A DNA stretch of 64,000 nt from Actinomycetes bacterium (GTDB lineage: Bacteria; Actinomycetota; Thermoleophilia; RBG-16-64-13): NCBI GenBank assembly GCA_024637095.1, contig JAGXFV010000018.1, positions 1 through 64,000 of the forward strand. The letters are read 5' to 3'. Shown one piece after another: positions 1 to 64,000 of this stretch; position 1 is the first letter of the stretch, and every line of letters starts with the position of its first letter. The translations under genes were made by a program, and so were the position numbers. The notes beneath the pieces were generated by a model. That model saw nothing but the letters and a program-made list of their open reading frames with translations, searched no databases and was not told the DNA's origin.

Positions 1-1063
<1,063 letters not shown>

Positions 1064-1147
1064 GACTAACATTCTTACAGTTTGTTGCTATGCAGATTTG
1101 AAGGTGAGGCGGAAACGTTCCGCAGGAAGCAATAAGGTTTTGAGCTT

Positions 1148-1263
1148 TCCGGTGGCCATAGCGAGGGGGAAACACCTCTTCCCATTCCGAACAGAGCAGT
1201 TAAGCTCCTCAGCGCCGATGGTACTGCATGGGCAACCGTGTGGGAGAGTAGGTCGCCGCCGGG
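1148..1263 (+). rRNA. rrf: 5S ribosomal RNA
   Basis: TCCGGTGGCCATAGCGAGGGGGAAACACC...CATTCCGAACAGAGCAGTTAAGC...GCCGATGGTACTGC...GGGAGAGTAGGTCGCCGCCGGGA, just downstream of 23S. Confidence 0.96.
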
Positions 1264-1274
1264 ATTTTTCTTTT

Positions 1275-1307
1275 GAGCCCGTCTTCTAGAAGACGGGCTC
1301 TTTTTTT
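1275..1307 (+). terminator. rRNA operon intrinsic terminator
   Basis: Perfect inverted repeat GAGCCCGTCTTCTAGAAGACGGGCTC followed by T7. Confidence 0.95.
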
Positions 1308-1349
1308 GCCATGATCACGGAGTAAACGCAGACCGGCAAGGAGGCTCGG

Positions 1350-2252
1350 ATGGCTCGGAAGCTCGAGTGGGGAGTGCGCGGCGTCTTCCTGCCGATGATC
1401 ACGCCCTTCAAAGACGATCTCAGCATCGACTGGGAGGGCCTCGATACTCTGGTGGAATGGGCCATCGAAGAGGTCGGCGTCGACGGCCTGGTCCCCGTAG
1501 GCACCACCGGCGAATCTCCCACACTGGCTCACCAAGAGCACATCGAGGTCATCCGGCGGGTTGCGCAACGGACTTCTGGCCGAGTGCCTGTGATGCCGGG
1601 CTCGGGCTCCAACTCGACCAAAGAAGCGATCGAGCTGACCCTGGCGGCCAAGGGGGCGGGCGCGGATGCCAGCCTGCAAGTAACTCCCTACTACAACAAG
1701 CCCACCCAGGCGCAGCTCTACGAGCATTTCAAGGCAATCGGGCATGCCGCAGACCTACCTATTGTCCTCTACAACATTCCGGGCCGAACCGGTCGTAACA
1801 TCGATCCAGCGACCACCATTCGCCTCTGGAAGGAAGTGCCTCAGGTGGTGGGCACCAAGGAGGCGAGCGGCGACCTGCAGCAGGCGATGGCGGTGCTGGC
1901 AGAGACCGACGATACCTTCACCATGTACTCCGGCGAGGACATCATGACGTTCGCCCTCCTCTGCCACGGAGGCGCCGGCGCCATCGCGGCGGTCGCGCAC
2001 GTGGTGGGCAAGGAAATCTCCGAGATGTGCCGAGCGGTGTGGGATGGGGAGTTGGAGCGCGCCCGCGAACTTCACTTCCGGACCATGGCCGTGGTGCGGG
2101 CACTTTTCGTAGAACCCAATCCCATCCCCGTGAAGCAGGCGATTGCCTGGCTGGGTCTGCCCGCCGGACCGCTTCGTCCTCCGCTGGGGCCGCTCAGCCC
2201 GGAGGGGATGGAGGTACTGCGCCGTGAGATGAAAGCCGGCGGTTGGCTCTAA
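1350..2252 (+). CDS. dapA: 4-hydroxy-tetrahydrodipicolinate synthase
   Basis: GVFLPMITPF, GTTGESPTL, PYYNKPTQ, YNIPGRTG, GTKEASGD motifs of DHDPS. Confidence 0.93.
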   Translation: MARKLEWGVRGVFLPMITPFKDDLSIDWEGLDTLVEWAIEEVGVDGLVPVGTTGESPTLAHQEHIEVIRRVAQRTSGRVPVMPGSGSNSTKEAIELTLAAKGAGADASLQVTPYYNKPTQAQLYEHFKAIGHAADLPIVLYNIPGRTGRNIDPATTIRLWKEVPQVVGTKEASGDLQQAMAVLAETDDTFTMYSGEDIMTFALLCHGGAGAIAAVAHVVGKEISEMCRAVWDGELERARELHFRTMAVVRALFVEPNPIPVKQAIAWLGLPAGPLRPPLGPLSPEGMEVLRREMKAGGWL

Positions 2253-2330
2253 GGCACTGATGGCGCTCGGCCGCGGCCGGCCACTGGGCTGAGATCCCAT
2301 CTGCGGGGACCGCAACGGCCGGCCCCCGAG

Positions 2331-2789
2331 TCAGGACAGAAAGCGGTGGAAGCGGTAGCGTAGCTGTTCTTCCGGTACCGCGCCTTCCAGCTTGTCCAGT
2401 ATCCGCCCCTGGTCGATCACCGCGACCGTGGGCGTCGCGTTAACGCCATAGCGGGCGGCCGTGATTCGGTTTTCGTCAATATTCAGCTTGGCCACGCGCA
2501 CGCGGTCAGAGACTTCCTTTGCCAGCTTTCTCATAACGGGTTCCAGGCGTTGGCAATACAGGCAGTACGGCGACCAGAACTCCATTAGCACCGGAACCGG
2601 TGACTTTTGCACGGTTTGCTCGAAGTTGGCATCGGTCACGGTCAGGGGCTCCGTCTGCCGCTGCGGCAGGTCGAGCGGCGCGTGACACTTCGCGCAGGTG
2701 GGCCGGGCCTGCTCCGCCCGCGCCAGGTCGACGCGGTTCTTTGTGCCGCACGAGGGACAGCGCACGACCACCTTTCCTGCTGGGTTCAC
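2331..2789 (-). CDS. Thioredoxin-fold protein with N-terminal zinc ribbon (TrxC-like), active site CLYC
   Basis: CPSCGTKNRV...CAKCHAPL zinc ribbon; VLMEFWSPYCLYCQRLEPVMRKLAKE and NATPTVAVIDQG thioredoxin motifs. Confidence 0.88.
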   Translation of the reverse strand: MNPAGKVVVRCPSCGTKNRVDLARAEQARPTCAKCHAPLDLPQRQTEPLTVTDANFEQTVQKSPVPVLMEFWSPYCLYCQRLEPVMRKLAKEVSDRVRVAKLNIDENRITAARYGVNATPTVAVIDQGRILDKLEGAVPEEQLRYRFHRFLS

Positions 2790-3005
2790 CGGGAACTCCT
2801 TTTGTCTTTTCGGTCGGGGCGGGCTTCCGTTGCGCCTAACACTAGATACCCGAGAACCCGGCCGCCCATTACAACCGGTTCGCTGAGCCTACCTCGGACC
2901 AAGGACTCATTCGCTTCCTATTCGAGCTTGGTTAGCCTGAAAGCCGGTTTGCAGCGATTGCCAATGGATGCCCCATCCTCAAGCAATGCAATGAGCGGCC
3001 GATAG

Positions 3006-3800
3006 ATGGGGTGGAGTTTCGTCGAAGAAGGGGTGACGGTGGATCTGATCGAGGCCTACATGGCGATGGTTGCCCTCCTGGCCGGGATGGTCGTGGGGAG
3101 CTTTCTTAATGTCGTCATCTACCGGTTGCCGGCCGGAGAGTCCCTCGTCGCTCCAGGATCTCACTGTCCCGAGTGCGGCCATCCCGTGCGCTGGTATCAC
3201 AACGTGCCCGTGATGGGATGGCTCCTCCTGAGAGGCAGTTGCTACGACTGCGGAGCCAGAATTTCCATTCGCTATCCGTTCATAGAATCCCTGACCGGCG
3301 CCGGCTTCCTGGTCGCCTATTTGGTGTTCGGGGTCCAGCCCGAGCTGATTCTGGCCTGGGCTTTCCTCGCGGCGCTTATTGCGGTGGCCTTCATCGACCT
3401 CGATCACTTCATCATTCCCAACCGGATCGTTCTGCCGGGCGCAGTGATAGGGGTGATGGCCTCCCTGGCGCTGCATCCCGAAAGATGGTGGGAGTACCTC
3501 TTGGCCGGGCTCGGGGCGGCCGGCTTCTTGCTGATCATAGCGATGCTTTGGCCGGGAGGCATGGGCGCCGGCGATATCAAACTCGCTTTGATGATGGGCT
3601 TCGTGCTCGGCCGGGACGTGCTGGTCGCGATGTTCCTGTCCTTTCTAGTGGGGGGCCTGGTCGGCATTGCTCTCTTGACCCTAAAGCTCAAGGGCCGCAA
3701 GGACCGGATCCCCTTCGGGCCCTACTTGGCGCTGGGTGCGGCCACGGGGATTCTGGTCGGACGGCAACTGCTCGACTCATATCTTTCTTTGTACGGTTAA
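3006..3800 (+). CDS. pilD: Prepilin peptidase (A24 family)
   Basis: GMVVGSFLNVVIYRLP; CPECGHPVRWYHNVPVMGWLLLRGSCYDCGARIS; GAGDIKLALMMG. True start may be GTG at 3033 or 3039. Confidence 0.93.
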   Translation: MGWSFVEEGVTVDLIEAYMAMVALLAGMVVGSFLNVVIYRLPAGESLVAPGSHCPECGHPVRWYHNVPVMGWLLLRGSCYDCGARISIRYPFIESLTGAGFLVAYLVFGVQPELILAWAFLAALIAVAFIDLDHFIIPNRIVLPGAVIGVMASLALHPERWWEYLLAGLGAAGFLLIIAMLWPGGMGAGDIKLALMMGFVLGRDVLVAMFLSFLVGGLVGIALLTLKLKGRKDRIPFGPYLALGAATGILVGRQLLDSYLSLYG

Positions 3801-3953
3801 TGGTCGTCTCGACGCAAATTGCTGGAGACCGGCCGTATCTGAAGGCTTGCGAGGGCGTTAATGCACGGCAGGAGGCGGGTGCAGAGTGAGAAGCATCATA
3901 GGGCAAATAGTGGGAGTAGTGTCGTTGCTCACGCGCAATCTGGGTGAGGTTGA

Positions 3954-5063
3954 ATGATGGGCCTCTTTGGACGTCAGAACATGATTGGACTCGACATTGG
4001 CAAGTCGAGCATTGTGGGCGTGGAGGTGAGCGGTAGCTTGCCTTCCGCAGTGCTTAGCGCTTACCACGAGCGTCACATTCCCGAGGGCTTGGTCTTCGAG
4101 GGCGAGGTGATCGATTCGGCTGCTCTGGGCAAAGAGCTCAAGGCGTTTATGAAGGATTCCCCGCTGAAAGGCAAATCGGTGCATCTCGGCGTCGGCAACC
4201 AGAAAGTGATCGTGCGCACGATCGAGGTCCCCGAGATGGACGAAGAGGAGTTGCGCGGGGCCATCCAATTCCAGGCACAGGATTACATCCCCATCCCTGT
4301 CGACGAAGCGGTCTTGGACTTCCAGGTGGTCCGACGCTATGCGGACGAGGAGGGAGTGGGAATGCAGCAGGTATTGCTGGTGGCGGCTCAGCGGGACATG
4401 ATCGACGGATTCATGGATGCGGCACGGGTGGCCGGACTCAAGGTAGACGGCATCGACGTCTCGGCCTTTGCGCTCATCCGGGCGCTGGCTCCGCAGGTGG
4501 CCTTCGTCGACCAGGGGTCGGAAGATCAGGGCGCCTACGCCATCGTGAACATCTCCTCTTCAGTGTCGAGCCTTGTGGTGGCGCTCGACGGAGTGCCCAA
4601 GTTCACGCGGATCATCGGCACGGCCTTCGATCAGTTCATCTCGGTCCTCACCGAGGGCCAGGCCATCCTCCCCGAGGACGCCTTGCTGCTGGCGGAGCGC
4701 ATCGGGCTGCCCGGGCCGCAGGAACCGGAAAGCGAGACTTACAACCCCGCGGTCATCCAAGAGGTGCAGGAGGGCCTGGCGCGGATGGCGGAAGAACTGG
4801 GAGACGAAATCCGCCGCTCCCTGGACTACTACCAGAGCCAGGACTACTCCGCGTTCGTCGAGAAGGTCGCAATCACCGGCCGCGGCGCGATGATCCGCAA
4901 TGTTGACTCATACCTCTCGGACTTCCTCAACATGTCCGTCGAGTTGGGAAACCCCCTCCTGAAGATTGCCAACAACGCGACCGGTGAGGCGGACGAAGAG
5001 CTCGCTGCCGTGGCGCCGCGACTCGCCGTCGCCGTTGGCCTAGCCCTAGACGAGGTGGAGTAG
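3954..5063 (+). CDS. pilM: Type IV pilus assembly protein PilM
   Basis: FtsA-like fold: IGLDIGKSSIVGVEV, IEVPEMDEEELRGAIQFQAQDYIPIPVDEAVLDFQVV; followed by pilN and pilO. Confidence 0.93.
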   Translation: MMGLFGRQNMIGLDIGKSSIVGVEVSGSLPSAVLSAYHERHIPEGLVFEGEVIDSAALGKELKAFMKDSPLKGKSVHLGVGNQKVIVRTIEVPEMDEEELRGAIQFQAQDYIPIPVDEAVLDFQVVRRYADEEGVGMQQVLLVAAQRDMIDGFMDAARVAGLKVDGIDVSAFALIRALAPQVAFVDQGSEDQGAYAIVNISSSVSSLVVALDGVPKFTRIIGTAFDQFISVLTEGQAILPEDALLLAERIGLPGPQEPESETYNPAVIQEVQEGLARMAEELGDEIRRSLDYYQSQDYSAFVEKVAITGRGAMIRNVDSYLSDFLNMSVELGNPLLKIANNATGEADEELAAVAPRLAVAVGLALDEVE

Positions 5064-5758
5064 TGGTTCGCCGAATAAACCTAGTACCGCCGAGCGAGCG
5101 GCAGCGTAAGAAGACCGACCTTGGGCTCGTGGGTATCGTCGCGGGAAGCCTGCTGGTGCTGGGCGCCATTGGGCTGAGCTACTTCTACTTCACGGGAGTT
5201 GCCGGAGACAAGGAAGCGGAACTCGCCGACCTGCAGATGCAGCGACAGCAGATCGAGGCAGAGATCGCCCTGCTGGCTGAGTACGAAGCCTTGCAACTCG
5301 AAGTCGTGCGGACGGAGCAACTCGTTCAGCAGGTGTATGCTGGGCGGACGCTGGTCAGCGAGGTGTTTGGGGATATGAGCCTGGTGGTTCCCGATAACGT
5401 CTGGCTCGACAGCCTTGCCCTGCAGGCACCGGAAATACCGCTGACCGTCGCGGCCGCTCCCCAGGACACGGCGGCTGATCCGGCGGCTCCGCCGACGGCT
5501 CCCACCGCGCCTCCGGTAGCCTGGGCCCCCGGCACCGTCACGATCGCCGGAAAGACTTTCGATTACGACGATGTCGCTACCATGCTGGTCAGGCTGCAAC
5601 AGATACCGTCTCTCAAGAACGTTAGCCTCGCTCAGGCAAACGCCGACGGCGAAGATGACGAAGGCCTCAAGACCTTTTCGATCACTGCAGAACTCGTGAA
5701 CAAAACCCAGCCGGCGGACAATCCGCTGCCTCTGACCGCGGTGGAGGTGAGTAACTGA
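5063..5758 (+). CDS. pilN: Type IV pilus assembly protein PilN (fimbrial assembly family)
   Basis: RINLVPPSERQRKKT, single TM helix, coiled coil; position between pilM and pilO. Confidence 0.88.
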   Translation: MVRRINLVPPSERQRKKTDLGLVGIVAGSLLVLGAIGLSYFYFTGVAGDKEAELADLQMQRQQIEAEIALLAEYEALQLEVVRTEQLVQQVYAGRTLVSEVFGDMSLVVPDNVWLDSLALQAPEIPLTVAAAPQDTAADPAAPPTAPTAPPVAWAPGTVTIAGKTFDYDDVATMLVRLQQIPSLKNVSLAQANADGEDDEGLKTFSITAELVNKTQPADNPLPLTAVEVSN

Positions 5759-6438
5759 TGACCCGCCGGAACACCTACATGCTGACCGGTATCGTGCTGC
5801 TCATCGTGGTCGTGCTCTATTGGTTCTTCGCGTTGAGCCCCCTGCGCGGGGAGATTTCTGAGACCGAGACTCAGATCGCCAGCGAGCAGCAGGCGCTGGA
5901 CGCGGCGCGTGCCAAACTCGTGCAGATGGAACAAACCAGGGTCGAGGCGAAGCGCAACAACGCGCGTCTCATCGAATTGGCCAAGATGGTCCCGGTGGAA
6001 AACGAGGTCCCGAGCCTCATCCTGCAGATTCAGGATCTCGCCGCCGAGTCCGGCATCGAGTTCATGAGCATCTCGCCCTCACCGCCCGACGGCACCGTGG
6101 CGGACGTCGGCCAGGTGGCTCTGCTGCTGTCGTTCAAGGGTGACTTCTTCGACGTCAATGACTTTCTGTACCGGGCGGAGCAGATGGCGTCCGGACCGGG
6201 CCGGCTCCTGGCCGGAACCAGCGTTAATCTGACGGCGTCTGGTGAGCCCCGCGTGGGCTCCTCCCCGGAACTGCAGGTCGAAATCGCGTTGGATGCCTAC
6301 CGTCGAGCCGCGCCGGTCGGCCTTCCCCCTGTGCTAATGACGCCTCCGCAGCCGATTCAAGCCAATAACGAGCAGCCGACGCCCGACGCTCCCGCCGATC
6401 TCGAGAGCGAACAAGCCTCTGCGGCGCAGGCGAACTGA
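5758..6438 (+). CDS. pilO: Type IV pilus assembly protein PilO
   Basis: N-terminal TM, coiled coil, IPVENEVPSLILQIQDLAAESGIEFMSISPSPP-type PilO core; operon context. Confidence 0.87.
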   Translation: MTRRNTYMLTGIVLLIVVVLYWFFALSPLRGEISETETQIASEQQALDAARAKLVQMEQTRVEAKRNNARLIELAKMVPVENEVPSLILQIQDLAAESGIEFMSISPSPPDGTVADVGQVALLLSFKGDFFDVNDFLYRAEQMASGPGRLLAGTSVNLTASGEPRVGSSPELQVEIALDAYRRAAPVGLPPVLMTPPQPIQANNEQPTPDAPADLESEQASAAQAN

Positions 6439-6443
6439 CGGGG

Positions 6444-7016
6444 ATGGTAGATATGACGCAAATGAACAAGACTACGAAGCTCCTGCTGCTGTCCTTCCTC
6501 GCTCTGCTCGTTCTGGCGGCGCTGGGTTGCGGGGGTGGCGAAGAAGCGGTTACTGAGCCGACTCTGGTCGCCGAGGAAGCCGAACCGGTCGCTGCGCCTC
6601 CGGTACAACCGGTCTCCGTCAGCACGACCGTACCCTTGGTCGTCGATGCTCTCTCCACCTTCGAGAGCAAAGACCCGTTCGTGCCACAGTCGGTTACCAA
6701 TCCGGGAGGGGGCGGCACCAACACCGGCGGTACCACCGTCACCACCAGCGACTCGACCGCGACGACCGCCCCGAGTTCTGTGAGTAACGCGCTCCATTCG
6801 CTCAAAGTGCTGAGCATCGACGCGGTCAACGACATCCCCGTGGTGACCTTCGAAGTGGACGACGTCATCTACGCGGACCGCGAGGAGGGCGACACGGTCG
6901 ACACCTCCTGGGGACAGATCAAAGTGATCGAGATAGACGCCGAAGACCAGGTGGTCGTTTTCCTCCACGGTAGCGAGACTCGCAGCCTGGGTGTGGGTCA
7001 GGAGTACCTCAAGTAA
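6444..7016 (+). CDS. Lipoprotein in pilus operon (PilP-like position)
   Basis: Lipobox LVLAALGCGGG; Thr/Gly-rich linker; follows pilO. Confidence 0.6.
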   Translation: MVDMTQMNKTTKLLLLSFLALLVLAALGCGGGEEAVTEPTLVAEEAEPVAAPPVQPVSVSTTVPLVVDALSTFESKDPFVPQSVTNPGGGGTNTGGTTVTTSDSTATTAPSSVSNALHSLKVLSIDAVNDIPVVTFEVDDVIYADREEGDTVDTSWGQIKVIEIDAEDQVVVFLHGSETRSLGVGQEYLK

Positions 7017-7040
7017 CCCTCGGCCGCAAACCTTGCATTG

Positions 7041-7062
7041 AACGGCGCCTACGGGCGCCGTT
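7041..7062 (+). terminator. Hairpin after pilus operon
   Basis: AACGGCGCC-TACG-GGCGCCGTT perfect 9-bp stem; no strong T tract. Confidence 0.6.
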
Positions 7063-7135
7063 ATGCTTTAGAGGTTCCGACCGCGGATTGTCGAAGAGCA
7101 CGCCCGTAAGATGAGGGCGTCGTGAGGAGGAAGAC

Positions 7136-8329
7136 TTGCGTCGACTGAAGCTGGCTACCGCCGGCGAGTCGCATGGTCCCCTGGAGATCGCCATTCTCTC
7201 GGGCATTCCTGCCGGCCTGCCGCTCCTCGAGGAGCAGGTGGACCGCGACCTGGGCCGCCGACAACGAGGCTACGGGCGGGGTGGACGGCAGCAAATAGAA
7301 CAGGATCGGGTGCGCTTTCAGGCAGGCGTGCGGCGGGGTCGAACGACCGGCGCTCCCCTGGCGCTCCTCGTCGAGAACCGCGACCACGCCAACTGGTCGG
7401 CCACGATGGCGGCGGCGCCGTCGGCCGATCCCGATCCCCGTCCTGTGACCGTGCCCCGCCCTGGTCACGCCGACCTTTCCGGCATCGCCAAGTACGGCTT
7501 CGCCGACGCGCGGGACGTGCTGGAGCGCTCGAGTGCAAGGGAGACGGTGAGCCGCGTCGCCGCGGGGGCGGTCGCCAAGGCTCTGCTGGACCAATTGGGT
7601 ACCAGAGTTGCCGGACGGGTGGTGGCCATCGGCGGAATAGCCGACGAGCAACCCGTGGATCTGCGGGATCCTCTCTCGGTCGACTGGGAGCAGGTGGAGG
7701 CCTCCGATTTCGGACTGGCCTCGCCGGCCCTGGAGGAACGGGTCCGTGCTCGGGTTGACGAGGCCCGAACCCTTGGAGTCAGCCTGGGCGGGATATTCGA
7801 GATCTGGGCCTGGGATCTGTGTCCGGGCTTGGGCGGCTACGCAACCATGCAGGAGCGCCTGGATGGGCGTCTCGGCGGCGGCCTTCTCGGTATCCCCGCC
7901 ATCAAGGGGGTGGAGTTCGGTGCCGGCTTTGCCGTGGCCGCGGCTTCGGGGGACGAGGTTCACGACGCGCTCTACCCCGATGCGGCGGGGGGCGTCCAGC
8001 GCCGCACCAACAGGGCCGGCGGTCTGGAGGGGGGCATGACCAATGGCGCTCCCCTGGTGGTTCGGGCTGCGATGAAACCCATTCCCACCATGACCTCTCC
8101 GCTGCCATCGCTCGATGTGGAGACCCATGCATCCGCCTCCGCCCACCGTGAACGCAGCGACGTCGAGGCCGTGGCCGCCGCGCGGGTGGTGGGTGAGGCC
8201 ATGGTAGCTCTCATCCTGGCGGACGCGTATCTGGAGAAGTTCGGGGGAGACCGGCTAGCGGATACGCTCGCGTCTCTGGAGCACTACCGGCGTCGCGTGG
8301 AGGAGCGGGGGTTATGGCCGAGGTCTTAG
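7136..8329 (+). CDS. aroC: Chorismate synthase
   Basis: LATAGESHGP, RRQRGYGRGGRQQIEQDRV, NGAPLVVRAAMKPIPT; TTG start. Confidence 0.95.
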   Translation: MRRLKLATAGESHGPLEIAILSGIPAGLPLLEEQVDRDLGRRQRGYGRGGRQQIEQDRVRFQAGVRRGRTTGAPLALLVENRDHANWSATMAAAPSADPDPRPVTVPRPGHADLSGIAKYGFADARDVLERSSARETVSRVAAGAVAKALLDQLGTRVAGRVVAIGGIADEQPVDLRDPLSVDWEQVEASDFGLASPALEERVRARVDEARTLGVSLGGIFEIWAWDLCPGLGGYATMQERLDGRLGGGLLGIPAIKGVEFGAGFAVAAASGDEVHDALYPDAAGGVQRRTNRAGGLEGGMTNGAPLVVRAAMKPIPTMTSPLPSLDVETHASASAHRERSDVEAVAAARVVGEAMVALILADAYLEKFGGDRLADTLASLEHYRRRVEERGLWPRS

Positions 8330-8850
8330 CCCTGACCGGCTTCATGGGCTCGGGAAAGTCGGCGGCGGGCCGACGGGCAGCAGAAAGGCTGGGGTGGGAC
8401 TTCGTCGACCTCGACGAACTGGTGGAAGACCGCGCACGAATGCCCATCCCCGAGATCTTTGCCAACAGGGGCGAGACCGGGTTTCGGGAAGCGGAGGTCG
8501 AGGCGCTGACAGCCGTGTTCGCGGAGATCCCGGAGAGGCCCGCTCGTAACCTGGTCCTGGCGCTGGGTGGGGGTACCATCACGAACGAGGTGGCGCGCGA
8601 TCTGCTGCGGGAGCAGGCCTTTGTTGTCTATCTGGCCACTCCGGTACAGGTCTGCTGGAATCGTACCCGCGCCTCGGACCATCGCCCGCTGGCCGGTGAC
8701 CGGGCGTCCTTCGAGGAACTTGCAGACGACCGGGAATCCCTGTACGAGAGCAGCGCCGACATGGTGATGGACGCGGAGGATCTGCCCCTCGAGGAGATTG
8801 CGCGGCGGCTGGAGGAGCTCGGCCGCGCACTCGAAGGCTCGCCCTCTTGA
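8314..8850 (+). CDS. aroK: Shikimate kinase
   Basis: LTGFMGSGKSAAGRRAAERLGWDFVDLDELVE, P-loop; operon with aroC/aroB. Confidence 0.93.
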   Translation: MAEVLALTGFMGSGKSAAGRRAAERLGWDFVDLDELVEDRARMPIPEIFANRGETGFREAEVEALTAVFAEIPERPARNLVLALGGGTITNEVARDLLREQAFVVYLATPVQVCWNRTRASDHRPLAGDRASFEELADDRESLYESSADMVMDAEDLPLEEIARRLEELGRALEGSPS

Positions 8851-9935
8851 GCTGGCGGCTGGAGCTGCGCGGGGCCTCACGCGACTCGGTGATCCGCGGG
8901 GGCCCCGGTGAATTCGGTGCCTTTGTCTCGGAGTTGTCCGAGTGGGGAGGGGAGGAGCGAGGCCGAGCTTACGTTATCACCGACGCAAACGTGGCCCGGG
9001 AGCGGGCGGACGAACTTGAGCGACTCTCGCGCTTCGGCCCTGCACGGCCACTGATCCTGCCTGCGGGCGAGCCCACCAAAGACCTGGAAACGTTGGGAGT
9101 CTGCTACTCCTGGCTGGCCGAGGGGGGCGCTCGGCGCGACGACGTCGTCATCGCCTTCGGCGGCGGAGTGATTGGCGACCTGGCCGGCTTCGCCACCGCC
9201 ACCTACCTGCGGGGCCTGTCCCTGTGGCAGGTGCCGACCTCGCTGCTCGCTCAGGTAGATTCCAGCGTGGGGGGCAAGGTGGCGATTAACCTACCCGCCG
9301 GTAAGAACCTGGCCGGGGCCTTCTATCTGCCGGACGTGGTGGTGATCGATCCGGTGTTGCTCGACACTCTGCCGCGGGAGGAGTTCCGCAACGGTCTCGG
9401 CGAGGTGCTGAAGTACGGCCTTCTGGAGGGTGAGGCTCTGGTGACTCTGATCGAGGGATGCCTAGCGGGGGTGAACCAGCGCCTTCCAAAAGCCCTGGAC
9501 GAGATCATCGAACGTTGTGTGCGCTACAAGGCCGCGGTCGTGCAGGAGGACGAGAGGGAGACAGGGTTGCGCGCCGTACTCAACCTGGGGCACACCATCG
9601 GCCACGCCCTCGAGAAGTATCTGGGCTATGGCAGGGTGGGACACGGCCAGGGAGTCGTCCTGGGATTGTTGGTCGCCCTGCGGGTGAGCGAGGAACTCCT
9701 CGGTCTGGATCGGGACGTGAGGCCGCGAATGCTGCGCTTGATAACCGCCCTGGGCATACCGACACAGGTCGAACTTCCCGACATCGACGGAGTGCTCGAG
9801 GCGACGGGTTGGGACAAGAAGCTCTCTGCTTCGGGCAGGGGTTACGTCGGGCTGCGGAGACTGGGCGAGCCGGTGCTGGGTCTCAACCCTCCGGACGATT
9901 TGCTGCTCGAGGCGTTGGAGATGATCCGCATATGA
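8847..9935 (+). CDS. aroB: 3-dehydroquinate synthase
   Basis: FGGGVIGDLAGFATATYLRGLSLWQVPTSLLAQVDSSVGGKVAINLPAGKNLAGAF; NLGHTIGHALEK. Confidence 0.95.
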   Translation: MSWRLELRGASRDSVIRGGPGEFGAFVSELSEWGGEERGRAYVITDANVARERADELERLSRFGPARPLILPAGEPTKDLETLGVCYSWLAEGGARRDDVVIAFGGGVIGDLAGFATATYLRGLSLWQVPTSLLAQVDSSVGGKVAINLPAGKNLAGAFYLPDVVVIDPVLLDTLPREEFRNGLGEVLKYGLLEGEALVTLIEGCLAGVNQRLPKALDEIIERCVRYKAAVVQEDERETGLRAVLNLGHTIGHALEKYLGYGRVGHGQGVVLGLLVALRVSEELLGLDRDVRPRMLRLITALGIPTQVELPDIDGVLEATGWDKKLSASGRGYVGLRRLGEPVLGLNPPDDLLLEALEMIRI

Positions 9936-10432
9936 CCCGCGAAGGAGAGCCGAGAGAAAGCACCGCGAGCGCTCCACTGCTCGTGGTGATCCACGGCGTC
10001 AACCTTAATCTTCTGGGCGAGCGCCCCAGCGTTCACTACGGCAGCTTCACCCTGGGCGAGCTCGAGGACCGGGTGCGCGAGGCGGCGGAAGCGCGGGGAT
10101 ATTCGGTGGTCTTCGCTCAGACCAACCACGAAGGCGAATTCGTCGAACTCATCCATCGTTTCCGTAAAAAGGCAGCGGCCTTTCTGGTCAATCCCGGAGC
10201 CTGGACCCACTACAGCTACGCCATCCGCGACGCGCTCGAGTTGGTAAAGGGACCCATCGCCGAGGTCCACCTTTCCCAGATCGAGGAGCGGGAGGAGTGG
10301 AGGCGGGTCTCCGTCATCGCAGAGATCGCGCGCGTCCGGGTGATGGGTAAGGGCCCGGAGGGGTATGTCGAAGCGGTGGACCGGTTGGCCGCTGTGGCGC
10401 GCGGAGACGCACGTCCAGGAGGAGATGGATGA
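9932..10432 (+). CDS. aroQ: 3-dehydroquinate dehydratase type II
   Basis: VIHGVNLNLLGERPSVHYG, TNHEGEFVELIH, NPGAWTHYSYAIRDAL, EVHLSQIEEREEWR; ATG at 9932 inside the longer ORF. Confidence 0.94.
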   Translation: MTREGEPRESTASAPLLVVIHGVNLNLLGERPSVHYGSFTLGELEDRVREAAEARGYSVVFAQTNHEGEFVELIHRFRKKAAAFLVNPGAWTHYSYAIRDALELVKGPIAEVHLSQIEEREEWRRVSVIAEIARVRVMGKGPEGYVEAVDRLAAVARGDARPGGDG

Positions 10433-11556
10433 ACGCGCAGGATGAGCGGATGCCCGTGGAGGGCGACAACCACGCTCCCGAGGTGGAAGCCAGGAAGCTG
10501 AGGCGGGTCCGCCTGCGTTCTCGCCTGGCCGATGACGGTATCGCCGGCCTATTGGTTTTCGATCTGCATAACATTCGGTATCTCACCGGTTTTTCGGGGA
10601 CGAACGCGGTGGTCGCCGTGCTTCCCGACGAGGTCGTGCTGCTCACGGACTTTCGCTATCGCCTGCAGGCGGCAGACCAAGCTCCGGATTCCCGCTATCT
10701 GGAGATCGAGCAGAAGGTCTCCGGTTTGCTGCCCGAGGTCCTGGTAGGCGTCGACGGGCCGATTGGGATTGAGGACAGCCTTTCCGTCGCGCGTTGGAAC
10801 TCGCTGGAGGACTCCCTCGCAGAGATCGAGTATCGTTTTGCCGGAGGACACGTCGAGCAGCTGCGCCGGGTCAAGGGCTCCGAAGAGCTCGAACCCCTGC
10901 GCCGCGCGGGCCAACTCCTCGCCCAGACCATCGGCTCTTTGGCGGAGAGGCCCGTGGTGGGCCGGGCCGAGAGCGACGTGGCGCTCGCTCTGGAGGTGTA
11001 CGCGCGTGAAAGGGGATCAGCGGCACCCCCTTTCGACTTCATCGTCGCCGGAGGGGCCCGAGGAGCGATGCCGCATGCGGAGGCTTCGGCCGCTCTGATC
11101 GAACCGGACGGTCTCCTCGTGGTGGATATCGGGACCGAGGTCGACGGCTACGCCTCGGACATGACTCGGACCTTCGCCACCGGGCGCATCAACGAGGAGA
11201 AGAAGCGGATCTTCGACGTGGTGCGCAAAGCTCAGGAGAAGGCTCGGCGCGCGGCGAGAGCTGGGATCACCTGTCGCGAGTTGGACGCAGTGGCCCGGGA
11301 CGTCATTGCCGAGGCCGGATACGCGGCCTATTTTGGGCACGGCTTGGGTCATGGAGTGGGCCTCGAAGTCCATGAAGCCCCCCGGGTCAGCCGGTTGAGC
11401 GAGGACGTGCTCGAGGCGGGCATGGTCGTCACCATCGAACCGGGCATCTATCTCCCCGGTTTGGGCGGGGTGCGCATAGAGGATACGGTGCTCATCGAGG
11501 AAGACGGGATCGAGATTCTTACCCCCCTGGATCACGGTTGGGTTCGCCTCACCTAG
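10429..11556 (+). CDS. pepP: Xaa-Pro aminopeptidase (M24B)
   Basis: DIGTEVDGYASDMTRTFATG, FGHGLGHGVGLEVHEAP, VTIEPGIYLPGLGGVRIEDTV. Confidence 0.92.
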   Translation: MNAQDERMPVEGDNHAPEVEARKLRRVRLRSRLADDGIAGLLVFDLHNIRYLTGFSGTNAVVAVLPDEVVLLTDFRYRLQAADQAPDSRYLEIEQKVSGLLPEVLVGVDGPIGIEDSLSVARWNSLEDSLAEIEYRFAGGHVEQLRRVKGSEELEPLRRAGQLLAQTIGSLAERPVVGRAESDVALALEVYARERGSAAPPFDFIVAGGARGAMPHAEASAALIEPDGLLVVDIGTEVDGYASDMTRTFATGRINEEKKRIFDVVRKAQEKARRAARAGITCRELDAVARDVIAEAGYAAYFGHGLGHGVGLEVHEAPRVSRLSEDVLEAGMVVTIEPGIYLPGLGGVRIEDTVLIEEDGIEILTPLDHGWVRLT

Positions 11557-11661
11557 GACATTCCGGGGGGCCTGCGCTTCAACCCAGACCTTTCCTGGTG
11601 TAGAATTCGGCGCTGCTGCCTCGGGAAGGACACCCTTGGGGCACTCCTAGGAGGTTACCTT

Positions 11662-12219
11662 TTGATCTCGACCAATCAGTTCAAGACCGGTATGACGATC
11701 CGCCACGAGGGCGACATCTTCCGCATCGTCGAGTTCCAACACGTCAAGCCGGGTAAGGGCCCCGCTTTCGTCCGCACCAAGCTGCGCAACATGGATAACG
11801 GTCGGGTGTTGGAGAAGACCTTCCGCCCCGAACAGAAATTCGAACAGGTGCACGTGGAGACCCGCACGATGCAGTATCTCTACGACGAACCTGACACCGT
11901 TGTCTTCATGGATCAAGAGACCTTCGAGCAGACCCATCTGCCCAGAGAGATGATCGAAGAGCGCTTCGACCTGATGAAGCTCAACATGGAGGTGGATATC
12001 GTCTACATGGACGGCACTCCGGTCGACGTCGAACTGCCGTTCTTCGTTGAACTCCAGGTAACCGACGCGGCTCCCGGAGTCAAAGGCGACACTGTCAGTG
12101 GAGGCAGCAAGGAAGCCGTCCTCGAAACCGGGGCGACCATTCAGGTGCCACTCTTCGTGGAGCCGGGCGACGTAATCCGGGTGGACACCCGCACCCGCGA
12201 ATACAACACCAGGGTTTGA
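11662..12219 (+). CDS. efp: Elongation factor P
   Basis: TNQFKTGMTIRHEGDIFRIVEFQHVKPGKGPAFVRTKLRN; TTG start after AGGAGG. Confidence 0.96.
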   Translation: MISTNQFKTGMTIRHEGDIFRIVEFQHVKPGKGPAFVRTKLRNMDNGRVLEKTFRPEQKFEQVHVETRTMQYLYDEPDTVVFMDQETFEQTHLPREMIEERFDLMKLNMEVDIVYMDGTPVDVELPFFVELQVTDAAPGVKGDTVSGGSKEAVLETGATIQVPLFVEPGDVIRVDTRTREYNTRV

Positions 12220-12253
12220 GCATGATAGGCGAATTCTCCCCGGACGGAGCCCG

Positions 12254-14170
12254 ATGAGGGCGCGACGCATCGGGATAACCGATACCTCCCTGCGGGACGC
12301 ACCTCAGTCGCTGTGGGCTACGCGGATGCGCATCGGCCACATCGTGCCGGTGCTGCGGACGATGGAGCGCGCGGGCTTTCACTCCATCGAATGCTGGGGA
12401 GGCGCCACATTCGACACCTGCCTGCGCTTTCTGGAGGAGAACCCCTGGGAGCGCCTGCGCACCATCAAACACCATCTACGCACCACACCCATTCAGATGC
12501 TCCTCCGCGGGCAGAACCTGGTGGGTTACCGGCACTACAGCGACGAGATCGTGCGTCTTTTCATCCAGCACGCCTCTGATTCGGGAATGGACATCTTCCG
12601 AGTGTTCGACGCGCTCAACGACACGCGTAACATCCGTACTTCCGCCGAGGCGATCAAAGAGCAGGGCAAGCATTTCCAGGCCGCCGTGGTTTACACCATC
12701 AGCCCGGTGCACACGCTGGATCACTACGTGGAGGTGGCTCACGAACTGGCCGAGATGGGCGCCGACAGCATCGCCATCAAAGACATGGCTGCGCTGCTGT
12801 CGCCCTATTTCGCAGAGCGCCTGGTCAAGCGTCTGAAGAGCGAGATCAACCTGCCGTTGCAGCTCCACTGTCACTACATCGGCGGGCTCGCGCCTATGAC
12901 CTATCTCAAGGCGATCGAAGCCGGCGTGGACGTGGTGGATACGGCCACGGTGCCGCTCGCGTTCGGCGCCAGCCAGCCGGCGACCGAGATGATCGTCACC
13001 GCGCTGAAGGGGACTCCCTACGACACCGAACTCGATCTGGACACGCTGTTTCAGATGGCCGAGTACTTCGAAGCGGTGCGAGAAGAGGGCGGCTTCGAGC
13101 GGGGGGTGACCTCGCTGACCCACATGCGGGTCTACTCCCATCAGGTGCCCGGCGGAATGATCTCCAACCTGGAATCCCAGCTTCGCGAGCAGAAGGCGGA
13201 GGCCCGGCTGGATGAGGTGCTCGAGGAGATACCCCGAGTACGGGAAGAGGTGGGCTATCCGCCTCTTGTGACTCCGCTCAGTCAGATCGTAGGCACCCAG
13301 GCGGTGCTCAACGTGCTGACCGGCAAACGCTGGCAGGTGGTGCCCGACGAGATGAAGTCCTACCTGCGCGGACGATACGGCAAGGCCCCGGGACCGGTGA
13401 ATCCCGATATCATGCGCCGCGTGCTCGGTGACGAGAAGCCCATCGAGGGAAGGCCCGCCGACCTGATCGAGGAGACCCTCGAGGAATTCTCGGAGCAGAT
13501 CGGGGATCTGGCCCGAAGCGAAGAGGACGTCATCAGCTACGCGCTCTTCCCCAACGCGGCCCGCAGCTTCTTCGAGCGGCGCCACCACGGCGCCGAGGAG
13601 GACGTCTTCCTGACCGGCGAGCCGGAGGAGCCGGCCCCCGCGGCGGCGGCAGGTCTTGGGGTCGACCGCGTGCGGGACATCATTGCCGCGGTTGAGGCGG
13701 CCAATATCGAGGAAGTTACGCTGGAGGATGCCGGGGTGCGCATCACAGTCCGCAAGAGCGGAAGCTCACCCAGCGGGGAAGGCCCGTCGGTATCGCGGAC
13801 CATCGAGCATGCCCCGCCTCCTCCCCCGGTGCCCGATCAAGCCCGGGCGGTGCTGCAGACGGCGGCCCTCCCCCCGGAAAGCCCCACGACTCCCACGCCG
13901 CCCCCCGAGGCCGACTCATCATCGGACTTCTACGAGGTGGTGGCGCCGATGGTGGGTACCTTCTACGCCTCGCCCTCGCCGGCCAGCCCGCCTTTCATTC
14001 AAGCGGGGCAGCACGTGTCCGTGGGGGAGCCCCTCTGCATTCTCGAAGCGATGAAGCTGATGAACGAGGTGACATCCGAGGTGGACGGGACGGTCAGGGG
14101 TGTGCTCGCCGAGGACGGGGCGCCCGTGGAATTCGGGCAGCCTCTGTTCGCCATCGAGCTGGACGAGTAA
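12254..14170 (+). CDS. Carboxyltransferase (pyruvate carboxylase subunit B / OadA-type) fused to AccB-like biotin carboxyl carrier
   Basis: N-terminal TDTSLRDAPQSLWATRM, FRVFDALND, DSIAIKDMAALL, LHCHYIGGLAPM; C-terminal AccB-like region with biotinyl motif LCILEAMKLMNEV. Confidence 0.9.
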   Translation: MRARRIGITDTSLRDAPQSLWATRMRIGHIVPVLRTMERAGFHSIECWGGATFDTCLRFLEENPWERLRTIKHHLRTTPIQMLLRGQNLVGYRHYSDEIVRLFIQHASDSGMDIFRVFDALNDTRNIRTSAEAIKEQGKHFQAAVVYTISPVHTLDHYVEVAHELAEMGADSIAIKDMAALLSPYFAERLVKRLKSEINLPLQLHCHYIGGLAPMTYLKAIEAGVDVVDTATVPLAFGASQPATEMIVTALKGTPYDTELDLDTLFQMAEYFEAVREEGGFERGVTSLTHMRVYSHQVPGGMISNLESQLREQKAEARLDEVLEEIPRVREEVGYPPLVTPLSQIVGTQAVLNVLTGKRWQVVPDEMKSYLRGRYGKAPGPVNPDIMRRVLGDEKPIEGRPADLIEETLEEFSEQIGDLARSEEDVISYALFPNAARSFFERRHHGAEEDVFLTGEPEEPAPAAAAGLGVDRVRDIIAAVEAANIEEVTLEDAGVRITVRKSGSSPSGEGPSVSRTIEHAPPPPPVPDQARAVLQTAALPPESPTTPTPPPEADSSSDFYEVVAPMVGTFYASPSPASPPFIQAGQHVSVGEPLCILEAMKLMNEVTSEVDGTVRGVLAEDGAPVEFGQPLFAIELDE

Positions 14171-14180
14171 CCGGACCGCC

Positions 14181-15551
14181 GTGTTTCGCCGAGTCCTCGT
14201 CGCGAACCGGGGAGAGATAGCGCTGCGGGTCATCCGGGCCTGCCACGAGATGAGGATAGAAGCGGTCGCCGTATACTCGACGGCGGACGTGGACAGCCTC
14301 CACGTCCGCGAGGCCGACGAAGCCGTCTGCATAGGGCCCCCGGACCCCCGGTCGAGCTACCTCCAGCAGTCCAATTTGATTGCGGCCGCTCTCACCCGCG
14401 GCTGCGAGGCGGTCCATCCCGGCTACGGCTTCCTCTCGGAGAACTCTGATTTCGCGCGCCTCTGCTCGGACCAGGAACTGGTCTTCATCGGGCCGTCCCC
14501 AGAAAGCATGGAAAGGTTGGGAGACAAGTCGCTCGCCAAACAGCTCTTTGCCGAGGCGGGACTTCCCACCATCCCCGGGAGCGAGGGTCCCCTGTCCGGC
14601 GCGGATGAGGCTCGGGCAGTGGCGGCGAAAGTGGGTTACCCCGTGCTGCTCAAAGCCGCTGCCGGCGGCGGCGGCCGGGGAATGCGCCAGGTGGACCTGC
14701 CGGACGAACTCGAGCGCAACTTCGCCGCCGCCTCGTCCGAGGCCCAAAGCGCCTTCGGCAATGGTGCCTTGTACCTGGAGAAGGTTATCGTCGAGCCTCA
14801 CCACATCGAAGTTCAGGTGCTGGCCGACGGACACGGGGGCGTGCTCGTTCTGGGGGAGCGGGATTGCTCGATTCAGCGCCGCCATCAGAAACTCCTGGAG
14901 GAAACGCCGTCCCCGCTCCTGACCGCGGAGACCCGACAGGATCTCGAGCGCAAGGTGAGCCGCGCTGTAGCGCAAATCGGTTACCGGAACGCCGGGACGC
15001 TGGAGTTTCTCGCCGACCAAGGCGGCCACTTCTACTTCATGGAGATAAACACCCGAGTGCAGGTGGAGCATCCGGTGACCGAGATGGTGACCGGTTTCGA
15101 CATCATCCGCGAGCAGATCGCACTGGCGGCTGGCCGCCCGCTGACGCAGACGGGCAGGATTCGCACTCAGGGCCACGCCATCGAGATGCGCATTTGCTCC
15201 GAGGATCCGGCCAAAGACTTTCGTCCCCAGGGGGGAACGGTCACGGCTCTTCGCCTGCCGGGAGGGCCGGGAGTCAGGGTGGACACGCACATCTACTCGG
15301 GCTACACGATCCCCACCTTCTACGATTCCCTGATCGCCAAGCTGATCGTCTGGGACGTCGATCGGCCCGCCGCGATCATGAGGGCCCTCCGCGCCCTGGG
15401 CGAACTCCGGGTCGAGGGAGTGCCCACGACGGCGCCGGCTCTGGCAGAGGTGCTGGCCCATCCCGATTTTCAGTCAGGCGACTTCTCCACCGGGTTCTTG
15501 GATGCCCACCGGAGTGAGCTGTCATCTCTGCGGGTACAGGAGGCCGGATGA
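14181..15551 (+). CDS. accC: Biotin carboxylase
   Basis: VLVANRGEIALRVIRA, HPGYGFLSEN, AAAGGGGRGMR, GERDCSIQRRHQKLLEE, FMEINTRVQVEHPVTEMVTGFD; GTG 14181. Confidence 0.95.
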   Translation: MFRRVLVANRGEIALRVIRACHEMRIEAVAVYSTADVDSLHVREADEAVCIGPPDPRSSYLQQSNLIAAALTRGCEAVHPGYGFLSENSDFARLCSDQELVFIGPSPESMERLGDKSLAKQLFAEAGLPTIPGSEGPLSGADEARAVAAKVGYPVLLKAAAGGGGRGMRQVDLPDELERNFAAASSEAQSAFGNGALYLEKVIVEPHHIEVQVLADGHGGVLVLGERDCSIQRRHQKLLEETPSPLLTAETRQDLERKVSRAVAQIGYRNAGTLEFLADQGGHFYFMEINTRVQVEHPVTEMVTGFDIIREQIALAAGRPLTQTGRIRTQGHAIEMRICSEDPAKDFRPQGGTVTALRLPGGPGVRVDTHIYSGYTIPTFYDSLIAKLIVWDVDRPAAIMRALRALGELRVEGVPTTAPALAEVLAHPDFQSGDFSTGFLDAHRSELSSLRVQEAG

Positions 15552-15868
15552 ATCAGGACGAAGTAGTCAACTACCGCATCGCCGCCTCCGTGCTGCAGGA
15601 CATCGTCAAGGTGTCGCTGCGGGCGGACGACCGCTTTCGGGTGCTTTCCGGAGGAGGTCTCAAGCGGGCCCGCGGAGTCGAAGTGGAGGTGGAGGAGGGT
15701 AGCTGCCGTGTCCATCTTCCGCTTGAGGCACGCTTCGGCGAGGATCTGCTGGCCTTGGGCGCCGAGGTGCAGGAGCGCGTGGCGGACTCCTTGCGGCACA
15801 TGACCGGGCTCGAGGTGGAGGCGGTCGACGTGGTCATCGCCGGGGTTTATCCCCGGGGTGAGGAGTAG
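15548..15868 (+). CDS. Asp23/Gls24 family envelope stress response protein
   Basis: Size and fold pattern (VNYRIAASVLQDIVKVSL...VDVVIAGVYP); conserved position between accC and nusB. Confidence 0.7.
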   Translation: MNQDEVVNYRIAASVLQDIVKVSLRADDRFRVLSGGGLKRARGVEVEVEEGSCRVHLPLEARFGEDLLALGAEVQERVADSLRHMTGLEVEAVDVVIAGVYPRGEE

Positions 15869-16266
15869 TGGCTGAGCCGGGACGCCGCCGGGCGAGGCGG
15901 GATGCCGTGGTCGTTCTCTACCAGCAGGATCTGCTGGGGCTCTCGGCCGATGCCGCGCTCGAGCGGGCCGTGGCCGGGGGCAGTCAGATTTCCGCCTACA
16001 CGCGCCGTCTGGTTCATGGGGTCGAGGAGCACCGGCAGGAGCTTGACGGGTGGGTGGACGCCAACCTCAAAGGCTGGAGCGTCGAGCGGCTGGGCGCAGT
16101 TGAGCGCAACATTCTCAGAGTCGGGGCTTTCGAGCTTCGCCACGTTGAGGAGTTGGGAGAAGCTGTCGCCATCAACGAGGCGGTCGAACTGGCCAAGCGT
16201 TTCGGCTCATTCGAGGCCGCCGGCCTGGTCAACGGGGTCTTGGGGGCCATGGCCGAGGGGGAGTGA
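15868..16266 (+). CDS. nusB: Transcription antitermination protein NusB
   Basis: RRARRDAVVVLYQQDLLG, LGAVERNILRVGAFEL, AINEAVELAKRFGSFEAAGLVNGVLG. Confidence 0.92.
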   Translation: MAEPGRRRARRDAVVVLYQQDLLGLSADAALERAVAGGSQISAYTRRLVHGVEEHRQELDGWVDANLKGWSVERLGAVERNILRVGAFELRHVEELGEAVAINEAVELAKRFGSFEAAGLVNGVLGAMAEGE

Positions 16267-16309
16267 GCGCGCACACCCTGGGTTGTCGGTTCTCATTCTA
16301 GCGGTCGCG

Positions 16310-16315
16310 TATACT
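16310..16315 (+). promoter_or_regulatory. Putative -10 element (TATACT) for dxs
   Basis: TATACT 8 nt upstream of ATG 16324; would give a leaderless or nearly leaderless transcript. Confidence 0.5.
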
Positions 16316-16323
16316 GATATTTT

Positions 16324-18291
16324 ATGTCAGGAAGCGAACTGAAAGGGCACGGGCAGGGCGAGACGCCCAAGAGGCCCCTGCTCGAAACTCTCGATCTTCC
16401 CGGTGATCTTGCCTCGCTCGAGGACGAGGATCTGCGCCGCCTGGCCTACGAACTCCGACAGGAGATCATCCGCACGATTTCCCGCACCGGGGGGCACCTG
16501 GGACCCAGTCTGGGCGTGGTGGAGCTCACGTTGGCGCTTCACTCGGAACTCTCCTCGCCGCGGGACCGCATCATCTGGGACGTGGGTCACCAGTGCTACG
16601 CCCACAAGCTGCTGACCGGGCGGCTGCACCACTTCTCGGGGATCCGCACCATGGAAGGCATTTCCGGCTTCCCACGCAGGTCCGAGAGCCCGCACGACAT
16701 CTACGGCACCGGCCACAGCAGCACCTCGATCAGCGCCGGCACCGGCATTGCCGAGGCGCTGCGGCTCCTGGAGGCTCAGGGCAAGGGAGAGAACGCCAGC
16801 GTGGTCGCGGTGATCGGCGATGGCGCCCTAACCGGGGGAATGGCCTTCGAAGGGCTGAACTATGCGGGCGACGTCAAGACTCCGCTCGTGGTGGTGCTCA
16901 ACGACAATGAGATGTCCATCAAGCGCAACGTGGGAGCCATGAGCTCTTACCTGTCCCGTCTGCGGACCACCCCCACGCTTTACCGCCTGCGCCGGGACAT
17001 GGAGCGTCGGCTACAGCGTTTCCCTGGGATCGGCGAGGTAGTCGCCTCCATGGGAGAGCAGCTGAAGGAAGGGGTCAAAGCCGCCATCGTCCCCGGGATG
17101 CTCTTCGAGGAGTTGGGCTTCACCTACATCGGGGTGACCGACGGCCACGACGTGGCGGCTCTGCGCCGGGACATCCGGCACGCGCTTGCCCTCCGGGGGC
17201 CCGTGGTGGTCCATGTCAAGACGACCAAGGGAAAGGGCTATCTGCCGGCGGAGGAGCAGCCGGCCCGTTTCCACGGCATCTCGCCTTTCGACGTCAGCAC
17301 CGGGCGCTCCCTGGGCGGCGGCGCCAAAGCCGTCTCCTATACTGAGGCCTTCGGCCGTGCGCTCGTTTCGCTCGCGCGGAAGGACGAGCGCATCGTGGGT
17401 ATCACCGCCGCCATGGGCCCGGGTACCGGCCTGGACCTGCTGGAGGAGGCTTTCCCCAAGCGTTTCTATGATGTCGGCATCGCCGAGGCCCACGCCACGG
17501 TCATGGCGGCGGGTATGGCGGCCACCGGCCTCCGCCCCGTGGTGGCGCTCTACTCGACGTTCATGCAGCGCGCCTACGACCAACTGATCCACGATGTCTG
17601 CCTGCAGGATCTTCCGGTGGTATTCGCGCTCGATCGGGCCGGCTTGGTGGGGGACGATGGGCCCACGCACCACGGCGCCTTCGATCTCTCCTTCTTGCGC
17701 GTGGTGCCCAATCTAACCGTGCTCGTGCCGAAAGACGAATCCGAACTGCAGCGGCTGTTGGCGACGGCGCTGACCCTCGAAGGCCCGGTGGCTCTGCGCT
17801 ATCCTCGTGGCCGGGGACGCGGAGTGCCCCTTCCCCAAGAGATCACCCCGCTTAGCGGTCCTTGGGCGGAGGTGCTCGCCGAGGGGACTGAGGTTCTGAT
17901 CCTGGGAACAGGTACCGGCGTCGCTCTGGCTGAACTGGCCGCGGAGTTGCTGTCCAAAGAGGGGGTGGCGGCCACGGTGGTCAACGTGCGCAAGGTGGCT
18001 CCGCTTCCAGTCGAAGAACTGCGTACCCTCCTGGCGGATCACCCGGCCGTGGTCACCGTCGAAGAGAATGTCCTGGCCGGGGGCTTCGGCTCCTCAGTGC
18101 TGGAGATGGTAGCCGACGAGCGGCTGGATAACGTCGTCGCCCGCGTCGGCCTGCCAAACACCTTCGTGGGACACGGCCCCACTGGCGTGCTGCACGAGCA
18201 GGTGGGATTCACCGCGAGCGCCGTCCGCGACAAAGCTCTTCGGCTGCTGAGGGAGAGGCGGCGTCTCGGGGGACACGTGCGGGAGCGCTAG
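16324..18291 (+). CDS. dxs: 1-deoxy-D-xylulose-5-phosphate synthase
   Basis: GHLGPSLGVVELTLALH, GDGALTGGMAFEGLN, KGKGYLPAEEQPARFHG, DRAGLVGDDGPTHHGAFD. Confidence 0.96.
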   Translation: MSGSELKGHGQGETPKRPLLETLDLPGDLASLEDEDLRRLAYELRQEIIRTISRTGGHLGPSLGVVELTLALHSELSSPRDRIIWDVGHQCYAHKLLTGRLHHFSGIRTMEGISGFPRRSESPHDIYGTGHSSTSISAGTGIAEALRLLEAQGKGENASVVAVIGDGALTGGMAFEGLNYAGDVKTPLVVVLNDNEMSIKRNVGAMSSYLSRLRTTPTLYRLRRDMERRLQRFPGIGEVVASMGEQLKEGVKAAIVPGMLFEELGFTYIGVTDGHDVAALRRDIRHALALRGPVVVHVKTTKGKGYLPAEEQPARFHGISPFDVSTGRSLGGGAKAVSYTEAFGRALVSLARKDERIVGITAAMGPGTGLDLLEEAFPKRFYDVGIAEAHATVMAAGMAATGLRPVVALYSTFMQRAYDQLIHDVCLQDLPVVFALDRAGLVGDDGPTHHGAFDLSFLRVVPNLTVLVPKDESELQRLLATALTLEGPVALRYPRGRGRGVPLPQEITPLSGPWAEVLAEGTEVLILGTGTGVALAELAAELLSKEGVAATVVNVRKVAPLPVEELRTLLADHPAVVTVEENVLAGGFGSSVLEMVADERLDNVVARVGLPNTFVGHGPTGVLHEQVGFTASAVRDKALRLLRERRRLGGHVRER

Positions 18292-18298
18292 GTTCGCC

Positions 18299-19111
18299 TT
18301 GGCGTCCTCACGGCAACGCTTGGATCACCTGCTCGTGCAGCGCGGTCTAGTTGAGACGCGCAGCGCGGCCAAGGGGCTGATCATGGCGCGGCGGGTACTC
18401 GTGGATGGCGAGGTGGCGGATAAGGCCGGAGCCCAGGTCCTGCCGTCGGCGGGGCTGGAGATCAAGCAGGGTCCCCGTTTTGTCTCGCGGGCCGGGGAGA
18501 AGCTGGCGCGGGCCCTCGAGATCTTTGCAGTGGAACCCCGGGGACGGCTTTGCCTCGACGTCGGGGCCTCCACCGGAGGGTTCGTGGATTGTCTGCTTCA
18601 GGCAGGCGCCGGCGAGGTCGTCGCCGTCGACGTCGGTTACGGACAATTGGATTCCCGGCTGCGTGACGATCCGCGCGTCCACGTGCTGGAACGCACCAAC
18701 GCCCGGTATCTGACCTCGGACGATCTGCCCTTCGCCCCCGAACTTATAACGGCGGACGTGTCCTTCATCTCGCTCAGGAAGCTGCTCCCGGCCATCATTC
18801 GTGTGGCGGCGCCCGGATTTCTCGCCCTTCTAATGCTTAAGCCTCAGTTCGAAGCGGGGCGCCAGCGTGTAGGAAAGGGAGGTATCGTGCGGGATCCGCA
18901 GGTTCACGAGGAGACTTTGCTCAGCTTCATCGCACATCTCAGAGGGGAGGGGCTTACCGTGCTGGGAGTCACCGACACCGGGCTTCCTGGAATGGGGGGT
19001 AACCGGGAGTTCTTCGTCTATGCCTCGGCCGCTGTTGCCGAGGGGCCCTCGCTTGCTACCCTTGAGCTCGACGTGAAACGGGCGGTATGGGGAGTTCCGC
19101 AGAGTGAGTAA
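18299..19111 (+). CDS. tlyA: TlyA-family rRNA methyltransferase / hemolysin A
   Basis: S4 domain RLDHLLVQRGLVETRSAAKGLIMARRVLVDG; LDVGASTGGFVDCLLQAGA; KPQFEAGRQRVGKGGIVRD. Confidence 0.93.
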   Translation: MASSRQRLDHLLVQRGLVETRSAAKGLIMARRVLVDGEVADKAGAQVLPSAGLEIKQGPRFVSRAGEKLARALEIFAVEPRGRLCLDVGASTGGFVDCLLQAGAGEVVAVDVGYGQLDSRLRDDPRVHVLERTNARYLTSDDLPFAPELITADVSFISLRKLLPAIIRVAAPGFLALLMLKPQFEAGRQRVGKGGIVRDPQVHEETLLSFIAHLRGEGLTVLGVTDTGLPGMGGNREFFVYASAAVAEGPSLATLELDVKRAVWGVPQSE

Positions 19112-19991
19112 AGAGATTAAGGGAGAACCGATCCGCACGGTCGCGGTGATCACCCATCAGGTGCCGGCGGTGGTCCACGACACGCTCGTTCAGGTGCTCG
19201 GCCTCCTTGAGGAACGCGACATCGAACTGTTGGTGCCCGCCGGGGAGCTGAAAAAGCACGGCGACCTGCTTGTCGGCGCGGCGCATTGCTGCCGTACCGA
19301 GCGTGAGGAACTGGGAGAGGCCGATCTCTGCCTGGTTCTGGGGGGCGACGGCACCGTGCTGCGCGCCCTGCGCTACACGCGCGGGCTCGGTGTGCCGGTG
19401 GCCGGGGTCAACCTGGGCCGGGTGGGTTTCTTCGCCACCGTGCCGCGCAACCGGGTGGCAGAGGACCTGAGCCGCCTGCTCGAGGGGGAGTACGTTTCGC
19501 ACGACCTGCTGGGCCTCTCCAGCCGGCTCAACGGGCTGGAGATCCAGGCGGTCAACGACATCCTCATCGGGCACGGGCAAGAGACCGGCGTGGCCCGGCT
19601 GGCTTACGAGATCAACGGTGTGCCCATCTTCGATATCGCCTGCGACGGACTGCTGGTGAGCACCCCCGCCGGCTCCACCGCCTACAACCTCGCGGTGGGC
19701 GGTCCCATCCTGGGGGTTGCCATGCAGGCCTACATCCTCTCCTTCGTGGCCCCGCACTCGCTGGCCACGCGTTCCGTGGTCGCCGATGCCAACGATGTTC
19801 TCGTGGTGCACAACCGCTCCGAGTACCTGGAGGCTCAAGTGGTCATGGACGGGGCCCACGTGGGCTCGCTCGAACCGCTCGACCGTCTCGAGGTGACCAC
19901 CACACCGGCGCTGGCCACGCTGGCGCTGCTTCCCGGCAGCAGTTTCTACTCTCAGTTCCGGGAGCGCTTCATCGAGACTCCTCCGGGTTAG
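19104..19991 (+). CDS. nadK: NAD kinase
   Basis: LVLGGDGTVLRALRYT, GVNLGRVGFFAT, STPAGSTAYNLAVGGPIL. Confidence 0.94.
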   Translation: MSKEIKGEPIRTVAVITHQVPAVVHDTLVQVLGLLEERDIELLVPAGELKKHGDLLVGAAHCCRTEREELGEADLCLVLGGDGTVLRALRYTRGLGVPVAGVNLGRVGFFATVPRNRVAEDLSRLLEGEYVSHDLLGLSSRLNGLEIQAVNDILIGHGQETGVARLAYEINGVPIFDIACDGLLVSTPAGSTAYNLAVGGPILGVAMQAYILSFVAPHSLATRSVVADANDVLVVHNRSEYLEAQVVMDGAHVGSLEPLDRLEVTTTPALATLALLPGSSFYSQFRERFIETPPG

Positions 19992-19993
19992 AC

Positions 19994-23454
<3,461 letters not shown>

Positions 23455-23456
23455 CC

Positions 23457-24602
23457 GTGGGGCCGGCAGCCGGGGAAATGGAGGCGACTACCGAGGGTCT
23501 CGCCGAACTGTTCATGGAACTGGCCGCCATCCCCAGCCCGTCCCGCAAGGAGGGCGTGGTGGCTGCCCGGGTGCGGAGCTACCTCGAGGACCTTGGACTC
23601 GACGTTTACGAGGATAAGGCGGGCGAGGACTTCGGGGGCGAGGCCGGCAACCTCTGGTGCCGGGTGCCCGGGGTGGGCGCGACACCGCAGATCACACTGG
23701 GAGCTCACCTGGACACGGTGCTGCCCACCGATGCGATCCAGCCCGAAATGATTCACGGCTTGATCCGCAACGCGAAGCCCACCATCCTGGGCGCGGACAA
23801 CAAGGTGGCGGTGGCCTGCCTGCTGCACGTCACCCGGTTGCTGCGGGAGCGTCAGACCGAACACGCCACTTTCGACCTCCTTTTCTCGGTGGGAGAGGAG
23901 ATCGGTCTGCAGGGAGCGAAACACCTCGACCGCGACCGGCTCAAGAGTCCCATAGGACTGGTCTTCGACAGCTCGGGCACAGTGGGCGGCATAGTCACCC
24001 AGGCACCGAGCCAGCAGACGATGCAGGCCTTCTTTCGAGGCAAGGCGGCGCACGCAGGCCTGGTGCCGGAGGAGGGCCGCAGCGCCATTCAGGCGGCGGC
24101 ACTGGCCATAGCCGACATGGAGTTGGGACGCCTGGACGAGCGGACCACGGCGAACGTGGGAGTGATCGAGGGGGGCATCGCCGGCAACATCGTCCCGGAG
24201 AAATGCCGCGTGCGTGCCGAGTGCCGGAGTCTCGATGACGAGAGATTGGCCGAGGTGGTCGCGCAGATGGTCACGGCCTTCCAGAGCGGGGCGGCGCGAA
24301 CCGGCTGCGAAGTGGATATCGATCTGATCAGGGAGTATCAGGGATTCACGATCGGCTCCCGGGCCCCCGTGCTTCGCCTGGTTAGGGACGCCTTGAGTAA
24401 AATCGGAGTGGAATCTCACACCCACGGGAGCGGCGGCGGCTCGGACGCCAACGTACTCAACGAACTGGGTGTCCCGACGCTCAACCTGGACTGCGGCATG
24501 CAGAAGGTCCACACCTCGGAAGAGGAGGTCTCGGTCGACGACCTCCATCGGGTGGCCGCGGTCGTGCTGGAAGTCATCAAAGCGCTCCCCACCGATGCCT
24601 GA
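23457..24602 (+). CDS. M20/M42-type peptidase (PepT-like tripeptidase)
   Basis: LGAHLDTVLPTDAIQP, GADNKVAVACLLHVTR, FSVGEEIGLQGAK, HGSGGGSDANVLNELGVPTLNLDCGMQKVHT. Confidence 0.87.
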   Translation: MGPAAGEMEATTEGLAELFMELAAIPSPSRKEGVVAARVRSYLEDLGLDVYEDKAGEDFGGEAGNLWCRVPGVGATPQITLGAHLDTVLPTDAIQPEMIHGLIRNAKPTILGADNKVAVACLLHVTRLLRERQTEHATFDLLFSVGEEIGLQGAKHLDRDRLKSPIGLVFDSSGTVGGIVTQAPSQQTMQAFFRGKAAHAGLVPEEGRSAIQAAALAIADMELGRLDERTTANVGVIEGGIAGNIVPEKCRVRAECRSLDDERLAEVVAQMVTAFQSGAARTGCEVDIDLIREYQGFTIGSRAPVLRLVRDALSKIGVESHTHGSGGGSDANVLNELGVPTLNLDCGMQKVHTSEEEVSVDDLHRVAAVVLEVIKALPTDA

Positions 24603-25209
24603 GGACGTTCGCTCAGGGCGGCCGGCGGGGGAGGAGTCGCCAAAACCGGTGGTCACCTCCACCGAGCGGGTATTCGAGGGTCGGCTGGTCAAGGTGAGGG
24701 TGGACCAGGTTCGCTTCCCCGACGGCTCCGAGGGCCGGCGCGAGGTGGTCGAGCATCCCGGAGCGGTGGTGGTGGCAGCGGTCGACGATAGCGGCCGGAT
24801 CGTGCTCGCGCGGCAGTACCGGCATCCCGTGGGGGGAGACCTGCTCGAGCTACCTGCGGGCACGCTGGAGCCGGGGGAAGAGGCGGAGGCCACCGCGACC
24901 CGCGAACTGAAAGAGGAGACCGGCCTGACCGCGAAGCGTTGGGATTACCTTGGCTCATTCTTTTCCTCACCGGGGTTCCTTCGCGAAGAACTGCACGCCT
25001 ATCTCGCCCGGGATCTGCAGCAGGCAGAGCAGGAACTCGAGGCCGACGAAGACATCCACCTGGAGTGGCGCGATCTTGGAGGACTGCTGGCCCGTCCCGA
25101 CGAAATCCGTGACGCCAAGACCCTGGCCTGCCTCCTCCTGCTCGCGCATCGCATGGAGGCCGAGAGACTGGGATTGGGGCACGCCGCGGAGCGACAGGAG
25201 GGGAACTGA
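24595..25209 (+). CDS. NUDIX hydrolase (ADP-ribose pyrophosphatase type)
   Basis: ELPAGTLEPGEEAEATATRELKEETGLTA Nudix box; ATG 24595. Confidence 0.92.
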   Translation: MPEDVRSGRPAGEESPKPVVTSTERVFEGRLVKVRVDQVRFPDGSEGRREVVEHPGAVVVAAVDDSGRIVLARQYRHPVGGDLLELPAGTLEPGEEAEATATRELKEETGLTAKRWDYLGSFFSSPGFLREELHAYLARDLQQAEQELEADEDIHLEWRDLGGLLARPDEIRDAKTLACLLLLAHRMEAERLGLGHAAERQEGN

Positions 25210-26330
25210 TGCGGATCGGAATCCTTCGGGAGATCAAGAGGGACGAGTACCGGGTGGCCCTGACCCCTGCCGGCGCCCGCGAGTTGACCTCGCTGGGCCA
25301 CGAGGTCTTCGTGGAGACCAGAGCCGGCATGGGCTCTTCGTTCTCGGATGCGGCCTACATCGCGGCCGGTGCGCAGATCGCTGTCGACGCCGACGAGGTC
25401 TTCCAACGGGCCACCCTGCTGCTCAAGGTTAAGGAGCCGCTCGAGCAGGAGTACCTCCGCCTGCGCGAGGGCCATATCCTTTTCACCTACCTCCACCTTG
25501 CTCCGAATCAGGCGCTCACACAGGGACTCGTGGATAGCGGGGCCACCTGCCTCGCCTACGAGACGGTGCAGTCGGAGAACGGCAATCTGCCTCTTCTCGC
25601 TCCCATGAGCGAGATAGCCGGACGACTGGCCCCCCAGGCCGGGGCCAACTTCCTAGAGAAGATGAACGGGGGCAAGGGTAAGCTGTTGGCCGGAGCGACC
25701 GGTGTGGCCGCGGCCCGGGTGCTGGTTCTGGGAGCGGGCATCTCCGGTACCAACGCGGCGCTCATTGCCGCGGGCATGAGAGCGCGGGTCGTGGTGCTCG
25801 ACAAGAAGGTCGACCGGTTGGCTGAGGTCGAGAGGATCCCGGGCGTCGAGGCGCTGATGAGCAACCGGCTCACCATCGAGGAGCAGGTGCTGAGGGCCGA
25901 CGTGGTCATCGGGGCGGTGCTGGTTGCCGGCGCCAAGGCACCCTTGCTGGTGGAAGAGGACCTGGTGCGCCAGATGCAGCCGGGATCGGTCATCGTCGAC
26001 ATCAGCATTGACCAGGGCGGCTCAGTTGCCACCTCGCGCATGACCACCCACAGCGATCCCACCTACATCGTGCACGAAGTGGTTCACTATGCGGTGGGCA
26101 ACATGCCCGGCGCCGTGCCCATCACCTCGACCCTGGCTCTCACCAACGTCACGCTGCCTTACATCATCGAGATCGCGGAACGGGGGGTCACCGAGGCGGC
26201 GCGACTCGACCCGGTGCTCGCGCGCGGGGTGAACGTGATGGAGGGCAAGGTCACCAACGAACAGGTGGCCGGGGCGACGGGGCACCATTACTTCTCGCTC
26301 GAAGCGATCCTGCCCATCGAATATACCTGA
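25209..26330 (+). CDS. ald: Alanine dehydrogenase
   Basis: MRIGILREIKRDEYRVALTPAGARELTSLGHEV; VLGAGISGTNAALIAAGM; GAVLVAGAKAPLLVEEDLV. Confidence 0.95.
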   Translation: MRIGILREIKRDEYRVALTPAGARELTSLGHEVFVETRAGMGSSFSDAAYIAAGAQIAVDADEVFQRATLLLKVKEPLEQEYLRLREGHILFTYLHLAPNQALTQGLVDSGATCLAYETVQSENGNLPLLAPMSEIAGRLAPQAGANFLEKMNGGKGKLLAGATGVAAARVLVLGAGISGTNAALIAAGMRARVVVLDKKVDRLAEVERIPGVEALMSNRLTIEEQVLRADVVIGAVLVAGAKAPLLVEEDLVRQMQPGSVIVDISIDQGGSVATSRMTTHSDPTYIVHEVVHYAVGNMPGAVPITSTLALTNVTLPYIIEIAERGVTEAARLDPVLARGVNVMEGKVTNEQVAGATGHHYFSLEAILPIEYT

Positions 26331-26348
26331 TGCGGGCGTGGCGCCGGG

Positions 26349-27260
26349 GTGCCTGAGGCCTCCTTAAAGGACTTCCTGACCCATCTGAGCCTGGAGCGGC
26401 GGCTGGCCCAGGCCACCGCCGCGGCCTATCGGCGCGACCTCTTGCAGTTGGAAGGCTTTCTTGGCGAACGCGGTCTGTCGCTGCTGGAGGCGAATTCTTC
26501 AGATCTGCGCGAGTTCCTGGCCACTCCCGGGTGGAGTGCCCGCACGCGGGCGCGAAAGACCTCGACCGTGCGCGCCTTCTACGGCTTCCACGTCGCCCAA
26601 GGAGTTCTGCCGGAAGACCCGGCGCACCGTCTGGCGGCTCCGCGCTCCGAGCAGAAACTGCCGCACGTCCTCTCGCAGGCGGAGGTCGAGCGCCTGCTCT
26701 CCCGTCCGGACGGCTCCGCCACCGGGCTGCGCGACCGGGCGATGCTCGAACTGCTCTACGGTTCAGGGCTGCGCGCCTCCGAGGCGCTCGCGCTGCGTCG
26801 TCAGGACGTCGACCTCGAGGTGGGTTACGTGCGCACCGTGGGCAAGGGCGATAAAGAGCGAGTGGTCCCGCTAGGCCGCCCGGGGGTTGCGGCGGTCAGC
26901 CGGTATCTCAGGGAGGGCCGGCCCCGCCTGGGCCCGCCCAACCGGGTCAAGGCCCGGGAGCTATTCCTGAATGCCCGGGGCAAACCGCTCTCCCGCCAAG
27001 GGCTTCATTTGGTGATCAAACGTCATGTTCAGGCGGCGGGCCTGCCGAGCAGCATCTCGGCCCACACGTTGAGGCACTCCTTCGCCACCCACCTGCTGGA
27101 AGGGGGCGCGGATCTACGGGCGGTGCAGGAAATGTTGGGGCATTCCGATCTCTCCACCACGCAGATTTACACGCACGTCACCACCACGCGGCTCAGGGGC
27201 ATCTATCGCGAGGCTTTCCCCCGGGCGCGCCGGCCGGAGTCGGAGGTCGAGGCGGAGTGA
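26349..27260 (+). CDS. xerD: Tyrosine recombinase XerD-like
   Basis: LLYGSGLRASEALALRRQDVDLE, HTLRHSFATHLLEGGADLRAVQEMLGHSDLSTTQIYTHV. Confidence 0.93.
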   Translation: MPEASLKDFLTHLSLERRLAQATAAAYRRDLLQLEGFLGERGLSLLEANSSDLREFLATPGWSARTRARKTSTVRAFYGFHVAQGVLPEDPAHRLAAPRSEQKLPHVLSQAEVERLLSRPDGSATGLRDRAMLELLYGSGLRASEALALRRQDVDLEVGYVRTVGKGDKERVVPLGRPGVAAVSRYLREGRPRLGPPNRVKARELFLNARGKPLSRQGLHLVIKRHVQAAGLPSSISAHTLRHSFATHLLEGGADLRAVQEMLGHSDLSTTQIYTHVTTTRLRGIYREAFPRARRPESEVEAE

Positions 27261-29290
27261 GCCGCGGTCGTCGCTTCGTCATCATGGTGCTGGACGGCGT
27301 GGGCATCGGCGAACTTCCCGACGCCGCTGCGTACGGCGATGTCGGGAGCGATACGCTCGGCAACCTGGCACGCTTTCTCGACCTGCGGCTGCCCCACTTC
27401 GAGCGCCTCGGGCTGGGCAACATCGCTGCTTTGCCGGGGATTTCGCCGGTGAAGAACCCCCTGGCGCTCGCCGGCCGCCTGGCCGAGCTGTCCGCGGGCA
27501 AGGACACCACCGCCGGTCACTGGGAGCACATGGGGGTGGTGACGAAGTACCCACTCCCGACCTATCCCGAGGGTTTCCCCGCCGATCTCATTGCGGAGTA
27601 CGTGCGGAGAATCGGGCGAAAAGTGATGGGAAACCGGCCTGCTTCGGGGACCGAGATAATCGCGGAGCTGGGTGAGGCTCACCTCGAGAACGGACGCCCG
27701 ATCGTCTACACGTCCGCCGATAGCGTTTTCCAGATCGCAGCACACGTCGACGTCATTCCCCTGGAGGACCTCTACCGGTATTGCGAAATAGCGCGCGAGT
27801 TGCTCGCGGGCGAGCACGCCGTCGGCAGGGTGATAGCCCGCCCCTTCGAGGGTGTCCCCGGCGCTTTCCGGCGTACGTCCCAGCGGAAGGACTTCTCCCT
27901 CGAGCCGCCGGAGGACACCTACCTCGATCTCTTGGGCGCCAAGGGGATCCCGGTGACGGCCATTGGCAAGGTGGCGCAGATCTATGCCGGCCGGGGAATC
28001 ACCAAATCGCTGCCGGCCGCCTCCAACGAGGAGAATCTGGAAACGCTCAGGCGCGTGCTGGCGGAGGAACCAGCCGGCCTGATCTTCACCAACCTGGTCG
28101 ATTTCGACATGAAGTGGGGCCACCGTAACGACCCCGAGGGTTTCGCCGCCGGGTTGAAGCGGGTGGATGCGGAACTCCCCAGCCTTCTGGCGCTGCTGGG
28201 GTCCGACGACAGGCTGCTGCTCACGGCGGATCACGGGGTGGACCCCACCACGAGTTCTACGGACCATACGCGCGAGTACGTGCCTCTGCTTTACCTGCCG
28301 CGCCCGTCGCGGACGCCGGACGCCGTTTACGAAGGCACCTTCGCCGATACCGGCGCAACCATGTACGCCCACCTGACCGGAGAGGATCCGCCGGGGGCGG
28401 GTGTCTCCGTGGAGCGTCTATCACCCAAAGGAGGATGGCGCCCATATGCCGCCCGCCCGAGTGATGACCTGAGCGAGGCGGTCGCCCTCCTCGAGCGCGA
28501 ACTGGGCCCGGCCCCTGAGTCTGCCGTGGTTCTGGGCTCGGGCCTGGATGGCTTGACGGACGGCCTGCAGAAGGGCGGAGAGATGGAGTACTCACGAGTG
28601 CCCGGCTGGCCGGTACCGCGGGTCGAGGGCCACGCCGCTGGCCTGGTTCGTGGGGGGCTCCAGGGACGCGACGCCCTGTGGGCGAGGGGGAGAGCTCACC
28701 GTTACGAGGGTTATTCGGGCGAGGATCTGAGGTTTCCCCTGCGCGTCCTTTCGGCCTGGGGAGTCCGCCGCGTATTGCTGTTGAATGCCTCCGGCGCGCT
28801 CCTTTCTGGAATCTCTCCCGGTTGGGTCGCCGAGGTGCGGCGGATCGTCGACCTCCAAGCCAGGCTGGAAAATCCGGCAGAAGGCGCGGTGGATGTGCAG
28901 CTCGGGCCGCTGTCGGTTCCGGGTTCCGCGGTCTCCGAGGGGCCTCTGCCGGATCCCGTGGCGGCGGCTGCGCCCAGCACGGCGGCTTCGCGCTCGCGAG
29001 ATCCGGGCACGGTGGTCTACGCCGCGGTGGGGGGCCCGCAGTACGAGACCGCGGCGGAGGCGGCGGCGCTGAGTTCTTTGGGCGCCGACGTGGTGGGAAT
29101 GTCGACGGCCGACGAGGTGCGCGCCGCGCGGGTACTCGGCCTTGACGTCGCGGTATTGACCGTGGTTACCAACCAGGCCGGGGCAGAGCCGCGCGCCGGC
29201 GAGGACGGGCATGCCGACGTCTTGGATGAGGTGGAGCGTCTGTTGCCCGCGGTTCGCGCCCGGATCATCCGGTGGCTCGACTCCGGCTGA
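27257..29290 (+). CDS. Fused phosphopentomutase - purine nucleoside phosphorylase
   Basis: N-terminal DeoB (FVIMVLDGVGIGELPDAAAYGDVGSDTLGNL; TTAGHWEHMGV; LTADHGVDPTT); C-terminal PNP (VVLGSGLDGL; GRAHRYEGYS; GGPQYETAAE; VVGMSTADEV; VVTNQAG) in one uninterrupted 677-aa ORF. Confidence 0.92.
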   Translation: MSRGRRFVIMVLDGVGIGELPDAAAYGDVGSDTLGNLARFLDLRLPHFERLGLGNIAALPGISPVKNPLALAGRLAELSAGKDTTAGHWEHMGVVTKYPLPTYPEGFPADLIAEYVRRIGRKVMGNRPASGTEIIAELGEAHLENGRPIVYTSADSVFQIAAHVDVIPLEDLYRYCEIARELLAGEHAVGRVIARPFEGVPGAFRRTSQRKDFSLEPPEDTYLDLLGAKGIPVTAIGKVAQIYAGRGITKSLPAASNEENLETLRRVLAEEPAGLIFTNLVDFDMKWGHRNDPEGFAAGLKRVDAELPSLLALLGSDDRLLLTADHGVDPTTSSTDHTREYVPLLYLPRPSRTPDAVYEGTFADTGATMYAHLTGEDPPGAGVSVERLSPKGGWRPYAARPSDDLSEAVALLERELGPAPESAVVLGSGLDGLTDGLQKGGEMEYSRVPGWPVPRVEGHAAGLVRGGLQGRDALWARGRAHRYEGYSGEDLRFPLRVLSAWGVRRVLLLNASGALLSGISPGWVAEVRRIVDLQARLENPAEGAVDVQLGPLSVPGSAVSEGPLPDPVAAAAPSTAASRSRDPGTVVYAAVGGPQYETAAEAAALSSLGADVVGMSTADEVRAARVLGLDVAVLTVVTNQAGAEPRAGEDGHADVLDEVERLLPAVRARIIRWLDSG

Positions 29291-29406
29291 GGAATGGGAC
29301 CTCGCCGTTTTGGCCAAAGCCTCGCTGGTTAATAGGAGGCAGCCCTCACGGGGAAAAGGCCGAGCAATCTAATGCTTTTGCTACTAAAAAGCGATAACGC
29401 TAACGA

Positions 29407-29412
29407 TATAAT
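29407..29412 (+). promoter_or_regulatory. Putative -10 element TATAAT upstream of SLH protein
   Basis: AT-rich intergenic tract with consensus TATAAT 25 nt upstream of GTG 29437. Confidence 0.45.
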
Positions 29413-29436
29413 CCTGGGGAACAGGTGAGGAGGATC

Positions 29437-30198
29437 GTGCCGGATCGGGAAAAAGAGAATATTCCTACACTCGCAAATGAGTTCGAGGAAGAACGCACCG
29501 AAGCGGCGTGGGGTGTCTGGAAGATCGCCTTGCGTGTCGCCGTCCTGGCCGGCTTCTTCGTTGCCCTCTTCGCGGTGTACACGCTGCTCGAGGCCACTGG
29601 GGTCATCGGCCCAGAGGCGGTGGCCGATGATCAACCGCTCTTCACCGACGTTGGTGTCGACGATCCCCGCCGGGAGGCGGTCGAGTTCGTGGTGGACGAG
29701 GGACTGATGAGCGGGGTTAGCACCGACGTCTTCGCTCCCGACAACCCCGTCAGCCGCGCCGATTTTGCCAGGATAGTCGTGGAGACCATGGGTTGGGAGG
29801 TCGAGCCCGACCTGGACGCCGGCTTTTCCGACGTCGAAGGCAGAGCCTTCTTGGACGAAGCCGATTACATAGCGACCGTGGTCGAGCGCGGGGTGATGCA
29901 GGGGAGCGGCGAACTGGGCGAGTTCAGGCCCGGAGAGGAGACTCAACTCGCGCACGCCATCGTTGTCTTTGTGCGCGCGGCGCGCGCCGAACTGCCTCAG
30001 CCTCAACCGGAGGTCCCTGATGACATTGGAGCCTTGGCTCATTCCGAGGCGATGAAGGACGCCCTGGCCGTGGTCCAAGCGAATGGGCTGCTTCAGGGGA
30101 GCAGGGTTGATCTCCTCGCGGAGGACCTCACCCGCCCGGTGACTCGCGGCGAACTCGCCGTGCTGACCGGCAACGTGAGGCTCCAGATAACCGAGTAG
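29437..30198 (+). CDS. Membrane-anchored S-layer homology (SLH) domain protein
   Basis: N-terminal TM (IALRVAVLAGFFVALFAVY) then SLH-like repeats (FTDVGVDDPRREAVEFVVDEGLMSG...FAPDNPVSRADFARIV). AGGAGG ahead of GTG 29437 (ORF track starts 29425). Confidence 0.75.
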   Translation: MPDREKENIPTLANEFEEERTEAAWGVWKIALRVAVLAGFFVALFAVYTLLEATGVIGPEAVADDQPLFTDVGVDDPRREAVEFVVDEGLMSGVSTDVFAPDNPVSRADFARIVVETMGWEVEPDLDAGFSDVEGRAFLDEADYIATVVERGVMQGSGELGEFRPGEETQLAHAIVVFVRAARAELPQPQPEVPDDIGALAHSEAMKDALAVVQANGLLQGSRVDLLAEDLTRPVTRGELAVLTGNVRLQITE

Positions 30199-30243
30199 AC
30201 GGACACGGCAGCCCGGCGGGACGGGTCCGTTCCAAGGCTGTCG

Positions 30244-30249
30244 TATACT
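30244..30249 (+). promoter_or_regulatory. Putative -10 element (TATACT), leaderless arrangement
   Basis: TATACT 6 nt upstream of ATG 30256. Confidence 0.5.
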
Positions 30250-30255
30250 TGGCCG

Positions 30256-33009
30256 ATGTCCGGAGCCGGTGACACCAAAGCCGAAGTTGTCGTCACGAGC
30301 CACCAGAACGTGGACTTCGACGCATTCGCCGCCGCGGTGGCGGCGACCAAGCTGTACCCGGATGCCACCATCGTCTTCGCCGGTTCGCTCAACCCCAATG
30401 TGCGCGAGTTCGTCTCGCTGCAGGGTGACCGGCTTCCGTTGATCCCTCTGCGCTCGTTGGACCGCTCGCAGGTGCGCCGCCTGATCATAGTGGACACCGC
30501 GGAGTGCGACCGGCTGGGAGAGCTGGGAGAACTCTGCCGCGACTCCAGCATCGAGGTCACGGTCTTTGATCATCATCAGTCGGGAATACCGAAGAAGCCG
30601 GCCTTTGTCAGGGGGGACAACTGGGTGATCACGGGCGACGGCGCGCAGGCGACTTCGATGGTTCACCTGCTGCTCGAGCGCGGCGTGGAGATCTCGCCCC
30701 ACGAGGCAACCATCTTCGCTCTCGGCATACACGAGGACACCGGCTCGCTCACCTATCCACGTACTACCGTCCGCGACGCGGAGATGCTGGCGGTTTGCCT
30801 GCGGTTGGGCGCCTCCCAGCCCCTGGTCGAGCACTATCTCCACAGCCCCCTGACGGCGGAGCAGAGAGAGCTCTTCCTGCGGTTGGTGGACTCGGTCGAA
30901 ACCCATCATCCTGCCGGACAGGAGGTCCATACCGCGGTCCTCGACGAGACGGTTTACGTCGATGGGTTGAGCGTGATAGCCCACAAACTGATGGATCTAC
31001 TAAACAGCGAGGTGTTGATCCAGGCGGTTGCCATGGAGGGCCGGGTTTTCGTTACCGCTCGTTCAAAAGCCCCAGTGGTGGATGTGGGCGCCGCCATGGA
31101 GGCGGTAGGCGGCGGGGGCCACGCCCAGGCGGGCTCGGCGGTGGTCAAAGGGGCAGATCCCCGAGAGGTGGCACTCCGCGTGATTGCGGCCCTCGACGTA
31201 CAGGGAGGGATGCCCACCGCCAGAGAGATCATGAGCACCCCGGTGCGCTTCGTGGATGCGGAGACCACCGTGGCCGAAGCCCTCATGGCTGCTCAGCGCT
31301 TCGGGCACTCCGGGATCAGCGTCCGGGAGGGCGAACACGTCGCCGGCATCGTCGCCCGCCGCGATCTGGACAAGGCCGTGCGTCACGGTTTGGGGCACGC
31401 ACCGGTCAAGGGGGTGATGACCAGGGACGTGGTGCTGGCTCCCGCCTCGGCCACGGTGGAAGAGTTGCGCCGCATCATGGTGGAGACGGGAGTCGGGCGG
31501 CTGCCGGTGGTGGCCGACGATATCTACGAGCAACTGCGGGAGGGCGGCGCTCCCCTCGTCGACCAGGTTTGGGGGATCGCCACCCGGACGGACGTGCTCG
31601 CCGCCTATCAGCCGCCTTCCAGCGGAGAGGAGCCGACGGCCCGGCAGATGCCGGCACCCCAATCCCTCGCGGAACTGCCCTTCCTGGGTTCGATCTTCCG
31701 GGCGGCTTCGGCCCTGGCCGGGGATTATCGCGGCGTCTTCCTGGTCGGGGGCTTCGTGCGTGACCTGCTGCTTGGGCGGCCCAACGCCGACGTAGATATC
31801 GCCGTCGAGGGGGACGGCATCGAATTCGCGCGTCGCCTGGCCGAGGTGCTCGGCGGACGCGTGCGGGCCCATAAGAAATTCAGGACCGCCGTGGTGCTCC
31901 TCACCCCGGAGGAGTTGGGCGGAGCCCCGCCCTGGTTGGCCCCCACCGACGAGCCCTTCCACATCGACGTGGCCACGACCCGCACCGAGTTCTACGATTA
32001 CCCGGCGGCGCTGCCCCAGGTGGAGCACGCCTCCATCCGGCAGGATCTCTTTCGCCGAGATTTCACCATCAACGCCATGGCGGTTTCGCTCCGCGGGGAG
32101 GACTTCGGCACGGTCTACGACTTCTTCGGGGGGCTGCGCGACCTGGACCGCAAGGTGATCCGGGTACTGCACAATCTGAGCTTCATCGAGGACCCGACGC
32201 GCATCTTCCGCGCCGTGAGATACGAGAACCGCTACCGCTTCCGCATGGATGAGCAGACCCTGTCTCTGGCACGCGCCTGCGTGGAGATGCACCTGGTTGG
32301 CGACCTCTCCAGCGCCCGCCTGCGCGACGAATTGATAGCGATCTTGGGAGAGCGCGACCTCGACTGGTCCCTGGAGCGTCTGTTCGATCTGGGGGTGGCC
32401 CGGGAGGTGCATCCCCGCCTGGCCACCGGCGAGCGCACGCTCGCGCTGACCCACGAGGCAGATCGCCTCACCGGCCAACTGGAGCTTCGCCGCGAGATCG
32501 AACGCTGGCGCATTCGTCTCTCTGCTCTGGCCCGAAACATGTCTCACGAGGAACTCTACGTCTGGCTGGAGAAGCTCAAGCTGAGGCAGGCCGATGCCCA
32601 GGTCGTGCGCACCACCGTGGTGGCGGGACCGCGAGTGCTGGAGCAGCTCGAGGACTCCGATCTGGGAGAGTGGGGAACCTATCAGCTGTTAAGCCGCCTG
32701 CCCTTGGAATCGGTGGTGTTCACCCTAGCCCGCGCCGAAGCTCCGGGCGGGCTGGAACCGCCCCCGCTGGTGCGCAAGCGCCTCTGGGAGTACCTCGAGG
32801 TACTGCGCCATCGCTCGCTGACGGTGACCGGCAAGGAGTTGCTCGATCTGGGCCTGGCCGAGGGGCCCCAAGTGGGAGAGTTGTTGGAAGAGCTGCGCCG
32901 TCTGCGGGTCACGGGACAGATCAGCAAGGCCCAGGAGGAAAACGCCGCGGCGAAGCGGCTGGTCGAGGAGCGACGCTCTCGGCCTGAGCAACAGCAACCG
33001 GCAGACTAA
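30256..33009 (+). CDS. DHH phosphoesterase - CBS pair - CCA/poly(A) tRNA nucleotidyltransferase multidomain protein
   Basis: VVTSHQNVDFDAFAAAVAA (DHH), FDHHQSG, GGGGHAQAGSA (DHHA1), two CBS repeats, GGFVRDLLLGRPNADVDIAVEGDG (nucleotidyltransferase), DPTRIFRAVRYENRYRF. Confidence 0.92.
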   Translation: MSGAGDTKAEVVVTSHQNVDFDAFAAAVAATKLYPDATIVFAGSLNPNVREFVSLQGDRLPLIPLRSLDRSQVRRLIIVDTAECDRLGELGELCRDSSIEVTVFDHHQSGIPKKPAFVRGDNWVITGDGAQATSMVHLLLERGVEISPHEATIFALGIHEDTGSLTYPRTTVRDAEMLAVCLRLGASQPLVEHYLHSPLTAEQRELFLRLVDSVETHHPAGQEVHTAVLDETVYVDGLSVIAHKLMDLLNSEVLIQAVAMEGRVFVTARSKAPVVDVGAAMEAVGGGGHAQAGSAVVKGADPREVALRVIAALDVQGGMPTAREIMSTPVRFVDAETTVAEALMAAQRFGHSGISVREGEHVAGIVARRDLDKAVRHGLGHAPVKGVMTRDVVLAPASATVEELRRIMVETGVGRLPVVADDIYEQLREGGAPLVDQVWGIATRTDVLAAYQPPSSGEEPTARQMPAPQSLAELPFLGSIFRAASALAGDYRGVFLVGGFVRDLLLGRPNADVDIAVEGDGIEFARRLAEVLGGRVRAHKKFRTAVVLLTPEELGGAPPWLAPTDEPFHIDVATTRTEFYDYPAALPQVEHASIRQDLFRRDFTINAMAVSLRGEDFGTVYDFFGGLRDLDRKVIRVLHNLSFIEDPTRIFRAVRYENRYRFRMDEQTLSLARACVEMHLVGDLSSARLRDELIAILGERDLDWSLERLFDLGVAREVHPRLATGERTLALTHEADRLTGQLELRREIERWRIRLSALARNMSHEELYVWLEKLKLRQADAQVVRTTVVAGPRVLEQLEDSDLGEWGTYQLLSRLPLESVVFTLARAEAPGGLEPPPLVRKRLWEYLEVLRHRSLTVTGKELLDLGLAEGPQVGELLEELRRLRVTGQISKAQEENAAAKRLVEERRSRPEQQQPAD

Positions 33010-33034
33010 GAGAGCCGAAAGGAAGCCTCAGCCC

Positions 33035-33712
33035 TTGACCACCATACTCGAGTTCGCCCTGCTGATCCCGGTGCTGCTGGTATCGATGATGGCCCACGAG
33101 GTCGCGCACGGTTTCGTGGCCTACCGTCTCGGCGACCCCACGGCCAAAGAGCATGGAAGGCTCACGCTCAACCCCATCCGCCACTTGGACCCCTTGGGGA
33201 CACTGATGTTCGTGATCACCTACCTTTCCGGGCGGTTCATCTTCGGTTGGGCCAAGCCGGTTCCGGTGAACCCTCACTACTTCCGCAACCACCAGAAGGG
33301 GATGATGGCAGTGAGTATCGCCGGGCCCTTCACCAACTTCATGATCGCCGTGGGCATCGCCTTGCTCCTCAACTTCGTGGTGCCGGAGTCCACGTTCTTG
33401 GACTCTTTTGCGCTGAGGGACGGCACCATCGACTTCCAGTTCGCCGCCTTCTTCGCGGGGGTCCTCTGGTTGGCGTATCAGGTCAATATCGTGCTGGGAT
33501 TGTTCAACCTGGTGCCCATCCCCCCACTCGATGGCTCGCGCGTCTTCGGCGGCCTCTTGCCCCCCGATCTCTACTACCGCTGGGCCGGACTCGACCGCTA
33601 CGGCATCCTGTTCATCCTGATCCTGTTCTTCCTGGTGCCCGGCTTCTTCTTCGGCCTTTTGAGCGGGGCCTTCGAGTTCGTCAGCGGCATCTTGTTGCCG
33701 CGGTACTTCTAG
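33035..33712 (+). CDS. Site-2 protease family (M50) membrane metalloprotease
   Basis: MMAHEVAHGFVAYRLGDPTAKEHGRLTLNPIRHLDPLG; NLVPIPPLDGSRV. Confidence 0.93.
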   Translation: MTTILEFALLIPVLLVSMMAHEVAHGFVAYRLGDPTAKEHGRLTLNPIRHLDPLGTLMFVITYLSGRFIFGWAKPVPVNPHYFRNHQKGMMAVSIAGPFTNFMIAVGIALLLNFVVPESTFLDSFALRDGTIDFQFAAFFAGVLWLAYQVNIVLGLFNLVPIPPLDGSRVFGGLLPPDLYYRWAGLDRYGILFILILFFLVPGFFFGLLSGAFEFVSGILLPRYF

Positions 33713-33777
33713 CGCCTTGCCCCGGGGTGCAGGCGAACGCCCGCGATCACTTCAAGTCCGGGTCGGTTATCAGTAAT

Positions 33778-34521
33778 ATGAACGGGATGAACCGACTGGA
33801 ACTCGACCTCGACGTCTATCAGGGTCCTTTCGACCTACTCTTCACGCTCATCCTCAAAGAAGAGGTCGACATCTGCGAAGTCCCGCTGGTCGACGTGATT
33901 CTCGCCTACGTGGAGCACATCATCCAGCGCGAGGAGGTGGACTGGGAGTCGTTGACCGAGTTCCTGGTTCTTTTCGCCGCTTTGCTGGAACTGAAGTCGC
34001 GCGCCCTGCTGCCCGCCTTTCACCCGGCCGAGGGGGAGCTCGATCCGGAATTGGCCCGCGAGGTGCTGGTTGAGCGGTTGCTCGCCTACCGCAAGTTCAA
34101 GGCCGCCTCGGCAGCGCTCGAGACCAGGCTGGACGGCGAGTACGGCCACCTTTTCCGCCCGGAGAGCAGAGAGGGCGCCCGCGCCCGGGTCCCCGCAGCC
34201 CGCCTGGCAGGCTCGAAGAAGCCCGAGGTCCTGCGTGACCGGTTGGAGGCTCTGCTGAGGGCGCGCTCGGGGCCGGACACCAGCCACTTGGCGCGGATCA
34301 AGGTCGACCTGCCCCGTCAGGTCGCCCTCCTCCGCAGGCTGCTCAGAGAGCGTTCCCGGCTGTCCTTCAACGAGACCTTCGCCGGGCAAGAGCCGCTGGC
34401 CCAGGCCATGGGCATCCTGGCCATCATCGACCTGCTGCAAAGGGGAGAGGTGGACGTCGAGCAGGCGGACTGCTTTTCCGACATCACCGTGTTGGCCAGG
34501 GAGGCGCGGCAGATTGCCTGA
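33778..34521 (+). CDS. scpA: Segregation and condensation protein A
   Basis: LDLDVYQGPFDLLFTLILKEEVDICEVPLVDV; ATG 33778 (or 33787). Confidence 0.94.
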   Translation: MNGMNRLELDLDVYQGPFDLLFTLILKEEVDICEVPLVDVILAYVEHIIQREEVDWESLTEFLVLFAALLELKSRALLPAFHPAEGELDPELAREVLVERLLAYRKFKAASAALETRLDGEYGHLFRPESREGARARVPAARLAGSKKPEVLRDRLEALLRARSGPDTSHLARIKVDLPRQVALLRRLLRERSRLSFNETFAGQEPLAQAMGILAIIDLLQRGEVDVEQADCFSDITVLAREARQIA

Positions 34522-35128
34522 GTCCCCCGAACAATCCGGAGTGGACCGCGAAGCCGGCATCAAGCGCGACGTGGAGGCGCTGCTGTTCGCCTCCGGGCGT
34601 CCGCTGTCCGTGAAGGCTCTGCTGCAGGCGTTGCCCGCGCAGGGCGCGACCGCGGAAGGGGTCGAGCAGGTGCTCGCGGAACTGGCCGCGGAGTTTCCGG
34701 TCGACGGAGCACGGGGTTTCGAACTCACCCGGGTGGCCGAAGGTTGGGCCTTCCGGACGAACCGCGCCGCGGCCGACGCCCTCTCCCTGCTCTTCAGTCT
34801 GTCCGACGAGCAGCGCCTCTCTGCCGCGGCCCTCGAGACCCTGGCGATCGTGGCCTATCTGCAGCCGGTTACCCGCCCGCAGATCGCCGAGATCCGCGGA
34901 GTATCGGCCGATTCGGCCGTGCAAACCCTCACCGAACGCGACCTGCTGCGCGAGGTGGGCCGGGCCGAAGGGGCAGGAGCCGCCATCCTCTACACCACCA
35001 CGGAACGCTTCCAGCTGATGTTCGGCTTGGACGGCCTCAGGGAACTGCCTCCGCTGGAGGGATTCGCGCCCGGCGAAACCGAACGGGAGGAGCTCCTCCG
35101 GCGCCTCACACTGACAATGACGGACTGA
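34514..35128 (+). CDS. scpB: Segregation and condensation protein B
   Basis: VEALLFASGRPLSVKAL; LSAAALETLAIVAYLQPVTRPQIAEIRGVSADSAVQTL; TTG start. Confidence 0.94.
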   Translation: MPESPEQSGVDREAGIKRDVEALLFASGRPLSVKALLQALPAQGATAEGVEQVLAELAAEFPVDGARGFELTRVAEGWAFRTNRAAADALSLLFSLSDEQRLSAAALETLAIVAYLQPVTRPQIAEIRGVSADSAVQTLTERDLLREVGRAEGAGAAILYTTTERFQLMFGLDGLRELPPLEGFAPGETEREELLRRLTLTMTD

Positions 35129-35133
35129 GGCGT

Positions 35134-35853
35134 GTGGGCGAGCAGCGGTTGCAGAAGTTCCTGGCCTCGGCCGGCGTCGCCTCTCGCCGGGCTTCCGAGG
35201 AGCTCATTCGCAAGGGCCGCGTGACCGTGAACGGCGTCACAGCCGAGTTGGGGAGCAAGGTCGACCCGGATCGCGACCAGGTGCGGGTGGATGGGCGCCT
35301 GCTCGAGGCGGAGGCCAAGGAGTACTGGCTGCTCAACAAACCTCCCGGCTTGGTTACCACGGCTCGCGACCCGCAACACCGCGGGACGGTACTGGACCTG
35401 GTGCCGGCCGTCGGAAGGGTATTCCCGGTGGGGCGGTTGGACCTGGACACCTCGGGCGTCCTTCTGCTGACCAACGATGGAGACCTCGCGAATCGCCTGC
35501 TCCATCCTCGCTACGGCGTGGACAAGCTATACGAGGTCGAGGTGGAGGGAACGCTCAGTGAGGCCGCGATAGAGCGGTTGGAACAAGGAGTAACCTTGGA
35601 GGACGGCAAGACCGCTCCGGCAGAGGTCAACGTCGAGAAGGCCACTCCGAAAGGCAGTAGGATTTCCATGAAGATCCACGAAGGGCGAAAACGACAGGTG
35701 AAACGGATGCTCGCCGCGGTGGGACATCCCGTCCTCGGTCTGCATCGCCGCCGCTTCGGGCCACTCGACGACGCCGGCCTCCAGATCGGCCGGTCCCGGC
35801 GGCTGAACGCTGTCGAAATCGAGGCGCTGCGCCGCTACGCGGAGGACGAATGA
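35134..35853 (+). CDS. RsuA/RluB-family pseudouridine synthase
   Basis: S4 domain LQKFLASAGVASRRASEELIRKGRVTVNG; FPVGRLDLDTSGVLLLTNDGDLANRLLHP; EGRKRQVKRML; GTG ~35134. Confidence 0.93.
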   Translation: MGEQRLQKFLASAGVASRRASEELIRKGRVTVNGVTAELGSKVDPDRDQVRVDGRLLEAEAKEYWLLNKPPGLVTTARDPQHRGTVLDLVPAVGRVFPVGRLDLDTSGVLLLTNDGDLANRLLHPRYGVDKLYEVEVEGTLSEAAIERLEQGVTLEDGKTAPAEVNVEKATPKGSRISMKIHEGRKRQVKRMLAAVGHPVLGLHRRRFGPLDDAGLQIGRSRRLNAVEIEALRRYAEDE

Positions 35854-36233
35854 TGTCGCCGCAGGAGGCCGGGCAAGTGAGGGCCGTCCGCGGAGCGACC
35901 ACGGTGGACGAGGATTTGTCTGCCCAGGTGAATGAGCGCACCTCCGAACTCGTCCGCGAGATCCTCGCACGAAACCGTATCGCTCCAGAGGACCTGGTCT
36001 CCATCGTCTTCACGGCGACCCCAGATCTGGTGAGCGACTTTCCCGCAGTGGCGGCCCGGGGGATCGGCCTATCGGACGTCCCCTTGCTCTGCTGCCAGGA
36101 GATCCCGGTGAAAGGTGCGATCGAGCGCTGCGTTCGGATGCTCATCCATTTCTACACCCCGTTGGCCCGCGCCGAGATCAGGCACGTCTATCTCCGCGGA
36201 GCCCGACAGCTTAGGCTGGACCTGCCCGAGTAG
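35850..36233 (+). CDS. aroH: Chorismate mutase (AroH type)
   Basis: VRAVRGATTVDED...FTATPDLVSDFPAVAAR...VPLLCCQEIPVKGAIERCVRMLIHFY. Confidence 0.92.
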   Translation: MMSPQEAGQVRAVRGATTVDEDLSAQVNERTSELVREILARNRIAPEDLVSIVFTATPDLVSDFPAVAARGIGLSDVPLLCCQEIPVKGAIERCVRMLIHFYTPLARAEIRHVYLRGARQLRLDLPE

Positions 36234-36271
36234 GATGTACCAAGACTAGAAACTGGAAACGGACCGGAGTT

Positions 36272-37453
36272 ATGAGAAAGAATCTGGCACTGGAACAGCT
36301 GAACCCTTACAAGGGTGCCCCGCCCCTGGAGCAGATTCGGGAGCACTACGGGCTGGACCGGGTGGTGAAGCTGGCCTCGAACGAGTGCCCTGAGCAGCCC
36401 TTCCCCGAGGTGATAGAGGCGATCGAAGCGGCTGCGAGCGGGCTCAACCGCTACCCGGACGGTGGCTGGCGCGATCTGCGCGAGGCCCTGGGCGAGCACT
36501 GGAGTGTCGATCCTGCCAGCGTGGTTCTCGGAAACGGTTCCTGCGACCTGCTGCTCGCACTGGCCCGAGCCACGCTGATGCCCGGAACTGAGTTCGTGTT
36601 TCCCTGGCCTTCGTTCGTGATCTATCGCACCATGGCCGAGGGTGCGCTCGCGGTCCAGGTGCCGGTTCCCCTGGTCGACTTCAAGCACGACCTGAGGGCG
36701 ATGGAGGCGGCGGTCAACGACAACACCCACCTGGTGGTCATCTGCAACCCGAACAACCCGACCGGCACCTACCTTCAGGCCAAAGAGGTGCGGCGTTTTA
36801 TCGAGGCCATGCCTGCGGATCTGACAGTGGCTTTGGACGAGGCTTACATCGAGTACGTCGAGACCGAGGATGAGGACACAACTCAGTGGATATACGAGTT
36901 CCCCAACCTGGTCATCTTCCGGACCTTCTCCAAGGTGTATGGCCTCGCGGGACTGAGGGTGGGCTATGCACTGGCGGATGAGCCCTTGGTCACCGCGCTC
37001 AACAAGATGCGGCAGCCCTTCAACCTGAACACGCTCGCGCAGGTGGCGGCGGCCGAAGCTTTGAGGCACAAGGAGCGGTTGCAGGAGCGCACGCACCGGG
37101 TGTGGCGGGAACGCGATAGGATCGAGGACGAGCTGGGGGGCATGGGGCTCCAACCGGTTCCGACCGAAGCCAACTTCATTGTGTTTCACGCGGATGGGCT
37201 GACCGTCCCCCCGGAAGAGGCGGCACAGGCTTTGATGGAGCGCGGCGTCTTGATTCGCTCGGGATATGCGCTGGGCATGCCGGGATACCTGCGGGTTACC
37301 GTGGGCACAGCGGAGGAGAACCGCCTATTCCTGGATACCATTGGTCAGTTCCTGCCCGCGCCCATAGACGCAGGCGCAGCGTCGGAGGGTGAAGGTCTCG
37401 AGGAGGACGCTCCTACTATGAAAGACGAAGCCCAGCGCCTGCAAGGAGTCTGA
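36272..37453 (+). CDS. hisC: Histidinol-phosphate / aromatic aminotransferase
   Basis: PYKGAPPLEQIREHYGLDRVVKLASNECP; NPNNPTGTYL; DEAYIEYV; FRTFSKVYGLAGLRVGYALA. Confidence 0.92.
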   Translation: MRKNLALEQLNPYKGAPPLEQIREHYGLDRVVKLASNECPEQPFPEVIEAIEAAASGLNRYPDGGWRDLREALGEHWSVDPASVVLGNGSCDLLLALARATLMPGTEFVFPWPSFVIYRTMAEGALAVQVPVPLVDFKHDLRAMEAAVNDNTHLVVICNPNNPTGTYLQAKEVRRFIEAMPADLTVALDEAYIEYVETEDEDTTQWIYEFPNLVIFRTFSKVYGLAGLRVGYALADEPLVTALNKMRQPFNLNTLAQVAAAEALRHKERLQERTHRVWRERDRIEDELGGMGLQPVPTEANFIVFHADGLTVPPEEAAQALMERGVLIRSGYALGMPGYLRVTVGTAEENRLFLDTIGQFLPAPIDAGAASEGEGLEEDAPTMKDEAQRLQGV

Positions 37454-37454
37454 G

Positions 37455-38501
37455 ATGTCCTTCGCCGAGGGAGGAAGCATAGAGATGATGATCGTCATGC
37501 GAGAAGGCTCAGACGAAGCCGAGATCGAGCAGATTCTCGAGCGTCTGGCCGAGGCGGGGGCCACCGGTCATGTCTCCAGCGGAGACGTGGTCACGGTGAT
37601 CGGCGTTATCGGGGACCGGGAAGTCATCGCCGGTCTGCCTCTGGAAGCCTACGCCGGCGTCGACAAAGTGCTCCCCATCCTCAAGCCGTACAAGCTGGTG
37701 AGCCGAGAGTTCAAGGAGCGGGATTCCGTCATTCAAGTAGGCGAAACCCGGATCGGCGGCGGCCATGTGGGCCTTATCGCCGGCCCCTGCTCGGTGGAGA
37801 GCCGGGAACAGCTTCTCAGCTCCGCGCGTTACGTCAAGGCGGCCGGAGCGACCATGCTCCGCGGCGGGGCATTCAAACCGAGAACCTCCCCCTATGCCTT
37901 CCAGGGGCTGGGTGTGGATGCACTCAAGATCCTTTCCGAGGCTCGCGATGAGACCGGGCTGCCCATCGTCACTGAACTGATGGACCCTCGTCACCTGGAA
38001 GACGTGCGCGAATTCGCCGACGTCATTCAGATTGGCGCGCGCAACATGCAGAATTTCCAGCTGCTTTCGGCGGTAGGCACCGTCGACCGCCCCATCCTCC
38101 TCAAACGCGGGTTGGCCGCCACCATAGACGAGTTGCTGATGGCCGCCGAGTACGTGGCCAAGGGCGGGAATCAGGACATTGTTCTCTGCGAGCGCGGCAT
38201 CCGCACTTTCGAGACCGCCACCCGCAATACCCTGGATATCGGGGCGGTCCCGGTGCTCAAGCAGCGCTCGCACCTTCCAGTCGTGGTCGATCCCAGCCAT
38301 GCGACCGGCCGAGTCGACCTGATCGAGCCGCTATCCCTGGCCGCCATAGCCGCGGGTGCCGACGGCCTGTTGATAGAGACGCACCCCACCCCGGAAACGG
38401 CGCTCTGTGACGGTGGGCAGTCGCTCAACCCGGGCGATTTCGAGAAGACGGCGGCCCGCATCAAAGACATGATCGAGTGGACCGGGCGGAGGCTGGGCTG
38501 A
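37455..38501 (+). CDS. aroF: 3-deoxy-7-phosphoheptulonate synthase with N-terminal regulatory domain
   Basis: [59 protein letters not shown]. Confidence 0.95.
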
Positions 38502-38515
38502 ACGGCGCCAACCAG

Positions 38516-39622
38516 GTGCGGCGGCTCGCGGTCATCGGCGTAGGCCTGATGGGGGGCAGCTTCGCGCTCGCCGCCAAACGGGCCGGAGTGGAGAGCGTCG
38601 TTGGTTTCGATCTGGAGCCCGAGGCCCTGAACGCCGCATGCGAACTCGGGGTGATCGACGAAGCCGCCGTCTCCCCGGTGGAGGCCGCCGCGGGAGCCGA
38701 CGTCGTTCTTCTCGGCACGCCGGTGCGGGCGATCCCCGAACTGGCGGAGCTGGTGTCCACTGCCGATCCGGCTCCTCACGTGGTCACCGACATAGGCAGC
38801 ACCAAGACCTCGATCATCGCCGGACTGAGCTATCGCGCCGCCGAACGTTTCGTCGGGGGTCATCCGATGTGTGGAGCCGAGACGAACGGGGTCCGCTTCG
38901 CCCGTGCCGATCTGTACGAGGGAGCGAGTTACTTCCTTACACCCTCCGCGCGCGTGCGGCCCATGGTCTACGAGAGCCTGCATGGACTGGTGGCTGCTAT
39001 CGGCGCTCGTCCCGTGCGGATCGAACCCGAGGCCCACGATCAGATCATGGCCCGGGTGAGTCACGTGCCGCACGTGCTGGCCAACGTGCTGATGAACCAG
39101 GTGGGCTCCTACAGTGCGGGCGGCCGACGGGCGCTTCACTCGGTTGGTCCCAGCTTCAAGGACCTTACCCGGGTGGCCGGAGCAAACCCGCGAATGTGGC
39201 GAGACATCTTCCTGGAGAACCGGGAAGCCCTGATCAGTTCGCTGGAAGCGGTCGGGGAAGAACTGGATGAGTTCTGCCGGCTACTCCGTCAGGAAGACCT
39301 GGAGGGCGTGGTCGAGAACATCGGCGAGGCCCGGTCCTACCGGCGGCAGCTCCTAGAACTCGAAGATTTGGAGCCGGAAAACCTCTTCCGGGTGGTGGCG
39401 CGCATCCCGGATCAGCCCGGCGTGCTCGGCGAGGTAACCGGAGCTTTGGCGGAAGCCTCCATCAACGTGGAGGACCTTACCCTGCACCACTTCAACCGGG
39501 AAACCGGGGGGGACCTGGTGCTCTACGTGTCGGGTGACCGCGCGGCGAGCTCTGCGGCCGCGCTCCTCTCCGACCGCGGCTATCCCACCTTCGTCAGCTC
39601 GCCCCGGGCGAACAGAGAGTAG
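38516..39622 (+). CDS. tyrA: Prephenate dehydrogenase with C-terminal ACT domain
   Basis: [48 protein letters not shown] domain ([30 protein letters not shown]). Start GTG 38516 or 38477. Confidence 0.92.
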
Positions 39623-39627
39623 CGCGC

Positions 39628-41019
39628 GTGCTACCCGGCACCGGCTCCCCGGAGCAGAAGGCGGGCTCCGCTGAATCTGGCTCGGCCAAACGGCCCGTGA
39701 CCTTCCGGACCGCGCACGGCGGCCTTCACGGCGAAGTCCGGGTCCCCGGTGACAAGTCGCTTTCACATCGGGCGCTCCTTCTGGGGGCGGTGGCCACCGG
39801 GCCCGTCCCGATCAGCGGCTTCCTGCGCGCGGCGGACACCTTGTCCACCTTGGCGGCCATCCGTTCCCTGGGAGTGACAGTCGAGGACGGCGGCGGTGAG
39901 GAGCTGCTCGTACGGGGCCGGGGTTGGGAAGGCCTATCGGAGCCCGAGGACGTGATCGATGTGGGGAACGCGGGCACCCTCATTCGCCTGCTGCCCGGGA
40001 TCCTCGCCGGGATAGACCGCTTCGCGGTGCTCACCGGAGACGCCAGCATTCGCCGGCGGCCCATGGAACGCATCGTGCGACCACTTGCCGCGATGGGCGC
40101 TGCCGTCAGCGGCCGCGAGGGCGGACGCTACGCCCCTCTGGCCCTACGGGGAGGCAACCTGCGGGGCATCGAGCACCGCATGGAGGTGTCCTCCGCCCAA
40201 GTGAAGTCTTGCCTGCTGTTCGCCGGCCTGCGGGCCGAGGGAGGCACCACCGTCATCGATCCCGGCGCCTCGCGGGATCACACCGAGCGGTTGCTCGAGT
40301 TCGCCGGAATTTCGGTAAAGCGCAGCCCGCAGGGCGCCCCGGGAGAAACCTGGGTCCGGGTTGAGCCTGTGGATTCGTTTCGCCTCCCGGCCGTGCGCAT
40401 CCCTGCCGACACCAGTTCGGCGGCCTTCCTCGCGGTGGCAGCGCTGGTGGTTCCCGGCTCGGAGGTCAGCCTGGTTCAGGTGGGGCTCAATCCGACAAGG
40501 ACGGGATTGTTCCGGGTACTTCGGCGGATGGGCGCCCGCCTGGAGATCGCGCCGGACGCCGGCGAAAGCTCGCGAGCGAGCGGCCCGGAACCCATGGGGA
40601 CAGTTCGTGCTCACAGCAGCGAACTGCGGGCTACCGACGTCGGTCCGGAGGAAGTTCCCGGCATGATAGACGAGCTCCCCATCTGGGCTGTGGCGGCCGC
40701 CAAGGCTGTGGGCACCTCTCGGTTGCGGGGGGCGGCCGAGTTGCGGGTCAAGGAGAGTGACCGGATAAGCGGCATGGCCGAACTCCTGCGCGGCATTGGC
40801 GTTGAGGTCTTCGAGTACCAAGACGGCCTGGATATAGTCGGCCGGCCTCAGGGCTGGCCGGGGGGCACCGTGGAAGCCCGCGTCGACCATCGTCTGGCTA
40901 TGGCGGGCGCCGTCGCCGGACTCGCCTCCAGCGGACAGGTGACCGTGGACGACATGCGTTCCGCGGCGGTGTCCTTCCCGGGTTTCATTGCTACGATAGA
41001 GTCTCTGCAGGCCGGTTGA
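39628..41019 (+). CDS. aroA: 3-phosphoshikimate 1-carboxyvinyltransferase (EPSPS)
   Basis: VPGDKSLSHRALLLGAVATG; DVGNAGTLIRLLPGIL; SSAQVKSCLLFAGL; LRVKESDRISGMAELLRGIG. Confidence 0.95.
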   Translation: MLPGTGSPEQKAGSAESGSAKRPVTFRTAHGGLHGEVRVPGDKSLSHRALLLGAVATGPVPISGFLRAADTLSTLAAIRSLGVTVEDGGGEELLVRGRGWEGLSEPEDVIDVGNAGTLIRLLPGILAGIDRFAVLTGDASIRRRPMERIVRPLAAMGAAVSGREGGRYAPLALRGGNLRGIEHRMEVSSAQVKSCLLFAGLRAEGGTTVIDPGASRDHTERLLEFAGISVKRSPQGAPGETWVRVEPVDSFRLPAVRIPADTSSAAFLAVAALVVPGSEVSLVQVGLNPTRTGLFRVLRRMGARLEIAPDAGESSRASGPEPMGTVRAHSSELRATDVGPEEVPGMIDELPIWAVAAAKAVGTSRLRGAAELRVKESDRISGMAELLRGIGVEVFEYQDGLDIVGRPQGWPGGTVEARVDHRLAMAGAVAGLASSGQVTVDDMRSAAVSFPGFIATIESLQAG

Positions 41020-41750
41020 GGCAAAGGCCGAGCAACCCATCAGCAAAGAATGAAGGAAATCAACAGTTGATCATAGCCATCGACGGCCCGGCAGCTTCGG
41101 GTAAGAGCACGATCGCGCAGCGGGTCGCCGGGCGGCTAGGCCTAACCTACCTGGACACGGGCGCCATGTACCGCGCCGTCACTCTTCTCGCCTACGAGCA
41201 GGGCGTTTCGTTCGAGGACGACGACGCCTTGGGCAGCATGGCCCTGGAGCTGAAACTCCGTTTCGAGGAAGATTCCGCGGGCCCACCGCGGGTGTTCGTC
41301 GCAGACCGGGACGTCACCGAGGGGATCCGGGGCCAGCTGGTCACACAGAAGGTCAGCCTGGTGTCCGCGCACCCCAAGGTGCGCCACGCACTGACCCTTA
41401 GGCAACGGGAGTTGGCCGCCGAGGGCGACATGGTCCTCGAGGGAAGAGACACCGGCACCGTGGTCTGTCCAACTGCCGGGCTGAAAGTCTACCTGAGCGC
41501 CTCGGTCGAGGAGCGCGCCCGTCGCCGCAAGAACCAGCTGGAAGAGCAGGGAGTCTGCATCTCCCTGAAGACCCTGGAGCGGGATTTGCTGCTGCGCGAC
41601 AGCTACGATTCGGGTCGCGCGCTGGCTCCCTTGCGTAAGGCCAAGGAGGCACTCGACTTGGACACGACCACCATGTCCGTCGATGAGGTGGTCGCGGCGA
41701 TCGTGTCCGAAGCAGAACGGCGGGGGCAGGAGGATCAGGAACGATGTTGA
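41016..41750 (+). CDS. cmk: Cytidylate kinase
   Basis: IIAIDGPAASGKSTIAQRVAGRLGLTYLDTGAMYRAVTLLA; EGRDTGTVVCP; start may be TTG 41067. Confidence 0.94.
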   Translation: MRQRPSNPSAKNEGNQQLIIAIDGPAASGKSTIAQRVAGRLGLTYLDTGAMYRAVTLLAYEQGVSFEDDDALGSMALELKLRFEEDSAGPPRVFVADRDVTEGIRGQLVTQKVSLVSAHPKVRHALTLRQRELAAEGDMVLEGRDTGTVVCPTAGLKVYLSASVEERARRRKNQLEEQGVCISLKTLERDLLLRDSYDSGRALAPLRKAKEALDLDTTTMSVDEVVAAIVSEAERRGQEDQERC

Positions 41751-42397
41751 GGGGGCCCCTCGATACGGGCCTCTACCGCTTTCTTCATCTCTGGCTGCCG
41801 ATTTCGTTCCGCATCTTGTACCGGATGAAGATCACCGGATTGCAGAACATTCCGCGCGAAGGCGGCGTGCTGCTGGCCTGCAACCACGTCTCCAACAGCG
41901 ACCCCATCTTCGCCGCTCTCGGCGCCCCGCGGCAGGTCCATTTCATGGCAAAATCCGAGCTCTGGAAGTTCGCTCCACTTGGCTGGATCATGGATGGTGT
42001 AGGCTCCTTCCCGGTGCGGCGGGGCCAGGCGGACAGGCAGGCGGTGACGCGTGCGCTGGACGTCCTCAAAGCAGGGGCCGTCCTGGGGGTTTTCCCGGAA
42101 GGGCATCGGCAACCCGCGGGCCAACTCGGCGACCCCCAACCCGGGGTCAGCATGTTCGCCACCCGCAGCGGCGTGGTGACCATTCCCGTTGCGGTGGTGG
42201 GCACCGACCGAGTGTGGAAGGGCTGGAGACCCGGGTTTCCCCAGGTAGGCGTCCACTACGGCCCGCCGGTCGACACCGCGGTACAGGCGGAGACGAAAGT
42301 CGAGCGGCACCGGATCGTGGCCGACAGGTTGATGGCCGCGATCGCCCGTTTACTCGAGCGAGACCGGCTGCGCCAACGGCCGGGGAGGTCACGGTAA
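41744..42397 (+). CDS. plsC: 1-acyl-sn-glycerol-3-phosphate acyltransferase (PlsC-like)
   Basis: GGVLLACNHVSNSDPIFAAL; FPEGHRQP. Confidence 0.9.
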   Translation: MLRGPLDTGLYRFLHLWLPISFRILYRMKITGLQNIPREGGVLLACNHVSNSDPIFAALGAPRQVHFMAKSELWKFAPLGWIMDGVGSFPVRRGQADRQAVTRALDVLKAGAVLGVFPEGHRQPAGQLGDPQPGVSMFATRSGVVTIPVAVVGTDRVWKGWRPGFPQVGVHYGPPVDTAVQAETKVERHRIVADRLMAAIARLLERDRLRQRPGRSR

Positions 42398-43251
42398 TGG
42401 CACGATCACCGCTGGAGATCCGCATCTCCGATTCCGCCGGCTACTGCTGGGGGGTGCAGCGCGCGCTGGAAACGGCGCAACAGGCCGCCGACGTCGCGCA
42501 GGGGCCCATCCACACCCTGGGGCCGCTGATCCACAATCCGGCGGTCATCGCCGGCCTGGCCGAGCAGGGAATCGAGGTCATCGAGGATGCTTCCGAGAAG
42601 CAGGTCGGTACCGTGATCATCCGCTCGCACGGCGTGGCTAAAGAGGCCTTGGAGGCGCTGGCCTCCCGGGCAGTCAACATCGTCGATGCCACGTGCACCT
42701 TCGTCAAAGCCGCCCAGGAGAAGGCCGCCCGTCTGCGCGAGCAGGGCTACCTGGTAGTGGTCTTGGGCGAGCCGGATCATCCGGAGGTGCTGGGGATCCG
42801 TTCTTATGCCGGCCCCGACTCCCTGGTGGTCCAGGGTCCCGAAGACCTGCCCACGGAGTTGCCCGGCCGGCGAATCGGCGTCGTGGTGCAGACCACTCAG
42901 TCCCAGGAGAGCCTCGCCGCGCTGACCAGCGCACTTTCTCCGCGGGTGCGCGAACTGCTGGTTCACAACACCATCTGCAGCGCAACCGAGAGACGGCAGC
43001 GGGCGGCGCGTTCGATGGCCGCCGAAGTCGATCTGGTCGTGGTGGTCGGCGGAAAGAACTCGGCCAATACCACTCGACTGGCGGAGCTCTGTCGCGAGGT
43101 TCAATCCCGCACCCATCATGTCGAGTCCCCGGACGAAATTCGCCCGGAATGGATGGAAGGCGTGCGTTCGGTGGGCGTGACGGCGGGCGCCTCCACTCCC
43201 TCGGGGCAGATAGAACGCGTCACCGCCCGGCTGCGGGAGTTGGCCACATGA
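42397..43251 (+). CDS. ispH: 4-hydroxy-3-methylbut-2-enyl diphosphate reductase
   Basis: GYCWGVQRALETA; HTLGPLIHNPAVI; IIRSHGVAKEA; IVDATCTFV; NTICSATERRQRAA; TAGASTPSGQI. Confidence 0.94.
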   Translation: MARSPLEIRISDSAGYCWGVQRALETAQQAADVAQGPIHTLGPLIHNPAVIAGLAEQGIEVIEDASEKQVGTVIIRSHGVAKEALEALASRAVNIVDATCTFVKAAQEKAARLREQGYLVVVLGEPDHPEVLGIRSYAGPDSLVVQGPEDLPTELPGRRIGVVVQTTQSQESLAALTSALSPRVRELLVHNTICSATERRQRAARSMAAEVDLVVVVGGKNSANTTRLAELCREVQSRTHHVESPDEIRPEWMEGVRSVGVTAGASTPSGQIERVTARLRELAT

Positions 43252-44570
43252 GTGCGGCCGTGCTCCCTCGCGTCGCCATCGTGGGTTATCCCAACGTGGG
43301 CAAGTCCACTCTATTCAACCGACTAACCGAGAGCCGCGAAGCGGTGGTATCGCCGGAGGCAGGGGTGACCCGCGACCGCAAGGAAGGCCTCGCCGAATGG
43401 ATCGGCCGGGACTTCCTGATGGTCGACACCGGCGGAATCGACCTCAAATCCCAAGATTCCTTCGGAGAGCAGGTGAGGGCGCAGGCTCGTTTTGCCATCG
43501 CCGAAGCCTCGGTCGTGGTCTTCCTCGTCGACGGCAAAACCGGGGTGGGCCCCGCCGAACACGAGATCGGGGACATCCTCCGCCGCAGCGGCATACCCGT
43601 GATTCTGGCGGTTAACAAGAGCGACACCAAGTTGGCAGGAGACCGGGTGCACGAGTTCTGGGAGCTCGGACTGGGGGAGCCCTATCCGGTATCCGCGGAG
43701 CACGGCATGGGCACCGGCGACCTGCTGGATGCGGTGGTCGCCCGCCTCCCTGACCCGGAAGAAATGGGCGAGGCAGACGAACCGGTGAGGATCGCCATCG
43801 TGGGGCGCCCGAACGTGGGTAAGAGTTCGCTGGTCAACCGTCTGCTCGGCAACGAGCGGGTGATCGTCTCACCCATCCCCGGAACGACCAGAGACGCAAT
43901 CGATACTCCGGTCACCTATGAAGGCCAGGAGCTGCTCCTGGTCGATACCGCGGGGCTGCGCCGCAAGGGCAAGCGGGTGTCGACCGATGTCGAGTTTTAC
44001 AGTTCGGTACGGACCATTAGAGCGCTGGAGCGCGCCGACGTGGCGCTGATACTGGTAGACGCCCGCGAAGGGTTGGTGGATCTCGACCTGCAGGTGGCCT
44101 ACGAGGCGCAACGGGCCAGGTGCGCGACTGCCATCCTCTTCAACAAGTGGGACGAGAGCGAACTCGACCTCGAGTACGCCACCACCCGCCTCTACGCCAA
44201 GGTGCAGATGCGCCCGCCTTGGCTGACCATTTCCGCCCTGACCGGCCGCAACGTGCACCGCGTGCTGCCACTGGCACTCGACCTCTACGCACGCTACAGC
44301 CACCGCCTCCCCACCGGCGAGCTCAACCGTTGGCTGGAAACTCTGAAAGAGGTGCACTCACCTCCGCAGAAGGGGGGCAAGTCGCTCAAGTTCTTCTACA
44401 TGAGTCAGTACGAGGACTCGCCGCCACGCTTCAACGTGCGCATCAACACTCGTGCCCTGATCAACCGCAGCTACGGCTTCTTCTTCGAGAACCGCCTGCG
44501 CGAGGCCTACGGTCTCTGGGGCATTCCGCTGATCATCGACTTCGAGGGCAAGGAAGAGCGCTACTCGTGA
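43248..44570 (+). CDS. der: GTPase Der (EngA), double G domain
   Basis: VAIVGYPNVGKSTLFNRLTESREAVVSPEAGVTRDRKE and second IAIVGRPNVGKSSLVNRLLGNERVIVSPIPGTTRDAIDTP. Confidence 0.96.
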   Translation: MSAAVLPRVAIVGYPNVGKSTLFNRLTESREAVVSPEAGVTRDRKEGLAEWIGRDFLMVDTGGIDLKSQDSFGEQVRAQARFAIAEASVVVFLVDGKTGVGPAEHEIGDILRRSGIPVILAVNKSDTKLAGDRVHEFWELGLGEPYPVSAEHGMGTGDLLDAVVARLPDPEEMGEADEPVRIAIVGRPNVGKSSLVNRLLGNERVIVSPIPGTTRDAIDTPVTYEGQELLLVDTAGLRRKGKRVSTDVEFYSSVRTIRALERADVALILVDAREGLVDLDLQVAYEAQRARCATAILFNKWDESELDLEYATTRLYAKVQMRPPWLTISALTGRNVHRVLPLALDLYARYSHRLPTGELNRWLETLKEVHSPPQKGGKSLKFFYMSQYEDSPPRFNVRINTRALINRSYGFFFENRLREAYGLWGIPLIIDFEGKEERYS

Positions 44571-45283
44571 GCGAATCGCTCCTCGGCTTGGGTCTGGTGC
44601 TCCTCGCCTACCTGGCCGGGTCCGTCTCGCCCGGCGTGATCTTGGGGCGGGCCTTTAGGGGCATCGATCTCCGGGAGCACGGCAGTGGCAACCCGGGAAC
44701 GACCAACGCTTTTCGCGTGCTGGGAACCCGGCTCGGTCTCCTGGTCTTTGCTGTCGATCTGCTCAAAGGATTTCTCCTGGTGCTTTTGGCACGGTACTTG
44801 GCGGGGCCCTGGGTGACCGTGCTTGTGGCCATGGCGGCGATACTGGGGCATAACTGGTCCCTCTTCCTGCGAGGACGCGGAGGGAAGGGAGTGGCTACGG
44901 GCGCGGGCGTCGTCCTCGCCATGATGCCGCTGACTCTGGCCCTGCTGCTCGCCGTTTTCTTTGCAGTCTTCGCCGTAACCCGCTACGTTTCCCTGGCTTC
45001 CATCAGCGCCACCGCCCTCTTTCCCGTGCTGGCCGTGGCCTTCGGTCAGCCCGACGCCTACGTTGCTTTCTCGGTGGCGGGCGCGGCCCTGGTGATAGCC
45101 GCGCACCATGCCAACATTCGCAGGCTGCTCCGGGGAGAGGAGCGAAGGGCGGTTCTGCCCCGGAGGGGCCGCCGGGGCAAGACGCACCCGCGGGGGAATA
45201 GGCATCCTGGGCGTCCACGCCGCTCCGCCCCCGGAATGGCTGCGGACAAGCCCCTGAACGGCTCCGGAGGCGAAGGCCGATGA
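44567..45283 (+). CDS. plsY: Glycerol-3-phosphate acyltransferase PlsY
   Basis: AYLAGSVSPGVILGRAFRGIDLREHGSGNPGTTNAFRVLG; GHNWSLFLRGRGGKGVATGAGV. Confidence 0.93.
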   Translation: MSESLLGLGLVLLAYLAGSVSPGVILGRAFRGIDLREHGSGNPGTTNAFRVLGTRLGLLVFAVDLLKGFLLVLLARYLAGPWVTVLVAMAAILGHNWSLFLRGRGGKGVATGAGVVLAMMPLTLALLLAVFFAVFAVTRYVSLASISATALFPVLAVAFGQPDAYVAFSVAGAALVIAAHHANIRRLLRGEERRAVLPRRGRRGKTHPRGNRHPGRPRRSAPGMAADKPLNGSGGEGR

Positions 45284-46311
45284 AGGACTGGGAATTCAGC
45301 CGCGAAAGGCCACCGAGGACCGCCGTGGTGGGTGCCGGCAGCTGGGGGACGGCGATGGCCGCGCATCTTTCCGCACTCGGAGTACCCACGACTCTTTTGG
45401 CACGCCGAAAGGAGCAGGCGGAGGCGGTGCGATCCACGCGGCATAATCCCGGTTATCTGCGGGATCTGGCCTTGCCCCAGGAGCTCGAGGTGGCGGTCAT
45501 TGGAGAGTATGACTTCTCTCGAGCTGAGCTGATGGTGCTGGCGGTTCCCAGCAAGGCCTTCACCGCCACCGTCGAGGCCTTGGCCGAGCACATAGAACCC
45601 AACACCGGCGTTCTCAGCCTGACCAAAGGGGTAGAGCCGGATACCGGTCGCCGGCTGAGCGAAGTTCTGCACAAGGTCTGGGCCGCCAAGGATCCGCACA
45701 TCGCTGTGCTCTCCGGACCAAATCACGCCGAGGAGGTCTCCCAAGGGCAGCCGACCGCCACGGTGATCGCCTCTGAGGACGAGGACTACGCCGCAGCCCT
45801 CCAGGAAATCCTGTCCAGCGAGAGCTTCCGGCCCTACCGTACGAGGGACGTGGTCGGGGTGGAACTTGCCGGGGCGGTCAAGAACGTGATCGCCCTTGCC
45901 ACGGGGATGGCCGACGGACTTGGTTTCGGCGACAACGCCCGCGCAGCCCTGATCACCCGCGGCCTGTCCGAGATGAGCCGTCTGGGCGAGGCTCTGGGCG
46001 CGAACCCCTTAACCTTCGCCGGTCTTGCGGGGATGGGGGATCTCATCGCCACCTGCACCTCGAGGCACAGCCGGAACCGGCGGGCGGGAGAGCTGATGGC
46101 CCAGGGGCACTCTCCGCTCACCATTGAGAGCGAAATGGGTATGGTGGCGGAAGGACTGACCGCGGCTCCCGCAGTTCTGGCTCTCGCCAGACGTTTGGGA
46201 GTGGAGATGCCGATCACCGACAACGTGGTTTCCGTGCTTCGCGGGGAGAAGGAAATGCAGGAGAGCGTGCGCGATCTCATGGGCCGGCCCTCTCGTCCCG
46301 AGCGGCACTAG
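45280..46311 (+). CDS. gpsA: NAD(P)H-dependent glycerol-3-phosphate dehydrogenase
   Basis: TAVVGAGSWGTAMAAHLS; LSGPNHAEEVSQGQPTATVIAS; GVELAGAVKNVIALATGMADGLGFGDNARAALITRGLSEM. Confidence 0.95.
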   Translation: MKDWEFSRERPPRTAVVGAGSWGTAMAAHLSALGVPTTLLARRKEQAEAVRSTRHNPGYLRDLALPQELEVAVIGEYDFSRAELMVLAVPSKAFTATVEALAEHIEPNTGVLSLTKGVEPDTGRRLSEVLHKVWAAKDPHIAVLSGPNHAEEVSQGQPTATVIASEDEDYAAALQEILSSESFRPYRTRDVVGVELAGAVKNVIALATGMADGLGFGDNARAALITRGLSEMSRLGEALGANPLTFAGLAGMGDLIATCTSRHSRNRRAGELMAQGHSPLTIESEMGMVAEGLTAAPAVLALARRLGVEMPITDNVVSVLRGEKEMQESVRDLMGRPSRPERH

Positions 46312-46333
46312 GCTGGTATACTCGTTGCCGCGT

Positions 46334-46407
46334 CGGGACGTGGCGTAGCCTGGTAGCGCATCCGGCTGGGGGCCGGAAGGTCGCCGGTTCAAATCCGGCC
46401 GTCCCGA
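46334..46407 (+). tRNA. tRNA-Pro (anticodon GGG)
   Basis: CGGGACG/CGTCCCG acceptor, TCCGG-CTGGGGG-CCGGA anticodon arm, GCCGG-TTCAAAT-CCGGC T arm; TATACT -10 at 46317-46322. Confidence 0.96.
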
Positions 46408-46415
46408 CCTAGTCA

Positions 46416-46434
46416 CCCCGCTCGCGCGGGGTTT
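46416..46434 (+). terminator. tRNA terminator
   Basis: CCCCGC-TCGC-GCGGGG-TTT. Confidence 0.75.
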
Positions 46435-46574
46435 CTGTCTTCTCCTCTTCGCAGATTGCCACTTCGTTGGGTGTATCATTGCACCGAGCATGGGCATTTC
46501 CCCGCGGTGCCGCTGTGGTTCCCTGCGGTACCGCCGTTGTCCGGCGATCCCGGCTCGCTGAGGAGGAGTTTGCA

Positions 46575-49094
46575 TTGAAGGCTGTGGTAATGGCGGGGGG
46601 CCACGGTACCAGGCTGCGCCCTCTCACCTCCAACCTGCCCAAGCCCATGATGCCGGTGGCCAACATTCCCACGGCCCACCATATCCTCGACCTGCTGGCG
46701 ATCCACGGGATCAACGACGTGGTGATGACCGTGGCCTTCCTCCCGCAGATGATCCGCAACTACTTCGGTGACGGCTCCGACTTTGAGATGAACGTGGAGT
46801 ACAGCGTGGAGGACAACCCGCTGGGTACGGCCGGTTCGGTCAAGGCAGCCCAAGACCACCTGGACGAGACCTTCATCGTGATCAGCGGCGATGCGTTGAC
46901 GGATATCGATCTGACAGCGGTTATCCGCTTCCACCGCGAACGCGGGGCCCTGGCGACTTTCGCTCTGGTTCGCGTCGAGAACCCGCTGGAGTTCGGGGTC
47001 ATCATCATGGATGAACAGGGGCGTATCGAACGCTTCCTGGAAAAGCCGGGTTGGGGTCAGGTCTTCTCGGACACGGTTAACACCGGCATCTACGTACTCG
47101 AGCCGGAAGTGCTCGACGAGATCCCGCCCGGCGTTTCCTACGATTTCAGCCACGAACTCTTTCCTGCCCTGCATGAGCGCGGCGCGCCCCTCTACGGCAG
47201 CATGTGCGAGGGGTACTGGCAGGACATCGGCACCATCGAGCAATACCAGCACGCCAACCGGGATGCGCTGGACGGCCGCGTCCGTGTAAATATTCCCGGA
47301 GTGCGACTGCGGGGCAACGTCTGGGTGGGTCAGGGCGTCAACCTTGACAGTCTCGAGAACGTGGTGGGACCTGCGGTGATCGGCAACTATGCGAAGATCG
47401 ACCCTTCGGCGGTCATTGGCCCGCACACGGTGCTGGGAAACAACGTGATTCTTCGCCCGGGGGCCCAAATATCGGACTCCGTGGTGGGCGAGAGTTGCTA
47501 CCTGGGGGAGGGGTCCCGCGTGCGCGGCGCCGTGCTGGGCAATTCGGTGGACCTCCGCACGAACGTAGTGATCTCCGAGGGGGCGGTCATCGGCGATCAG
47601 TGTTCGATCGAGGACAATGCCTTGATCGGCAACAACATCAAGATCTACCCTTTCAAGACCGTGGAGGCCGGCGCCTCGGTCAAGTCGAGCATCATCTCCG
47701 AGGTCAGGGGGATGACGACGCTCTTCGGTCAGCGCGGAGTGCGAGGCCTTATCAACGTCGACATCACTCCGGAGCGGGCGATGCGACTCGCCATGTCCTA
47801 CGGAACCCTGCTGCGCAAGGATGCAATGGTCACCGCCACTCGAGATTCGCATCCCGCCAGCCGGATGCTCAAACGGGCGATGATCGCGGGTCTGACTTCC
47901 ACCGGAGTATCCGTCCGTGACCTGCAGGTCGCACCGCTGGCCGTAAACCGCTTCGATCTCAAGAACGCCTCCTCTCAGGGCGGGATTCACATCCGCATCA
48001 GCCCGCACCACCCCGAGGAAGTGGAGATCATCCTCTCCGAGCCCCCGGGTCTGCCGCTCTCGGAGCAATCCCGGCGAACCATCGAGAACTACTTCCACCG
48101 CGAGGATTTTCGCCGAGCCTACTACGACGAGATGGGGCAGATCACCTATCCCGCGCACACGCTCGAGATGTACACCGAAGCGCTGGTCGAGAGCGTGAAC
48201 GCTCCTTCCATCCGTGCGCGCAATTTGCGCGTAGTGGTCGATTACTCCTACTCCCCGGGTTCAAAGTTGCTGGGGGCCATCCTCGACCGCTTGGGCGTAG
48301 AGACCATTGGCGTTAACGCCTTCTCGGGGATCAGCGGCGCTTTTCGTCTGGCGAAACATCTTCCCGAGGCCGAGGCGAAGGTCAAGCGCCTGGTCGATTC
48401 GATGGAAGCTGATCTCGGCCTGATCTTGGATCCGGGGGGCGAGCAGGTCTTCATTCTAGACGACGCCGGCCACACCTTGAGCCCGAACGAACTGCTCCTC
48501 CTACTGCTGGGTCATGTCTGCGTGCAGCGGGGGAAGGGGTCGGTGGTTCTTCCGCTGCATGCCACCGGCCGCGCCGAGGAGGTGGCCGAGCGCTGCGGCG
48601 CCACGGTTAGTCGTACCCGTAGCTCGGACCGGAGTGTGATGGAAGAGGCGAGCGCACCCCAGGTCATCTTCGCGGCCACGGCCAATGGCGGTCTGATCTT
48701 TCCCTCCTTCCTGCCTACCATGGATGCCTTTTTGACAGCGGCGATGGTGGTGGAGATGGTCGCGGGGGGCTTGTATCCGCTTTCTCAGCTGGCGGCCGAA
48801 GTCCCCGTCGTCCACCTCGATCACGACGTGGTGTGCTGCCCCTGGCAGGCCAAAGGGGCGGCCATGAGGATGATGGTCGAGGAACTGCGCAACGAAGCGG
48901 TCTCCCTGGTGGACGGGATAAAGGTATGGGTGAACCAGGACGAATGGGTACAGATCCTGCCCGACGCCGACGAACCGCTCTTCCACGTATACGCTGAAGG
49001 CAGGGACGACGAGCGGGCCGAAGGACTATTGCGGGACTACACAAGTCGCCTGGACGAGGTGATCGGCAAGGCCCGTACGGCAGTAGTCAGGTAG
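46575..49094 (+). CDS. Sugar-1-phosphate nucleotidyltransferase (ManC/GMPP-like, with hexapeptide repeats) fused to phosphomannomutase-like domain
   Basis: VVMAGGHGTRLRPLTSNLPKPMMPVANIP; LEKPGWGQVFSDTVNTGIYVLEP; LbH repeats; C-terminal PGM/PMM-like fold. AGGAGG then TTG 46575. Confidence 0.88.
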   Translation: MKAVVMAGGHGTRLRPLTSNLPKPMMPVANIPTAHHILDLLAIHGINDVVMTVAFLPQMIRNYFGDGSDFEMNVEYSVEDNPLGTAGSVKAAQDHLDETFIVISGDALTDIDLTAVIRFHRERGALATFALVRVENPLEFGVIIMDEQGRIERFLEKPGWGQVFSDTVNTGIYVLEPEVLDEIPPGVSYDFSHELFPALHERGAPLYGSMCEGYWQDIGTIEQYQHANRDALDGRVRVNIPGVRLRGNVWVGQGVNLDSLENVVGPAVIGNYAKIDPSAVIGPHTVLGNNVILRPGAQISDSVVGESCYLGEGSRVRGAVLGNSVDLRTNVVISEGAVIGDQCSIEDNALIGNNIKIYPFKTVEAGASVKSSIISEVRGMTTLFGQRGVRGLINVDITPERAMRLAMSYGTLLRKDAMVTATRDSHPASRMLKRAMIAGLTSTGVSVRDLQVAPLAVNRFDLKNASSQGGIHIRISPHHPEEVEIILSEPPGLPLSEQSRRTIENYFHREDFRRAYYDEMGQITYPAHTLEMYTEALVESVNAPSIRARNLRVVVDYSYSPGSKLLGAILDRLGVETIGVNAFSGISGAFRLAKHLPEAEAKVKRLVDSMEADLGLILDPGGEQVFILDDAGHTLSPNELLLLLLGHVCVQRGKGSVVLPLHATGRAEEVAERCGATVSRTRSSDRSVMEEASAPQVIFAATANGGLIFPSFLPTMDAFLTAAMVVEMVAGGLYPLSQLAAEVPVVHLDHDVVCCPWQAKGAAMRMMVEELRNEAVSLVDGIKVWVNQDEWVQILPDADEPLFHVYAEGRDDERAEGLLRDYTSRLDEVIGKARTAVVR

Positions 49095-49162
49095 ATAAGC
49101 AGGCAAGCCTTTCGGTTGACTGCTATCCTTCGCTTTTCGTAAGCACCTTTCCTGGAAGAAGC

Positions 49163-49939
49163 GTGACTGTAGGGCGCCATCATTACCTGATCCTGACCGC
49201 GTTAGCCTTCCTACTTGGGCTGGGCGCGATGGTGGCTTTCCAGGCCAATGTGGCCGCGGAGGAGGCCGCCGGGGACCAGGGTGAGCGCCATGATCAGTTG
49301 GTACGGATCGTGGAGCGACTCGAGGACAAAAAGCACTATCTCGAAGAGAGCCTGGCTACCCTACGGATCGAGGTTTCCCGCCGAGAGCAGCAGGCGGCCT
49401 CGGGACGCGGGCTTTCCCGCACCTACGGTCAGGAACTCGAACAGATGCGCATGGCGGCCGGTCTCGTGACCCTCGAGGGGCCGGGAATCGAGGTTACCCT
49501 CGCGGACAACCCGCAACCGCCCGAGCTGGGCGAGGACCCCAACAACTATATAATCCATGACTACGACGTCCGCATCCTGGTGAACGCCCTTTGGTCGGGC
49601 GGGGCTGAGGCCATCAGCGTAAACGGGCAGCGCATCGTGCAGGGCACTGCCGTGCGCTGCGTAGGCACTACCATCCTGGTCAACAACACCCGGATAGGTT
49701 CCCCGTTCACCATCCTCGCGATCGGCGAGCCTGTCCGGCTGAAAAACGTGCTCTCTCTGGACGAAGACGCCCGGTTGCTGCTCGAGCAATACTCCAAGCT
49801 GTTTGGATTGCAGGCCGCTGTCAATACTCGCGACGAGATTCTGGTGGCCGCGTACGCGGGCAGCCTGACCCCACGCGTGCTGCAGCCGCTCACCGACGAA
49901 GCCGTGACCATCGCCGGGCCCGGCAAGGAGGCCCCGTGA
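49163..49939 (+). CDS. DUF881 family protein
   Basis: LEGPGIEVTLADNPQ...VNALWSGGAEAISVNGQRIVQGTAVRCVGTTILVNN...PFTILAIGEP. Confidence 0.88.
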   Translation: MTVGRHHYLILTALAFLLGLGAMVAFQANVAAEEAAGDQGERHDQLVRIVERLEDKKHYLEESLATLRIEVSRREQQAASGRGLSRTYGQELEQMRMAAGLVTLEGPGIEVTLADNPQPPELGEDPNNYIIHDYDVRILVNALWSGGAEAISVNGQRIVQGTAVRCVGTTILVNNTRIGSPFTILAIGEPVRLKNVLSLDEDARLLLEQYSKLFGLQAAVNTRDEILVAAYAGSLTPRVLQPLTDEAVTIAGPGKEAP

Positions 49940-50265
49940 TCTACATGCCCCTGCTAGGTCTGCTGCTGGGAGTGGCCATCGGTTACGTGGTCAACTATGA
50001 GGTCCCGCCGGAATACGCGCGCTATCTCTCCATAGCCGTGCTGGCCGCGCTCGACTCGACTCTCGGCGGAGTCCGTGCCCTGCTCGAGCGGACCTTCAAC
50101 GATCGCCTGTTCATAACCGGTTTCCTCTCCAACACGATTCTCGCGGCGCTCATCACCTATCTCGGAGACCGCATGGGTCTCAGCCTTTACCTCGCGGCGG
50201 TTATCGCGTTCGGCGTGCGCATCTTCCAGAATCTGGCGATTGTGCGCAGGTTGATCCTGCGATGA
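49936..50265 (+). CDS. DUF1290 (Sbp-type small basic membrane) protein
   Basis: LLGLLLGVAIGYVVNYEVPPEYARYLSIAVLAALDSTLGGVRALLE; between two DUF881 genes. Confidence 0.88.
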   Translation: MIYMPLLGLLLGVAIGYVVNYEVPPEYARYLSIAVLAALDSTLGGVRALLERTFNDRLFITGFLSNTILAALITYLGDRMGLSLYLAAVIAFGVRIFQNLAIVRRLILR

Positions 50266-50969
50266 GCGCCCGCAGCAAAACGGCCTGGGGGCTATTCCTG
50301 ACCTTCGCTGTCCTGGGTTTCATGCTCGTGACGCAGGCGCGCGTCCAGGATAATCGCAACCGGCAACTAGATCTGCAGAGCGTGGAAGAGCTCACCACCC
50401 TTGTGGGGACTCTGAGCCAGGAGAACGACCGTCTGCAGGAAGAGGTCACCGAACTCCGGCTGCTTGCCGTCGAGGACCGCTTCACCCAGCAAGACCGGGC
50501 CGATAGCCTGGTGGAGCAGGAACGGACTTTGGCCGGCTTGCGCCTCCTGAACGGGGTAATCGTGTCATCCGGACCCGGCGTGCGGCTCGAACTGCGCGAT
50601 CCGCTGCGGGAACTGCACGCCTACGAACTCGGGCAGGTGGTCAATGAACTCAAGTCCGCCGGAGCTGAGGCGATAATAGTCAATGGGAGGCGTCTCTCGG
50701 TGAGGTCGGCCTTCGGCAACTTCGGAGAGCAGGTTACCTTTGACGGGATAGTGCTGGCCGCCCCCTACGAGGTCGAAGCCCTGGGCGAACCCGATACTCT
50801 GGCTTCATCGATGGTCATGGCGGGTGGCGTCATTCCCACCTTAGAAGGCAGACCGGGGGTCTCAGTCGAAATCGCCAAGATGGAGGACCTGCAGGCAACC
50901 AGGCTGGAGGATCTGCCTAAGTACGTTCTGGCCGCTCCCTCCAGGGAAGACGGGGACGGGGCCGGATAG
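50262..50969 (+). CDS. DUF881 family protein
   Basis: LNGVIVSSGPGVRLELRDP...VNELKSAGAEAIIVNGRRLSVRSAF. Confidence 0.87.
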   Translation: MSARSKTAWGLFLTFAVLGFMLVTQARVQDNRNRQLDLQSVEELTTLVGTLSQENDRLQEEVTELRLLAVEDRFTQQDRADSLVEQERTLAGLRLLNGVIVSSGPGVRLELRDPLRELHAYELGQVVNELKSAGAEAIIVNGRRLSVRSAFGNFGEQVTFDGIVLAAPYEVEALGEPDTLASSMVMAGGVIPTLEGRPGVSVEIAKMEDLQATRLEDLPKYVLAAPSREDGDGAG

Positions 50970-51021
50970 CCCTACCCACGGCTCGCCTGGCTCTTCCCAG
51001 ACCTCAACGCGGAGGTTCGAG

Positions 51022-52743
51022 ATCCGGCGCACGGTCGTCATAGTCCTACTGAGCCTTGTTTTGGTCGCGGGCGGATTCGCCTTGGCCGCCGACTCCTATC
51101 ATCATCAGGGACGCGCCTACCGTGGCGTAGAACTGCAAGGGAGAGCGCTGGGGGGATTGACTGAAGAACAGGTGGCCCAGGAGCTGACCACGTTGGCCGC
51201 CGGTCTCCTCGCGGCACCTGTTGAAGTGCGGCACGAAGGCACCCTGGTGGAGCTGGTTCCTGACCAAGCCGGCATCGCCTTGGACAAGAAGGCCACGCTC
51301 GCAGCGGTCATGGAGGTCGGGCACGAGGCGGGATGGCTCGAGCGCGGCCGGCAGCGGTTGGCCGCATCCGTTGGGAGCGTTGCGATCGAGCCCGTATTCG
51401 TCGTCGACGAGCAAGGCTTCCAATTCGAGGTGGATCAGCTCGCGCTGGCCTTCGAAGAGCTTCCGAAGAATGCCCGCCTGCTCCTCACCGAGAAGGGTCC
51501 TCGAGCCGTAGCGGCGGAGGAAGGCCTCTCGCTCCGGCGTGACCTGCTGCAGCAAGCAGTGCTGGCGGCTCTGCGCACGAGTTCCGCAGAGGTCGAGGCC
51601 CCGCTGGAATCCGTCCCCCCGAAGGTGGGCACCGACGCGGCCCGCCGGGCGCTGGAAACGGCCAAGGTCGCCTTCAGCCGACCGCTAGTCCTGCGATACC
51701 AGGACCTCAACTTTGAGCTATCCGTCGAACAACTGACAAGAATGGCCGCCGTTCCGGAAACCGAGAGGGCCACTGCGTTGAGTTTCGACACAGACACCTC
51801 ACGGGAGTTGTTGGAGAAGCTCTTGGCCCCGATTCGGCACCCCGCCGTCGACGCCCGGCTGAAGCCGGTCCTGGGGGAGAAAAATCTGGAAGTGATCCCG
51901 AGTAAGAGCGGGGTGGAGATCGACTGGGATTCGCTCTTCCGGGACCTCGCTCGCCTGGCCGGGGATCCGAACGCGGCCTACGTCCCGGTGCCGACCCTCC
52001 GAGCCGAGCCCAAGGTCACCACCACGGACGCGCTGGCTCTGGGAATGCGGAGGGAGGTCTCCTCCTTCACCACCTACTTCAAGGCCGGTGATACCGCCCG
52101 CGGCAACAACATCCGACAGGTAGCGAAGCTGCTGGACGGGACCATCGTGCATCCGGGAGAGACCTTCTCTTTCAACGGCACGGTTGGTCCGCGCACCAAG
52201 GCAGCCGGTTTCGACGAGGCGCCGGTCATAGTGGGTGGCGTCTTAACGCCGGGGGTCGGAGGCGGGATCTGCCAAGTCTCGACCACCCTCTTCAATGCCG
52301 TCTTCTTCGCGGGGCTGCCCGTGGACGAGCGAAAGCCGCACTCCTTCTACATCGACCACTATCCGCTTGGCCGAGATGCCACGGTTTCGTACGGCACGGT
52401 GGACTTCAAATTCCGCAACGACTCCGACCGGCCCCTGCTGATCAGCGCGCAGGCGGGGGAGAATTCGGTAGAGATCACCCTGGCGGCCTCCAGTTGGGAG
52501 CGCACGGTGGAATACGAGGCCCAGTCCCCGGACCGATTGCGGGAACCCCGCACCACGTCTTCCAACCCCCGCCGGCTGCGTGACCCCAGCCTCGCACGGG
52601 GAGAGCAGGCGCTGGAGCAGGGAGTACCCGGACGCGAGGTGACAGTGACCCGCGTGGTCAAGGATCTGGAGGGTGAGGTTCTGCTCCGCGATGAATTCCC
52701 CAGCGTCTACGCGCCCAAGGATTACGTGCTGCGGATCGGCTAG
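51022..52743 (+). CDS. VanW-family membrane-anchored protein; putative non-canonical ATC start
   Basis: GNNIRQVAKLLDGTIVHPGETFSFNGTVGPRT...GGICQVSTTLFNAVFFAGLPVDERKPHSFYIDHYPLGRDATV. ORF track begins at TTG 51061, which cuts through the TM helix; GGAGG 51011-51015 precedes ATC 51022. Confidence 0.85.
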   Translation: MRRTVVIVLLSLVLVAGGFALAADSYHHQGRAYRGVELQGRALGGLTEEQVAQELTTLAAGLLAAPVEVRHEGTLVELVPDQAGIALDKKATLAAVMEVGHEAGWLERGRQRLAASVGSVAIEPVFVVDEQGFQFEVDQLALAFEELPKNARLLLTEKGPRAVAAEEGLSLRRDLLQQAVLAALRTSSAEVEAPLESVPPKVGTDAARRALETAKVAFSRPLVLRYQDLNFELSVEQLTRMAAVPETERATALSFDTDTSRELLEKLLAPIRHPAVDARLKPVLGEKNLEVIPSKSGVEIDWDSLFRDLARLAGDPNAAYVPVPTLRAEPKVTTTDALALGMRREVSSFTTYFKAGDTARGNNIRQVAKLLDGTIVHPGETFSFNGTVGPRTKAAGFDEAPVIVGGVLTPGVGGGICQVSTTLFNAVFFAGLPVDERKPHSFYIDHYPLGRDATVSYGTVDFKFRNDSDRPLLISAQAGENSVEITLAASSWERTVEYEAQSPDRLREPRTTSSNPRRLRDPSLARGEQALEQGVPGREVTVTRVVKDLEGEVLLRDEFPSVYAPKDYVLRIG

Positions 52744-53324
52744 TTCTGCGCGGTTTGAGCGATAACCTGCTTGCAGATCACCTTGAGGGTCTCGAACACG
52801 CCCTGTCCGGTGAGCGCACACGCTTCCATGCCCGGCGATTTCGTGTGGTTGAGTAACTCGTCCAGGTCTTCGACCGAGAACACCTCGGACAGGTCGCGCT
52901 TGTTGTACTGGATCATCATGGCCAGCTTCGAGAGATCCTCGCCCTGCTCCTGGAGGTTCTCCCAGAGGTTTAGGTAGCTCTCGACATTCTCGTCCAGACG
53001 GGTGATCTGGCTGTCGGCCACGAAGACCATGCCGTCGACGCCCTGCAGCACCAGTTTGCGGGATGCGTTGTAATAGGACTGACCCGGCACGGTGTAGAGG
53101 TGGAAGCGGGTCTTCATGCCCTTGACGGTGCCCAGGGACAGGGGGAGGAAGTCGAAGTAGAGGGTCCGTTCCTCCTCGGTGGCGATGGAAACCAGCTTAC
53201 CCCGGGCGCTGGGGTTCACCTTCTTGTGGATGTATTGGATGTTGGTGGTCTTGCCGCAAAGACCGCAGCCGTAATAGACGATCTTGTAGTTGATCTCCCT
53301 GGCCGCGAAATTGATTAAGGGCAA
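52740..53324 (-). CDS. mglA: MglA-type Ras-like GTPase
   Basis: LPLINFAAREINYKIVYYGCGLCGKTTNIQYIHKKV; TEEERTLYFDFLPL; YTVPGQSYYNASRKLVLQGVDGMVFVADSQ; QYNKRDL. TTG start after the upstream stop. Confidence 0.93.
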   Translation of the reverse strand: MPLINFAAREINYKIVYYGCGLCGKTTNIQYIHKKVNPSARGKLVSIATEEERTLYFDFLPLSLGTVKGMKTRFHLYTVPGQSYYNASRKLVLQGVDGMVFVADSQITRLDENVESYLNLWENLQEQGEDLSKLAMMIQYNKRDLSEVFSVEDLDELLNHTKSPGMEACALTGQGVFETLKVICKQVIAQTAQN

Positions 53325-53328
53325 CTGG

Positions 53329-53823
53329 TCACTCCACGTCGGCGAACAGATCGTCGATGGCCTCGCCCACAAGGAGCGAGTAGTCGTCGTCGATCGTCAG
53401 TGCGTCCTGTTGCTCGTCATCGGCGGAGTCGAGGATGGGCTTGAGGACCTCGACCGCTCGGTTCGTGTACAACCGCACTTTGCCCACCTGGGTCTCGCGG
53501 CCGAAGGTGATCACCAAGAGAACCTGGTCGGTTACCTGGGAAACGTGCAGGTTGGACTCACGCCCTTCGTGGAACAAGAGAGTGAACTCGCGCTCCTCGA
53601 GAACCGCTGCGAGCTGCTGCGTCGCGGCAAAAGAGCTGGCCGCAAGCGAAGCAAGAGAGAGGGTGTCAGGGTGATGCTCGGACTCAGAGGCGGTGATCGG
53701 CTGTCCGCTGGTGGAAACCAGGGCAATGAAGCGCGATCCGGAAACGTCCCTAAGCTTCTCCAGGATCTCGTCGACCACCTGCATCTGCCGGTCACTGATG
53801 ACCAGTCCCTTTCGCCGCGCCAA
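53329..53823 (-). CDS. Roadblock/LC7-domain protein (MglB-like)
   Basis: MQVVDEILEKLRDVSGSRFIALVSTSGQPITAS...LASLAASSFAATQQLAAVL; immediately upstream of mglA. Confidence 0.87.
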   Translation of the reverse strand: MARRKGLVISDRQMQVVDEILEKLRDVSGSRFIALVSTSGQPITASESEHHPDTLSLASLAASSFAATQQLAAVLEEREFTLLFHEGRESNLHVSQVTDQVLLVITFGRETQVGKVRLYTNRAVEVLKPILDSADDEQQDALTIDDDYSLLVGEAIDDLFADVE

Positions 53824-53938
53824 CGATCCTCCTCGAGCCGAAGATGAGGCTTGATTCGATCGGAGTATAGCAGGGCGGTTTAGTCTTTTCTATGCGGTGG
53901 GACGTTGGTAGAATGCGGCCGCGGCAGGGTCGGCGAGG

Positions 53939-54268
53939 GTGAAAAAGAGGGCGTTGACAGGCGATCTCAGCGATTTTGGGTTGGGAGAAATCCTTCAGGT
54001 GCTGGCTCTTGGCCGGCGCAGCGGCCACCTATTGTTGGAGGGCGACCGTACCCGGGGCCGTTTGGTGATCGCGCAGGGCGAGTTGGTTCATGCCGAGGCG
54101 GATGGGGGGGACCCGGGGGAGCCGGCCTTCTTCGTTCTCATGGAGAATGGGGCCGGGGCTTTCTGTTTCCTTTCTGCAGAGCAGGAGGAGGTGACGGTCT
54201 CAGAGGTCACCATTCAACGCAAGCTGGACAGCTTGCTGGTTCAGGCCACTATGCAGTACGGACAGTAG
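53939..54268 (+). CDS. DUF4388-domain protein
   Basis: LTGDLSDFGLGEILQVLALGRRSGHLLLEGDRTRGRLVIAQGELVHAEADG. Confidence 0.82.
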   Translation: MKKRALTGDLSDFGLGEILQVLALGRRSGHLLLEGDRTRGRLVIAQGELVHAEADGGDPGEPAFFVLMENGAGAFCFLSAEQEEVTVSEVTIQRKLDSLLVQATMQYGQ

Positions 54269-54327
54269 CGGGCGCACGGCCCCTGTTGTAAGATGCCTGA
54301 GGATCAGTGGTAAGAAAGGAGCGGCGG

Positions 54328-54714
54328 GTGAATCCCAAGAACCTGAAGTACCACAAGGAGCACGACTGGGCACGTATCGAGGGTGAGACTGCGGTATTCG
54401 GTGTCACCGACTATGCTCAGGAGCAGCTCGGGGACATCGTCTATGTGGAGCTTCCCGAGGAAGGTACCGAGGTGACGGCGGGGAGTTCCTTCGCCGAGAT
54501 AGAGTCGGTCAAGGCGGTTTCCGATGTCATTGCCCCGCTTAGCGGGACCATCGTGGAGATCAATGAGGAAGTGGTCGACGCGCCGGAGACCATAAATGAG
54601 AGCCCCTACGAAAACGGTTGGCTGGTGAAGGTCAAGGTCAGCGAGCCGGGCGAAGCGGACGATCTGATGAGCTCTGACGAATACGAGGGGATGCTCGCCC
54701 AAGAAGAGGAGTAG
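54328..54714 (+). CDS. gcvH: Glycine cleavage system H protein
   Basis: YHKEHDWARIEGETAVFGVTDYAQEQLGDIVYVELPEEGTEVTAGSSFAEIESVKAVSDVIAPLSG (lipoyl-lysine ESVKA). Confidence 0.96.
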   Translation: MNPKNLKYHKEHDWARIEGETAVFGVTDYAQEQLGDIVYVELPEEGTEVTAGSSFAEIESVKAVSDVIAPLSGTIVEINEEVVDAPETINESPYENGWLVKVKVSEPGEADDLMSSDEYEGMLAQEEE

Positions 54715-54743
54715 ACCGGCGAGCCATCGAGCGGATTGGCGAC

Positions 54744-54781
54744 GAGGAGCGGGCCGTAGCCTGCTCCTCGCGTCTTTTTAT
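54744..54781 (+). terminator. Terminator after gcvH
   Basis: GACGAGGAGC...GCTCCTCG-CGTC hairpin followed by T5. Confidence 0.7.
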
Positions 54782-54833
54782 AGGTTATCGAGCTGAACCT
54801 CGACCTCGACTTTAAGGTTTGGACAAGAGGAGC

Positions 54834-54839
54834 TATACT
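54834..54839 (+). promoter_or_regulatory. Putative -10 element (TATACT), leaderless arrangement
   Basis: TATACT 6 nt upstream of ATG 54846. Confidence 0.5.
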
Positions 54840-54845
54840 AGAGCC

Positions 54846-55133
54846 ATGGACGCGCAAGGCCACACAGACTTCGACCTTCTGGTAAACATTCAGTCCTACG
54901 GCGACGAAGAGTTGAAGCAGCTCTCCGAATCCCTCGAGAAAGACGAGAGGGAGATCTCGAAGCGGCGAAGGCTTATCCATGGGCAGCTCGACATTCTGCG
55001 CGCGGAGATGGTGCGCCGGCTTCGGGACAAGCACCGTTCGGGCGAGCCGCTTTTTGGGGAAGGCGACGTCGATCGCTTGAGTTCGATCCTCAGCTCTCCG
55101 AAACGCGATCCTGCGGACGGCTCGTCGGAGTAG
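54846..55133 (+). CDS. RsiG-like small anti-sigma factor candidate
   Basis: Helical EKDEREISKRRRLIHGQLDILRAE contains E-x3-S-x2-R-x3-H-x3-D (E34,S38,R41,H45,D49), one substitution from the RsiG c-di-GMP motif E-x3-S-x2-R-x3-Q-x3-D. Confidence 0.65.
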   Translation: MDAQGHTDFDLLVNIQSYGDEELKQLSESLEKDEREISKRRRLIHGQLDILRAEMVRRLRDKHRSGEPLFGEGDVDRLSSILSSPKRDPADGSSE

Positions 55134-55175
55134 ACACGGGATGAGGCGGCGACGCCAGGCCAGGGGAGGAATGTC

Positions 55176-55430
55176 GTGGGGGACCTGATAGAACGGATGA
55201 TCAGGGCCATCCATCAGCTCTTTGAGGAATTTGGGGTACACGTCCGGGAGGATCGGGTCCTCCGCTATGTGGCCGGCGAGCTCGACAAGGGCCGTCGGTT
55301 CGATGAGATTCTCGCCGATCCCTATGTGGTGAACAATACCGACGAGCAGGGCCGCAACCGCCTCCTCGAAAAGCCGGAGACCCTGCGCGCGGTGGAAGAG
55401 CAGCTGCTCTCGATGCGGCGCCGTCCTTAG
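55176..55430 (+). CDS. Conserved-looking hypothetical protein (84 aa)
   Basis: GTG start behind GGGGAGG; helical, acidic/basic; between RsiG-like and FHA genes. Confidence 0.65.
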   Translation: MGDLIERMIRAIHQLFEEFGVHVREDRVLRYVAGELDKGRRFDEILADPYVVNNTDEQGRNRLLEKPETLRAVEEQLLSMRRRP

Positions 55431-55458
55431 GCTCTTCGGACACTATTCAGGAGGCCGG

Positions 55459-55923
55459 ATGCGCAACTGTCCCAAGTGTGGCTTCGTCAACAACGACGAG
55501 GCGAACTTCTGCCAGCAGTGCGGAAGCCGCCTGGTAGAGAAGGACCTCTCCGAGACCACGATCACGTACGCTCCCGGCCTCGACGAGGAAGCAGACGAAT
55601 CCACGGCGGCCGAAGCGGTTCACGCCTCACCCGTTCTGGTGATTCGCTCAGGCGGCGGCAGAGAGGGGGAGAAGGCCGTACTCGATACCGAGTTGTTGAC
55701 CATCGGCCGCGATCCCGAGAATCACCTGTTCCTGGACGACGTGACGGTGTCACGGCACCACGCGAGAGTGATCCGCGACGCAGTGGGTTACGTGATCGAG
55801 GACCTCAACAGCCTAAATGGCACCTACGTCAACCGCAAGCGGTTAGAGAGACACCACCTGAGCGACGGTGATGAGTTGCAGATAGGCAAGTTCAAGCTCG
55901 GATTCCTCGAACCGGTGGAGTAG
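55459..55923 (+). CDS. GarA/OdhI-like FHA protein with N-terminal zinc ribbon
   Basis: CPKCGFVNNDEANFCQQCGSRL zinc ribbon; SETTITYAPGL (GarA-type ETT phosphosite); FHA IGRDPENHLFLDDVTVSRHHARV...DLNSLNGTYVNRKRLERHHLSDGDELQIGKFKLGFL. Confidence 0.92.
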   Translation: MRNCPKCGFVNNDEANFCQQCGSRLVEKDLSETTITYAPGLDEEADESTAAEAVHASPVLVIRSGGGREGEKAVLDTELLTIGRDPENHLFLDDVTVSRHHARVIRDAVGYVIEDLNSLNGTYVNRKRLERHHLSDGDELQIGKFKLGFLEPVE

Positions 55924-55926
55924 GGG

Positions 55927-56676
55927 GTGCCCCGCGACTCTGACTCCGGCTCCATTGGGTCTTCGGTGGGCAAGGACCGGAAGGTTCCGGCTGATGACCA
56001 CTACACGATCGGTCGCCTGGTTGGCCTCCTTCAGGAGGAATTCCCGGATCTCAGCATCAGCAAGGTTCGCTATCTGGAAGACCGCCGGCTGATCCAGCCC
56101 GAGCGCACCGAGGGTGGATACCGTCGCTACGGCGGCTCTGACTTGCGCCGGCTACGGACCATCCTGCGCCTGCAAAGGGACGAGTACCTACCCCTCGAGG
56201 TGATCAAAGCGCGGCTGGAGCGGGGAACCGCAGCCACCACGTCGCGTCCACTGGGACCGACCCAGGATTCACGCGAACTCGGCGTCCTGCGGCAGCCCGC
56301 CGAGAGCTTCTCCTGGCATGAGGTCAAAGAGGCGACTGGCGCTGACGACGTCTTCCTTGCACAACTCGCCGATTTCAAATTGATCGCTGCCTCGCCTCGG
56401 ACGTTGGGGGGCGGTCTCCCCGAAACGGACGTCGAGGTCATCCGCATCTGCCAGATTCTGGCGCGTTTTGGGGTGGAGCCTCGGAACCTCCGTCTGCTCA
56501 AATCGTCTGCGGAGCGCGAAGCCGCCTTGCTCGAGCAGGCAGTCACGACCGCATTGCGCTCGCACCACGAGGAGCGCCGCGCGCAAGGTGAGAGGAATCT
56601 GCAGGAGCTCGCCGTCTTGGTCTCTCGCCTGGTCGAACTTCTTCTGTACAAGGAACTGCGGAGGTTGATCGAGTAG
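55927..56676 (+). CDS. MerR-family regulator (FtsR-like)
   Basis: YTIGRLVGLLQEEFPDLSISKVRYLEDRRLIQPERTEGGYRRYGGSDLRRLRTILRLQRDEYLPLEVIK; downstream of the GarA-like gene as in mycobacterial garA-ftsR. Confidence 0.9.
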   Translation: MPRDSDSGSIGSSVGKDRKVPADDHYTIGRLVGLLQEEFPDLSISKVRYLEDRRLIQPERTEGGYRRYGGSDLRRLRTILRLQRDEYLPLEVIKARLERGTAATTSRPLGPTQDSRELGVLRQPAESFSWHEVKEATGADDVFLAQLADFKLIAASPRTLGGGLPETDVEVIRICQILARFGVEPRNLRLLKSSAEREAALLEQAVTTALRSHHEERRAQGERNLQELAVLVSRLVELLLYKELRRLIE

Positions 56677-56775
56677 CGCCCGCCCCGCCTGCTCGCCGAA
56701 CACTCGCAAATCCACGATCAATCAATTCAGCGCCCCAAGGTTTGAGGCGCCGGGAGCATCAACCAGGAGGCACGG

Positions 56776-57306
56776 ATGGACGCCGCGGACGCCTTGGACT
56801 TAAAAAAGTACATTCGGGACATCCCCGACTTTCCCAAAGAAGGGATTCTCTTCCGGGACATCATGCCCCTGCTGCAGGACCCGGTGGCTCTGCGCTACAC
56901 GGTCGACCGGTTGATCGAGTTCGGCACCGCGAAGAAGGTCGACGTGGTTTTGGGGGCAGAGGCGCGAGGTTTCATCCTGGGGGCGGCCCTGGCCTACGGA
57001 CTGGGGGCGGGATTCGTGCCCGCGCGTAAGCCGGGGAAACTCCCGTGGAACGTGGCCCGGGCGGAGTACGAGCTGGAATACGGCACCGACGTGCTGGAGA
57101 TGCACACGGATGCCATAAGGCCCGGGCAGCGGGTAATAATCCATGACGACCTGCTGGCCACCGGGGGCACCGCCAAGGCAAAGGTGGAGTTGGTGGAGCA
57201 GGCCGGGGGGACCGTGGTGGGGCTCGTTTTCGTCGTCGAGTTGGAATTTCTCAAAGGGCGAGACCGGCTTCACGGCTACGACGTGCTCAGTCTGATCCGC
57301 TACTAG
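56776..57306 (+). CDS. apt: Adenine phosphoribosyltransferase
   Basis: [72 protein letters not shown]. Confidence 0.95.
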
Positions 57307-57328
57307 AAACTAGACGAGTCCAACAAAG

Positions 57329-57358
57329 CCGAAAGCCGCCCTTTCGGACGGCTTTCGG
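57329..57358. terminator. Terminator hairpin after apt, also placed to end the minus-strand microtranscript
   Basis: CCGAAAGCCG / CGGCTTTCGG perfect 10-bp inverted repeat. Confidence 0.7.
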
Positions 57359-57376
57359 GTACTGATCTGGCGAATG

Positions 57377-57454
57377 CTACCGGAGGCGCCGCCGGCGGCG
57401 TCTGACGAGTAGCTCGGCGACTAGCGGCTCACGCCACCTCCGGTCCTGTCGCAT
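57377..57454 (-). CDS. Possible Arg-rich 25-aa microprotein (MRQDRRWREPLVAELLVRRRRRRLR) in a small independent transcript
   Basis: Minus-strand promoter-like TTCACA-N16-TACAAT, 16-nt extended SD AGAAAGGAGGTGGTCC (57480-57495), then a short Arg-rich ORF and hairpin. The ATG is 31 nt from the SD, so the reading frame is uncertain. Confidence 0.3.
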   Translation of the reverse strand: MRQDRRWREPLVAELLVRRRRRRLR

Positions 57455-57899
57455 CGCCAACTGGGCAAATTGTCTATCTGGACCACCTCCTTTCTGACGT
57501 TGAAGTGATTGTACACGCTCCTTCGGATTTGTGAAAGCCCTCGGAGAATCTTGTCCGCCCTGGGTGGGTTACGGACTCTTTGGAGTGCGGGCGATCACGC
57601 GAATTCTTTGGCACCCGGGCGCGCTCACGCGAATACCGGACCGAGCGCAAGTAGCCTGTTTCGGGTACTCGGCGGGGCCAGGGAGGGGATGCTTGGAATC
57701 TTGCCGGGGAGTTCGGCCGTCATACTCCGCCGGCGGGGGGACAGGCGATGTCCCTGCCGCCCAAAGGACGGCAACCCACTCACAATCGTTCTACTTGACA
57801 TAACATCTATTATGATGCACAGGGAGCGAGGACCAAGAGAGGGGGACCCATGGCTCGGAGCAGGCAAGTCGGCACCCGGCTCTCGGACGAGCCGACGAT

Positions 57900-58740
57900 T
57901 CAACCGGTGGTGGGTGCCTGCCCCGCGTGGAACAGAAGGTCACGTACATCGATGGGCCGCCCAGGGTCGATCACAACGATCTCCTCGTCCCAAGGCCCGG
58001 TCAGGAGCCGTTCTAGCAGTTTCGTTGAGCCGGCCACGGTTTCATAATCGAGCTCCAGACGCTGCGCCATGGCGCGCATGCGTTCCTGCCATGCCGGCGT
58101 TTCGTAGGCCTTCGTGTCTATTAGGGTCAGCCGCTCATAGCCTTTTAGGTATGCTTCCCGCAGGCGCCGCGCACGTTCTGGTCCGTATTGCGCATCCCAG
58201 GACTCGTAGCTGTCCAGCATAAAGTTATCGTGGGTCAACCACCCCTTCGTCAAATAGAAGGCGTGCGCGTCGCGGACAACTTCTTCTCGGGAGCTGCCCT
58301 GATTTAGGAACAGGTGCACGCAGTCGTCCACCCGGGGAAACACCAACCGGCAGAATCGTGAAGACAGCCCCGCGAGTGAGTATCCACAGAAACCGTAGGC
58401 CAGCAGGATATCTTTGGGAGTCTGCACTGCGACGAGGTCCCTCCGTCGCGCCGCCGCTCCTCTGCCGGGATGGATACCCCCGAGGGTAACTGTGGGCAAT
58501 CTCCTGTCGACGGCCTCATCGATCTGGGTCGATGAGGCCCTGCAGACGCCCTCGAAGGTTCTCCGGAACGTCGTGCAGCCCGCTTTCTATCCAGACCACC
58601 TGCGGTGGCGAAGCCGCCGGTGGCTGCTCGAGATTGCGAGCATCCAGATTCGCCAGGACGTGACGGAGTTCGTCTTCGAAGATCTCGCAGGCCACGACCA
58701 GGGTGGGCGTCCGCGGCTCGAGATGTGCTGTTGGGACCAT
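57900..58740 (-). pseudogene. DUF1638-family protein, frameshifted
   Basis: N-terminal part (58516-58740: VVACEIFEDELRHVL...VVWIESGLHDVPENLRGRLQGLID) and C-terminal part (to 57900: DILLAYGFCGYSLAGL...PRVDDCVHLFL...FYLTKGWL...ETVAGSTKLLERLL) in different frames. Confidence 0.65.
58512..58539. repeat. 11-bp perfect inverted repeat at the DUF1638 frame junction
   Basis: GGCCTCATCGA-TCTGGG-TCGATGAGGCC. Confidence 0.85.
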
Positions 58741-58847
58741 ATTTCTATTCTAGCCCACAGCCGTCGGCGGCCTCGGGTCCCCGGCCGACGCGGTGGTCTT
58801 GCTCGCGGGGTCTATGACGCGCCGCCGCTGTCGTCAAGCCAAGGAAT

Positions 58848-60284
58848 CTAGAAAGTTGCGGTGGCCGGCGACGTAGCGATGGTTGTGGTGGTCGTCGGCG
58901 GCACCTGGGTAGTGGTCGTCGGCGGAGCAAGCGAGGTTGTCGTGGATGGGGACTCCGTGGTGGTGGTCGGAGCGAGCGTGGTCGTGGTCGTCGGCGCGTC
59001 GGAGAGAGCTCTGTAGCGAGTCATCACCATGGCCACGTGAGCCCTCCTGGCAGATAGGTAGGGCTGAAACACGCCCCCGGTGTAGCCGCGCATCAGACCC
59101 AACTCCCTCGCCAGCGCGGCGTCCGCCAGCCCGTATTCGGGTACGTCTACGAAAGGCGGATTACCCGCCACCACAGGGACCGGAGCATACCCTTTGAGAT
59201 TCCGAGCCATTCGGGCGACTATCTGGGCCAACTGCAGGCGCGTGATGCTCTCCCCGGGACGATAGACCGGCTGTCCTGCGGCATCTTCGCTGCCCTGAAC
59301 CAGCCCGTAGGCCACCGCTTCCTGCACGTAATCGTAAGGGTAGGCCGAGATCGCCCCAGAGGTATCGCGTACTGTGGACACATCCGCGAAGTTCACCACG
59401 GCGGGTTCCACCACGGCGGTATGCAGACCGGCCGTCCTGACCGACACTTTAGCGAACTGCGCCCGGGTCATCGGATCGAACGGCCCGAACCAGTCGGCGT
59501 TGTAGCCCGCCAGGATCCCGGCGTCGACCAACCGTAGTATTGCCCGTCCGGCCTCGTCACCCTCAGAGACGTCGAAGAAGCGCCGGTTTCCTTTCAGCAC
59601 CCCGGCGACCGTGGTCAACTCGTAGCCCCGTGCACGCAGGCCGGTAATGATGGCCGGAAGCGCCTCGGCCGTGTGCGGGGCCGACAGGTGCATCAGTACT
59701 ATCGAGCCGTTGCGCGCGTACCGGAGCACATGATCGCGTATGCGGGCCGCGGAGTATCCTCGCCAGTCGTTCGTGTCGACGTCCCAGAGAATCTGGTAGA
59801 GAAAACCCTTCTCCCCAGCGACCTGTGCGACTGTGGCACTGGTCGCGCCGTAAGGCGGACGGAAGAAAGGCACGGTACGCGCCCCCGTCGCCGACCTGTA
59901 TGCGGCCGTACCGCCCCCGATCTCCCTACGCGCAAGGCTGGCGCCGACCGGGACAAGGTTCATATGGCTTCGGGTGTGGTCCCCTACCTCGAAGCCACCG
60001 CGCAGCAAGGCAGAGGTGATCCGCGGATACACGTTGACGTAGGACCCCACCACGAAAATCGTAGCCGGCGTATCGTAGCGCCGGAGCACATCGAGGATGG
60101 CCAGCGTCCGCTGCTCGTATAGGTTGTCGTCGAAAGTCAGGGCAATGCGCGGGCGATCCACAGGACCGCGCGTTACTACCGGGGCCGAAGCCGCATCTGC
60201 CTGGGGTTGCAAATCAAAGAGGCTGTAGAGAAACAGTAGGATCATTATGGCGGTCAGGCCGCGAGCGATCCGAGCAAGCACCAT
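58848..60284 (-). CDS. Polysaccharide deacetylase (NodB) with SLH repeats and Thr/Pro-rich C-terminal tail
   Basis: RIALTFDDNLYEQRTLAILDVLRRYDTPATIFVVGSYV; GDHTRSHMNL; PFFRPPYGATS; SLH-like repeats; TTTTTLAPTTTTESPSTTTSLAPPTTTTQVPPTTTTT tail. Confidence 0.9.
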   Translation of the reverse strand: MVLARIARGLTAIMILLFLYSLFDLQPQADAASAPVVTRGPVDRPRIALTFDDNLYEQRTLAILDVLRRYDTPATIFVVGSYVNVYPRITSALLRGGFEVGDHTRSHMNLVPVGASLARREIGGGTAAYRSATGARTVPFFRPPYGATSATVAQVAGEKGFLYQILWDVDTNDWRGYSAARIRDHVLRYARNGSIVLMHLSAPHTAEALPAIITGLRARGYELTTVAGVLKGNRRFFDVSEGDEAGRAILRLVDAGILAGYNADWFGPFDPMTRAQFAKVSVRTAGLHTAVVEPAVVNFADVSTVRDTSGAISAYPYDYVQEAVAYGLVQGSEDAAGQPVYRPGESITRLQLAQIVARMARNLKGYAPVPVVAGNPPFVDVPEYGLADAALARELGLMRGYTGGVFQPYLSARRAHVAMVMTRYRALSDAPTTTTTLAPTTTTESPSTTTSLAPPTTTTQVPPTTTTTIATSPATATF

Positions 60285-60355
60285 TTCCCTCCCCCACTCT
60301 GAGCCGCCGTATAGTGCATTGACCAGCGCCCGTGAAGTCGGGCTACGCTCTTACC

Positions 60356-61240
60356 CTACCGCTTAATCTCCGAAAGCGCGACGAAGCTGTAACCTTCAGC
60401 CTTGAGGTCGGTTATGAGCCGGGACAGGATCTCAGCGGTCTGCCGACTACCTACGTGCATCAGCACTATGGCGCCCGGTTGCAGCTTGTCCAGCACCGTC
60501 TGCCGAATTTGAGAGGGAGTGCGCTCCGGCTTCCAGTCGAGAGTGTCGATCGTCCAGTAGACGCTCACGTAGCCCTGATTGGCCAGCTCCTGGAGCACGC
60601 GGGCGTTGCGGGCACCGAATGGCGGCCTAAACAAGGGGCGCGGATCAGCGGCTCCCAGGGAGGCGAGCAATTCTTCTGTGCGCCTCAACTGATCGCGGAT
60701 GGCCGAGGAGTCCAACTCGGTGAAATCGGGGTGCGAGTAAGAATGGCTGCCAATGGGATGACCCGCATCGATGATCGAGCGGGTGGCCTCGGGGAAGTCC
60801 TCGACGAACTCCCCGGTGAGAAAGAAGGTCGCCGGTACCCCCGTGGACTTCAAGGTAGCCAGAATCTGGAACAGAGGGGCGGGGTCGTAGGCGGCGTCGA
60901 AAGTGAGTGCCACCACCGGCGATTCCGTGGGAACGGTGACATACTCCCGCGGTTCCCCGGCGACCAGGTCACGGCTGGGAACCGTAGTCGGGGCGGCGGT
61001 CGTAGGCGGCTCGGTTGTGTCGGGGGGAGCGGTCGTGGTGGTCGCCTGAACGGAGGTGCTGGTGTCTTCCGCAACCTGCTCGCCCGCGGTGGTCCCGGGT
61101 TCGGCGACCCGTCCTCCCTCGGTATCACCGGACGACCTGTCGAGCAGGCCACCGCAACCCGAGAGCAGAATGACCAACACGATCGACAACAGGGTCAAAA
61201 GGAGACCCGGCAGTCGATTCGCTGTCAGTCGGTGGAGCAT
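60356..61240 (-). CDS. Polysaccharide deacetylase lipoprotein
   Basis: Lipobox LVILLSGCGG; VVALTFDAAYDPAPLFQILATLKSTGVPATFFLTGEF; GSHSYSHPDF; PLFRPPFGARN; Thr-rich linker. Confidence 0.92.
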   Translation of the reverse strand: MLHRLTANRLPGLLLTLLSIVLVILLSGCGGLLDRSSGDTEGGRVAEPGTTAGEQVAEDTSTSVQATTTTAPPDTTEPPTTAAPTTVPSRDLVAGEPREYVTVPTESPVVALTFDAAYDPAPLFQILATLKSTGVPATFFLTGEFVEDFPEATRSIIDAGHPIGSHSYSHPDFTELDSSAIRDQLRRTEELLASLGAADPRPLFRPPFGARNARVLQELANQGYVSVYWTIDTLDWKPERTPSQIRQTVLDKLQPGAIVLMHVGSRQTAEILSRLITDLKAEGYSFVALSEIKR

Positions 61241-61270
61241 TGGCCAAGAGTAGCACCGGTCGATGAAGGG

Positions 61271-61292
61271 GGCGTAACCGACAGGTTACGCC
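61271..61292. terminator. Hairpin between sigma factor and deacetylase
   Basis: GGCGTAACC-GACA-GGTTACGCC perfect 9-bp stem. Confidence 0.6.
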
Positions 61293-61307
61293 GGGGTGCG
61301 GCTCGCT

Positions 61308-62234
61308 CTAGAAGATCTTTTTCGTGAGGATGGCTTTCAGGCGGTCGAGGGCGCGGGTCTGCTCTCGGGATACAGTCCGTTGGGACATCCCCAACTCGTC
61401 TGCGGCCTCTTGCTGGGTCAACCCTTTGAAGAAGAGGAGATAGAGCAATTTCTTGTGAGCCTCCGAGAGTGCTCCCAGAGCGTCGTAGAGCAAAATCCGG
61501 TCCTCGATGGGTAGATTGAAGTTCTCCGGGCGTAGCGCTTTGATCGCGCCCCGGTCCAGCCCATTGGGCACCTCCGCGCCATTATCCTCAAGGGAATGGA
61601 CGTCTATGGAACCGTAGAAGCGGATCAGCTCCAGAATCCCCTCTTCCTGAACATTGACGGCGTCCGCCAACTCCGACATCGTGGGCGAGCGTCCCTGGTC
61701 GCGCAGAAAATCGCCCTGCACCTGTTGGATACGGTCGTACAGGGACTTCGCCCAGCGAGGCTGCCTGACCAACATGTTGTCTCGGAGGTAGTGCCTTACC
61801 TCGCCCTCGACCAGAGGGAAGGCATAAGTGGAAAAGGCGGTTCCCCGCGTGCCGTCGAACCGCTGCGCCGCCTTCAGCAGACCCATTCGGGCGACCTGGA
61901 ACAGATCTTCGTAGGGTTCCTCGGAGCGGGCGAAGCGTTTGAGGACGTAGTGGCAGATCCGTTCGTTCCGGCACAGGAGAACTTCCAGGCACTGCATCCA
62001 ACCGTGATCCTGATATGCACGGGCCAGCTGCTCGTTGGTGAGGTTCTCGAGGGCTGTCGTGTCCGTCGGATCGATGGCGACTTCGAGACGGGTCCGCCTT
62101 GGCTTGAGCACCGCCCGCTTCGCAAGAACCCCCTCAACCGGCGGCAGAGCACGCACGACCGTGTTTGGCAGTGTCGACAACTGGGCTCTACTCAACGAGC
62201 TGGAAGAGGTTGAAGATAGGCAGGTACATCGCAA
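61308..62234 (-). CDS. RNA polymerase sigma factor, SigB/SigF-like
   Basis: YEDLFQVARMGLLKAAQRFDGTRGTAFSTYAFPLVEGEVRHYLRDNMLVRQPRWAKSLYDRIQQV (region 2/3); LTQQEAADELGMSQRTVSREQTRALDRLK (region 4). Start uncertain, likely shorter than 62234. Confidence 0.9.
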   Translation of the reverse strand: MRCTCLSSTSSSSLSRAQLSTLPNTVVRALPPVEGVLAKRAVLKPRRTRLEVAIDPTDTTALENLTNEQLARAYQDHGWMQCLEVLLCRNERICHYVLKRFARSEEPYEDLFQVARMGLLKAAQRFDGTRGTAFSTYAFPLVEGEVRHYLRDNMLVRQPRWAKSLYDRIQQVQGDFLRDQGRSPTMSELADAVNVQEEGILELIRFYGSIDVHSLEDNGAEVPNGLDRGAIKALRPENFNLPIEDRILLYDALGALSEAHKKLLYLLFFKGLTQQEAADELGMSQRTVSREQTRALDRLKAILTKKIF

Positions 62235-63402
62235 CCACGATCAGGCCCACCAGGCCGCCAATAAGGATCATCATGATCGGTTCTATGATCGAGGTGAGCG
62301 ACTTGACCGAGGAATCCACCTCATCCTCGTAGAAGTCGGCGATCTTGTGCAGCATCGTGTCCAATGCGCCGGTTTCCTCACCGATGGCGATCATCTGGGT
62401 CACCATCGGGGGAAACACCTTGACTCGTTCCAGCGGGCGCGCGATCGACTCCCCGCCCTTGACGTTCTCCTTGACCTCTTCCATGGCGTGTTCGACCACC
62501 CGGTTGCCCGAGGTTTTGCCCGTAATGTCAATCGCCTGCAGGATGGGGACACCTGAGGAGACCAGAGTGGCAAGCGTGCGGCTAAACCGCGCAACCACGA
62601 TCTTCTGAATGATGGGACCAAGCTTCATGGGAAGCTTCAGCTTGATGCGGTCCCACACATTGGTGCCTCTGTCGGAATTCTTGAGCTTCTTCAAGCCATA
62701 AGTGGCCAGGAAGAGCGCGGGGAAGATCACGAACCAGAATGATCGGGTGAAGTTGCTGGCTCCCACCATTATCCGGGTGAGCAGCGGGAGTTGACCGCCC
62801 AGGTCATTGTACATCTCGGCGAAGATCGGGATCACGAAGAGGATCAGGCCGAGCATGACCATCACGGCAAAGACGCCGATAAGGATCGGGTAAGTCATGG
62901 CGGACTTGATCGAGCGGCGCAGGCTGTCATCCTTCTCCAGCTGAGTCGCCAGACGCTCCAGCGTTTGATCGAGCACCCCACCGATCTCGCCGGCACGCAC
63001 CATGCTGACGTACAGGCGATCGAAGGCGACCGGATGGCGCTCGACCGAATCCGAGAGGGGCATGCCCGCCTCGACGTCCTGTCGGACGGCGGCGATGACC
63101 TTACGGAAGCGCTTGTTCTCGGTTTGCTCCTCGAGGATATAGAGCGCCCGCAGCAACGCTAGTCCGGCATTGATCATAGTGGCGAACTGGCGCGAGAACA
63201 CAACCTTGTCGCGCAGCTTGATCTTCGTCATGTTCTCGAGGAGCTCGTTGATGTCCGGGAGCCCCTTCTTCTCGTCGATAGAGAGAACGGTCAACCCTCG
63301 GCGGCGAAGCTCAGCGGAAACCGCCGCTTTGGAGACCCCTTCTATCTGGCCAATGCTCTGTCCGCCCCTCACAGGCCTGGCGGTATAAGTAAAGGTGCTC
63401 AC
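62188..63402 (-). CDS. pilC: Type IV pilus inner-membrane protein PilC (GspF family)
   Basis: FSRQFATMINAGLALLRALYILEEQTENKRFRKVI; MVRAGEIGGVLDQTLERLATQLEKDDSLRRSIKSAMTYP; MIAIGEETGALDTMLHKIADFYEDEVDSSVKSLTSIIEPIMMILIGGLVG. Confidence 0.95.
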   Translation of the reverse strand: MSTFTYTARPVRGGQSIGQIEGVSKAAVSAELRRRGLTVLSIDEKKGLPDINELLENMTKIKLRDKVVFSRQFATMINAGLALLRALYILEEQTENKRFRKVIAAVRQDVEAGMPLSDSVERHPVAFDRLYVSMVRAGEIGGVLDQTLERLATQLEKDDSLRRSIKSAMTYPILIGVFAVMVMLGLILFVIPIFAEMYNDLGGQLPLLTRIMVGASNFTRSFWFVIFPALFLATYGLKKLKNSDRGTNVWDRIKLKLPMKLGPIIQKIVVARFSRTLATLVSSGVPILQAIDITGKTSGNRVVEHAMEEVKENVKGGESIARPLERVKVFPPMVTQMIAIGEETGALDTMLHKIADFYEDEVDSSVKSLTSIIEPIMMILIGGLVGLIVVAMYLPIFNLFQLVE

Positions 63403-63418
63403 TCTTCCCTCCTGTTGG

Positions 63419-64000
63419 CTAAGCGGCGCCGGACATCAAGAGCCGGCCTAGATCTTCGGGATTAGAGCTTCGCTGGTCCGCCATCTCCCGACTGATCAGA
63501 TTGCGGCGAACCAGATCCGCCAGTGCGTAATCCATGGTCTGCATGCCGTACTTGGTCCCGGTTTGCATCACGGTGTAGATCTGATGAGTCTTGCCTTCGC
63601 GGATCAGGTTCCGCACAGCGGGAGTGGGCATCAGGATCTCGCAGGCGACGATCCGCCCCCGTCCATCCCGGCGCGGGAGCAGCTGCTGGGTGACGATGCC
63701 CTGAATGGTCGACGCGATCTGCACACGGATCTGCTCCTGCTGATGCGGCGGGAAGACGTCGATCATGCGGTCGATCGTCTGCGGCGCATCCTGGGTGTGC
63801 AGGGTGGCAAACACCAGGTGGCCCGTCTCGGCGGCGGTGAGGGCGGTCTGGATGGTCTCGAGATCTCTCAGCTCGCCGATGAGGATCACGTCGGGATCCT
63901 GCCTGAGCACCGACTTGAGTGCTCGGGCGAAGGACTGAGTGTCCGCCCCGACTTCGCGCTGATTGATCACGCAGCCCTTGTGGGCGTGAAGGAACTCGAT
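63419..64000 (-). CDS. pilT: Type IV pilus twitching ATPase PilT (N-terminus outside window)
   Basis: [61 protein letters not shown]; frame continues off the edge ([16 protein letters not shown]). Confidence 0.95.

What the first reader, a model, noticed from the sequence alone, without database searches (positions are those of the whole stretch)
54846..55133. RsiG-like candidate anti-sigma / c-di-GMP sensor with variant motif (Q to H), between gcvH and a garA-like gene
Seen: the 95-aa product has a helical stretch EKDEREISKRRRLIHGQLDILRAE matching E-x3-S-x2-R-x3-[H]-x3-D. Established (from memory): Streptomyces RsiG binds c-di-GMP and sigma WhiG through the repeated motif E-x3-S-x2-R-x3-Q-x3-D, and a single-motif version in Rubrobacter acts as a homodimer. 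Inference: this is a single-motif, homodimer-type RsiG with Q replaced by H. The gene has its own -10 and looks leaderless, so it may be regulated apart from gcvH.
Basis: partly seen in the sequence, partly recalled or inferred. Interest (0 to 1): 0.7.

Follow-up and report, generated by a model that had tools for sequence, protein, structure and literature searches.

The report
RsiG-type c-di-GMP anti-sigma factor
This small gene makes a known kind of molecular brake (RsiG) that uses the signal molecule cyclic-di-GMP to hold back a sigma factor (WhiG); the protein and its histidine variant are ordinary for this bacterial class, but its surroundings point to a wider control circuit of surface pili and an undescribed small RNA.

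Summary
The 95-aa ORF at 54846-55133 carries E-x3-S-x2-R-x3-H-x3-D once and is a genuine RsiG (Pfam PF22802, 56.8 bits, cut-off 27; best solved matches are Rubrobacter RsiG). (1) Q-to-H is not a new variant: it is the usual residue in this class (47 of 49 single-motif relatives), and published H-type RsiG from Conexibacter binds c-di-GMP. (2) The likely target is not the sigma factor at 61308-62234 (SigB/F/G-like, lacks the WhiG contact residues) but a true WhiG elsewhere in the genome. RsiG and WhiG are both present or both absent in 59 of 61 genomes. rsiG has its own, probably leaderless promoter behind a strong gcvH terminator and starts an rsiG-(orf84)-garA-ftsR operon found nearly class-wide, with an upstream sequence resembling the FtsR site. 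In the family, WhiG-type promoters precede pilA and a conserved, apparently undescribed ~76-nt RNA; pilA often also carries a c-di-GMP riboswitch. In the window's own genome the pilA promoter is weak, whereas the RNA promoter fits well. No binding or expression was tested. Verdict: new member of a known kind; the circuit around it is the interesting part.

The parts
54846..55133 (+). rsiG: single-motif RsiG, 95 aa
   Evidence: PF22802 56.8 bits; PDB RsiG hits; 56 of 61 related genomes have the family
54945..54992 (+). [quoted passage not shown]
   Evidence: conservation in 49 relatives E 49, S 49, R 49, H 47 (Q 2), D 48
54834..54839 (+). -10 hexamer TATACT, 6 nt before the ATG (leaderless start likely)
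   Evidence: sequence; spacing conserved in relatives
54811..54816 (+). -35 element TTTAAG (TTGAAG in relatives), 17-bp spacer
54796..54819 (+). AACCTCGACCTCGACTTTAAGGTT: conserved MerR-type operator-like sequence resembling the published FtsR site AACCCTAAAGTAAAGGTTGAGGGTA
   Evidence: family consensus ACCTCnAnnTnAGnTTGAnGGTT; FtsR motif from PMC6683498. The window copy is one of the more diverged (its near-twin L133 differs at 3 of 17 scored positions)
54743..54780 (+). intrinsic terminator between gcvH and rsiG
54328..54714 (+). gcvH (glycine cleavage H protein), upstream neighbour, separate transcription unit likely
   Evidence: ORF and sequence; named from the finding and the sequence, not scanned against Pfam
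55176..55430 (+). 84-aa ORF of unknown family, conserved between rsiG and garA in many relatives
   Evidence: no Pfam/NCBIfam hit; synteny
55459..55923 (+). garA/odhI-like (zinc ribbon + FHA)
   Evidence: PF00498 74.4 bits; OdhI model 103.8 bits, below its cut-off
55927..56676 (+). ftsR (MerR-type regulator)
   Evidence: NCBIfam FtsR equivalog NF050798, 200 bits, cut-off 150
61308..62234 (-). SigB/F/G-like sigma factor; considered and rejected as the main RsiG target
   Evidence: SigBFG 169.9 bits vs FliA/WhiG 78; PDB best hits are SigF-like
62188..63402 (-). pilC-like inner-membrane pilus gene (pilT- and pilB-like genes follow to and past the window end)
   Evidence: PF00482 239.8 bits; intact pilT-like frame across the window end

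Best explanation
The gene encodes a single-motif RsiG. Two copies pair as an antiparallel coiled coil; each helix offers one E-S-R-H-D motif, and together they hold a c-di-GMP dimer. [quoted passage not shown] when c-di-GMP falls, WhiG is released. In this family WhiG most likely transcribes a conserved small RNA and, in most relatives, the major pilin gene pilA. rsiG is made from its own, probably leaderless promoter, as the first gene of an rsiG-orf84-garA-ftsR operon that FtsR may regulate. Shown here: family membership, motif, intact open frame, a true WhiG with the contact residues, near co-occurrence of the two, gene order, conserved promoter motifs. Inferred from the published Rubrobacter and Conexibacter work: dimerisation, c-di-GMP binding, WhiG binding, sign of regulation. 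Inferred from motifs alone: FtsR control, WhiG control of pilA and of the RNA.
For: PF22802 hit at twice the cut-off and PDB RsiG hits. Motif residues E34/S38/R41 invariant in 49 relatives, H45 47, D49 48. 52% identity to RsiG from Patulibacter medicamentivorans strain I11, the species whose RsiG co-purified with its WhiG and self-associated (PMC8325347). AlphaFold model: short helix 4-13, long helix 20-61 holding the motif, short helix 72-83, the layout described for Rubrobacter RsiG. WhiG over the FliA/WhiG cut-off in 56 of 61 genomes and RsiG in 56 of 61: 55 have both, 4 (one genus) neither, 1 each alone. Own WhiG passes the WhiG equivalog (362 bits, cut-off 343) and keeps K-Y-V-A-G-R, the c-di-GMP contacts K, G, R. 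Seven GGDEF proteins, no flagellin. WhiG-type promoters before pilA (8 of 14 with at most 1 mismatch, 0.025 expected) and before the RNA.
Against: No biochemical test. G007 has WhiG without a detected RsiG and G051 the reverse, possibly assembly gaps. Foldseek on the monomer model found no RsiG structure; this is a weak test for a lone helix, but it did not support the fold. In the window's own genome and its nearest relative the pilA promoter match is poor (2 and 4 mismatches, not aligned with the others). The simple flagellar consensus at up to 2 mismatches is not enriched in the own genome over its reversed control (59 vs 54).
Confidence: 0.88

Rival explanations
1. It is an RsiG whose partner is the nearby SigB/F/G-like sigma factor at 61308-62234 (or another non-WhiG sigma), beside the pilus genes.
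For: Same contig, about 6 kb away, next to pilC; a relative of this sigma lies within 7 kb of rsiG in several family members.
Against: SigBFG model 169.9 bits vs FliA/WhiG 78; has H and K at the WhiG c-di-GMP contact positions K and G (sequence); a true WhiG co-occurs with RsiG across the class.
Confidence: 0.05
2. It is a RsiG relative that no longer senses c-di-GMP (the H substitution breaks stacking) and acts as a constitutive anti-sigma factor or a structural coiled coil.
For: No binding data for this protein; H for Q in the motif.
Against: H is the class norm and all five positions are under strong constraint; H-type Conexibacter RsiG binds c-di-GMP (PMC8325347); the genome has 7 GGDEF proteins.
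Confidence: 0.04
3. It is RsiG, but its main role in this lineage is tied to the garA/ftsR operon (central metabolism, division) rather than to pili, with WhiG controlling mainly the small RNA.
For: Nearly class-wide rsiG-garA-ftsR order; FtsR-like operator at the rsiG promoter; in the window's genus only the RNA has a close WhiG-promoter match.
Against: Most family members have a good WhiG promoter at pilA; Rubrobacter WhiG is linked to type IV pili (PMC8325347); gene order alone does not show function.
Confidence: 0.25

Closest known systems
RsiG of Conexibacter woesei and Patulibacter medicamentivorans (class Thermoleophilia; Schumacher et al. 2021, PMC8325347)
   Same: One motif with the same spacing; H in the Conexibacter protein and in the P. 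medicamentivorans strain I11 homologue seen here; WhiG in the same genome; rsiG-garA-ftsR neighbourhood also in Patulibacter; 52% identity to the latter.
   Different: Nothing essential found; this lineage adds gcvH upstream and the 84-aa ORF downstream.
RsiG of Rubrobacter radiotolerans (PDB 7lq2, 7lq3, 7lq4)
   Same: Single motif; predicted short helix - long helix - short helix layout; WhiG partner; link to type IV pili.
   Different: Q instead of H; in Rubrobacter WhiG promoters were mapped at pil and DGC/PDE genes, here a small RNA appears among the best sites.
RsiG of Streptomyces venezuelae (PDB 6pfj, 6pfv)
   Same: Same c-di-GMP motif and same WhiG contact residues.
   Different: Twin-motif monomer that controls sporulation.
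FtsR regulon of Corynebacterium and Mycobacterium (PMC6683498)
   Same: garA/odhI-ftsR gene pair; similar DNA motif.
   Different: Here rsiG heads the operon and the motif lies in the rsiG promoter; FtsR binding was not tested.

Membership tests
RsiG (single-motif) | Matches the RsiG family profile | tested here: met
   PF22802 56.8 bits, cut-off 27
RsiG (single-motif) | E-x3-S-x2-R-x3-[Q/H]-x3-D motif, one copy | tested here: met
RsiG (single-motif) | Motif on a long coiled-coil helix flanked by N- and C-terminal helices | tested here: met
   AlphaFold monomer model, mean pLDDT 79.6, helices 4-13, 20-61, 72-83; the coiled-coil pairing itself was not modelled
RsiG (single-motif) | Structural match to solved RsiG | tested here: inconclusive
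   Foldseek on the monomer gave only chance matches; sequence search does match the RsiG structures
RsiG (single-motif) | Cognate WhiG in the genome with the c-di-GMP contact residues K, G, R | tested here: met
   NF004935 WhiG 362 bits, cut-off 343; KYVAGR
RsiG (single-motif) | Homodimerisation | not testable with these tools
   no multimer prediction offered; inferred from the published single-motif RsiGs
RsiG (single-motif) | c-di-GMP binding and c-di-GMP-dependent WhiG binding | not testable with these tools
   needs ITC, fluorescence polarisation or co-purification
WhiG (for the sigma at 61308-62234) | FliA/WhiG family score over cut-off and K-x3-G-R contacts | tested here: not met
   78 bits, cut-off 189.6; HYVLKR at the contact site

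The most novel reading that the evidence does not exclude
In this Thermoleophilia family the RsiG-WhiG switch has as a conserved output an undescribed ~76-nt small RNA (CU-rich hairpin with a UUUCCCAU loop plus terminator, between a cspA-like gene and gatC), besides pilA. c-di-GMP would then act on pili at up to three levels (sigma factor, riboswitch in the pilA leader, MshEN domain of PilB) and on other mRNAs through the small RNA.
Probability: 0.55. Interest if true: 0.7.

Novelty: new member of a known kind. Interest (0 to 1): 0.45.

Why it matters
The protein fills out the distribution of the ancestral, single-motif form of the only known c-di-GMP-dependent sigma/anti-sigma pair (so described in PMC8325347) in the class Thermoleophilia. 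Its use lies in the context: conserved WhiG-type promoters give a testable regulon (pilA and a small RNA) in a lineage whose sequenced representative has no flagellin, and the rsiG-garA-ftsR operon with an FtsR-like site suggests a link between a c-di-GMP switch and division or metabolic control. Twin-motif RsiGs at the same chromosomal place in two members of the class suggest that the intragenic duplication proposed for RsiG evolution can be studied inside Thermoleophilia.

Tried and rejected
The sigma factor at 61308-62234 as partner. Foldseek with the monomer model: only chance matches. Exact flagellar consensus in the own genome: 0 hits; up to 2 mismatches: not above the reversed control. 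The sharper family-derived pattern was needed (68 vs 13 control hits in 61 genomes); it was derived from pilA sites in the same genomes, so its pilA hits are not independent, whereas the RNA hits were unexpected. First genome-contig query (A1) was too diverse to search. General sigma-70 promoter scan at rsiG found nothing at its threshold; the promoter call rests on conservation between relatives.

Full report
Check of the observation. The ORF 54846-55133 (+) encodes 95 aa, and the quoted stretch is there with E34, S38, R41, H45 and D49 in exact motif spacing. The protein is over the curated cut-off of Pfam RsiG (56.8 vs 27 bits), and its four best hits among all PDB sequences are the Rubrobacter and Streptomyces RsiGs. 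The motif is therefore not a coincidence.

Lineage. The genome (G000, 2.47 Mb, 49 contigs) is unnamed. Its nearest named relative by this gene is the metagenome-assembled Actinomycetota bacterium Soudan_30 (96% identity). The class is thus Thermoleophilia, one of the two classes in which single-motif RsiGs were described (PMC8325347). Two hits in contigs named Anaerosomatales and Coriobacteriia (L162, L194) suggest that the single-motif form also occurs there; this rests on record titles.

The Q-to-H change. Among 49 single-motif proteins gathered without selecting on the motif residues, E, S and R are invariant, H is present in 47, Q in 2, and D in 48. The 2021 paper already states that H is frequent and that RsiG of Conexibacter woesei, with H, binds c-di-GMP (Kd 25 uM; 1.7 uM with WhiG). 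The variant is ordinary. The Patulibacter medicamentivorans homologue (strain I11, L144) is 52% identical to the window protein; the RsiG of that species co-purified with its WhiG and self-associated (PMC8325347).

Partner. The genome has 14 sigma-region-2 genes. One, G000:C38:29773-30453, passes both the FliA/WhiG and the WhiG equivalog cut-offs and keeps K-Y-V-A-G-R, i.e. the K, G and R that contact c-di-GMP in both solved complexes. The window sigma at 61308-62234 is SigB/F/G-like and has H-Y-V-L-K-R there. RsiG and WhiG co-occur: 55 of 61 genomes have both, 4 of one genus lack both, and one has each alone. These counts are not independent, because the genomes are related.

Structure. AlphaFold2 on a 30-sequence alignment gives a short helix (4-13), a long helix (20-61) with the motif, and a short helix (72-83), mean pLDDT 79.6, which is the described layout of Rubrobacter RsiG. 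Foldseek returned nothing useful, as expected for a lone helix; a dimer could not be modelled.

Own transcription unit. A strong intrinsic terminator (54743-54770, dG about -31, z -5.8) ends gcvH. TATACT at 54834-54839 lies 6 nt before the ATG, with TTTAAG 17 bp upstream. In 12 aligned upstream regions the consensus is AcCTC.A..t.Ag.TTGAaGGTT, then TATA.T, usually 6-7 nt before the start codon; three further relatives (L139, L078, L084) lack this arrangement. A leaderless start is therefore likely for the window gene. The upstream element resembles the FtsR site reported for Corynebacterium, AACCCTAAAGTAAAGGTTGAGGGTA (PMC6683498). It scores far better than shuffled sequence in the family and also in other Thermoleophilia (mean shuffled best 8.2 mismatches of 17; 61 of 69 observed at 6 or fewer). 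ftsR itself is three genes downstream, and rsiG-garA-ftsR order is almost universal in the loci examined. garA-ftsR linkage is known across Actinobacteria (PMC6683498); rsiG heading it is, as far as I could find, not described. FtsR binding is an inference from a motif.

What WhiG may control. The genome has no flagellin, 7 GGDEF proteins and type IV pilus genes: a pilB-like gene with an MshEN domain, pilT- and pilC-like genes at the window end, and a prepilin cluster on contig C31. pilA (L218:1698) has a c-di-GMP-I-GGC riboswitch in its leader (60.2 bits, gathering 59), as do six relatives' pilA loci, with a seventh of the related c-di-GMP-I type (two of the six, L225 and L226, look identical). 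In 14 pilA upstream regions the WhiG/flagellar consensus is found with at most 1 mismatch in 8 and at most 2 in 13, against 0.025 and 0.295 expected from shuffles. In the window's genus the match is weak (2 and 4 mismatches, not alignable with the others), so control of pilA by WhiG in this very organism is uncertain.

A small RNA. A pattern drawn from the pilA sites (TAAAGT-N12-TGCCGATA, at most 1 mismatch) hit 68 places in 61 genomes against 13 for the reversed control. Besides pilA, five hits among the loci read, including the best site of the own genome (C18:6664-6639), lie directly before a conserved ~76-nt sequence that folds into a CU-rich hairpin and a terminator. A covariance model of the RNA alone (R1, built from those five) found it in 15 of 18 genomes of the family and in none of 43 others. 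Of 11 copies not used to build the model, 9 score at most 1 mismatch to the WhiG consensus directly upstream; a tenth (L289) does so when the bases cut off by my search window are read by eye, and one (L290) is weak. Paired positions covary more than shuffled or slid controls (33 two-sided cells against 15.9 and at most 9), although that alignment was fitted to the structure. No Rfam family matches it, and a text search for WhiG with small RNA showed nothing relevant among the papers listed. Neither its transcription nor its targets have been tested.

Evolution. Two genomes of the class carry twin-motif RsiG at the same chromosomal place (L023/G020 and L095/G030). The paper reported only single-motif forms in Thermoleophilia. 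G020 also has a second twin paralogue, a second WhiG, and a twin RsiG-like tail on an AMP-binding (acetoacetyl-CoA synthetase-like) ORF.

Verdict. A well-supported single-motif RsiG, a new member of a known kind. The H residue is ordinary and the named sigma factor is not the likely target. The value lies in the circuit around it, which rests on sequence motifs and needs transcript mapping.

Noticed in passing
G000:C18:6664-6564 (-); L272, L278: Conserved ~76-nt small-RNA candidate behind a WhiG-type promoter, between a cspA-like gene and gatC; 15 of 18 family genomes, not in Rfam.
   Followed up: partly
L218:1540-1614: c-di-GMP-I-GGC riboswitch in the leader of the major prepilin gene pilA; similar riboswitches at several relatives' pilA.
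   Followed up: partly
L096:548-2284 (contig C36, just past the window end): PilB-like ATPase with an MshEN (c-di-GMP-binding type) domain.
   Followed up: no
L219, 761-aa ORF (G020:C7): AMP-binding (acetoacetyl-CoA synthetase-like) ORF with a C-terminal twin RsiG-like motif region (PF22802 33.8 bits, cut-off 27); could be a c-di-GMP-responsive enzyme or a joined-frame artefact.
   Followed up: partly
L023 (G020) and L095 (G030): Twin-motif RsiG at the same syntenic place where relatives have single-motif RsiG, within Thermoleophilia.
   Followed up: partly
window:55176-55430: 84-aa conserved ORF of no known family between rsiG and garA; in L080 it appears fused in frame to RsiG (208-codon open frame).
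   Followed up: partly
L162, L194: Single-motif RsiG with garA-ftsR order in contigs named Anaerosomatales and Coriobacteriia, outside the classes reported in 2021.
   Followed up: no
L183: Record titled Bifidobacterium breve carries a Solirubrobacterales-like rsiG locus; the title is probably wrong.
   Followed up: no
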